A stretch of DNA of 36,562 nucleotides from a virus: the IMG/VR virus record IMGVR_UViG_3300030098_003906, positions 1 to 36,562 of that record, one strand, 5' to 3'. The notes beneath the pieces were generated by a model. The model was given only the letters and a program-made list of their open reading frames with translations, had not been told where the DNA came from and did no database searches. Below are positions 1 through 36,562 of this stretch, in pieces (within the stretch, counting starts at the first letter, position 1; every line of letters begins with the position of its first letter). Both the position numbers and the translations under genes were made by a program.

Positions 1-367
<367 letters not shown>

Positions 368-376
368 CTCTATCCC

Positions 377-2374
377 TCAACTATGCATCAGCGTGTCCTT
401 GGCTATAACGTGTACCGTCTTTGGAAGTATCTTCAAGGTGGATCGCAAGGGGCCCTTGTCCTCGGGTATGGGCAAAGGGGCCTCTACGATGAAGTAGTCG
501 TCCATCACGATGTCGATTGACTCCCTCGTTGCACCTGCACCCTGCTTGGTGAAGGACAGTCGTATCATATCGGCATCGGTGGTGTCGCTGGTGTCGTCGT
601 CGTAGTGGTCCACTGCCCTTCTCATCTTGTGGTAGAAAACCGGGTCGTCAACGATGATCTCCATCTCCAAGTCATACTCAGTCTTGCCCTCGACTGCCAG
701 AGATGGGTTGCGTGTCCCAGCAAAGGGGACTTGGTCCGTCTCGGAGTCAGCGACGTTCGCGCCATTGACGGTGTAGTACTGCTGGACGCCAGTGGTGCCA
801 TTGAGGTTGAAACTGACGACTTGACCGACCTGTACTCCTGCCACTGTAATAATCCCATTGTAGAACATGAAGGGCTTCTGGGTCCTCTTGGCGATGCCTG
901 ACTCCTTCCTCTTCACCTCGGTGTTGGCAGTGTCCTCGAAGAGCCTGTGCGTGTCGTACCTGTCACCCTTGGTACCCGTTTCGAGTCTCCCAGTGTCCGT
1001 GTAGACAAGTGCCGAGTCGAAGTCGACGGTCAGCCTCAGTGCTGCGTCGGTGTCCGCTGTGAGGTTGAAACTCGTCACCTTGCACCCACGAAAGACTCGT
1101 GTGAGTTGCTTGGAGTCGCTGTTCGACCCATCGGTCGTTCCCTCATTGCTGTCAGTGTCCCTCCTCCTTATGCTGACCTCCATGGCGAACGATGGGATAT
1201 TCGTACGTGAGAATAGTATGCGCTCGACTGGGTTCGTTATCAGCCCGTAGTTGGTGTTCGTGGTGGTCATGTGGGGGCTGCCCCTTGTGCTGTCAGCCTC
1301 ATACTTCAGGAACTTGATGCTGGTGTTATCGGCGTGGGAGAAGTTCAGTGGGTCATCGACCCATATCCTACCTGACCCGGAGGAGTCTGATATAGCCACG
1401 ATCCTGCGTATCTCTTGCTTGACAGCCTTGCTCAATATTGAATTCGCTCCATTGGTGGGCCATGTCCCGTCACTCGCGGTCTCCCTGTAGGTCTTTATGT
1501 CGGTGGTGTTGGTGTCAGCGATTATGACGTAATCACCAGCACCGACTGCTGCTGGGCTTGCACCGTTTATCGTAGGGGCAGATGAGCCACCATCGTACGT
1601 GAATGAGGAGTCGCCTTGTGAAATGACGGCATCAGTCAGGAACGTAGCACCTCCTGTCTGGAGCGTCCCACCAGTGGCGGAGGTCGCCTCGTGTCCGAGG
1701 CAGTAGTACATCCATCTGGCATTGTGCATGTTGGACTCGAAACTACCACCTGTGTTGAGGAACCTACCCGGAACCTGAACAGCCACGTCACGACCTAAGC
1801 CAACGACGTGGTACCTCTTGAGGTCGACCCTCGTCTCAGGTAGTGATATCGTGTTGACGAGTCCTACGAACTGGTCCGTCAGTACTCGCTCTGCGCTGCT
1901 GGAGGCGGTCGCATTGTAGGTCATCGACACGTCCATCGACGGTGTTGCGAACGGTAGGATCTCCATGACATCATTCGTCTTTGATTCCTTTGCGCTACTA
2001 TGATCCACCTTCAATGCGGGTGTGATGGTCAATTCTGTCGCGCTGCTTACTACGGCATGCTTGATGATGGTGTAGGAACGACCAGAGACGGAGAAGTCAT
2101 CATCAGTGCTAAACTCAGGGCTAGTGCTCTTGATGCTGAAGACTACCTTGGAGCCCACGAGCATACCTATGGGGAACGCGAGTATTCCATTATTGACTGG
2201 GGTGGATGCTGCACCACCGCTGAAGGTGATGATGCTGGTGTCCTTGACGAGGTCGCGGTTCCCCGCCTTGGCGATGAACTTGAATGATCCTGCGTAGTCG
2301 TGCGGTAGCACCACACCCGTCTCATGACCGAATGTGACTTCGGTCAAATCTCCCTTATACACTGTCGATGGCAT
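377..2374 (-). CDS. Putative major tail tube / tail protein (665 aa)
   Basis: A 665-residue protein rich in Thr, Ser, Gly and Val with long predicted beta stretches, no signal peptide and no transmembrane segment. It lies after the connector and neck genes, where tailed viruses encode the tail tube or sheath. It is long for a simple tube protein (commonly 150-300 residues). The middle contains a distinctive patch near residues 205-230 (PGRFLNTGGSFESNMHNARW) followed by a Gly/Thr-rich insertion, as if an extra beta domain interrupts the tube fold. The C-terminus carries an acidic strand-like segment ending in a short basic tail. The assignment rests on position and composition. A tail sheath or a fused tube-decoration protein is the alternative. 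Confidence 0.6.
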   Translation of the reverse strand: MPSTVYKGDLTEVTFGHETGVVLPHDYAGSFKFIAKAGNRDLVKDTSIITFSGGAASTPVNNGILAFPIGMLVGSKVVFSIKSTSPEFSTDDDFSVSGRSYTIIKHAVVSSATELTITPALKVDHSSAKESKTNDVMEILPFATPSMDVSMTYNATASSSAERVLTDQFVGLVNTISLPETRVDLKRYHVVGLGRDVAVQVPGRFLNTGGSFESNMHNARWMYYCLGHEATSATGGTLQTGGATFLTDAVISQGDSSFTYDGGSSAPTINGASPAAVGAGDYVIIADTNTTDIKTYRETASDGTWPTNGANSILSKAVKQEIRRIVAISDSSGSGRIWVDDPLNFSHADNTSIKFLKYEADSTRGSPHMTTTNTNYGLITNPVERILFSRTNIPSFAMEVSIRRRDTDSNEGTTDGSNSDSKQLTRVFRGCKVTSFNLTADTDAALRLTVDFDSALVYTDTGRLETGTKGDRYDTHRLFEDTANTEVKRKESGIAKRTQKPFMFYNGIITVAGVQVGQVVSFNLNGTTGVQQYYTVNGANVADSETDQVPFAGTRNPSLAVEGKTEYDLEMEIIVDDPVFYHKMRRAVDHYDDDTSDTTDADMIRLSFTKQGAGATRESIDIVMDDYFIVEAPLPIPEDKGPLRSTLKILPKTVHVIAKDTLMHS

Positions 2375-2382
2375 GCCTACAC

Positions 2383-2832
2383 CTATGGGATGAGTTCTGC
2401 GAAGATAACAACTTCGACTTGAAACGTAGTTCTGAAGAGTAATTTGGTCCTATCGGAGAGATCCGTACGGGTCTTGTACACGAGCCTGTCCATGTTCGTG
2501 CCGTCCCCCTTCCTCTTGGTATGAATGATTCTACGGATCTCATTCTCCATCAACTGCTGTTGTTTGCGGCTTCTCATGGTTCTCGCATCGAGTGTGATGT
2601 TTATCCTAGTGGTGACGAAGTCGTAGAGGAGTTCGGGCGTCTCCTCATTATGCGCTGTCTCGAAGACGATGACGTAGTCCCTGTTTCGCATGTCGAGGCG
2701 CTTACCGGTCTCCGGGCTGACATCAGCGACGTCGATGATCACGGGCTTGATGCCATCCGTGTTGCCCCTGTTCCAGTTCTCGGTGAGGACGTCGATGACG
2801 AGATTTATTCCCTCACTGAATGTTGCGACCAC
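2383..2832 (-). CDS. Putative neck / tail completion protein (149 aa)
   Basis: A 149-residue mixed alpha/beta protein with a GTG start at 2832 that overlaps the previous gene by 20 bases; a GAGG-type ribosome site sits just upstream of the GTG. The N-terminal helix (FSEGINLVIDVLTENW) is followed by alternating strands and a basic central helix around residues 87-105. This size, fold pattern and place between the head-tail connector and the tail tube gene match tail-terminator or tail-completion proteins of siphoviruses and myoviruses. No diagnostic motif is visible, so the exact role is inferred from synteny. Confidence 0.6.
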   Translation of the reverse strand: MVATFSEGINLVIDVLTENWNRGNTDGIKPVIIDVADVSPETGKRLDMRNRDYVIVFETAHNEETPELLYDFVTTRINITLDARTMRSRKQQQLMENEIRRIIHTKRKGDGTNMDRLVYKTRTDLSDRTKLLFRTTFQVEVVIFAELIP

Positions 2833-3187
2833 GCTTCCTCACCACCGTTCTCTCGAATGCCCGTATGGCACTGTTGTTCTCCACCTTTCTCAAGTACGAC
2901 TGGGTGTCAGGGACTATCGCCCCTCCCTTGAGATCGAGGTCGTAGTTGTCATAGAGTGTGTTCTCACTCACCATTCGGGATTCCACCCTAGAGAGCGTAC
3001 CCTCGTCCAAATCCTCCCCATCCGCTATGTCAGAGAGGTCCCTCTCCTCCTGCTCTATCCTCTCCCTCTGGGATTGGGGGCTCTGTGAGAATGCGTCACG
3101 TAGTTGGTTCTGCAGTTCGTCGTTGGCCTTGAAGTGATCAGTGACTTGCTTGAGCAGCAGTTTCGTCTCGAACGATGGTCTACTCAA
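2813..3187 (-). CDS. Putative neck protein, TTG start (124 aa)
   Basis: The frame stays open up to 3517, but the upstream part is Ser/Thr/Arg-rich nonsense antisense to nothing and lies inside the connector gene. A TTG at 3187 with GAGGTGG six bases upstream gives a sensible 124-residue protein. It overlaps the connector stop by eight bases, like its neighbours. The product is helical and highly charged: a Gln/Arg-rich helix (residues ~20-40), an acidic stretch, and a basic C-terminus (FERTVVRKRGRNIQ). It ends inside the start of the next gene. Its position indicates a head-tail joining role, but I recognise no family. Confidence 0.65.
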   Translation of the reverse strand: MSRPSFETKLLLKQVTDHFKANDELQNQLRDAFSQSPQSQRERIEQEERDLSDIADGEDLDEGTLSRVESRMVSENTLYDNYDLDLKGGAIVPDTQSYLRKVENNSAIRAFERTVVRKRGRNIQ

Positions 3188-4745
3188 AGGAGACCACCTC
3201 GATGTACCGTGGTAGCGCCCTGTCGATGTCCTGACGGTAGAGTTGGATCTTGGATGCGAGGTCAACGTTCTGTGACCCCTCGGGTATGAGGACGCTCCTG
3301 TCATCGCTGAGGAGCAACTCGATGGCCACCATCTTGGTGCAGATGTCCTCGATGGCCTTCTCCAAGTACCTCTCTCCGTAGACATAGGCCACCTTGACGG
3401 CGTTGTACTCGAAGAACGGGTATGAGTTGTTGAAGTAGATGATGCCCAGATCGTGGTCGAGCCAGTAGTCACGGAGCCTTGCCCTGTCACCGCTGGAACT
3501 CCCACCCTGTAGGTCAACCACGAATAGGTTCTGGGTCACAGTGAGTCCATTCAGGTCATCCACTGATGAGCCTACGACGGAGGCGCAACCAGTGAACGTG
3601 GTGCTCGTCTTGCCCGTGTACCTGATGGCGGTGTCCCCAACTGACAGCACCCCAGCAGCCGCGAAGCCTGATGTGGAGTCAACGGTCAGGACAGTCGTGG
3701 TGGCATTGCTGACGACTGCTGTATTGGTCGTCACTTGGTTCAACTCTATGTTGCTGTCCGTGACCACGATGCTGCATGACTCACCAGCCTGTGTGGATCT
3801 CATGCTTGTTATCTTGACTTGGCCGCTACCATAGTCCGCGTTTGCGGTTGCTAGAAACTCGTTATGTACTCCTACATTGGAAGTACTACCCTCGAGGGTG
3901 AAGGTTGGTGAAAACTCAACGGCTGCCTTGCTGACCCTGTCCTCCTTGTTGATGAGGTCAGCGAGGTTCTGTGCTGTGGTTATCTTGTCGAAGTCTGCCC
4001 TCCATTGTGTGCTTGACGTCCCTGTCGTGAGCGTAGCGGCGCTCCCATTGCCGGGAGACAGGATGATGGAGCCTGACAGTGATCGTGGGTCGTCCGGTAT
4101 CTTGATGCGAGCCTCGGATGCACCTATCTCCCTGTAGTCATCACCCTGCCACAACTCGATGCGTAGCATCTGTTGGACATTGCGGAAGAGGAGTGGTGTG
4201 GTACCGACATAGTCGGTGTAGTATCGTCGCCTGTATGGCTTGTAGGTGTCGAAGTTGATGTACTCCGCAGCGACGAGGTTCGGTCTCCATGAGTTGTGCG
4301 TTATGTTGTCTATCCTGTCTTGCACACGGAGGATGAGTTGCTTGACCTTGTCGAATGTGACGCCCCTCGTCCTACCGTTGGTGAACGACGCCGTGTTCTG
4401 CACGAAGGTGTTGTCTGCGCTCTGGTAGTCCGCTGCCGTTATTGATGATGCGAAGCCAAGTCTCACACCGTTGATCGTCGATGTGATGGCCGTGATGGTG
4501 CGCTCCAGACCAAGGGGATCGGCATCGCTGTAGATGAGTATCGTGTCTCCCACAGCGAACCCGATGTTGCGATAGTTCGCACCAGTCACGAAGACCCCAG
4601 TGCTCTCTGAATCTGCGCTCACTGCCACAGCGTCCTGTGGGCCGATCTCGAGGAGGTCGGCGACCTTCTGTGGTGTGGTGTAGACGAGGGCCTCTGGGTC
4701 AAGGGGTCTAGTCTCTGGCTCACCGGGACTGAAAACTTGTGGCAT
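3180..4745 (-). CDS. Head-tail connector (adaptor) with large beta insertion (521 aa)
   Basis: The N-terminus (PQKVADLLEI near residue 26) and the C-terminal helical part (IEDICTKMVAIELLLSDD, then a helix with DLASKIQLYRQDIDRAL) resemble head-tail adaptor proteins of the HK97 gp6 type, which form a ring under the portal. Those are usually 100-200 residues. Here about 300 residues of Thr/Ser/Val-rich, probably Ig-like beta sequence are inserted between the helical ends, including a segment like VLTVDSTSGFAAAG that recurs in phage beta-sandwich proteins. The gene is between the zinc-ribbon protein and the neck genes, which fits an adaptor. The insertion may decorate the neck or contact the tail. 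Position and C-terminal helices carry the assignment. Confidence 0.6.
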   Translation of the reverse strand: MPQVFSPGEPETRPLDPEALVYTTPQKVADLLEIGPQDAVAVSADSESTGVFVTGANYRNIGFAVGDTILIYSDADPLGLERTITAITSTINGVRLGFASSITAADYQSADNTFVQNTASFTNGRTRGVTFDKVKQLILRVQDRIDNITHNSWRPNLVAAEYINFDTYKPYRRRYYTDYVGTTPLLFRNVQQMLRIELWQGDDYREIGASEARIKIPDDPRSLSGSIILSPGNGSAATLTTGTSSTQWRADFDKITTAQNLADLINKEDRVSKAAVEFSPTFTLEGSTSNVGVHNEFLATANADYGSGQVKITSMRSTQAGESCSIVVTDSNIELNQVTTNTAVVSNATTTVLTVDSTSGFAAAGVLSVGDTAIRYTGKTSTTFTGCASVVGSSVDDLNGLTVTQNLFVVDLQGGSSSGDRARLRDYWLDHDLGIIYFNNSYPFFEYNAVKVAYVYGERYLEKAIEDICTKMVAIELLLSDDRSVLIPEGSQNVDLASKIQLYRQDIDRALPRYIEVVSFE

Positions 4746-5045
4746 CTACAGTCTGGCCTCCTCACTCCGTGTCGCTAGGTTGTACTCCATTGGTCTTTCG
4801 CATGCACCGCATGTTTCCCTCCACATGAAGTGTAGGAATCCACAGTGCTTGCAGCGCGTACCAGCGCCTATGTTGAGCACGTCGCCTACGTTCTTGTTCC
4901 GTTTGCGCTGCTCGGATGTGACACCGGCGAGGGGTTTGTCCTCTGAGAGAACATTCCCCTCCCCGATGCTTGTTGCGTATCTCACGTTCTGCTTCTGTGC
5001 CACTGAGAGATCATCGATATCAAGCGTTCTTAACTCGAACCCCAT
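4746..5045 (-). CDS. Small zinc-ribbon protein in head-neck block (99 aa)
   Basis: A 99-residue protein whose stop abuts the connector start. The C-terminal half contains two CxxC knuckles (CKHC near residue 66 and CGAC near residue 80) spaced like a zinc ribbon. The N-terminal half is a plain hydrophilic segment with QKQNVRYATSIGEGN. Small zinc-ribbon proteins are common in archaeal tailed viruses and are often structural or DNA-contacting. The placement among head and neck genes suggests a virion or assembly role here, but function cannot be stated. Confidence 0.75.
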   Translation of the reverse strand: MGFELRTLDIDDLSVAQKQNVRYATSIGEGNVLSEDKPLAGVTSEQRKRNKNVGDVLNIGAGTRCKHCGFLHFMWRETCGACERPMEYNLATRSEEARL

Positions 5046-5060
5046 GCATATCCCTCACTC

Positions 5061-5255
5061 TCATGGTTTCTGATAGACGATTAGGAAGACATTACCAAGG
5101 ACCATGATCGGTTCTACTGATACTATCTTAGCACCGTCGTAATCAGTTAGGGCCTCTATAGCAGTGGTCATGCTGGTGCTTAGAGCACCGTCATTGCCTG
5201 CTCCGCTAAATTGCTTAGGCGTGAACGGTCCTAGTACTTGTAGTGCCTTAACCAT
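5061..5255 (-). CDS. Small beta-rich head-region protein (64 aa)
   Basis: The ATG at 5255 is preferred over an in-frame GTG at 5264 because AGGTGA sits five bases upstream of it. The product is 64 residues. A first half with polar turns (GPFTPKQFSGAGNDG) is followed by a hydrophobic C-terminal strand-loop-strand (IVSVEPIMVLGNVFLIVY). That C-terminus resembles a beta hairpin more than a membrane span. It lies among small genes after the major capsid gene and may be a minor head or decoration protein. No family was recognised. Confidence 0.65.
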   Translation of the reverse strand: MVKALQVLGPFTPKQFSGAGNDGALSTSMTTAIEALTDYDGAKIVSVEPIMVLGNVFLIVYQKP

Positions 5256-5272
5256 CGGGTTCACCTACCGAA

Positions 5273-5554
5273 TCAACTTCGTTGACCCATAGCGAACCAT
5301 GTGCCGTCTTGACCGTTGACGTTCTGTATGACCAAGGTAGTTCCGTTGATCAGTGCGAACACTCCATCGACTCCTGCACCACTTCCGGGGGTGCTGCTAC
5401 CGGCGTTAGCGCCAGCGGCAACGATTGTGGCAAGTTGACTTGAGAGGTCTATGTTTCCTCCTGCGTCACTTCCACCGTTGGTGAAGGTGCCGGTCACCAT
5501 GAGTAGGTTGCCGACTGTTGTTGGTCTTGTGTCTATTGTACTTTCAAATGCCAT
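5273..5554 (-). CDS. Putative minor head / decoration protein (93 aa)
   Basis: A 93-residue Gly/Thr/Asn-rich beta protein with a TVGNLLMVTGTFTNGG opening, a mid-section with NIDLSSQLATIVAAGAN and a closing strand FALINGTTLVIQNVNGQDG. This layout recurs in small virion proteins next to HK97-type capsid genes in uncultivated marine tailed viruses. No signal peptide is visible, so it is likely cytoplasmic and incorporated into the head. The start is an ATG at 5554 with a GTGAT-type site just upstream. Assignment as a decoration or trimeric spike protein is an inference from fold composition and position. Confidence 0.6.
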   Translation of the reverse strand: MAFESTIDTRPTTVGNLLMVTGTFTNGGSDAGGNIDLSSQLATIVAAGANAGSSTPGSGAGVDGVFALINGTTLVIQNVNGQDGTWFAMGQRS

Positions 5555-5561
5555 GTATTAA

Positions 5562-5951
5562 TCACTCTCCTGTTTCCTGTTGTTCCTCAACTGGAGGCTC
5601 CTCATCTAATACTTCCGGCTCTGGTGCCGGGGGGTTCAGATGCTGGTCCACGAGTTGAAGCAATTTCGTTTTTGTTCTGTATGACGATGCGGCGAACTCG
5701 ACACCCTGAGATCCGAGCCACGCGCTGATGTCAGCACGTCGCCACGAATCGTCAGGTATGCCGTCGTTCCCCTCATCGACCGTTGGGGCCTCGTCACCTT
5801 CAAGGGTGAAGTAGGGAGCCACCAGTCTTGTTCGCCACTGATCAACCCATTCTTGTGAGACTTCCCTAACCTCTCCCCTTGTCCAATCAGGCGTGTAAGC
5901 GTCGGGGCTTCGCCTGTAGAACGAGGGTCCATTGTATCGCACAGAGGGCAC
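5562..5951 (-). CDS. Head-region protein with SAP/HeH-like helix-extension-helix (129 aa)
   Basis: The N-terminal ~45 residues form a short beta part (VRYNGPSFYRRSPDAYTP, then a Glu/Val-rich strand). Residues ~68-108 (DISAWLGSQGVEFAASSYRT followed by KTKLLQLVDQHL) match the helix-extended loop-helix pattern of SAP/HeH/LEM domains. These often sit at the end of phage head-completion or transcription-terminator-like proteins and can bind DNA. The C-terminus is a Pro/Glu-rich acidic tail. It overlaps no neighbour and belongs to the run of small genes after the capsid gene. A role at the head-neck junction is plausible; the HeH call is by pattern only. Confidence 0.65.
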   Translation of the reverse strand: MPSVRYNGPSFYRRSPDAYTPDWTRGEVREVSQEWVDQWRTRLVAPYFTLEGDEAPTVDEGNDGIPDDSWRRADISAWLGSQGVEFAASSYRTKTKLLQLVDQHLNPPAPEPEVLDEEPPVEEQQETGE

Positions 5952-5960
5952 TTACCCACC

Positions 5961-6356
5961 TCAGTTGTACAGTATCATCACTGTGGTCACGTTTGCCGAG
6001 CCGCTTAGGTACTGCAAGGTTGCTGTTAGTCCTGTGAAGGATGCTCCAACTGCTACTGCTGATGTACCGGCATCGGTGCACATAACGCTCAGGATCGCTG
6101 ATGCTCCGCCACCGAGGATGATTGTCTCACCATCTGCGCCGCCTGTCACGTTGATTAGTGCCAACTTTGGTGCTGGGTCGTACCCGTTTGCTCCATCCGA
6201 GTTAGATGCGTTGAACGTACCGGGACCCCCACCGGGGTACGATACGTCTGCTGCTCCATCAAGGTGTTCGGTAGTGTCCATGGAACCCGCTCTGAGTTCC
6301 CATGCCCCTACTAGGGTTGCTGTTGCTGTTCCGCTTAATGTTAGTTCTTCTGCCAT
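5961..6356 (-). CDS. Putative capsid decoration protein (131 aa)
   Basis: First gene after the major capsid gene. It has an AAGGTGA ribosome site about six bases ahead of the ATG, implying strong expression. The 131-residue product is Ala/Gly/Thr-rich with regular short strands (ELTLSGTATATLVGAWELRA, later ALINVTGGADGETIILGGG) and few charged residues, typical of a beta-sandwich or jelly-roll decoration protein stuck on capsid hexamers. There is no transmembrane segment. Position directly beside the capsid gene supports decoration; a head fibre base is an alternative. Confidence 0.6.
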   Translation of the reverse strand: MAEELTLSGTATATLVGAWELRAGSMDTTEHLDGAADVSYPGGGPGTFNASNSDGANGYDPAPKLALINVTGGADGETIILGGGASAILSVMCTDAGTSAVAVGASFTGLTATLQYLSGSANVTTVMILYN

Positions 6357-6389
6357 ATCTTTTCACCTTACCTATTTGTTATCTCCAAT

Positions 6390-7520
6390 TCAGGACAGGT
6401 CCCTCACGCTACCATGTGCTCCGAAGAAAGTGGTCCATATCTCACCCATGGTTCGGTATAGCCCTTCCTGACCTAGTCTGTTGATGGCGAATGGGTCACC
6501 AGTCTCGATACCACTCTCGTAGTACTGAGTTGGGATTGCTGTGCTGAAGTACACGTAGTCAGTGTCGAGGAAGTACATCCTGCTGATACCGTCTTTCACA
6601 ACGTCCTTGGATGGTATGATCGGGACACCGTTGTAAGTTGCCACGATGAAACCAGCCTCGATACCGGGAACACCCTTCACACCGTTGTAGGTGGGGGTCA
6701 CTCTCTTCTCTTCCATGAACCTCTGCTGGGACTGTAGCAGTTGCTGTAGTCTCATTAAGGTGTCATATCCAGTCAGGATGACCTTCGGGTTTCCACCGCG
6801 CTCCCAGATGTTCTGGAAGAGCGTGTCCAGTTGGTCTAGGCTGAGGGCCCTGTTCGTCGAACTTGCGTTCGCGTTGTCCTCAGCGAAGGACCATGTGTTG
6901 GCGCTTCTGTCTATGGAGTAGATGTCCTCGTCTCCAGCGTCGTAATGGGTGCCTGATGCCATCTGGTTGTTGCCAGTTGTGATTCTGTCCAACGACTCGA
7001 AGTTGTTGGCAGCGACGGTCGTGACGTCCGTGAGGAGCATCTTGTTGACCATCTCAGCGTGGTGCTTGCCCATCTCTTCCTTCAGTACGGATCGGATGTC
7101 TCCGAGACCGTCGTCCTTGTCAGCAAGGAAGATCGCAGTCTCCGACATGTCGAAGGTGTGTGCGATCGTCTTTGGCTTTGCAGCGATGTGCTGGAAGGTT
7201 GGTCTCACAGTCTCAGGCAGTGTTGCGTTCTCAGCAACTCCGCCGTGGAGTGCACCGCCGTTAGGCTTCTCTGTGATGACTCTCCAGCCGCTCCTGTCCC
7301 AAGGTCTCTTGGGTAGGATGCTGAAGGCGTTGAACTCTTGGTTCAACTGCGACCAGACCTTGCGCCCGTAGATTGCTTGGTAGGTACCAGCAGTCGTGGA
7401 CAGCATAGGGCTGTCAGCCTTGAGCAACTCGCTACCGGAGTAGGAGTATCCCATTGCGTTTCCAGCGCCGTAGTAGTAGCGCTCCATGTCTGTTATTGTT
7501 CGTACGTAGTCTCTTGCCAT
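6390..7520 (-). CDS. HK97-fold major capsid protein (376 aa)
   Basis: The 376-residue length, the position after a protease/scaffold gene and the sequence pattern identify the major capsid protein. An N-terminal helical arm is followed by a core with a long spine helix (DIRSVLKEEMGKHHAEMVNK), a P-domain segment (KVILTGYDTLMRLQQLLQSQ) and C-terminal strands (RMYFLDTDYVYF, then LYRTMGEIWTTFFGAH). The first helix region (TAGTYQAIYGRKVWSQLNQEFNAF, split here for description) resembles HK97-type capsids of archaeal tailed viruses. It forms the icosahedral shell. It has the best ribosome binding site in the window. It is likely cut from a precursor or left uncut; no obvious protease site can be seen. 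Confidence 0.85.
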   Translation of the reverse strand: MARDYVRTITDMERYYYGAGNAMGYSYSGSELLKADSPMLSTTAGTYQAIYGRKVWSQLNQEFNAFSILPKRPWDRSGWRVITEKPNGGALHGGVAENATLPETVRPTFQHIAAKPKTIAHTFDMSETAIFLADKDDGLGDIRSVLKEEMGKHHAEMVNKMLLTDVTTVAANNFESLDRITTGNNQMASGTHYDAGDEDIYSIDRSANTWSFAEDNANASSTNRALSLDQLDTLFQNIWERGGNPKVILTGYDTLMRLQQLLQSQQRFMEEKRVTPTYNGVKGVPGIEAGFIVATYNGVPIIPSKDVVKDGISRMYFLDTDYVYFSTAIPTQYYESGIETGDPFAINRLGQEGLYRTMGEIWTTFFGAHGSVRDLS

Positions 7521-7525
7521 TCATA

Positions 7526-7533
7526 ATCACCTC
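7526..7533 (-). promoter_or_regulatory. Strong ribosome binding site of the capsid gene
   Basis: GAGGTGAT on the coding strand, complementary to the archaeal and bacterial 16S 3' end over eight bases, five bases ahead of the capsid ATG. It fits the most abundant virion protein. Confidence 0.8.
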
Positions 7534-7543
7534 TGTGTTTTAC

Positions 7544-8398
7544 TTAGGCCCTCCTGAAGGCCTTGTTTGCGAGGTTGTGCACCTCGTCCCACGACATTGA
7601 CGCTAGGTCAGCGGTGGAGGGAACATCTACTGATGGCACGGACTCGGACTTGGCGATGGTCTCGCCAGTCTCTGCTGGGTTGCTGATTGCCTCGACTCTC
7701 TCCGCTAGGGAGGCGATCGACTTCTGGATATCATCGAGAGGTCCTCGTGCATCGAACTCGAGAGCAGCGGCTTTTGCGATCTCCTCGGAGCGCTCTTGCT
7801 CGTAGCGGGATGCGAACTGTCCCTCTAGGGATTTCTTCATCTCTGCCTCTAGCATGGCTGCTTTGTAGACTTCGTAGGCTGCTTCCACGTCAGTCGCGGA
7901 TACGTCCTCTGGGTTAAGGTAGTCGGACTTCTCTAAAGTGGATTTCTTGCCTTTTCCACCAGTGCCGAAGTTGGCTTTGGGTACTTCTGGCTTTCCGTCT
8001 ACGGTCTCCCTACCGGGTGCTTGCCCACCGAAGTAGGAGCCACCGTCTCCGATGTCGCTGGGGTGGGAACCGAGGTTCGCCTTTGCCACGTCATCGAAGT
8101 GGGTTCGAGCACCCTCTACATCCACACCAGCGGATTTCAGGGTGCTCTCCATCCAGTCCAAGTACTCGGACGAGATGACGTCAGAGTACTCGTCGGACTT
8201 TTCTACGTCCTCAGATTTCTTCTCGTCATCTTTGCCGTGTTCCATCATCTTGTCTTTCTCGTCCTTCATATCTTTCTTGTCGTCTTTCATGGCTTCTTTG
8301 AGTTGAGGAGGCATCCCCTTCTCAAAGGCATCCAGTCGACCTTCCAGACGCGAGAGGACGTCAGTCATTTGCGTCATTACGTCATTTTCTTCTGTCAT
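7544..8398 (-). CDS. Nested in-frame scaffold protein (284 aa)
   Basis: Within the protease/scaffold gene, AGGTGAC (8403-8409) stands four bases before an in-frame ATG at 8398 (residue 181, MTEENDVMTQMTDVLSRLEG). This is exactly at the protease-scaffold boundary. The nested product would be the scaffold alone, a charged coiled-coil protein with the MSWDEVH C-terminus. Lambda makes Nu3 from inside C in this way. The evidence is the ribosome site, the start and the domain boundary; translation itself is inferred. Confidence 0.55.
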   Translation of the reverse strand: MTEENDVMTQMTDVLSRLEGRLDAFEKGMPPQLKEAMKDDKKDMKDEKDKMMEHGKDDEKKSEDVEKSDEYSDVISSEYLDWMESTLKSAGVDVEGARTHFDDVAKANLGSHPSDIGDGGSYFGGQAPGRETVDGKPEVPKANFGTGGKGKKSTLEKSDYLNPEDVSATDVEAAYEVYKAAMLEAEMKKSLEGQFASRYEQERSEEIAKAAALEFDARGPLDDIQKSIASLAERVEAISNPAETGETIAKSESVPSVDVPSTADLASMSWDEVHNLANKAFRRA

Positions 8399-8938
8399 TT
8401 TTGTCACCTTTTGTTTTTCTTTGTCTTCTTTTAAAATCTTGAACGTCGCCTCTGGATTGATGCCTCGCTCGCAGATTGTAATCTCATGCAGTTCCAACTT
8501 GCTGATCTCTTGGTAGTCTCCGTGCTCGGGGTCAGACTTCCTCACTCTCTTGAATGCCTGACCACCGATGCTGAATCCCCTGAGTGCTCCTTTGCGGATT
8601 TCAGCAGCGACTTCCTTTGCTTTCTCAATGTCGTCTCGTAGTGATACAACCACAAACATGCCGACATCGTCAACTTCGCTTTTCCAGAACCTCCCTTCGT
8701 TATCAGTGTATGATGGTATTACTTCCCCGACTTGTATGTTTGAGTGCGCTAGTTGCACGTTTCTGAATTTCGGGTCCTCCATGTATTTCTTGAATGCGTC
8801 TTTGAGTGCTTGCTTGGTTATCTTGTCGCCTTGTTTGTCCACCACTTCGACACTGGCATAGCCAGCGACGACGAGGTCACCACCCTTGAGCAATCGGAGA
8901 CTTGACTCCCCTGTTGCACGTAGTGGTTGTGACAACAC
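7544..8938 (-). CDS. Prohead protease fused to scaffold domain (464 aa)
   Basis: Residues ~20-150 form a HK97-family prohead (U35) protease. VVAGYASVEVVDKQGDKI opens the domain, His65 lies in QLAHSNIQVGEV and Ser123 in the helix GALRGFSIGG, matching the His and Ser of the catalytic set. Residues ~180-464 are charged and coiled-coil-like (Lys/Asp/Glu-rich around 200-240), a scaffold. The C-terminus ends in MSWDEVHNLANKAFRRA, a likely capsid-binding helix. The start is GTG at 8938, with a TATA-like element about 31 bases upstream. The protein drives prohead assembly and then degrades the scaffold. Fusion of protease and scaffold with a nested start recalls lambda C/Nu3. Confidence 0.85.
   Translation of the reverse strand: MLSQPLRATGESSLRLLKGGDLVVAGYASVEVVDKQGDKITKQALKDAFKKYMEDPKFRNVQLAHSNIQVGEVIPSYTDNEGRFWKSEVDDVGMFVVVSLRDDIEKAKEVAAEIRKGALRGFSIGGQAFKRVRKSDPEHGDYQEISKLELHEITICERGINPEATFKILKEDKEKQKVTKMTEENDVMTQMTDVLSRLEGRLDAFEKGMPPQLKEAMKDDKKDMKDEKDKMMEHGKDDEKKSEDVEKSDEYSDVISSEYLDWMESTLKSAGVDVEGARTHFDDVAKANLGSHPSDIGDGGSYFGGQAPGRETVDGKPEVPKANFGTGGKGKKSTLEKSDYLNPEDVSATDVEAAYEVYKAAMLEAEMKKSLEGQFASRYEQERSEEIAKAAALEFDARGPLDDIQKSIASLAERVEAISNPAETGETIAKSESVPSVDVPSTADLASMSWDEVHNLANKAFRRA
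8403..8409 (-). promoter_or_regulatory. Internal ribosome binding site for nested scaffold
   Basis: AGGTGAC on the coding strand inside the protease gene, four bases upstream of the in-frame ATG at 8398. The A-rich surroundings would keep it unstructured. Confidence 0.55.
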
Positions 8939-8965
8939 AGTATCACAGTTCGTTCTGTCATACTA

Positions 8966-8973
8966 CATATATG
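8966..8973 (-). promoter_or_regulatory. TATA-like element upstream of capsid operon
   Basis: In the 48-base gap between the giant gene and the protease gene the coding strand reads TTCATATATG. It is centred about 31 bases ahead of the GTG start, which would give a leader of a few bases. The same TTCATATAT string occurs in the promoter at 35.87 kb. It would allow separate expression of the capsid genes. Confidence 0.45.
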
Positions 8974-8986
8974 AAGCGGCAACGTA

Positions 8987-11900
8987 TTATTCCTGCTTCG
9001 TATTAATCTCTTCCTCGGAATCGCTTGACTGCGAGCGTTTCTTCCTCTGTCTGAGGGCCTTTGCCTTGGGATACTCCTCCTCGGGGTCCTCCTCCGGTCT
9101 CTCCTTCATGTCCCAGTCGGGCAACGACATCTCTGACGTGAGTCTCGTCGGTCCCCTTGGGCTCTGTATTCCACTGCCCAAGTCGATGCCCAAGCCCTTG
9201 GCACCAGTCGTGTTGAACATCTGCTCCTTCTCGAGGACGTCGAGTGCCCGCTCGAGCACCTCCAATGCCTTCTTCATCTTCGGCTTGAGTAGGATGTTCT
9301 TGTCCTCTGGTTTCAGGATGCCAGCACTCTCACCCTCGATGACCTTCCTGCGGTGCTCCTGCTGCTCTTCGCTTGGTGCAACCTCGCTCTCTGCCTCCTT
9401 CTGCCTCTCTATCTTGCCCTTCAGCATCATGCTGGCGACCTCGCCCCAGAATGGCTTGAGGCTCTCGGATAGTTCTATGCTGTAAGTATCCATTCCCATA
9501 TCGGACAATGGTGTGGTCGGTGAGTGCACCCAATATCCTAGGCTGCTCTTCTCCAAACTGTATGTGACCATGCTCTCGTTGGGTAGTGTGACAAGCAGGG
9601 TGTTGTCCATGATGTCGATGCCATGTGGGAGATGCACTGGTGGGTATGCCTTGGCGAGTATGGAGAGCGTCTCCATTGAGACACTGGACTCGCCTTGTCC
9701 CTCGCCGACCAACTTTGACGGGTTGATCGTGAATATGTCACGTCCTCCCTTGCTCTCCCTCTTGATGCCGGAGAACCTGACCTTGACGATATCACCCTCC
9801 TCGAACGGCTTCGGGCTCGAGACCGTACCAGCGTCGAGGTAGACCTTGCCGTCATGCTCGACGGCCCTGTCATTGAGGCCCTCTCCGTCTATCAGTGGTC
9901 CTGCACCGAGCCTGTACGTGTAGGGGCCGTTGCCCCTGCGATCGAGAACGATGAGGTTGATGTCCCTGTTCGGTCTCAGCACCACCCACTTGGGATGTCT
10001 TCTCTCACCGCGCATGTAGGTGCTCTTGCCATCCCTGAGCAGGATGGTCCTGTGCTCTGCCTGTAGTGTCTTGACGGCATCCTGCAGTCCCTCCTCGTCC
10101 GTGAACCTCGTGTCGTGCGGACCTACGATGATGACTTGCTCGTGACTGTCGTACTGTCCTCTGAGAACCTTGAAGCGCTCCCTGACGTTCATGTCCATGA
10201 TGTCGGTGCCGTCGTAGTGCATGATGTCCATGATGTGAAGCGTCTCCTTGCCGAGGATGGCATCAAGTGTACAGTCCTTCTCACCTAGGTTCTTGACTCC
10301 CTTCTTGGCCCAGTCTGGAATGGCTCTCTGTCCCCCGTCCTCGTCGAAGGCCTTGACCCTCCCGTTCTTCTTGGTCAGGACTATCCTGTCGCCGTCGTAC
10401 CACTTGGAGACGACCCAACTACCGGTGAACCCCCTCAACTCCTCCAAGTCCCTCATCCTGAATATTCTGTGCATGGGTCTGATGGGCGGCACCCACTCGG
10501 GTGAGGCGTCTGCCTTGACGATCAGGTCCGGGTTGAGCATGAACGTGGCATAGAGTCCGGCGTCTTGAATCGACTTGCCGATCATGGGTGTCTGAGACAG
10601 GGGTACTCCCATCGCATCTCCCCTGTTGGCCGGTGGATCGAACTCGGTCATACCATAGGTATCAGTGTTCATGCCGTTAAAGAGGTACCTCTGAGCGACG
10701 TCTGGGCCGAGGGCTGCGCTGATCATGTCATTGGGAACTGACACCAGTGCTTGCTCGAAGGTCTGGGTGCCGATCTGGGGCGACCCCTCGTCGAACTCGA
10801 AACCGTGTGTTGGCCTCACTCTCCATCCGTTCTGCCTCTTGGCGCTCGCACTGGTGAAGTAGTGCATGGCATTGGCTCCATCCGAGTTGAAGTCGGTGAT
10901 TGGTTGTGCACCGAAGTCTAGGCGCTCGGTGGAGAACGTGCTGTCCTCATTGGCGCCTGTGTCGCTCTCGGGGTCGTAGACGACCAAGTCACGTAGGTTG
11001 TGGAGCGTCTGGTTGTGCCTGTGGCTGGCGCTCATTCCCTCACGTGCCTGACCTCTGGTCGTATCGCTCAACACTCCACCCCTGTACCTCTCGCTCTCCC
11101 CCATCCTTGTGAATGGAGTGGTGGTCACACTCCCATCGTCCGTCTTGGTGGTGTCGAGTGGTGCTTGGATGCGTCGTATCCCGAAGGCGGAGTGCTGCTC
11201 CTTCCTGTCCTTGTTGAAGATCCCTTGAATGGCCTCGCTGTGACCGTGGAGTTGCCTACCGTACCCCAATCCACCCCTCTGTTCGGATATCATCTCGCTG
11301 ATTCCCTCGAGTGCCTGTTCAGGGTTGTTGGTGTCCACCTCTATGCCCATCCTCTCCGCGAGCCTCGATATGGTGGAGGTAGCCCTATCGACGTTGTTGT
11401 CCTCGAGGTACCTCAATGCCCTGCTGTAGAGGGCGTCGAAGGAGCGTATCCTGTTCTCCTGCTCGATGAGTGGGTCCAGTTCCATCAGTCTCGACTCTAG
11501 TTGCTGCAGTTGTTGAGCAACGCTCTGATCACCCTCGCGCATCCTTTTCTCTAGTCTTGACCTGATGCTCTTGAGGTTTCGCTGCTCGGCCACGAGCGGT
11601 GAGTCGGCACTACCAGCACCATGCCCGTACTGCTGCTTGATGTGGTCGTCGAGGTGGTCGTCATACACTCCTGAGTCGAAACCCATGAGGTCACCATGAT
11701 CCTTTATCAGATTGTGATTCGACTGCACGATCTGGACCCTATCCTGTGGTATGCTCTCGATATATGATCGCACGTGTTGGATGTGGGCGTCGTCCAAGGG
11801 GAACCCTAGTTGCTCTGCCAACTCGCTTGGGTTGGAGCGGGAGGTGACTGGTATGCCACCACCTTGTGTGAGGCGCTCCCTCAGTTGGCTGTAGATGGGC

Positions 11901-14722
11901 TCGGCTGTCTGCATCTGCTTGGATATCATGTAGTCAGCGGTCATCGGCCTGACACCAACACCCTCCCAATAATCAGGTGGTAGGACATGCAACGACTTGT
12001 TGGCATCGTGGAAGAGCCTCCTGATGTTGGCATCGAACGCCGGGTTGTCAGGGTCGAGGGCCTCTGGTGGTAGGAGTGTGGCGAGGTGACGTGCTGCGTC
12101 CACTATCGACTTGAGTTCGTATTGGTGCTTGAGGTTCATCTGATCTATTCGACTCGCTGCCTTTCTCCTGTCACCTGTGGCATCGGTGGTAGAGAATGCC
12201 TGCTCGAGTTGCCTGATGTTGTCCTCGTTGAAGTCGATGCGTGAGTTCCTTGCTGGGAACCTGTCATGGATACCACCAAGCAGCGAGGCTAGTCTCATGT
12301 GCTCGATCTTGTTCCTCCTCTGCTCCCCCGACATGAGTCTGTAGTCGTCTAGGTTCATTTCTCTGCGAACGGACCCACCACCTGCGAACAAGTCCCCTAC
12401 CTCACGATCCAACTCCCTATCGTAGTCGGTGATGTCCTTCGGTAGCATCATGATTCCCTTGCCGTATGGTATGTTCTTCCTGTTGCCCTCCGTCGCAGAG
12501 TCGATGAGTAGATTGTTGAGTTGGTCGATGGTCTGCTGCTTGCCATACCTCGATCCGACCTCGGACTGCTTCATACCGTGCAGGAGTCTGGCCACGGAGG
12601 GGAAAGTGACGGAGGAGAGGGCGTGGTTGAAGAGTGACGTCCCTAGGAAGTTGGAGTGGTGTTGTAGTGCGTGGGGGCCGAGGTCCGACTCGGCGGAGGG
12701 TCGCATCAGATGACCGAAGAGACCCATGTTCCTCGGATTCGGGATGATGGCCTCCTTGTTCCTGTCCACGGTCGAGATGATGCTGTCATCCCCCTCCGAG
12801 TGGTGGTCGTGAAGTTTCTCGGTGAGTATGTGCTGGTCTATGGCATGCCCACCCTCGTGGTACATGCTTGCGAAGTCACCTGCGAAGTGCTTGTCACCAA
12901 GCACGGATATGGCCTCTTGGATCTCCGTTGGTAGGCTCTCGATGTCCTTGAATGGGACGTTTGTCCCGAACAAGGAGAGGACGTCCTGTATCTCCCTGCG
13001 TCTGCTGGGTAGAAGTTTGAACTCCTTCTCCTTGTTGAGGAGGGATTGTAGGTGGGCATTGTCTATCAATGGGCCTGAGTGGTTCGGGTAGCCATGGTCG
13101 CCGGTTGGTATCTCGTTCCCTTTACTGTCGAAGCCAAGCACGTGTAGGAGGTTGTCCCTCTTCACCACGTTCCCCTTCTTCTTGCTGGCGGTGAGTGTCT
13201 CCATCTCATCTACCATGTCACCCTTGATGCCAGCCAGTTGGGATGCAGATAGGTCGGGTAGGTGCATGAATCGCTCCACGTAGTTATCGTCATCCATTTT
13301 GATGCCAAAGGCCTCGTGGAGATTGGCCATGGCCTTGTTCATGAGTTTGCCGTGACCCTCGACTTCCCTGTCGATTCGTCTCTGCTGCTCTACTGTGCAC
13401 TCGTAGTATCTCCTACCGAATTTATCCATGCAGCGCTTGTCCTTCTCAGCCATCTCCGCCTTCTCCGCCTCTATCCTGTCAAAAGTGACCTTACCATCGA
13501 CTAAGTACGCATGCTCGAGAACGGAGTAGAGTGCCCTATCATCGACACCTGCTCCTACATCGTATGACTGCGACCACGCGGGTGCGACGTTGTGCGGACC
13601 TGCCTTCGGTCCCCTCCTGACGTGGCTGAGCGCGTTCGCCGATGCCATCCTCATGTTTCTCTTCAAGCGTCCCATGGGAAGTCGTGTGCCGTCGTCGAAC
13701 TTCACATGCTGCTCCTTGGAGTCGCTACCGTGCTCGTTCAAGTGAGACATGACCTTGGAGCGCTCCTCTGGTGAGAGCCACTGGAGACCGAGCATGAACG
13801 ACAACTGGTTCAGGTAGGAGGGGTGCTTGGTGATGGATGAGGTTCCCATCCTCTCTCGTATGGCCTCTGCCTCTGGTCTCTCTGATAGGTATTCGAGGAT
13901 CTTCTTGTCATCCTCGGACAACTCACCTGACTCGTCGAACTCGGGGCCTGATGTGTCCATCCACCCCTTTGCCCTGTCACTGAAGTGCTGTTGCCTGATC
14001 TCACTGCTGTCCTGACCCGCTGCGTTGTCCCGGCTCCATCTCCTGAAGTCCCTCTCGTAGATGTCGTCCTCGTGGCTGAGTATGGATTGGTCGACGGAGT
14101 CACCGAGTGGTCCGAGGAGAGGGTATGAGTAGGTGCCCTCCTTGTTCTCAGTGACGTGGGGATTGTTCGTCCCACCCATCCAGTCCTCGATGAGTCTCTC
14201 TGCCCTCTTGACCTCCTTGGATCGGGAGTTGCCCTCCTCGTCGGGTAGGAACCTCCTTGCTAGGAAGTCTATCTTCCGCGGGACCCCACTTGTCATGGAC
14301 CTCTTCTCTAGGGGGTCGTGGATGGCTGACAGGATGTGCTCATCAGCCCTGCTGTGGTGTCGTGTAGGATCTGCTATTGCACTCACTGGCATGCCGTGTG
14401 ACACCGATGGGTCGTTCCTCTTTATGCGACCAGCGAAGTGGTTCGTGCGTGGGAGGTGACCCTTGTGCTGTTCCCTCCTCTCTTCCCTCAGTTTCCTCTT
14501 GTACTCCGAACTGGGAACAAATCTCTCCCGTCCCTCCTGCTTGACGAGGCTGTCGCACATCATCTCACGCCACGTGAGATCGTAGTCGAACCCATGGGCC
14601 CTCAAGTTGGACTTGGCGAATATGTACTCCCGCATGGAGGAGTCGATGTCCACGTCATTGTCGACTGACTCTATGAGGGCGTCACGTGCCCTTATGAAAA
14701 TGTCAGCAGCGTCCTCATACAC
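8987..14722 (-). CDS. Giant multidomain protein: HEGGH metallopeptidase and DNA ligase-like domain (1911 aa)
   Basis: GTG start at 14722 with AGGTGGT upstream. Domains seen in order are: a charged N-terminal helical region; at residues ~424-461 a Cys module (KDKRCMDKFGRRYYEC) shared with the 250-residue protein encoded upstream; a zinc metallopeptidase motif HEGGHAID at 622-629; long helical or coiled-coil stretches (~1080-1230); and a nucleotidyltransferase domain from ~1400. In the last, K1440 in KWYDGDR fits ligase motif I, HIMDIMHYDG fits motif IIIa, and FEEGDIVKVRFSGI marks an OB fold. Motifs IV and V are weak (no clear EGVVLK; WVVLRP instead of WLKLK), so ligation is unproven. The size and portal-to-protease position suggest an internal virion protein injected with DNA, like polyvalent proteins. 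The C-terminus is acidic and Lys-rich. Confidence 0.75.
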   Translation of the reverse strand: MYEDAADIFIRARDALIESVDNDVDIDSSMREYIFAKSNLRAHGFDYDLTWREMMCDSLVKQEGRERFVPSSEYKRKLREERREQHKGHLPRTNHFAGRIKRNDPSVSHGMPVSAIADPTRHHSRADEHILSAIHDPLEKRSMTSGVPRKIDFLARRFLPDEEGNSRSKEVKRAERLIEDWMGGTNNPHVTENKEGTYSYPLLGPLGDSVDQSILSHEDDIYERDFRRWSRDNAAGQDSSEIRQQHFSDRAKGWMDTSGPEFDESGELSEDDKKILEYLSERPEAEAIRERMGTSSITKHPSYLNQLSFMLGLQWLSPEERSKVMSHLNEHGSDSKEQHVKFDDGTRLPMGRLKRNMRMASANALSHVRRGPKAGPHNVAPAWSQSYDVGAGVDDRALYSVLEHAYLVDGKVTFDRIEAEKAEMAEKDKRCMDKFGRRYYECTVEQQRRIDREVEGHGKLMNKAMANLHEAFGIKMDDDNYVERFMHLPDLSASQLAGIKGDMVDEMETLTASKKKGNVVKRDNLLHVLGFDSKGNEIPTGDHGYPNHSGPLIDNAHLQSLLNKEKEFKLLPSRRREIQDVLSLFGTNVPFKDIESLPTEIQEAISVLGDKHFAGDFASMYHEGGHAIDQHILTEKLHDHHSEGDDSIISTVDRNKEAIIPNPRNMGLFGHLMRPSAESDLGPHALQHHSNFLGTSLFNHALSSVTFPSVARLLHGMKQSEVGSRYGKQQTIDQLNNLLIDSATEGNRKNIPYGKGIMMLPKDITDYDRELDREVGDLFAGGGSVRREMNLDDYRLMSGEQRRNKIEHMRLASLLGGIHDRFPARNSRIDFNEDNIRQLEQAFSTTDATGDRRKAASRIDQMNLKHQYELKSIVDAARHLATLLPPEALDPDNPAFDANIRRLFHDANKSLHVLPPDYWEGVGVRPMTADYMISKQMQTAEPIYSQLRERLTQGGGIPVTSRSNPSELAEQLGFPLDDAHIQHVRSYIESIPQDRVQIVQSNHNLIKDHGDLMGFDSGVYDDHLDDHIKQQYGHGAGSADSPLVAEQRNLKSIRSRLEKRMREGDQSVAQQLQQLESRLMELDPLIEQENRIRSFDALYSRALRYLEDNNVDRATSTISRLAERMGIEVDTNNPEQALEGISEMISEQRGGLGYGRQLHGHSEAIQGIFNKDRKEQHSAFGIRRIQAPLDTTKTDDGSVTTTPFTRMGESERYRGGVLSDTTRGQAREGMSASHRHNQTLHNLRDLVVYDPESDTGANEDSTFSTERLDFGAQPITDFNSDGANAMHYFTSASAKRQNGWRVRPTHGFEFDEGSPQIGTQTFEQALVSVPNDMISAALGPDVAQRYLFNGMNTDTYGMTEFDPPANRGDAMGVPLSQTPMIGKSIQDAGLYATFMLNPDLIVKADASPEWVPPIRPMHRIFRMRDLEELRGFTGSWVVSKWYDGDRIVLTKKNGRVKAFDEDGGQRAIPDWAKKGVKNLGEKDCTLDAILGKETLHIMDIMHYDGTDIMDMNVRERFKVLRGQYDSHEQVIIVGPHDTRFTDEEGLQDAVKTLQAEHRTILLRDGKSTYMRGERRHPKWVVLRPNRDINLIVLDRRGNGPYTYRLGAGPLIDGEGLNDRAVEHDGKVYLDAGTVSSPKPFEEGDIVKVRFSGIKRESKGGRDIFTINPSKLVGEGQGESSVSMETLSILAKAYPPVHLPHGIDIMDNTLLVTLPNESMVTYSLEKSSLGYWVHSPTTPLSDMGMDTYSIELSESLKPFWGEVASMMLKGKIERQKEAESEVAPSEEQQEHRRKVIEGESAGILKPEDKNILLKPKMKKALEVLERALDVLEKEQMFNTTGAKGLGIDLGSGIQSPRGPTRLTSEMSLPDWDMKERPEEDPEEEYPKAKALRQRKKRSQSSDSEEEINTKQE

Positions 14723-14732
14723 ACGCTACCAC

Positions 14733-14882
14733 CTATTGCATCGGTCTGTAATCATTGCACCCTTCTATCGGATGGGGTAGTGTTCCGGGTAGTGCACATA
14801 TCCTGTCACCCTCCATAGGGTTGACACCGCAAGCGCCACAGGGAGCCATTCTTGCTTTTCTGAAAACAAGGACGTCAATCAT
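14733..14882 (-). CDS. Small four-cysteine protein (49 aa)
   Basis: A short frame fills the 163-base gap between the Cys-module protein and the giant gene. ATG at 14882 lies three bases after the upstream stop and the frame ends at TAG 14733, ten bases before the giant's GTG. The 49 residues contain CGAC at 15-18 and two further cysteines at 29 and 42, a spacing that could hold one zinc ion. The ribosome site is poor but translation could be coupled to the upstream gene. It is probably a small zinc-binding protein of unknown role. Confidence 0.6.
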   Translation of the reverse strand: MIDVLVFRKARMAPCGACGVNPMEGDRICALPGTLPHPIEGCNDYRPMQ

Positions 14883-14885
14883 ATC

Positions 14886-15638
14886 TCACGCCTCTGGTGC
14901 TCTCGTTTCCCCACCACTGGTTATCTCGTGGGTGACCACAGCCCTGTCGTGTGTGTTGGTGATTGGACCAAGTGCCTCTAGGCTGTAGTTCTCCCTTCTA
15001 GCACCCTTGTTTGCGACGTCGTCTGATTCAAGGAGCGATTGATTCGTCGTGTAGTAGGCGTTGTATGTCTGTCCGCCTGACTCGGCCATGAACTGAACGC
15101 CTCCGGGCTTCGTGTCGAAGGACTGCTCCTTGTGGTGGGGGCCCTTCTGCACGTTGCCGTACTTCATCATGCCTCCACAACCGGCCTTCATACACATCCC
15201 CTTGTCCATTTTGTCGCCGCACTTTGGGCACTTCTCACTACCTTTCTCGACTTTACCGTGAGCCTTGTCGCACTGTGCCTTTTGTGCCGCTGTGCACTCA
15301 GAGTACTTCTTACCGAAGTTCTTCATGCAGTATTTGTCCTTTTCAGCCATACTTGCCTTTTCGACTTTGTTGACGTTTCTGTCGCACTCTGCTTTCTGTT
15401 TCTCCGAGCAGTCTGAGTACTTCTTGCCGAAGCGCTTCATGCAGTACTTGTCCTTCTCAGCCATGTCAGCCTTCTTCTTCTCGTCCTTGTGGCCCTTTCC
15501 ATCAGCGGCGAAGTGGGGGACCTTCTTGCCGTCGTGCTCGACCATCTGTAGTTTTTCGGCCTTCTGCAGTAAGAAGTGTGCCTTCTCTAACATCTTGATC
15601 GCGTCTGTGCTTGCATCGCTGTATCTCGGTCTTACCAT
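14886..15638 (-). CDS. Cys-module repeat protein with zinc ribbon (250 aa)
   Basis: The N-terminal helix (TDAIKMLEKAHFLLQKAEKL) precedes two tandem 38-residue units, each starting MAEKDKYCMK and containing FGKKYS, a second Cys and a third Cys before Asp. The units match at 27 of 38 positions. A zinc ribbon follows (CPKCGDKMDKGMCMKAGCGG), then a polar C-terminal domain that may be separate. The same unit occurs once in the giant protein encoded just downstream, so the two may bind the same partner or form one virion substructure. It is Lys-rich and without membrane spans. It lies between portal-proximal small genes and the giant gene; the function is unknown. Confidence 0.75.
   Translation of the reverse strand: MVRPRYSDASTDAIKMLEKAHFLLQKAEKLQMVEHDGKKVPHFAADGKGHKDEKKKADMAEKDKYCMKRFGKKYSDCSEKQKAECDRNVNKVEKASMAEKDKYCMKNFGKKYSECTAAQKAQCDKAHGKVEKGSEKCPKCGDKMDKGMCMKAGCGGMMKYGNVQKGPHHKEQSFDTKPGGVQFMAESGGQTYNAYYTTNQSLLESDDVANKGARRENYSLEALGPITNTHDRAVVTHEITSGGETRAPEA
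15237..15464 (-). repeat. Two tandem 114-base units coding the Cys module
   Basis: Unit boundaries are 15351-15464 and 15237-15350. At protein level they are alike at 27 of 38 positions, with the MAEKDKYCMK opening identical. A diverged third copy is in the giant gene at about 13340-13453. Confidence 0.8.
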
Positions 15639-15639
15639 C

Positions 15640-15987
15640 TTAGTACAACTCCCTTATTTCCCTGTGTTGCGAGGCCATCTCGTGGATCTCCTCCCATGAC
15701 ATCTCATGCACCTCCTCGTTGGTGTATGTGTCTAGTTGGTTGTTCGCTGTTCCCTCTGACTTGATGACAGTGTCATCCATCCTGAAGGGATCGTCTAACA
15801 TGTCTTCAGAGAGAGGTGTATTGGTCCTGACGTAGCCAGCCCTCTTCAGGAGCGTGGCTGGGTTGGACATCATCTTCCTGAGTTGGTCGTTCTCTGCCCT
15901 GACCGATTTGATGTCGCTGTCCATGGACTCCATCTTGGAGATGAGAGCGTTCATGAGTCGCTCAGTGACATCCTGCTCTTCGGCCAT
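15640..15987 (-). CDS. Coiled-coil protein with scaffold-like MSWEEIH C-terminus (115 aa)
   Basis: Residues ~5-45 form a heptad-like coiled coil (TERLMNALISKMESMDSDIK onward). The middle is polar. The C-terminus carries HEMSWEEIHEMA, closely similar to the scaffold's terminal MSWDEVHNLA. Scaffold C-terminal helices commonly bind the capsid protein, so this small protein may also dock to the capsid, as an accessory scaffold or as a plug near the portal. Its stop lies one base before the next start. No known family was recognised. Confidence 0.7.
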   Translation of the reverse strand: MAEEQDVTERLMNALISKMESMDSDIKSVRAENDQLRKMMSNPATLLKRAGYVRTNTPLSEDMLDDPFRMDDTVIKSEGTANNQLDTYTNEEVHEMSWEEIHEMASQHREIRELY

Positions 15988-15995
15988 TCAAGCAC

Positions 15996-16355
15996 CTACT
16001 GTGGTCTGTACCCACCGAATGTTCCTGTGTGCGGCCTCATCCTCGAGTTGGTCCTCGATGAGATGATGGTGCCGGGTAGTTGCCTGCTCCTGTTGTCGGT
16101 GTTGAAGTTCGTGCCTCGCTCATTGTACTTGATCACTGGTACTCCATTGGCGAAGTTGCTGATCGGGCTTATCTCTGCCTCCTGTGACTTGGCTATGGAG
16201 AAGTCTAGGTCCTCGAGCATGAAATCACCGACTTTGAGGATTTCGTTGATGTGCGACTTCGCAAGTTCAGCATCACCGGTCTCAAGAGCCTCAGAAAGGG
16301 CTACTGCGTGGACATTCATCTTTCGAGCCATTGGGTCCATCTTCGTTAAATCCAT
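15996..16355 (-). CDS. Small helical protein downstream of portal (119 aa)
   Basis: ATG at 16355, about 39 bases after the portal stop. The first ~60 residues are two or three helices (ALSEALETGDAELAKSHINE, then ILKVGDFMLEDLDF). The second half is polar with a basic, Asn/Arg/Ser-rich and Gly-rich tail (NSRMRPHTGTFGGYRPQ). The pattern suggests a small virion or portal-associated protein with a disordered end. I do not recognise a family. Confidence 0.65.
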   Translation of the reverse strand: MDLTKMDPMARKMNVHAVALSEALETGDAELAKSHINEILKVGDFMLEDLDFSIAKSQEAEISPISNFANGVPVIKYNERGTNFNTDNRSRQLPGTIISSRTNSRMRPHTGTFGGYRPQ

Positions 16356-16394
16356 CGTGCTCGCCCGGCCGTAGGCATGCTGCCTTAATTACAC

Positions 16395-18146
16395 TTATGC
16401 ACCACGAGGCCTTCTGGCGTTCTGTAGAGCGTTGGAGACATTCTGCCCCAGAGTATTGGTTGGACCCCTCTGTTGGACGCTCGAGAATGGTGCTCCAGCA
16501 CCCATGGATGATCGCTGCTGTGGACGTGCTGGACCGCTTGGCGTCCTGATGCCGACACCCTCACCTCCGGGTTGTGATGGTGGCATGACCTGTTGCATGA
16601 TGCCCGGAGGCATCCCCCTCGCTTGCATGCCACCCATGATTGGTGGTGCACCAGCCATTCCGGCCATCGGTGGCATCATCGGTGGAGCCCCTCCGGCAGG
16701 AGGTGCGCCGGGTGGAGCCCCTTCCATCTCTGGTGCTTGCTTACGATAAACAAATCGGATGTCACGTTGTCCCTCTTGGAGGAGTTCGGGCTTGTAGCCG
16801 AGCATCAGCATTCGCTGTGCGAGGTTGGCCTCCATCTCGTCCCTCCGTAGTCTGGTAATCTCGTCCTCCTCCTCGTTCGGATAGAGTGTGAGTTTCCAGT
16901 CGTGCACGTCCATCTGCCTCAGCATGCGTGGAAACAGGATCTCCGTGTACACCTTCTGACCGAACTCGACCGCCCTGTTGGTGACGAGGATCTGCATCCC
17001 CTCGTTGTTGAGCCCACCGCTCTTCCCGTTGTCGATCATGAAAACAGCGCTCACACCGTAGTAGGCTGCTATCCTGTTTCTTATCTCGTCACGCACGGAG
17101 ATGTACTGCATCTCCTCCATCGTGTCCATGAACTTGACCCAGTTGACACCGCCCCTGCCCGTGGCTGACTCTATGCCGACCTTCGGGACGTAGTGGGGGT
17201 CTCGCTCCATCTTCTCGTCAACGGCCTTCCAGAACGACTTCATCGACTCGAGGTTGTCGGTCGTGACTGATATAATGCCCTTTGGTACCCTTCTCTTCTG
17301 GTATGCGGTGTACATGTAGTTGTCCATGGCTGTGAGTGTCATCGCTTGGCGCCACATCGTGTTGACGGGGCTCTTGCCGTACAACTTGGATGGGTTGTAC
17401 TTGCTGACGTGAACCACCTCGCCCTTGAGGTAGTACTGCGTCTTGCCACTTCCTGCCATGTTGACGTAGTGTGCATCCTCCATCTTGGAGCCACACACCT
17501 GACATGGATCGTCCTGACCGGGGTATGAGACTTGGTCGCGGTGGATGGGGCACACCTTGTACCTACCACCACGCACACCACGCTTGTCGGACACGATCCT
17601 CATGAAGATGGGATCACCCCTGATGATCTCCTTGACCCTGTAGAACATGATCTCCGAGGTTTTCTCATCAACGAAGTACTCCTTGACGAGGATGAGGAAC
17701 GCGTCATCGACGACGTTGAGGTCATGCTCTATCTCCTGTAGCACGTGCATGAATGACTGCTCCATGGAGTTCTCCTGATTGAGGAGCCACTTCGGGTAGA
17801 TGATCTCGTCCGGGTCGCACTTCCTCAGTGGACCATCGCACATCTTGCAGACGTCGATCTCGTGGTTGTACTCCTCACCACAGTCTGTGCACTTCAACTC
17901 GAACTTCTTCTCCCAGTAGTACCCCCTCCTGAATATCTCCTGATTGAGTTTGGCGAGGACGGTCCTCAGTATGAGGTTCTCACGCGAGACTGCGTACAAC
18001 GCCGGTATGGTGATGCCCTGAGCCAGCACCGGCTCCTGTATGCCCGTCGTGTAGAGGGGCATCTGTGGCTGGGGAGTGGTTCTCCTTCGGAATGGCCTAC
18101 CCAACGCGGATAGGAATCGACTGACCCTGCTCTCGTCATCTGCCAT
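16395..18146 (-). CDS. Portal protein with two zinc knuckle sites (583 aa)
   Basis: The ATG at 18146 overlaps the upstream TGA. The order N-terminal wing, then helices with TMWRQAMTLTAMDNYMYTAY, then RRVPKGIISVTT, then ISVRDEIRNRIAAYYGVSAV and the stem/clip region is typical of HK97/SPP1-like portals that form the DNA-gating dodecamer. Unusual are CxxC pairs at 86-103 (C86, C89, C100, C103) and a second set (C199, H202, C215, C218), which look like zinc knuckles inserted in the wing. The C-terminal ~110 residues are a Pro/Gly/Met-rich disordered tail. The terminase gene lies upstream with accessory genes in between. Confidence 0.85.
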   Translation of the reverse strand: MADDESRVSRFLSALGRPFRRRTTPQPQMPLYTTGIQEPVLAQGITIPALYAVSRENLILRTVLAKLNQEIFRRGYYWEKKFELKCTDCGEEYNHEIDVCKMCDGPLRKCDPDEIIYPKWLLNQENSMEQSFMHVLQEIEHDLNVVDDAFLILVKEYFVDEKTSEIMFYRVKEIIRGDPIFMRIVSDKRGVRGGRYKVCPIHRDQVSYPGQDDPCQVCGSKMEDAHYVNMAGSGKTQYYLKGEVVHVSKYNPSKLYGKSPVNTMWRQAMTLTAMDNYMYTAYQKRRVPKGIISVTTDNLESMKSFWKAVDEKMERDPHYVPKVGIESATGRGGVNWVKFMDTMEEMQYISVRDEIRNRIAAYYGVSAVFMIDNGKSGGLNNEGMQILVTNRAVEFGQKVYTEILFPRMLRQMDVHDWKLTLYPNEEEDEITRLRRDEMEANLAQRMLMLGYKPELLQEGQRDIRFVYRKQAPEMEGAPPGAPPAGGAPPMMPPMAGMAGAPPIMGGMQARGMPPGIMQQVMPPSQPGGEGVGIRTPSGPARPQQRSSMGAGAPFSSVQQRGPTNTLGQNVSNALQNARRPRGA

Positions 18147-19366
18147 CAAAGTCCCTCCGACCATTTTGTGATATCATCAACTGTGCACTCCCATTCGCTT
18201 AGCAGATCCTCGGCCTTCTTAGTATCATCCTTCCAATTCGAGAAGCGAACGACGCGCATCAATTGCTCCTTGCGAAGGGGGTCTTCCTCATGGATGTATT
18301 GTAGGACGGCCTTTGCCTGTGTGTCCTTCATCTTCAGGTGCGGTAGGATGCCCTTCAGGAGTTTTTCGACATCGGCCTTGGAGTAGAACTGGAGCCTGTG
18401 TTGGCTCCTCGTGCTGTTCTTGTGTATCTTTTGATCGAGTTGCAGCACACCGCAGTCGAGTGTCTTGTGCAACTGCTCGCAGTGAGCCTTGCCCCTGTCA
18501 CCGGTGGCGACGAAGCCAGCACGTGCCTCACCCCTCCCTGTGATGGTGATGTACCCATCGGCGTCCAAGAACCCGGCGGCATACGCCATGGGGTCCTTGA
18601 GTATGAGCCCGTTGCCCTGCATCTTGACGAAGGTGCCCCTCGATGCACCTGATGTGATGTCATTGGCGTCCCCATACATCTTGAGGAGTTTCGACAACTT
18701 GGAGGGTGTCATGCTCTTGTGGACTGCGCCTTGTTGCATGAGCCTCTCATGGAGGGAGCGTGATGTGAGGGGTCCCTCGATGGCGAGTATCTCGGCTGAC
18801 TTGGAGATGGTCTCCCTGTCCTTGCTACTGAGGCTGTCTGCCTGATGTAGGGTGGACCTCCACATCTTCCGTGCGTCGGTCTTGCTCTGCATGGCCCTCG
18901 CCCATGCCATCTGCTCCTCGTTGCCCCACACGTCCTCGAAATCATCGAGCGACTTGAGTGCTGCGTCTGCCCCCTCCCACATGTTGCATGCCTGTATGAG
19001 ACCCACTTGCCTGCTGTCAGAGAATCTTCTGAGGCTCTTGAGATCCCTGTCGGAGAGACCGAGGTTGCGTATCGTGTCATGCCTGTCGTCAGCCCATGGG
19101 ATGTGATCGAGTGTGGCCTTGACCTCTAGGGCCTTGAGTGTCCTGACGTCCTCGATGATCGTGTCTATCTCGGACTTGGAGTCCTTGTTGTGTCTCCTCA
19201 TCTTGCGCAACTTGTCGACGAAGTCAGCGGCAGAGCAACCCAAGTGCGTCTCAAACCATCCCTCACCAGTGGTTGAGAACATGTTCTTCCTGATTGGGGC
19301 AGTGAGTTTCTCAGGCTCCGACTTGATGATCTCGAAGGAGTCAGTGAGAAAAGCGCTACCCCACAT
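18146..19366 (-). CDS. LAGLIDADG-type endonuclease-like protein with N-terminal extension (406 aa)
   Basis: Residues 255-370 contain a single LAGLIDADG-type motif (AAGFLDADGYITIT at 263-276) followed by the expected strands and helices (QLHKTLDCGVLQL, then HRLQFYSKADVEKLLKGILP). Single-motif members act as homodimers that cut long DNA sites. Residues ~185-250 look like a winged helix (EGPLTSRSLHERLMQQGAVH). The first ~180 residues are helical and unfamiliar. It sits between packaging genes, overlapping the portal start by one base, and is not obviously inside an intron or intein. It may be a free-standing homing enzyme or a domesticated DNA-binding protein. Confidence 0.7.
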   Translation of the reverse strand: MWGSAFLTDSFEIIKSEPEKLTAPIRKNMFSTTGEGWFETHLGCSAADFVDKLRKMRRHNKDSKSEIDTIIEDVRTLKALEVKATLDHIPWADDRHDTIRNLGLSDRDLKSLRRFSDSRQVGLIQACNMWEGADAALKSLDDFEDVWGNEEQMAWARAMQSKTDARKMWRSTLHQADSLSSKDRETISKSAEILAIEGPLTSRSLHERLMQQGAVHKSMTPSKLSKLLKMYGDANDITSGASRGTFVKMQGNGLILKDPMAYAAGFLDADGYITITGRGEARAGFVATGDRGKAHCEQLHKTLDCGVLQLDQKIHKNSTRSQHRLQFYSKADVEKLLKGILPHLKMKDTQAKAVLQYIHEEDPLRKEQLMRVVRFSNWKDDTKKAEDLLSEWECTVDDITKWSEGL

Positions 19367-19395
19367 ACTTGACCCCTCGATTGACCTTTACTTAA

Positions 19396-20034
19396 CTACT
19401 CCTGTACCCTTGACAATGCAGAGGGTGGGATACCACCCGATCGAACGAGGCTGATGTTCCCGTATGGCTCTCTGTGTTGTGTGGGTGGAGGTAGCATGCT
19501 CTTGTTGACTCTGACTATACCAGCCCTAGAGGAATTTATCCCCGTCTCTTGCATCCTCCTTGCTTGAAAGTCCTGTGCCTCCTGAAGCGTTGGCCACGTG
19601 TACGACACGGAGTCCTCCTTTCTCAGAGACTGTGGGATGTGCCTGTTGGATCTCCGTGACGTTGGGCTACCTATGATGCCATTTCGCATGACCCCTTCCA
19701 GATCGAAGGTGGCATGGTACTCCGATGAGGACTTGAGTATCTTGACGATTGTGGGCTTGCCGCCCACACCTTGCCTCTTGGCTCTCTTCCTCTTGGTTGC
19801 TGCTCTCTTCTGCCCTGTCGACATGGAGCCTGATGTCTTTGGGGTCTTGCTGCTCACTTTGACGGACGGCCTACACTTTGGATAGCCCTTGCTAGAGGTC
19901 TTGGCCTTGTCCCTACCGCACGGTGGGTGCTTGCCCGTCTTCGGGTCCTTCCTCGACACATCGACCCACTTCTCCTTGAACCACCTGTTCAGGTTCTTGA
20001 CAACAAGGGTATCGTGGCAGGTGCATCGACTCAT
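19396..20034 (-). CDS. Basic protein with phage KWVD..PCGR..KGYPKC motif (212 aa)
   Basis: The first ~60 residues carry EKWVDVSRKDPKTGKHPPCG, then KGYPKCRPSVKV, a pattern common in short basic proteins of uncultivated tailed phages (I think this is DUF5872, from memory). A Lys/Arg-rich stretch follows (KRAATKRKRAKRQG). The second half is mixed with no known motif (HATFDLEGVMRNGIIG, later TWPTLQEAQDFQARRM). CTCH at the N-terminus and other Cys residues could bind zinc. It likely binds DNA during packaging or in the head. Confidence 0.65.
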   Translation of the reverse strand: MSRCTCHDTLVVKNLNRWFKEKWVDVSRKDPKTGKHPPCGRDKAKTSSKGYPKCRPSVKVSSKTPKTSGSMSTGQKRAATKRKRAKRQGVGGKPTIVKILKSSSEYHATFDLEGVMRNGIIGSPTSRRSNRHIPQSLRKEDSVSYTWPTLQEAQDFQARRMQETGINSSRAGIVRVNKSMLPPPTQHREPYGNISLVRSGGIPPSALSRVQE

Positions 20035-20038
20035 TCAT

Positions 20039-20113
20039 CTAGCCCCATGTCGTCGTGTTCTCATTCCATTCCTCTACGTATGTGGTGTTCTTCATGTATG
20101 TGGTATTCCTCAT
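20039..20113 (-). CDS. Mini-ORF with NTT repeats (24 aa)
   Basis: A 24-codon frame exactly fills the space between two genes. The ATG at 20113 overlaps the upstream TGA (ATGA) and the TAG ends four bases before the next ATG. It encodes MRNTTYMKNTTY and then a second half ending NENTTTWG, with NTT three times. The NTTY part arises from a direct DNA repeat (TATGTGGTRTTCYTCAT, twice). It is too short for confident coding assignment, but the fit to both neighbours argues against chance. Confidence 0.4.
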   Translation of the reverse strand: MRNTTYMKNTTYVEEWNENTTTWG

Positions 20114-20301
20114 TTCTTCTTCCCCTTCTTCCTGAACTTACCTCGGCAGTATTGCACTGCCCACCCATTCGCATACGCTGATGGGTAGACCTTGAACTTC
20201 CTCTTTGCCGCAGCCTTGCCCTCCGGGCAGAGTTTCTTCTCCAACATGTCCCAAGCAGAGCCCATGCCCATGCAATGTCCACAGGTGCACGAGTCGACCA
20301 T
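20110..20301 (-). CDS. Small Cys-containing protein with PSAYANGW motif (63 aa)
   Basis: CTCGHC opens the protein, followed by GSAWDMLEKKL, a copy of the recurrent AWxLxK motif, and then FKVYPSAYANGWAVQYCRGK. This PSAYANGW/YCRGK segment recurs in short phage proteins. The end is Lys-rich. The four Cys could bind zinc. It starts by overlapping the upstream stop by one base. Function unknown; likely a small virion or DNA-associated protein. Confidence 0.65.
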   Translation of the reverse strand: MVDSCTCGHCMGMGSAWDMLEKKLCPEGKAAAKRKFKVYPSAYANGWAVQYCRGKFRKKGKKK

Positions 20302-20495
20302 CAGATCACACCTACCATCTTCTTCAAATCAATCTTCATAAGTTGATCCGCTGCCTTTCTCTGAACAAAGAGAAGACTGTAACACGGACAGCGGGGAGGA
20401 GTCATCGAGCACTTCATGATGCCCTCTTCCATGCACTTGCATGGGTTCTTCTTGTTGCCTCCGCAACAGCAACTCTCCCGCTTCAATTTAGCCAT
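20301..20495 (-). CDS. Cysteine-rich small protein (64 aa)
   Basis: ATG at 20495 overlaps the upstream TGA (TGATG). The 64 residues hold eight cysteines in the first half (SCCCGGNKKNPCKC, then KCSMTPPRCPCY), enough for one or two zinc or metal sites, then a helical end (QRKAADQLMKIDLKKM). It sits in a run of tiny metal-binding proteins between the terminase and portal genes. Not recognised as a known family. Confidence 0.65.
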   Translation of the reverse strand: MAKLKRESCCCGGNKKNPCKCMEEGIMKCSMTPPRCPCYSLLFVQRKAADQLMKIDLKKMVGVI

Positions 20496-20722
20496 CACAA
20501 TCCGTCCATCAAGACCACGTCACCGTGTCTGTGTATTTTGACATTGTCCATCTTGTCAATGAGCGCTTTGCACTTTTTCCTGTCTAAGCCGCAGGCCTTG
20601 CAGCACTCTTCAAGACTGCAAGCCCCACCCTCTTTCTTCAAGCATTCAATAATCTGCTTCTTTTCTTTCGCCATATCTTCTTCTTTTATTAGCATATTCC
20701 ATATGTCGTCAAATATCGTCAT
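20495..20722 (-). CDS. Small helical protein with AWxLLK-like motif and winged-helix-like domain (75 aa)
   Basis: ATG at 20722 (TAATG overlap with the upstream stop; GAGGTGG upstream) is preferred to an in-frame GTG at 20734. The N-terminus MTIFDDIWNMLIKEE is a copy of the recurrent helix motif. Residues ~20-75 (IIECLKKEGGACSLEECCKA, then CGLDRKKCKALIDKM, then a short hairpin) resemble a winged helix with cysteines that may bind metal. Likely DNA-binding; target unknown. Confidence 0.65.
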   Translation of the reverse strand: MTIFDDIWNMLIKEEDMAKEKKQIIECLKKEGGACSLEECCKACGLDRKKCKALIDKMDNVKIHRHGDVVLMDGL

Positions 20723-21075
20723 TAGCAATTCCACCTCTTCAATGCTGCACCTTTCGGTGTGAGTTTGCCATCCTTGCTGGTTGGTCCTTTCATACCACCC
20801 ATGCGAGCGCAGAATGACTTGCGCCTCTTAGCCCTCTTGCTTCCGGGCTTGAGTTTGGATGGTTTGGTCGTCACCGGGGGCTTCAGGTTTGCACCTGTCT
20901 CCCTCTTGAACTTGGCACGACCGGCGGCGTTGAGGCCACCCTTCCTGTGGTGCCTCTTGGGATTGTATCCATGAAAGGGCTTGGATTTTTTCTTGGCCTT
21001 CTCGAAGTGACCGTCTAACAAGGCGAATGATGCCTGTTGCATGGGTGTGCAACAATCACAGAACTCCCATTGCAT
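20722..21075 (-). CDS. Basic Cys-containing phage protein, DUF6321-like (117 aa)
   Basis: The second half follows a pattern I recognise from phage proteins annotated DUF6321: GGLNAAGRAKFKRETGANLK, then KRAKRRKSFCARMGGMKGP, then the end ALKRWNC. The opening has CDCC. It is very basic and probably binds nucleic acid, perhaps in the packaged genome or at the terminase. It lies directly downstream of the large terminase. The family name is from memory. Confidence 0.7.
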   Translation of the reverse strand: MQWEFCDCCTPMQQASFALLDGHFEKAKKKSKPFHGYNPKRHHRKGGLNAAGRAKFKRETGANLKPPVTTKPSKLKPGSKRAKRRKSFCARMGGMKGPTSKDGKLTPKGAALKRWNC

Positions 21076-21084
21076 AGCATCACC

Positions 21085-22575
21085 TTATGGTATCATCCAA
21101 GGACTCCCGTAATTTGACTTTCGATGGTCCTTGCCTCCCATCCAGTCGTCGAATCCGGGTAAGATGTCATCAAGGAGCATGACGCTGCCCTTGAACTCCT
21201 TCGTCCCCCAGTTGGCCAGAGCGAGGCTCATCGCCAAGTCGTCATTGACACCGACGCTCTCGAGCCTGCCGTTCTTCTGCATGCCGAACCGGTTCAGTTC
21301 CTCCTCGACCTTGTGGGTGTACTGCTTGCTCCTCTCGTCACCGTATGGTAGTTTGATCTTGCCCTGCTCGAACGCCATGAGGAGCGACATGAACAGGGTC
21401 TCCTTCTTCGTGCGCGTAGTCATGAACGTGCGGATCGGTATGTCGGCCTTCATGTCCTGCAACTCCGCCTCGAACATCCGCTGGAAATTGTTGCCCTCCA
21501 GTTCGATCAGTTCCGGTTTGAATCTGTTATTAAGCAACAGCATCATGTTTCTCTGTGCGTGGCTGCCGAGCCCCTTCTCGTGAACGACATGTACGATCTG
21601 CTTGATGTCGTCGTCACCTAGGTACCTCATGATCGTCATGGCCGTGTAATCGGCGTTCTTGTCGGACGATATCGCTGGGTCCCAGCCAACAAAGTGCTGG
21701 CCCCACACGCCATCCGCCTCGCCTTGGTCGTTGTAGAAGGTCTCTGCCCTGTCGATGAGCACGAGTTCATGGTCACGTGCAGCCTCCAGTATGTCCATCG
21801 GGAACATGCTCGCAACGTCGTGGATCGGCTCACATAGGTACTCACGCGAGAATTGTATGGCTGGCATGGACATCCGCCTCTGCTCGAGGGCGTCAAGGTC
21901 CCACCGCTCTGGCCAGAGGGCGACGCCCTCGTTGTTGATGGCCGGATAAGTCTCGACCTTGAACGTCTCCTTCTGCTCCAACTCTGCATACAGGTCGTTG
22001 TAGGAGAACGGGGTACCGACCATCATCAGTCGACTCGAGTGATGCAGGACAGGGAGCAGGACGCCGTAGAACCAATCGGCTGCTCGTTGTAGTTCCGTCC
22101 CAGTAGTACCCCACAGGATGTCATCACACACGACCACGTCTGGGTGGAAGCCACGAGTCGCACCACCCACCGACTTCGCCATCATACGGCTGCCGTTGGT
22201 GAACTCGAAGTACGACTTGGCCCAAGGCTTGCCCTCCGGCTTGAGGTCCCTCAGACAGTCCGCGCTCTCTATGTTGTTGCGTATAAAGCGCATGTGCTCG
22301 AGGGTCTGCTCGAGCGAGTGTGAGAAGATCATGATGTGCTTTCCGGGGTTGAACGCCGCCAACCACAGTGCATACGACATGAAAAGCGTGGATTTGCCGT
22401 GGTCACGGGACGCCTTCACGCAGTAGTACCTGTGACCGTTGAGGCCCTTCTCCCACATCTCGTGATGGTGACTGTAGTGGAAACCCAGTATATCGGTGAA
22501 GAAGTACTTGAACGACTTCTTGGACATCTCCCTGTCCATCTCGACGACGAACTGCTTGACGCCCTCGTTGCTCAT
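21085..22575 (-). CDS. terL: Terminase large subunit (496 aa)
   Basis: The ATG at 22575 follows the upstream stop by one base; an in-frame ATG at 22596 is less likely. ATPase motifs: a Walker A variant SRDHGKST at 56-63, Walker B VVVCDD at 147-152 and coupling motif VGTPFSYNDLY. Nuclease motifs: GWDPAIS with D299, an acidic cluster ELEGNN at 358-363, and DDLAMSLALA with D445/D446, as in RNase H-type terminase nucleases. This motor pumps DNA into the prohead through the portal and cuts it. The candidate small subunit is encoded at 27.3-28.0 kb rather than adjacent. Confidence 0.93.
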   Translation of the reverse strand: MSNEGVKQFVVEMDREMSKKSFKYFFTDILGFHYSHHHEMWEKGLNGHRYYCVKASRDHGKSTLFMSYALWLAAFNPGKHIMIFSHSLEQTLEHMRFIRNNIESADCLRDLKPEGKPWAKSYFEFTNGSRMMAKSVGGATRGFHPDVVVCDDILWGTTGTELQRAADWFYGVLLPVLHHSSRLMMVGTPFSYNDLYAELEQKETFKVETYPAINNEGVALWPERWDLDALEQRRMSMPAIQFSREYLCEPIHDVASMFPMDILEAARDHELVLIDRAETFYNDQGEADGVWGQHFVGWDPAISSDKNADYTAMTIMRYLGDDDIKQIVHVVHEKGLGSHAQRNMMLLLNNRFKPELIELEGNNFQRMFEAELQDMKADIPIRTFMTTRTKKETLFMSLLMAFEQGKIKLPYGDERSKQYTHKVEEELNRFGMQKNGRLESVGVNDDLAMSLALANWGTKEFKGSVMLLDDILPGFDDWMGGKDHRKSNYGSPWMIP

Positions 22576-22576
22576 A

Positions 22577-23449
22577 TCACGCACCCTGCACTGCACCCGA
22601 TTGCTTGGCCTCGGTGTCCATGAATCTGTCCAATGAGCCTTCCATCAGTCTCTTCATTTGCTCCTCGGTTAGATTCTTGCCCTTGGGCTGTGATTGAGCA
22701 ACTGCGACGTTGCCTGATTTATTGCTCTGCTGGGCCAAGACCGGCACTTGCTCGTCCTCGAAGTATCCCTCGGCTTTATCCTCGGGTGTGGGACTCTCTA
22801 TCTCGGGCATGTTCCTAGGTAGTTGACTACCTGCGTATTGGTGTGTGAAGACGGTTTGGTTTGGGTCTAACCTGTTGACCCTAGCCTCCTGTGGTGTAGG
22901 TTGCCTGAATGGTTGTGGTTGTGCGACTGCGACTTGCTTTGGTTGGAACCTATGCTGTATGGTGTCTGCCCTACCCCTTTCCATTTGCCCGAATGTGACT
23001 GGGTCAAAGACGGGATTGTACTCTATCTTCTCAGGGACAGGTGGTGCAACTGCGACTGGTGCTGGTTTAATGCCCCTGCTGGCAGCACGGACACCGACCC
23101 TGCTTGCTATGGGGGCGATCGAACCATACGCCCCAGCCCCGGCACCGATGGCGCTGGTCGGCGACCTACCGGAGGCAATGGCGTCCATCATCCTATACCC
23201 GCCGTAGAGACCGGCTAGTCCCGTGCCTATCTTCTCTCCCAGCCTCATCCTCCTGTACTGGGGAGAGTCCATGCCATATCCGAGTTCCTTCGCAGCAGCG
23301 GGGGCGAGTGGCTTCTGAGGACCACTGAGGAGATTGAGGAGGCCGAGTTGCTCTACTGCACCCGCGCTACTGAGATCGGTGACAGCAGCCATGTTGCTGG
23401 CTGTCTGCTTGGGGTCGAACAACTGCTTGCGGACGAGCACCTTACTCAT
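22577..23449 (-). CDS. Structural-type protein with Ala/Gly-rich core (290 aa)
   Basis: ATG at 23449 lies within the stop region of the metallopeptidase gene and is preferred to an upstream GTG. The N-terminal region (SKVLVRKQLFDPKQTASNMA) is followed by an Ala/Gly-rich stretch (AIGAGAGAYGSIAPIASRVG) that could be membrane-associated or a flexible core, then a long Pro/Gln-rich disordered part and a helical end (LTEEQMKRLMEGSLDRFMD). It has no known family. It may be a minor virion protein delivered with the genome. Confidence 0.6.
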   Translation of the reverse strand: MSKVLVRKQLFDPKQTASNMAAVTDLSSAGAVEQLGLLNLLSGPQKPLAPAAAKELGYGMDSPQYRRMRLGEKIGTGLAGLYGGYRMMDAIASGRSPTSAIGAGAGAYGSIAPIASRVGVRAASRGIKPAPVAVAPPVPEKIEYNPVFDPVTFGQMERGRADTIQHRFQPKQVAVAQPQPFRQPTPQEARVNRLDPNQTVFTHQYAGSQLPRNMPEIESPTPEDKAEGYFEDEQVPVLAQQSNKSGNVAVAQSQPKGKNLTEEQMKRLMEGSLDRFMDTEAKQSGAVQGA

Positions 23450-25643
23450 CGGCACCACCCCCGAACGCGACCTTGACGGCCTTGACGATGACGGGGCTCA
23501 TGTTGAACGTCTTGGCGACACGGTGCCAGTCCCCCTTGGAGAAGATGATGGCGCGGACGTCGTGCTTCGTGATGCTCATCCTCTCGGCCATGAAGGAGAG
23601 GTCGTCCTCGCTGCTGGCGCTGAGCCTTGTGGATGGTAGGTGCTTGCGGACATCGTCGTCGTTGGCGGCGTCCTTGTACTGCAGGTTCTCCATCGCCTTG
23701 ATGAGCCTGTCCTCGACGGGTGCGGTGTCACCACGTAGGTACTGGTCGAGCGTCTGCTGGTAAGGATCGGACAGTGTCTGCTGAAATCGCTGTTCTTGTG
23801 GGGTGATCGGACCAGTGGGTGCTGGCGCCCTTCCGGGCTGCCCTAGACCGCTCCTTGCCACATACACGCGACGCACCTGCTCAGGAGTCGCATAGCGGAA
23901 TGCTTCTTGTGCTTGTCGGTATTCCTCGCTAGGAGTAATTGGTGGAGTGGAAACAGGGGTCTGTGTGGGTGTTGTTGGCTGAAGGATCTCTCCAATAGGA
24001 CGTTTGACTCTTGCGAACTGGGGACTGATCTGCTGACCCTGCGCCTCTGCTATCGGTACGCCCGCCATCTCCTTGAGGTGATACTGGTCGAGGTGCTGTG
24101 GTAGTTCCATGTTCATGGGGGCTGTCGGGAACCCAGCGCTCATCCTACCGGTGTTGGGACCGGTCGGTGTCTCATCGAGCAGGGACCTGTTCGGTGTGTG
24201 GTCGTAATGATGGGATAGGGCGGCGGCTACCAATTCCGTGATGCGCCTCTGGTTTTCGACGTTTGGGTGGAGTTTTATATCCGGCCAATTGACGTCTCTC
24301 AGTGCGCTGACGCCGGGGAAGTTCTCGCTCTCGCCGAGGAGTTGCGCGTAGGCGAAGAGTTCGGCAGCGTCCTTGTGGCTGTTCTTTCCTCTTCTCTGTT
24401 GGTATGCGTTCCTCACCGGGCCCGCCTTGATGTGGGTTCTCATGTCATCGAGGGAGACACCCTCTGGTAGGAGGTTCTGCTCTTTCGCTGCCGTACGAAT
24501 GTCTGTTAGTAGTTTCTCGGGGATTCCCTGTGACGTATCACCCATCATGAGGTGGAACGCACCCGGAGTCTGATACAGTTGCCTAAGAAGTATATCAGCA
24601 AACGTTGATTGAGAGAGAGTCTCTCTCAGGGTAATTGGTTCACCGGTTTTGGGGTTGGTGACAACTGCCTCGTCGAGCAGTTCCTTCGGTATCTTGGATA
24701 GGTCGAGACCCATGAGCGTACTCATGAATCTCTCATAGTTGGGGGGTCTGCCTCCCTTGCCGACACCGTAGAGTCCATCAGGCATGTGATGAAGCATCTC
24801 GTGTGAGTGTAGGTTGTCGACGGCAACACCGCCATCCGATCCCATCGTGTTGAGGAAGTTGTCACTGACCTCGCCATTCGGGCCTATGACCTGCCCAGAC
24901 TGAGCGCCCCTCTTCCTGCGGCCTACGGCCATGCCGGTCTCTGGATTAAGCGATAGGGCGCCCGCGCTGATGTGACCAACACTCAACCCCTCGTCGTATC
25001 TCCCCACTTGGATACCGAGGTCCCTCGACATTATGGAGGCGAGGTAGGGGGCGAATGGTATGGCGTAGGACTCATGGAACCTACCCAAGGATGGGTGGCT
25101 TCCCCTCCCTGAGTTCGTGTATATCGTACCGAGCGTCTTTTCAGTATCCCTGACCTTGGTGTTCGATGCCTCCGATATGCTTCTGGAGTGCTGGAAGTCC
25201 ATCGAGCGCAACTTCCTCCACTCATCGCTGTCCACATCGGGTAGGTTGTGATCCTCCGTGTTCTTGTGGTCCTCGTTGAATCTCTCAATCGCCTCCTGCA
25301 CGACTTCGGCTGCGTTGACGTTGCCCAAGCCAGCCTCCCTGAGTTTCATGCCGACCTTGAAGATCACGCCATCGATGCCGTGCCTGTGTTGGACGCCGAA
25401 CTCATCGGTGAACACAGCCTCACCGAACTCACCGGGACCGAACTGGCCCTGTGGTATCCCCAACTCACCGTAGTGGGAGAACAGTGGCCTGTCGAAGCCG
25501 TTCCTGTTCAGTGGGTTCTCCTCGGAGTGGAAAAATTCTGGTGGAGGGTTGCCATAGTAGAAGGGTTGACCGGTCACTGGGTGGACGCCGTGATTGCCAT
25601 CACCCTTGAGAATCGGATACCCCTTCTTGAGTATCAGCCTCAT
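23442..25643 (-). CDS. Putative zinc metallopeptidase virion protein (733 aa)
   Basis: HEMLHH at residues 281-286 is a gluzincin-like HExxH motif in a conserved-looking context (VDNLHSHEMLHHMPDGLYG). The N-terminal region begins with an exposed-looking NHGVHPVTGQPFYYG segment. The middle is mixed alpha/beta. The last ~45 residues resemble a helix-turn-helix (ITKHDVRAIIFSKGDW, then AKTFNMSPVIVKAVKVAF). It overlaps the preceding gene by four bases and the terminase-proximal gene by eight. A peptidase for capsid or host processing, with a C-terminal HTH, is an inference. Confidence 0.6.
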   Translation of the reverse strand: MRLILKKGYPILKGDGNHGVHPVTGQPFYYGNPPPEFFHSEENPLNRNGFDRPLFSHYGELGIPQGQFGPGEFGEAVFTDEFGVQHRHGIDGVIFKVGMKLREAGLGNVNAAEVVQEAIERFNEDHKNTEDHNLPDVDSDEWRKLRSMDFQHSRSISEASNTKVRDTEKTLGTIYTNSGRGSHPSLGRFHESYAIPFAPYLASIMSRDLGIQVGRYDEGLSVGHISAGALSLNPETGMAVGRRKRGAQSGQVIGPNGEVSDNFLNTMGSDGGVAVDNLHSHEMLHHMPDGLYGVGKGGRPPNYERFMSTLMGLDLSKIPKELLDEAVVTNPKTGEPITLRETLSQSTFADILLRQLYQTPGAFHLMMGDTSQGIPEKLLTDIRTAAKEQNLLPEGVSLDDMRTHIKAGPVRNAYQQRRGKNSHKDAAELFAYAQLLGESENFPGVSALRDVNWPDIKLHPNVENQRRITELVAAALSHHYDHTPNRSLLDETPTGPNTGRMSAGFPTAPMNMELPQHLDQYHLKEMAGVPIAEAQGQQISPQFARVKRPIGEILQPTTPTQTPVSTPPITPSEEYRQAQEAFRYATPEQVRRVYVARSGLGQPGRAPAPTGPITPQEQRFQQTLSDPYQQTLDQYLRGDTAPVEDRLIKAMENLQYKDAANDDDVRKHLPSTRLSASSEDDLSFMAERMSITKHDVRAIIFSKGDWHRVAKTFNMSPVIVKAVKVAFGGGADE

Positions 25644-26869
25644 GCCGTCCTACCGCCCCTTCCGACATCGTTGCCGATGGTGTGAGCACCGAAGTGGCGT
25701 GGGTCGTTCTTGGCATCCTCGGTCGCTCCTTCGGGACGGGACGTCTGCTTGGGTCCGTTGGCCGGATGGTTGGGTAGGTTCGAGGCAGCACCCGACGTGT
25801 CTGCATCTCCCTTGCCCTTCCTCTTACGCTCTTTCTCGCGCAGTAGTCTCTTGCTCTCTGCGAGCATGTGCCTCAGTTGTTGGACGGTAGCCCAATCAAA
25901 CCGCTTCTGCAGGTCTGAACCCGAGTGCCTCGACTCGCTCGCCATGATCGGCATCGGTGGTGGAGGCGCAGGGGCTCCCATCCCCATGCCCGTTGTGCCT
26001 CCGCTCATGTTCAGATGCGGTGCGCCAGCGATCATCGGCGGGTTGATCGGTGGTGCTCTGTGTGGTTTGAGTTTGGGTTTCGGCATCCCCCTCGTGGAGT
26101 AGCCGCTTATCTGTGGTATAGAGGGGGAAGCGGGTGTTCGGACCTGACCCTGTTGGGCCCTGACCTGCTGCCTCCCTATCTGCTGCATGTACTTCCTCGG
26201 GTCCTCGAGCCTGAGAGGCTGCTTCGTCTTGATACCGCGATGCTCCATCTCGACAGCGAGGTGTGCCCTTCCAAGACCTGTCCTCTTGGTCTTGCCACCG
26301 AGTGCCCTCGACTTGAACTTGGCACGTCGGCTGGTAGCCGTCTTGGGATCGTAGCCACCAACTGGCCTCTTGAACTCGCCAGTGCTGGGCTTGAACTTGC
26401 TCTGAGCCTCCTTCTTTCGCCTCTTCGACCTGTCCTTGGCACTGGACTTCAGCAACTCGGACCAAGCGTCGTCCATCGCCTCGCTCATGGCAACCATCTC
26501 ACCACGAGCGGCTCCCGGTCCCTTGGCCCCGCCAGCGAGGCTGGTGAGGAATCCGAAGTTCCCGGCAGCGCCGGTCTGTGAGTGAATCTCCCTGTCGGCA
26601 TCGATCTTCTTCGAGTCGTCGATGGCATCCTCGTCGCTGTCGAGTTCGCGTAGCATGCTCGGCTTGACCTTGATGTGCTTGCGGGACCTCTCCTTCTTCT
26701 CCTGCTTGTCACGTGCGGCCTGCTTCTTCTGCTTCTCCTCGTCCTCGTACTTCGGGTCACCGGGGTTGTACCCACCCTCGCCGTCGTTGTTGCGGAACAT
26801 CGTCGAGGATTCCGAGCGGGGATTGTACATTCGGGTGTCCGAGGTGCGTCCCATCATACCCTCTGTCAT
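25640..26869 (-). CDS. Highly basic disordered protein with AWxLLK motif (409 aa)
   Basis: A Lys/Arg-rich protein with no clear fold: a charged N-terminus (KKQAARDKQEKKERSRKHIK), a copy of the recurrent motif (SEAMDDAWSELLKSSAKDR), another basic stretch (SRRAKFKSRALGGKTKRTG), a long Pro-rich region and a helical segment (DLQKRFDWATVQQLRHMLAE). The end is low-complexity. Such proteins in phages often bind DNA or RNA non-specifically or line the virion interior. It overlaps both neighbours by four bases. Confidence 0.6.
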   Translation of the reverse strand: MTEGMMGRTSDTRMYNPRSESSTMFRNNDGEGGYNPGDPKYEDEEKQKKQAARDKQEKKERSRKHIKVKPSMLRELDSDEDAIDDSKKIDADREIHSQTGAAGNFGFLTSLAGGAKGPGAARGEMVAMSEAMDDAWSELLKSSAKDRSKRRKKEAQSKFKPSTGEFKRPVGGYDPKTATSRRAKFKSRALGGKTKRTGLGRAHLAVEMEHRGIKTKQPLRLEDPRKYMQQIGRQQVRAQQGQVRTPASPSIPQISGYSTRGMPKPKLKPHRAPPINPPMIAGAPHLNMSGGTTGMGMGAPAPPPPMPIMASESRHSGSDLQKRFDWATVQQLRHMLAESKRLLREKERKRKGKGDADTSGAASNLPNHPANGPKQTSRPEGATEDAKNDPRHFGAHTIGNDVGRGGRTA

Positions 26870-27294
26870 TGTGATTCCCCCATGTGATACTTCGCTGAGC
26901 GTGTTAGCGCAGAGGCTACCCGTTCATAGAATTGTTTGACCATCGGTGGTTCCGTGAAGCAATCACCCATGCCATGGAACTCCTGCTCGATAAGTGGTAT
27001 GATCTCCCTCATCTCCTTCCTGACGGGGAACACGATCTCGGGCTCGTCAGACTCGCATATGGTCTTGAGGTTCTGGATCAGCATGGGTATCTTGGTGCCG
27101 AACTCGAGCACATGTAGACCGCTGTCACCCAAGTAGAAGTTGAATCGCTCGAAGAGAAGGGCCACGAAGTCGAGGAAGAGGGGGAGTTCCTTCTCGCTGA
27201 AGATACCGGTGTGCTTCGACTTGACCATGCCGTATCCGGGGTGGTCCTGCTGGAGCAGGTCCTTGATCTGGATGTACTGCTGCACGTCCCTCAC
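26866..27294 (-). CDS. Unrecognised helical protein in terminase block (142 aa)
   Basis: A globular-looking all-alpha protein: the N-terminus QQYIQIKDLLQQDHPGYGMV, then a hydrophobic helix around residues 37-58 (LFLDFVALLFERFNFYLG) and long amphipathic helices to the end. There are no Cys clusters and no enzyme motif. It follows the candidate small terminase with a four-base overlap, so a packaging or regulatory role is possible, but I cannot assign one. Confidence 0.6.
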   Translation of the reverse strand: MRDVQQYIQIKDLLQQDHPGYGMVKSKHTGIFSEKELPLFLDFVALLFERFNFYLGDSGLHVLEFGTKIPMLIQNLKTICESDEPEIVFPVRKEMREIIPLIEQEFHGMGDCFTEPPMVKQFYERVASALTRSAKYHMGESQ

Positions 27295-27974
27295 AGGTCA
27301 CCACCTGCCTGCTCGATGAGTTGGGCTCGTATTCTGCTCCAAGTCTCGGGGGACTCTTTTGACATCTCCAACTTCAGGACGTTGATCGTCTGGTTGACGG
27401 TGGTCTCGTTGGAGTCACTGCCCCAGTCGTTGTTGAGTTTGAGCATGTCCTTGAGGGACTCCCTCACCTCCTTGTGTAGCGAGACTGCGTCACGCACGAA
27501 CCCGTCCTCGTGCACGGAGCCCTCGGAGAGCAGTTCGCTGAGTTTCTCGTTGAGCCTCTCGACGTTGCCCCTGAGCGTGTCGAGTTCCCTACCGACTGTG
27601 AGTGCGACCTCCACGGCTGCCGTTCTCTGGACGAGTGGTTGGAAGTGGTGCTTCATATGATGGTACACGGTTGACTCGGATACTTCCAACTCAGAAGCAA
27701 TTGCCTCGCTTTCACTTCCATCCTGAAAGTATCTCGACTCGAACTCCGCACGATGCGGGTGTGAGCATATCTTGCACGACGGGTTGGCCGCCATGTGGTA
27801 CTCCCCCATGTGATTTCTGTAGTGCCGGTCGGCTGTGTTCGCCCTCCAACCCATGTCCTTGTCCATCTGCTTGGCGGTCATGTCGCCGGACAGGAGCATC
27901 TCCTCGAGTTCGTCTCTTTGGTCGCTCTGGCAGAAGGCGCAGGAGCGTTTTGTGATGCGCGGCCCGCCCTCCAT
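27291..27974 (-). CDS. Candidate terminase small subunit: duplicated zinc-HTH plus coiled coil (227 aa)
   Basis: Residues 12-55 and 67-110 are two copies of one module with identical spacing: C12-x2-C15-x35-H51-x3-H55 and C67-x2-C70-x35-H106-x3-H110. Between Cys pair and His pair each copy carries a helix-turn-helix-like part (SGDMTAKQMDKDMGW; SESEAIASELEVSESTVYHH). A coiled coil follows (residues ~115-150, AVEVALTVGRELDTLRGNVE), then a polar end. N-terminal DNA binding plus an oligomerising coiled coil is the layout of small terminases that recognise the packaging site. It lies in the same operon as the large subunit but six genes before it. A transcription regulator is the alternative. Confidence 0.6.
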   Translation of the reverse strand: MEGGPRITKRSCAFCQSDQRDELEEMLLSGDMTAKQMDKDMGWRANTADRHYRNHMGEYHMAANPSCKICSHPHRAEFESRYFQDGSESEAIASELEVSESTVYHHMKHHFQPLVQRTAAVEVALTVGRELDTLRGNVERLNEKLSELLSEGSVHEDGFVRDAVSLHKEVRESLKDMLKLNNDWGSDSNETTVNQTINVLKLEMSKESPETWSRIRAQLIEQAGGDL

Positions 27975-28013
27975 TGGTGGTACTTAAGGCAGCACGAAAC
28001 ATGAACGTTTCTT

Positions 28014-28259
28014 CTACATACGTGAAATTCGGGCATAAACCGCTGATAGGAATATCATCGAGCCGAAGAGTCCGACGAGGTAGAACGTGGCCTCGTTGGT
28101 GGAGAGTTCGTTCGCCCTGAAGACGAGGACACCGAGCATCAGGAGGACGAGGCTGATCAGTTGGACCATGACCATGTCAACGACGACGCTCCTCTTGGGT
28201 GACCACAGGTCGAGGCCCATGACTGCGAACTGGGATGGTATGGGTACTCCGCTCATCAT
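28014..28259 (-). CDS. Small two-span membrane protein (81 aa)
   Basis: Residues ~25-48 (VVVDMVMVQLISLVLLMLG) and ~58-76 (ATFYLVGLFGSMIFLSAVYA) are two clear hydrophobic spans separated by a short polar loop. The N-terminus precedes them with a basic/polar 24 residues. The size and layout resemble holins or small viral envelope/export proteins, but nothing diagnostic is visible. It begins directly after the Q/M-rich protein gene in the unit that holds the GTPase. Confidence 0.7.
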   Translation of the reverse strand: MMSGVPIPSQFAVMGLDLWSPKRSVVVDMVMVQLISLVLLMLGVLVFRANELSTNEATFYLVGLFGSMIFLSAVYARISRM

Positions 28260-28260
28260 G

Positions 28261-28896
28261 CTATCTTCCTCCCGTCAGTAGGTTTCTGGTGAAACTGCCT
28301 ATACCTGTACCCACATTCTCCATGAGTCCGGGGTTGGCCATGGCCGCGTTGAGCGCACCGGCCATCATGCTCTGGTTGGCCATGGAGAGGACCTGTTGCC
28401 TCTGCATCTCAGCCTGTTGTATAACTTGGTTGGATGAGTTCTGCATATTGGACAACTGGGCCATGATGTTCTCGGCTGAGAGCGTCTGGAGGTCAGAGGG
28501 GAGCGATGATATATCGAGTTGCATCGATCCATCTTCATCGTCTATTGCGAACTTGGCGTTCTTGAGTATGTTGAGGACCGACATGCTGACGAGGGATGCG
28601 AGCATGTCCATCAGCGCTGGCATCTGTGGGCTGACGATGAACTTGTCAACGGGGTTGAGCGTCTTGAGCATGGAGTCGAGGATCTCCGTCTCGGTGGGTG
28701 GTGCGACTGGTTGGTTGTAGTACTGGTTGTACTGGTCACCGTACCCAGCGCCAGCGAACATCCCACCCAAGAATCCGGGTTGCGCTGGTTGTCCACCCAT
28801 GGCGAACATGCCTCCCTGTGCCTGTGGTGCTCCGGTCTGTGAAAGGTTGAGGGTGCTCGATTGCGGTTGTTGCTGATTGTTGAATCCGAACATCAT
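28261..28896 (-). CDS. Gln/Met-rich helical protein (211 aa)
   Basis: A Gln/Gly/Pro-rich disordered N-terminus (residues 1-70) leads to helical parts (SMLKTLNPVDKFIVSPQM; LMDMLASLVSMSVLNILK) and a Gln/Met/Asn-rich end (AEMQRQQVLSMANQSMMAGA). The helices are hydrophobic enough to line an oligomer or touch a membrane. It overlaps the upstream gene by four bases. No family was recognised; a virion-internal or membrane-remodelling role is possible. Confidence 0.6.
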   Translation of the reverse strand: MMFGFNNQQQPQSSTLNLSQTGAPQAQGGMFAMGGQPAQPGFLGGMFAGAGYGDQYNQYYNQPVAPPTETEILDSMLKTLNPVDKFIVSPQMPALMDMLASLVSMSVLNILKNAKFAIDDEDGSMQLDISSLPSDLQTLSAENIMAQLSNMQNSSNQVIQQAEMQRQQVLSMANQSMMAGALNAAMANPGLMENVGTGIGSFTRNLLTGGR

Positions 28897-29834
28897 TGAT
28901 CACCTATCTGTTGGTTCATGGGAGGGGGTTGTTGGTTAATTATCTGCTGGAACGCGGGTGTGGGTTGCTGCATCTTTGCCAACTCGTCTTGGAATATCCT
29001 CAGATCGAACGTGACGGTGGTGATGTCATTGAGTCCTGTCATCGGGTTCGTGTAGTGGTTGATGTTGATGCCCTTGGTCACCCTCGAGTCCCTCTCAAGC
29101 AACTCGAAGAAGGGCTCGTACTTCGCCAGCATCTCAGGAACAGGTATCTCGTCCCTCTTCATGGTGGAGACTGGGACGGTGACGATGGAGACCCCTCGCT
29201 TCACCTTGTCCTTGAACCTCGATGGCTGCATCTCCTTCTCCTTCTCCTGCTCGGCCTCCCACTTGCACAGCAGGTGGTAGAGGTGGAGGTGCTCGGGGCA
29301 GTACGTGCCCCTCATCCTCCTCCCGCTCGTGACCTTGTCCATGGCGAGGAATGCAGATGGCTCCCCAGTCACTGGGTTCTGCCAGTACATCTCCCATAGG
29401 CTGCGGCCTGTGTCTTCGTCGCATATGCGAGCGTAGAGGTTGTCGTGCTGTATGAGTTCGGAGCAGTTGCATCCGTCGACGACGCATACGTGGGTCTGCT
29501 TGTTGTACAGGTACTTCGATCCCAGTAGTCTTGCTGGACTGAATATATTCCTCTTCGCTGGGCGAAGTAGTTTGTAAGCCTGCCTGATGTCCTTGCGCCT
29601 CGCCTTCCTAGGATCTGCGTGTGTGCTTGGGTAGAAGTTGACCTTGGGCACTTCGAGGTTCTTCTGCTGGGCTATCTCCTGCATCTGCTGTTGTGCGACA
29701 GCCTGCTCCATGAGCGCTGCCCTGTTGAGTTGGGGGTTACCCTGTGCGGCGAGCGCCATGAGATGTGCCTCGTTGACGACGCCAAGTGACTGCTGGGGTG
29801 TTGAGGCCATTGGATTCGGAATTCCACCCATCAC
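28893..29834 (-). CDS. Zinc-binding protein with helical ends (313 aa)
   Basis: The N-terminal helix region is Ala/Gln-rich (LMALAAQGNPQLNRAALMEQ). The middle holds a Cys/His cluster (CVVDGCNCSELI near 113-124, later YCPEHLHLYHLLC) that likely binds zinc, after a basic patch (KARRKDIRQAYKLLRPAKR). The C-terminal third has strands (SIVTVPVSTMK) and a Gln/Pro-rich tail. It follows the AbrB-like gene with a four-base overlap. It is probably a structural or nucleic-acid-binding virion protein. Not recognised. Confidence 0.6.
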   Translation of the reverse strand: MMGGIPNPMASTPQQSLGVVNEAHLMALAAQGNPQLNRAALMEQAVAQQQMQEIAQQKNLEVPKVNFYPSTHADPRKARRKDIRQAYKLLRPAKRNIFSPARLLGSKYLYNKQTHVCVVDGCNCSELIQHDNLYARICDEDTGRSLWEMYWQNPVTGEPSAFLAMDKVTSGRRMRGTYCPEHLHLYHLLCKWEAEQEKEKEMQPSRFKDKVKRGVSIVTVPVSTMKRDEIPVPEMLAKYEPFFELLERDSRVTKGININHYTNPMTGLNDITTVTFDLRIFQDELAKMQQPTPAFQQIINQQPPPMNQQIGDQ

Positions 29835-30025
29835 GCCTGATCACCCTCCTTGACTGGTAGGACCTTGATGTACATGGATTTTCCGTCTGTGTCGAGCCTC
29901 CAGTTCAACCGGTCTCCCGCAGCGAGAGAGAACTGCTCGACCAACCACATGGGGACCGTGGTTCTGAGGCTGTTAGAACCACCACCGGTGGAGACCAAAG
30001 CAGTATCCCCATTGGTCTTGGCCAT
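29831..30025 (-). CDS. AbrB/SpoVT-type swapped-hairpin DNA-binding protein (64 aa)
   Basis: LRTTVPMWLVEQFSLAAGDR followed by LNWRLD is the typical AbrB/MazE-like core: a basic strand, the Pro-x-WLVEQF helix and the GDRLxW strand, here at residues 21-46. These dimerise and bind DNA as repressors or antitoxins; the type is frequent in archaea and their viruses. No toxin gene is adjacent, so a repressor role is more likely, possibly at the palindrome in the 31.7 kb gap. It lies right after the GTPase gene. Confidence 0.8.
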   Translation of the reverse strand: MAKTNGDTALVSTGGGSNSLRTTVPMWLVEQFSLAAGDRLNWRLDTDGKSMYIKVLPVKEGDQA

Positions 30026-30071
30026 GTGAGTCGCATCCGTTGTTCATTCAAAAGGCTATTGATGGGGTCAA

Positions 30072-30785
30072 TCATGAGGTCAGCAAGTCAAGCATGCTTA
30101 TTTCCACGTTCCAACCTATGCGTGTGGCCATGAAGGAGCGCTTGCTCCTGATGTTCGCCTTCTGCAGCCTGATCAAGTCGTCTCGGAAAGGGTCAAACAC
30201 CTTGTGCTCGCCTATCCTCCCCTGCTGCCAGAGTAGTGCTGCCTTCTCGTCGAAGAACCGATCGGCCTTGTTCGCCACCAGCATAACGACCTTTGGCGAG
30301 TACTTCCTGCCCTTCCATCTGCTCCTCAATGTCCTGTATCGATAATTCCTGCTTACGAGTACGTCAACGAGGTACTTGAATCCAGCAACCTGCTCCATGC
30401 CCTCGGCTCCCCCCTTGAACGCCCTGTCGTCGAACATGTAGACGACGGCCTCAACTTGCCTTGCCACCATGTCATCGACCCACAGGTTCCAGAATCTCTC
30501 TTGGCCTCCAACGTCACTGGAGTTGACGACACGCTTCTCCCCCTTCCAACTGATCCTCTTCTTAGATGCCCTCGGTAGCATATAGCGATTCAGAATGCGG
30601 AAGTGGTTGGTCCTCTCCTCCTCGGGGATATCCTCCATCTCACCGGGGGTTGTCATGTAGCGATCGAGCGTCGTCTTGCCGACCATACTTGTACCGTAGA
30701 TACCAACGCTCCTCGGCTTCCAAGCGTTGTAGAGGTGCTGGCCCCATAATGCTGCGCCGACCAGAACGCTGCCTGTCGCCGACAT
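30072..30785 (-). CDS. Arf/Ras-like small GTPase (237 aa)
   Basis: The GTPase motifs are in order. G1 P-loop GTSMVGKTT at residues 31-39, G3 DVGGQERF at 91-98 followed by WNLWVDDMV, and G4 NKAD at 172-175. DxGGQE with a W-rich follow-up is the Arf/Sar/SRP-receptor-beta pattern rather than the bacterial Era or translation type. An N-terminal hydrophobic stretch (GSVLVGAALWG) could anchor it to membrane. A GTP switch at the membrane is the expected action of the family; its role in the virus is unknown. Two membrane proteins are encoded immediately upstream in the same unit. G5 (SAK) is not obvious. Confidence 0.85.
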   Translation of the reverse strand: MSATGSVLVGAALWGQHLYNAWKPRSVGIYGTSMVGKTTLDRYMTTPGEMEDIPEEERTNHFRILNRYMLPRASKKRISWKGEKRVVNSSDVGGQERFWNLWVDDMVARQVEAVVYMFDDRAFKGGAEGMEQVAGFKYLVDVLVSRNYRYRTLRSRWKGRKYSPKVVMLVANKADRFFDEKAALLWQQGRIGEHKVFDPFRDDLIRLQKANIRSKRSFMATRIGWNVEISMLDLLTS

Positions 30786-30791
30786 CCTCGA

Positions 30792-31052
30792 TCAACCCAC
30801 CAGATCAAGGAGCCATTGGGCGAGATCCTCGACCTTACCAGCAGCCCAATCACCCGTTGACTCCCAGATCGCTATGTCGGTGTAGTACTCCACGGCACTG
30901 GTACCAAGCACACCGATGCCGAATGCGATGAGCGTCCGTACCCATCCTATGCCCCATTCGTAGACGTTGTCAACGGTATTCGCCAGATGCATTGCGCGGA
31001 GGGTCTCCTCCACGGAGTCGTCCTTCGGGGTCTTGAATATCTTGCCCATCAC
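30792..31052 (-). CDS. Small single-span membrane protein (86 aa)
   Basis: A basic N-terminus (GKIFKTPKDDSVEETLRAMH) is followed by one hydrophobic span at about residues 34-55 (GWVRTLIAFGIGVLGTSAVE) and an acidic/aromatic helical tail. No family was recognised. It overlaps the upstream gene by four bases and ends six bases before the GTPase start, so the three are probably co-translated and could form a membrane complex. Confidence 0.7.
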   Translation of the reverse strand: MMGKIFKTPKDDSVEETLRAMHLANTVDNVYEWGIGWVRTLIAFGIGVLGTSAVEYYTDIAIWESTGDWAAGKVEDLAQWLLDLVG

Positions 31053-31627
31053 TTGTCACCTCGGACCTTCTTGTATCTAAGGTCCGGGGTGCCATCCTTC
31101 TTTAGGGGTATGCCATTCTCATTCACTCCGAGGTTCAATGAGGGCGTGACGGAGGCCTCGTGGACCGGTGTGCCGGGGTTGAACGTGCTGTGCATGTCGC
31201 TGCCTAGGTTCAAACCGTCCCGTGCTGCGCCAGTGGGGCTGAAGCCACTAGGCACCTTGCCGGGATTCTGCTCCATCCACCTGAGTTCCTTCTCCAGTTC
31301 CGCCTCCGCCTTGCGCAGTTCCATCTCCGACCTCCTCTGATCGAAGTTGGCCTGCATGTTGCGGAACCTAGATTGCTGCGATCTCTGCATCTCGTTGATG
31401 CGAGCCCGCTCCTGCAGGTTTCTCTCAAAGAACATCTTGAACATGTAGTAGGCGAGCCCCTGCACTGCAAAGGCCCCCATTCCGTAGTTCAGTCCGTTCA
31501 TCCAGACATCGTCGTTCACTAGCCATAGTTCAGAGTCGAAGATGGCGACTGCCACTCCGATGAGTGCCGACTGGCTCAAAATGAGTCCCATGAGCCTTAT
31601 CTCGGCGTCGTTGTTGTCTTGAGACAT
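31049..31627 (-). CDS. Two-span membrane protein with coiled coil (192 aa)
   Basis: Hydrophobic spans are at ~13-31 (MGLILSQSALIGVAVAIF) and ~46-66 (GMGAFAVQGLAYYMFKMFF). A long charged coiled coil follows at ~67-125 (ERNLQERARINEMQRSQQSR, then RKAEAELEKELRWMEQ). The tail is Gly/Pro/Asn-rich. It is the first gene of a unit with its own upstream gap and GGGGT ribosome site. The coiled coil would face the cytoplasm and could bind the GTPase encoded two genes downstream. No homologous family was recognised. Confidence 0.7.
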   Translation of the reverse strand: MSQDNNDAEIRLMGLILSQSALIGVAVAIFDSELWLVNDDVWMNGLNYGMGAFAVQGLAYYMFKMFFERNLQERARINEMQRSQQSRFRNMQANFDQRRSEMELRKAEAELEKELRWMEQNPGKVPSGFSPTGAARDGLNLGSDMHSTFNPGTPVHEASVTPSLNLGVNENGIPLKKDGTPDLRYKKVRGDK

Positions 31628-31779
31628 AGTATGACCCCTGTTGAGGGCAACCGTGAGGTCAACATAAAGGTATTGTGAGAAATGTGTCTAAGTGTCTAAT
31701 GTATAGTCTATACATATAGAATAATACTTACTTGTAGAGTATATCGTACAGATGAATAATCGGACGAATCGGAATCATC
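31628..31779. other. Intergenic gap holding regulatory elements, no gene
   Basis: 152 bases between the ADP-ribosyltransferase-like gene and the membrane-GTPase unit. It has no credible open frame and holds the octamer repeats, palindrome and TATA-like element. No clear T-rich terminator was seen. Confidence 0.6.
31684..31713 (-). promoter_or_regulatory. Putative operator: tandem octamers and palindrome
   Basis: GTGTCTAA occurs twice in tandem (31684-31699), then GTATAGTCTATAC at 31701-31713 is a perfect inverted repeat around one base. The region is AT-rich, unlike the rest of the window, and lies in the 152-base gap ahead of the membrane-GTPase unit. On the coding strand TTCTATATG next to it is TATA-like. 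A regulator, perhaps the AbrB-like protein of this unit, may bind here. Confidence 0.5.
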
Positions 31780-32244
31780 CTACTGCATGTCCCCTGACCA
31801 GTTGAAGTCGGCTGGTATCTGAGTTAGGTACTCTGGCCTCACGCCTTGTGGGTAGAACCCCTCCTCCATCCAGTCTTCGGTTCCCATCGTCACAGTTGGA
31901 TCATACTCCCTGTCTTCGCTACGAGAGCGGCTTACACCCTCCCTGACACCCAGCACCATTGGTTTGACCTTCGTTCCATCCCACCCACGTTGGTCGACTG
32001 CCTTTGCATTGGCATACCTCCTCGCTATCTCGTAGTCATCGCTGACATAGGCACCATGCCCATGTACGCCTCGCTTCGGCCTGATACCAGCGGGATCAGC
32101 CATGATCATCTGCGCCACCGGCTGGGTCGTGCCATGGAAGTGCATGACGTGTGAGCCGTATGGGCTTGGGAGGTCCGGGTGAAACTCACCGAGCGTGGTC
32201 TGCCTCTTGAGCAAAGTCCATGCTCGGTCGAAGGGGCTCATCAT
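31780..32244 (-). CDS. Putative ADP-ribosyltransferase with AWxLLK motif (154 aa)
   Basis: MHFHGTTQPVAQMIMADPAG with His37, then GVHGHGAYVSDDYEIARRYA with Tyr66, then a late Glu138 in VRPEYL fit the H-Y-E triad of PARP/diphtheria-type ADP-ribosyltransferases, which transfer ADP-ribose from NAD. Viral ARTs modify host proteins or RNA; phage T4 carries such enzymes to alter host RNA polymerase. The N-terminus is SPFDRAWTLLKR, a copy of the recurrent motif. The start overlaps the HNH-like gene stop by four bases. The ART call is from motif order only. Confidence 0.6.
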   Translation of the reverse strand: MMSPFDRAWTLLKRQTTLGEFHPDLPSPYGSHVMHFHGTTQPVAQMIMADPAGIRPKRGVHGHGAYVSDDYEIARRYANAKAVDQRGWDGTKVKPMVLGVREGVSRSRSEDREYDPTVTMGTEDWMEEGFYPQGVRPEYLTQIPADFNWSGDMQ

Positions 32245-33245
32245 ACCACCCTCAGCGTACCCCGGTCCTTGAAGTGCCTCGCCCTGTTCGCATGCTCGGG
32301 CTCAAGCGTCAGCCTCCCACCCTGCGTGTGGCTGACGTCCATGTGGTCACCAGTGCCGTAGATGCCCCTCTTTCGTCTCTCAGCGTGGAGTTCGCGCTGG
32401 TACTTTCGCCGCTCGGGCGTCTTCTCGTACCGCTTGTCGTACTCCAACTTGCGCCTCATCGCCTCTGGCGACTTGCGCTCCTTGAGCAACCTGAAGGCGA
32501 GTGCCATTGGCTCGCCGGTTCGCACGTCGTAGATGGAGGAGGGTGGTTGAATGAGGTCCTCGTAGTTCTCCATCAGCGCTGCCTGTACTTTGCTGGGTAT
32601 AGTACTACTGCCAATCGGAGCCCCCGTGTACGCGTACGTGGGCTGGATGGGCTTGTTAGGGTTGGCTGGGGTGATAGTGATGGGCATGATGCCCCTTCCT
32701 GACTCGACACGAGGGTTGTTCATCACCTGATACACGACACCGAGGTCCCTCGGTCTCATGAACAACTGGTTCCGCCTCCTCTCTGGCATGGCAGCAGCCA
32801 CGTCCTTCTTTGATGCGGCGTACGTCTCACCGGGTCGAGACAGGTACGACTGCAGGTACAGCCTGTCATCAACGCTCATGTCATCAAAGAGTCCCCGGCT
32901 GGCGAGGAACTCCGCGAGTTCGAGCGATCCCTGATACGGGTCCTCCATCGACTCGGAGATGATCTTGGGATCTTTTATCCTCCTCTCAATCCTCTCCTGT
33001 ATCTTCTGCGACCCAGCCCTTCCGGGGCTCATAATGTACTGGTAGGGCTTCTTTCTCCTCTCCCTGAGTGCAGGTAGAACGGCGCTGCTGAACGTGCTTG
33101 TGCCGGGGCTTGGCCTCATCACGACCGCTTTCTTGACGCCGACCGGCTTAGAGCCGTACTTCTTCGTCCACCTCTCGGCTATCTCAGGCTCGTTTGCGAA
33201 CATATACCGTCTCTGCTTCTCTGAGCGGAACGGCATACCCATCAT
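32241..33245 (-). CDS. HNH-like protein with phage PFRSEKQRRYM N-terminus (334 aa)
   Basis: The N-terminus (PFRSEKQRRYMFAN, then EIAERWTKKYG) is a common phage opening of unknown role. Near residue 255 PMALAFRLLKERKSPEAMRR is a variant of the recurrent motif, followed by KLEYDKRYEKTPERRKYQRE. The C-terminus from ~282 has GDHMDVSHTQGGRLTLEP then NRARH, with H301, H306, N320 and H324 in an HNH-like order, so a nuclease is possible; cysteines for a zinc site are absent. It lies in the accessory block right before the ART-like gene. Confidence 0.6.
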   Translation of the reverse strand: MMGMPFRSEKQRRYMFANEPEIAERWTKKYGSKPVGVKKAVVMRPSPGTSTFSSAVLPALRERRKKPYQYIMSPGRAGSQKIQERIERRIKDPKIISESMEDPYQGSLELAEFLASRGLFDDMSVDDRLYLQSYLSRPGETYAASKKDVAAAMPERRRNQLFMRPRDLGVVYQVMNNPRVESGRGIMPITITPANPNKPIQPTYAYTGAPIGSSTIPSKVQAALMENYEDLIQPPSSIYDVRTGEPMALAFRLLKERKSPEAMRRKLEYDKRYEKTPERRKYQRELHAERRKRGIYGTGDHMDVSHTQGGRLTLEPEHANRARHFKDRGTLRVV

Positions 33246-33799
33246 CTTCGTGCTGACATCATCATCGTGAGTTGGTTGTAGAGTTGCTCGGCCTGCATCT
33301 TCAACTGCAACTTCCTCTGTGGGTCCTGCTCCATCTCAGCAGCGGCATCGAGTTCGTTGACCCTCTGTCGGGCAGCCTGCAGGTCCGTCATCATGGACTG
33401 GCTCGCTGGCACTCCCATCATGTTGTAGTTCTTGATCAAGGACCATGCCATGTCGAACGCGTCGTCGGATCGCTGGATCATCTCCGGTTCTCTCGGCTTT
33501 AGTGGGATGATGTTGCGGGCCCTCTCTTGTGGCCTCCTCGACATAACTGCTTCCATCTCCTCTCTCCTTCCATCATAGTTGGTTCCCGGCCTGACGTCAC
33601 TGGTCTGCGTGTATGGGAGACCGTACTGCTGCGCTATCATCGCTAGGGTGGTTGGATCTAAGCGCCCGAATCCACGCTGGGCCAGTTCCTTCTTCTTCTC
33701 GTCCTTGTCAGGCTTGGCCGTGTCCATGGGTGACTTCGGTGACGGCTTGCCGACGGCGATGACCAGAGTCATGCCCTTCTTGCCCTTCATGTCCTTCAT
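33242..33799 (-). CDS. Accessory coiled-coil protein with AWxLIK motif (185 aa)
   Basis: The basic start KGKKGMTLVIAVGKPSPKS leads to a variable middle. DDAFDMAWSLIKNY at ~112-125 is the recurrent motif. A helical coiled-coil end (AARQRVNELDAAAEMEQDPQ, then LKMQAEQLYNQLTMMM) could oligomerise. It overlaps both neighbours by four bases. Function unknown. Confidence 0.6.
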   Translation of the reverse strand: MKDMKGKKGMTLVIAVGKPSPKSPMDTAKPDKDEKKKELAQRGFGRLDPTTLAMIAQQYGLPYTQTSDVRPGTNYDGRREEMEAVMSRRPQERARNIIPLKPREPEMIQRSDDAFDMAWSLIKNYNMMGVPASQSMMTDLQAARQRVNELDAAAEMEQDPQRKLQLKMQAEQLYNQLTMMMSARR

Positions 33800-34074
33800 C
33801 TTCTCATCTCCTGCTCTCGCGTCATTCGGCTGACCAAGGCCATAAGTTGCTCGCGTGGCATGTTCATGAGCCTCTGCTGCATCATGTCCTCGTCGAACTC
33901 CGGCATCTCGTCGAGCATCTGCGTGAAGTCATCCTGCTCCTTGGCCTTGGCACGGGCCAATTCCTCCGGTGTCATCTCCTGTGGGTTCTGGGGGTCGTCC
34001 ATGTAGCCCCTGTCCGTACTGTCGTACGCTGCCTTCTCCAGTTTCTGCCATGCCTTCTCGAATGCTGATGTCAT
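33796..34074 (-). CDS. Accessory acidic helical protein with AWxKLEK motif (92 aa)
   Basis: MTSAFEKAWQKLEKAAYDS opens the protein with the recurrent motif at the very N-terminus. The rest is acidic and helical with Met-rich helices (FDEDMMQQRLMNMPREQLMA). It overlaps the basic protein's stop (ATGA). No family was recognised; the motif placement suggests a small docking adaptor. Confidence 0.6.
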   Translation of the reverse strand: MTSAFEKAWQKLEKAAYDSTDRGYMDDPQNPQEMTPEELARAKAKEQDDFTQMLDEMPEFDEDMMQQRLMNMPREQLMALVSRMTREQEMRR

Positions 34075-34316
34075 CTTGATCTCGCCACCCTTACTAACCC
34101 TGTCTGCCTTCTCATCTTCGGACGAACGTTTCCACGATCGACTTGCCTCTTGTACTTCGCCTTCGTCTTGCGAGTCTTGACCTTCCTAGCCTGTCGCTGA
34201 ACCTTGGCTTGCGCGACTTTCCTAGGCCTTTGGGAGATGTATGACTCGCTCGGGTAGCCGAATTGGCCTTTTTGACCTTTGATAAGGTCAAAGCAGACGT
34301 CAAACGATTCAGCAAT
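34071..34316 (-). CDS. Small basic protein with probable ATT start (81 aa)
   Basis: In this frame no ATG, GTG or TTG is available before the body of the protein, but ATT at 34316 has AGGTGA six bases upstream. The TGA stop overlaps the next ATG (ATGA), AAG-heavy codon use matches neighbours, and the start AESFDVCFDLIKGQ fits the recurrent motif. The centre is strongly basic (KVAQAKVQRQARKVKTRKTK). An alternative frame from a GTG at 34342 gives an Arg/Ser-rich product with worse codon use. Likely a nucleic-acid-binding protein. Confidence 0.6.
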   Translation of the reverse strand: MAESFDVCFDLIKGQKGQFGYPSESYISQRPRKVAQAKVQRQARKVKTRKTKAKYKRQVDRGNVRPKMRRQTGLVRVARSR

Positions 34317-34381
34317 GGCGACTCACCTAGGAGGTCATACACACCTAAAGCATTTTACAGTTGCGCACACTCCGGTTTGAC

Positions 34382-34750
34382 GTGGCGGCCCCAAGTGTAT
34401 TCCCATATGGTCGTTCAGTTGGTGTTATCCGCTCCTTTTCAGGGGTCGCCACACCCGAGATAAGGAAGTATGCTTTCGCCCCTGCAGTCGCAGCAGGTAT
34501 CAAGGGAGCGCTCACCAGTAGGGCCGCTGCCATGGGGGCAGGTGCCCTCGCAGGCTCCAAGGCTACCAAACCGCTCTTCATGCGAGAGGGTGCGGAGGAG
34601 GCAGGTGACTCCGCCTTCGAGAGGCTGAAAGAGGCCAACCAGAAGCGACAGGAGCAGGAGATGATGGAGCAGCAGGAGCAGGAGCAGATGAGTCAGCGAT
34701 CACGCTCCGCTACGAATCCAGCGTCGACGAATACCACTCAGTTTTCCTGA
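34382..34750 (+). CDS. Plus-strand Ala-rich protein with charged coiled-coil tail (122 aa)
   Basis: One of only two plus-strand genes. The body (EIRKYAFAPAVAAGIKGALT, then RAAAMGAGALAGSKATKP) is an Ala/Gly-rich hydrophobic helix pair that may touch membrane, followed by a charged Gln/Glu-rich coiled coil (RLKEANQKRQEQEMMEQQEQ) and a Ser/Thr tail. The GTG at 34382 is chosen because a TATA-like CATTTTACA is ~27 bases upstream (leaderless); a TTG at 34361 is in frame. It converges on and overlaps the HMG-CoA lyase gene by 51 bases. Function unknown. Confidence 0.55.
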   Translation: MAAPSVFPYGRSVGVIRSFSGVATPEIRKYAFAPAVAAGIKGALTSRAAAMGAGALAGSKATKPLFMREGAEEAGDSAFERLKEANQKRQEQEMMEQQEQEQMSQRSRSATNPASTNTTQFS

Positions 34751-35638
34751 TATGAAGCGCGTCAGGCGCTCCGTGAGGGGCGTGTCGGTGATCGACTCAG
34801 CATACAGGCGAGCCGCCTCGAGCCTCGACTTGCTGATGAACTGCTCGATCTCGATGCCGTAGAACTCGGCCCAGTCCACGATGTACTCGGTCGGCAGGTT
34901 GCCGAAACTGCCCGGAACGAACGGACACCCACCAAGACCGCCTATGCTGGTGTCGAACTCCCTGATACCAGCGAGGTACGCCGTCGTCAGCAGTTTGTCG
35001 AAGGTCATCCTCTTCACCTGTGGCTCGTGCAGGTGCAGGGCGAGGTTGTCCGTGTGCCGCTTCGCCATCTTGATCACCTCGGTGAGCCTGCTCTCCGTGG
35101 CCATGCCAGCCGTGTCCGCGAGCACGACCGTCGAGCAGTTCTCCTTGCACCACACGATGCAGTCCTCGAGCGCCTTGGTATCCCAATCGCCGAACGGTGA
35201 GTCGAACGCGAGGCTGATGTAGCCCCTGACGCGGCTCTCATCGATGCCCTCCAGCGCCTCGTCGTACCGATCAAGCACCTCTGACAACTCGAACGTGCCC
35301 AGATTGTCGTTGAGGAACGTTGGCGAGGGGCTGACGTAGATGTTGAGGAACTCGGCACCCACGCTCTGGGCCATCTCAACGCCCTTCTTGTTGGGAACGA
35401 GCACGGAGAACGCATCACGCCCCCCTACCTTATCAAGCAGCAACAAAAACAGGTCCTTCGAGTCCCCCATCTGCGGCACGTGCTTCGGATTCACGAAACT
35501 GCCGATCTCAATGCGGTCCAGACCCGCATCGAGCAGCAACTCGACGAGGTTGGCCTTGTTCTCGGTGGTTATGTCGCCCTCGAGGTTCTGCAGACCGTCG
35601 CGTGGACCCACCTCATACAGGCGAATGACCTCCGACAT
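34700..35638 (-). CDS. mvaB: Hydroxymethylglutaryl-CoA lyase (312 aa)
   Basis: EVGPRDGLQN at 9-18 (catalytic R13, metal D14), HLHEP with H202/H204, and GGLGGCPFVPGSFGN at 233-247 followed by TE, with the catalytic-site C238 and metal-site N247, match the HMG-CoA lyase signature. The enzyme splits HMG-CoA to acetyl-CoA and acetoacetate using a divalent metal. Length fits the family (~300). In archaea HMG-CoA feeds mevalonate and isoprenoid lipids, so the virus could drain that pool or feed leucine-type catabolism; this is inferred. It follows a small motif protein by 12 bases in the same unit. A related DRE-TIM aldolase function cannot be excluded. Confidence 0.88.
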   Translation of the reverse strand: MSEVIRLYEVGPRDGLQNLEGDITTENKANLVELLLDAGLDRIEIGSFVNPKHVPQMGDSKDLFLLLLDKVGGRDAFSVLVPNKKGVEMAQSVGAEFLNIYVSPSPTFLNDNLGTFELSEVLDRYDEALEGIDESRVRGYISLAFDSPFGDWDTKALEDCIVWCKENCSTVVLADTAGMATESRLTEVIKMAKRHTDNLALHLHEPQVKRMTFDKLLTTAYLAGIREFDTSIGGLGGCPFVPGSFGNLPTEYIVDWAEFYGIEIEQFISKSRLEAARLYAESITDTPLTERLTRFISGKLSGIRRRWIRSGA

Positions 35639-35650
35639 GACCTTGCGGAA

Positions 35651-35842
35651 TCATCTCTGGACATCAATGTACCGGGCGAAGAGCATACTGGCCTCCTCCT
35701 CCATGATCGGGTCACCGCTCGTCATCGCCTTGGTCAGCGTGGACATGATCAGCGACTTCTCGGCCTCCGTGAACTTCATGCCCTGTGGCTGGGTCTTGAG
35801 CATGAGCCATGCCCTCACAAAGGGGTCTGTGGTCTGTGCCAT
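35651..35842 (-). CDS. Small helical protein with AWxMLK motif, leaderless (63 aa)
   Basis: The ATG at 35842 is supported by a TATA box centred 26 bases upstream, giving a leaderless mRNA; an upstream start at 35893 is less likely. AQTTDPFVRAWLMLKTQ is the recurrent motif, followed by a helical part (FTEAEKSLIMSTLTKAMTSG, then IMEEEASMLFARYID). It is the first gene of the unit leading into HMG-CoA lyase. Function unknown. Confidence 0.7.
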   Translation of the reverse strand: MAQTTDPFVRAWLMLKTQPQGMKFTEAEKSLIMSTLTKAMTSGDPIMEEEASMLFARYIDVQR

Positions 35843-35862
35843 CAGTAGTAGTGGCATGGCTG

Positions 35863-35873
35863 TTTTATATATG
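35863..35873. promoter_or_regulatory. Symmetric bidirectional TATA promoter
   Basis: TTTTATATATG at 35863-35873 is centred at 35868. The divergent ATGs are at 35842 (minus) and 35894 (plus), each 26 bases from the centre. That equals the TATA-to-start spacing of archaeal leaderless genes, so one element may serve both directions. No GGTGA site lies ahead of either ATG, supporting leaderless translation. Confidence 0.65.
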
Positions 35874-35893
35874 AACCCAGCGACTGCCTGCAT

Positions 35894-36016
35894 ATGGGGT
35901 CCATAGCGGGGTCAATGTGCAAGATCGTGATCGACGCACTGATCGACCTCGGCATCAAAATCGGCATTCTGGCGGTGTTCCTGCTCACTGCAGCGGGCTG
36001 GGTTCTGACGCAGTGA
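35894..36016 (+). CDS. Tiny single-span membrane protein, leaderless (40 aa)
   Basis: ATG at 35894, 26 bases after the TATA centre, and TGA at 36016. The 40 residues are a short polar start (GSIAGSMCKIVIDALIDLG) and a hydrophobic span (IKIGILAVFLLTAAGWVL) with a Thr-Gln end. Such small membrane proteins in viruses act as holins, ion channels or regulators; here none is shown. It points into the non-coding right end. Confidence 0.6.
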   Translation: MGSIAGSMCKIVIDALIDLGIKIGILAVFLLTAAGWVLTQ

Positions 36017-36084
36017 GGTGCTGGCCCTGATTGTAGAAGAGGGTGAACTCCGGCATCATACAGGGGCAGGAGGGGGCTCGCTAC

Positions 36085-36098
36085 TTGAAAATTTTCAA
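36085..36098. repeat. AT-rich 14-bp perfect palindrome
   Basis: TTGAAAATTTTCAA is its own reverse complement. It lies in a very AT-rich stretch that continues to ~36110 and could be the melting element of an origin or a regulator site. Confidence 0.75.
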
Positions 36099-36133
36099 AA
36101 TTTTTCGGAAGGGGCCTCCCACCGAAATTTTTC

Positions 36134-36145
36134 TGCAGCGCTGCA
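36134..36145. repeat. 12-bp GC palindrome
   Basis: TGCAGCGCTGCA is a perfect palindrome, 36 bases to the right of the AT-rich one and just left of the CGCTAAA repeats. Confidence 0.8.
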
Positions 36146-36161
36146 TGGGGTTATAAGGAGC

Positions 36162-36257
36162 CGCTAAAGGCGGCGCTAAACTATCCCTCCGGCTAAGCCC
36201 CTTGGCGCTAAAGGGTACTGCGCCCCTGCCCCCACCCCGCTAAAGCCCAGCGCTAAA
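36162..36257 (+). repeat. Five CGCTAAA iteron-like repeats
   Basis: Perfect copies of CGCTAAA start at 36162, 36174, 36206, 36238 and 36251, with a degenerate GGCTAAG at 36191. Spacings are 12, 32, 32 and 13, near-symmetric about the middle copy. Regular spacing suggests binding of an initiator or other protein. Confidence 0.75.
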
Positions 36258-36265
36258 GGGTCGTC

Positions 36266-36301
36266 GGGTGGGTGTGGTGCTGGCGTGGGGTGGGTGTGGT
36301 G
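36266..36301 (+). repeat. G-rich 14-base direct repeats
   Basis: GGGTGGGTGTGGTG occurs at 36266-36279 and 36288-36301, 22 bases apart. The G runs could form a G-quadruplex. Related C-rich sequence on the right (~36363-36384) could pair with it to form a long hairpin. Confidence 0.7.
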
Positions 36302-36510
36302 GCGTGTGCGCACAGGCTCGCAGTACAGCGGTTTTGCAGGGGGGTCGGGGCTAGGCCACTGCCACACCCACACCACACCGACCCCGAACCGACCCCATCG
36401 TGCGGCTACGCCTGTACGAATGGCCTTGGCAGTAAGCCGAACCCACTGCGCCACGTTCACCCTCCCATCCATATGGGTAGCACTGAATGATGCCTCCTTT
36501 GACACGCCCA

Positions 36511-36531
36511 CGCTATACGCCGCCGCTATAC
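36511..36531 (+). repeat. CGCTATAC direct repeat pair
   Basis: CGCTATAC at 36511-36518 and 36524-36531, separated by five bases, near the right window edge. Confidence 0.6.
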
Positions 36532-36562
36532 CCACACGTGGGGAGTCGGTCCACCAAAACCG

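Follow-up and report, generated by a model that had tools for sequence, protein, structure and literature searches.

A virus record of 36,562 bases (the window, meaning the whole stretch of DNA analyzed here; a 36.6-kb fragment without a replication module) encodes what is almost certainly a small GTPase of the Ras superfamily, as judged from its motifs and predicted fold, together with a coiled-coil membrane protein (cc) and a small membrane protein (sm). We propose that these proteins belong to a membrane GTPase switch of the virus itself that operates late, in virion morphogenesis or exit, and we put the probability of this proposal as a whole at about 45%. Eukaryotic cells and some archaea characteristically use small GTPases as switches on membranes, and to our knowledge tailed viruses of prokaryotes do not carry one. 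From the sequence comparisons below, we regard the viral protein as a new subfamily of small GTPases and the genes as a previously undescribed late unit in tailed viruses.

Table 1. Features of the window discussed in the text
Feature	Coordinates	Strand	Basis or remarks
Major capsid protein, SU10/HK97 type	6390..7520	-	
Terminase large subunit	21085..22596	-	phrog_38, E=7e-66; late-module anchor
Gln/Met-rich protein, 211 aa	28261..28896	-	Travels with the unit; profile comparison between lineages, E=2e-4
Cys/His protein, 313 aa	28893..29834	-	Travels with the unit; CVVDGCNC and RGTYCPEH
64-aa protein directly downstream of the GTPase	29831..30025	-	AbrB-like by eye only
Small GTPase, 237 aa	30072..30785	-	G motifs, AlphaFold2 model, alignment
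sm, small membrane protein, 86 aa	30792..31052	-	N-terminal motif, then one hydrophobic helix from about residue 35
cc, coiled-coil membrane protein, 192 aa	31049..31627	-	Two membrane helices, long charged helix to residue 120, disordered tail
AT-rich intergenic gap upstream of cc	31628..31779	.	152 nt, 37% GC

The three ORFs lie on the minus strand. As a preliminary description of this DNA had stated, they share one orientation, a single protein carries a P-loop, DVGGQERF followed by WNLW, and NKAD, and two membrane proteins, one with a long coiled coil, are encoded directly upstream. In the GTPase, G1 (GTSMVGKTT) begins at residue 31, G3 occupies residues 91 to 98 and precedes WNLW (DVGGQERFWNLW begins at residue 91), and G4 lies at residues 172 to 175; G2 (RT, residues 58 and 59) and a G5-like element (FMATR, residues 218 to 222) had been overlooked. 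The motifs follow the order of the Ras superfamily (G1 GxxxxGK[ST], G3 DxxG, G4 NKxD, G5 SAK), with G1, G3, and G4 kept in every lineage that we found and G5 reading canonical VSAKS in a distant lineage, ATR in that of the window, and ATR or SSQ outside the distant lineage. An alignment of 31 GTPase sequences from the near and distant lineages, with identities down to 28%, contains invariant residues at G1 (Y30, G31, G36, K37, T38, and T39), at G2 (R58 and T59) and nearby (T46, G48, I53, and K76), at and after G3 (D91, G94, W99, W102, D105, R109, and D119), and at G4 and beyond (A171, N172, K173, D175, H194, F200, and L207). At the catalytic position, Q95, the lineages differ in having Gln, Glu, or Asp; because Glu or Asp replaces Gln in several of them, GTP hydrolysis may be slow or partner-dependent.

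An AlphaFold2 model of the GTPase (26 sequences; mean pLDDT, 73.7; pTM, 0.75) places the Ras elements in order after an N-terminal helix at residues 2 to 22, with low confidence in the P-loop and switch I (residues 38 to 50 and 60 to 64). Foldseek searches with this model returned Rab6, KRas, other Rabs, Arl10B, and an Asgard Arf with a probability of 1.00 and TM-scores over the target of about 0.4 to 0.65. Rab, Ras, and Arf rank highest among its 598 PDB matches at E<=0.001, in keeping with a six-stranded sheet of Ras topology; when viral proteins are compared, the named best matches come from giant eukaryotic viruses and are G proteins of the Ras family and other kinds. A combined GTPase profile compared with the PDB matched Asgard Arf (8oun, E=0.001), SRbeta (5ck3, E=0.005), and Rab33B (E=0.008). 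Matches of single sequences to families all fall below threshold, and nearly all point to one superfamily: Roc (23 of 26 members), MMR_HSR1, Gtr1_RagA, Arf, and Ras, along with the small_GTP model (21 of 26 members; best E=8e-5). The distant-lineage GTPase has subthreshold matches to SRPRB, Ras, and Arf.

None of these families claims the protein as a member. Arf (PF00025) scores at best E=0.0055, with 16.6 bits against a cut-off of 22.3, and the protein has no Gly at position 2 for myristoylation; membership in Arf is rejected on both counts. SRP receptor beta (PF09439) reaches E=0.0014 and 18.5 bits against a cut-off of 25 in the distant lineage, and no Pfam match to its partner, SRalpha, was found in the neighboring proteins, so SRbeta membership is likewise rejected. 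Roc (PF08477) scores 19.6 bits against a cut-off of 27, and the protein ends after the G domain, without a COR domain. The preliminary label "Arf/Ras-like" therefore stands as to the Ras superfamily and is too narrow as to Arf, since subthreshold matches extend to Roc, MMR_HSR1, Ras, SRPRB, and Arf alike. The predicted fold of the GTPase alone is that of a small GTPase, and fold and family searches together contradict an unrelated P-loop ATPase.

The viral GTPase shares with Arf/Arl proteins and SRbeta the DxGGQ switch II, the P-loop, NKxD, an N-terminal helix before strand 1, and a membrane setting; it differs from them in extra residues in switch I and after strand 4, in its own conserved W-x-x-W-x-x-D-M switch II, and in its dedicated viral membrane partners. 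The unit may work in a manner analogous to an Arf/Arl or SRbeta switch with a membrane tether. Rab, Ras, and Roc proteins, including those of giant eukaryotic viruses, share the Ras fold, and the viral protein has a GxNVE-like C terminus of the Rab type; however, it lacks C-terminal lipidation cysteines and a Roc-COR extension, and its gene is a fixed neighbor of two membrane genes in nearly every genome sampled. The GTPase begins with MSATG or MSxMxG. Over 19 residues, the hydropathy of its N-terminal helix peaks at 0.77 in the window and at up to 1.7 in relatives; with a helix this short and no more than moderately hydrophobic, it is uncertain whether the GTPase itself inserts into the membrane.

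The two partner genes are tightly spaced, with cc and sm overlapping by 4 nt and sm ending 6 nt before the GTPase. The predicted structure of cc contains helices at residues 3 to 31 and 41 to 120, the second extending from a membrane segment into the coiled coil, and the disordered tail ends in KKDGTPDLRYKK; the tail motif LKKDGTPDLRYKK at the C terminus (31049-31102, minus strand) is kept in many relatives, not all. A conserved soluble N-terminal motif, FKTPxDDSxExTLRAxHxxNTxDxxYE, precedes the hydrophobic segment of sm, which has a mean hydropathy of 1.41 in the window and 1.64 across the family. Positive residues flank the membrane segments and, by the positive-inside rule, suggest a cytoplasmic location for both the sm motif and the coiled coil of cc. 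In three lineages, cc and sm are connected by profile comparison (E of about 1e-5). In the most distant lineage, topology, order, and size agree with those of the window's proteins, and sequence comparison gives E values of 0.005 to 0.07, at which homology is not clear; its sm carries QRAHSADIWFLRARF at the place of LRAMHLANTVDN in the window.

Successive searches recovered relatives of the GTPase in 106 and then 175 viral contigs, and the order cc-sm-GTPase was present in all 80 loci fetched. In a GTPase-independent test, we retrieved loci by their terminase gene. Every locus with at least 8.4 kb of upstream sequence (45 of 45) has the GTPase, and the 35 loci that lack it break off short of that distance. 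A virus contig apparently misbinned in a cellular genome led to a lineage at about 30% GTPase identity (89 contigs), in which the trio is kept in 74 of 74 loci with room upstream, and the combined profile revealed two further levels, at about 55% and 38% identity. In total, we collected 211 distinct GTPase loci from at least four viral lineages, with identities from 100% to about 29%. Where at least 900 nt lie upstream, the trio order holds in 195 of 196 loci, a count that rests on position, size, and hydropathy, with the homology of cc and sm assessed separately by the profile comparison above. The single exception, L341, has one 96-aa ORF inserted between sm and the GTPase (5224-5514 of that locus), which looks acetyltransferase-like by eye.

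Purifying selection is strong, with dN/dS of 0.025 for the GTPase and 0.076 for sm in one pair (the window and L004), and the mean pairwise identity of the GTPase (71%) is close to that of the terminase (77%). Conservation and dN/dS lead us to reject chance or an annotation artifact. A mirror-tree analysis of coevolution in clade 1 gave a correlation of 0.49 for the GTPase and cc but 0.50 for the GTPase and a neighboring HTH protein and thus showed nothing specific. We consider it very probable that cc, sm, and the GTPase work together. The three-gene unit proposed in the preliminary description is borne out in its fixed order and enlarged in its extent, as profile comparisons place two downstream proteins in the same conserved unit: the Cys/His protein, homologous between the two most distant lineages (E=1e-6), and the Gln-rich protein move along with the trio. 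The 64-aa protein is the immediate downstream neighbor of the GTPase in about 100 clade 1 loci.

Upstream of cc, the 152-nt gap is probably the promoter or operator. The palindrome previously noted there was confirmed as a perfect 8+1+8 repeat, ATGTATAGTCTATACAT, at 31699-31715; an equal palindrome arose in 23 of 2,000 shuffles of the gap. We rejected it as a conserved operator, since the exact palindrome is absent from most relatives shown. A box like CCTTTATGATGACC recurs a few tens of nucleotides before cc in many loci, with AT-rich dyads around it; the box and dyads are possibly an archaeal TATA box and operator.

Other late proteins upstream of the unit, otherwise unrelated, contain a repeated motif, (F/M)DxAWxLLK, with 2 matches in the window (31780-32244 and 33242-33799, both minus strand) and 10 in the full relative G001 (nine late genes; L174 and L175) versus 0.12 expected by shuffling. 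One possibility is a common peptide that targets these proteins to the head or scaffold. The small protein at 31780-32244, which carries AWxLLK at its start, weakly matches an ADP-ribosyltransferase family (ART-PolyVal, E=0.096); only a few relatives have it directly next to the unit on the upstream side. G001 also contains, at 42930-60860 (L172 and L173), a late ORF whose length, 5,976 codons, is exceptional among tailed viruses.

Among 50,697 phage records, the window capsid and portal matched haloarchaeal Druskaviridae (HVTV-1 and HCTV-1), at 33% and 29% identity, and two methanogen-associated tailed viruses, and no others. Relatives of the window virus measure 90 to 118 kb and mostly encode DNA polymerase B (PolB), which is present in 8 of 8 near relatives (records of 99 to 115 kb). 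In the whole record of a 107-kb relative, an SNF2 helicase, an RFC-like AAA protein, PolB, and a Cpn60/TCP-1 chaperonin lie on one strand, and the head and tail module lies on the opposite strand. The same layout has been published for Magrovirales, viruses of Poseidoniales (PMC12999244, PMC10768690). Shared with the Magrovirales families Apasviridae and Aoguangviridae are 90- to 118-kb genomes, PolB, RFC, chaperonin, HK97 capsid, and oppositely oriented late and early modules; the relatives combine an HK97-type capsid, portal, and terminase akin to those of marine archaeal tailed viruses and Druskaviridae with genomes of about 90 to 110 kb and PolB. We assign the window virus to the tailed viruses of the Magrovirales type, an assignment made by gene content and not by a tree with ICTV exemplars. 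PolB is in two pieces in the fourth and most distant lineage, as described for Aoguangviridae (PMC10768690). The assignment of Poseidoniales as hosts comes from the literature (PMC12999244, PMC10768690); the viruses that bear the unit are abundant, uncultured ocean viruses, and their hosts are probably archaea.

Outside these viruses the unit was not found in Halovirus HVTV-1, in 50,697 phage records, or in PHROGs. ORFs from the whole HVTV-1 genome gave no match to the GTPase profile at E values up to 10, though the capsid is almost as close. Together with the viral structure matches, the phage records uphold the earlier view that a virus-encoded GTPase of this kind is no known part of tailed viruses of prokaryotes. 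The unit goes without mention in the literature searched; earlier annotation is possible in Philosof 2017, Zhou 2023, and Prabhu 2025. A search of 84,980 prokaryote genomes yielded only two GTPase matches, one in an Asgard bin and one in a Maricaulis bin, both on short contigs that resemble viruses; these look like misbins, and a cellular origin of the two copies is rejected. Archaeal-type virus contigs occur in both bins (JABLTJ010000060 in the Asgard bin; G010:C57, G010:C77, and G010:C111 in Maricaulis bin NZMJ01) and are probably misbinned. In 99 further genomes of the Maricaulis phylum there was no profile match. Asgard archaeal GTPases match the profile weakly, in 24 of 119 genomes with a best E of 1e-10 when the misbinned viral contig is left out, and some of them carry DLGGQEDFWSLW.

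The unit occupies a late setting. Like the trio, the large head genes of the window (terminase, portal, protease, and capsid) all lie on the minus strand, and the GTPase is on the strand of terminase and capsid in every record checked. This strand is opposite to that of PolB. Three lineages have the GTPase about 8 to 10 kb upstream of the terminase, and the fourth has it about 1.8 kb behind the capsid gene. Proximity to terminase or capsid and the strand opposite PolB suggest late expression, and on balance we favor a late role (assembly or exit) over an early one. The block has changed position yet stayed together on the late strand, which argues for function as a unit; the common ancestor of these viruses probably already had it.

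In the scheme that we propose, in which hydrolysis of GTP, the side of the membrane, the formation of a complex, the timing, and the step itself are all inferred, the GTPase would be held at the cytoplasmic membrane of the host by its N-terminal helix and by its one-helix partner, sm. In its GTP form it would engage the cytoplasmic coiled coil of the two-helix protein cc, and the switch, with the Cys/His and Gln-rich proteins, would direct some step of virion morphogenesis or exit that takes place at the membrane. Two observations, the late setting and the absence of the unit from the haloarchaeal relative, favor a connection of this step with the host envelope; most likely, assembling heads would be kept at the membrane, or the membrane would be remodeled or opened for release.

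Two other readings are each improbable. The trio could consist of virion components (tail tip, neck, or an internal membrane patch) that serve entry, in which case the GTPase would act a single time, after the host membrane has been contacted. A block among structural genes, adjoining terminase or capsid, fits this idea, but the related HVTV-1 has no counterpart, the trio does not carry the repeated FDxAWxLLK motif of the upstream late proteins, and membrane-anchored proteins are generally unusual in tailed virions. Alternatively, the GTPase could mimic a host small GTPase or signal-recognition receptor and redirect membrane protein insertion, lipid traffic, or polarity of the host during particle production, with cc and sm as its receptors. 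Such a take-over would agree with the rank of SRPRB among the best Pfam matches of the distant lineage (E=0.0014) and of SRbeta among the best PDB matches, and with the Asgard small GTPases that match the profile down to 1e-10; the late-module setting and the absence of an SRalpha-like partner from the block speak against it.

We consider quite unlikely a cassette for lysis or superinfection exclusion, in which sm would be a holin-like pore, cc a membrane blocker or spanin-like rod, and the GTPase a timer. Two small membrane proteins near the terminase do occupy a common site of phage lysis genes; however, no lysis-family match was found among the neighboring proteins tested, sm has a conserved soluble motif, unlike holins, and we know of no GTPase timer for lysis. 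Finally, the idea that the P-loop protein is another P-loop NTPase with accidental gene neighbors is nearly refuted: although every single-family match is below its curated cut-off, NKxD, DxGG, and SAK stand at Ras spacing, the fold matches, and the gene order persists in all but one of 196 loci.

Returning to a late membrane switch, we tentatively extend the proposal to a whole order of tailed archaeal viruses, which might assemble or release its particles at the host membrane by means of a Ras/Arf-type GTPase of its own, a dedicated membrane receptor, and a coiled-coil tether, a generalization that we hold less firmly than the proposal itself. If true, this would be the first small GTPase that is core, not sporadically captured, in tailed viruses of prokaryotes, and part of a system resembling membrane trafficking. 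The history of Arf/SRbeta-like GTPases would likewise gain an independent, diverged branch. A fixed late-module GTPase in abundant ocean viruses would give a handle on the assembly and exit of marine archaeal tailed viruses.
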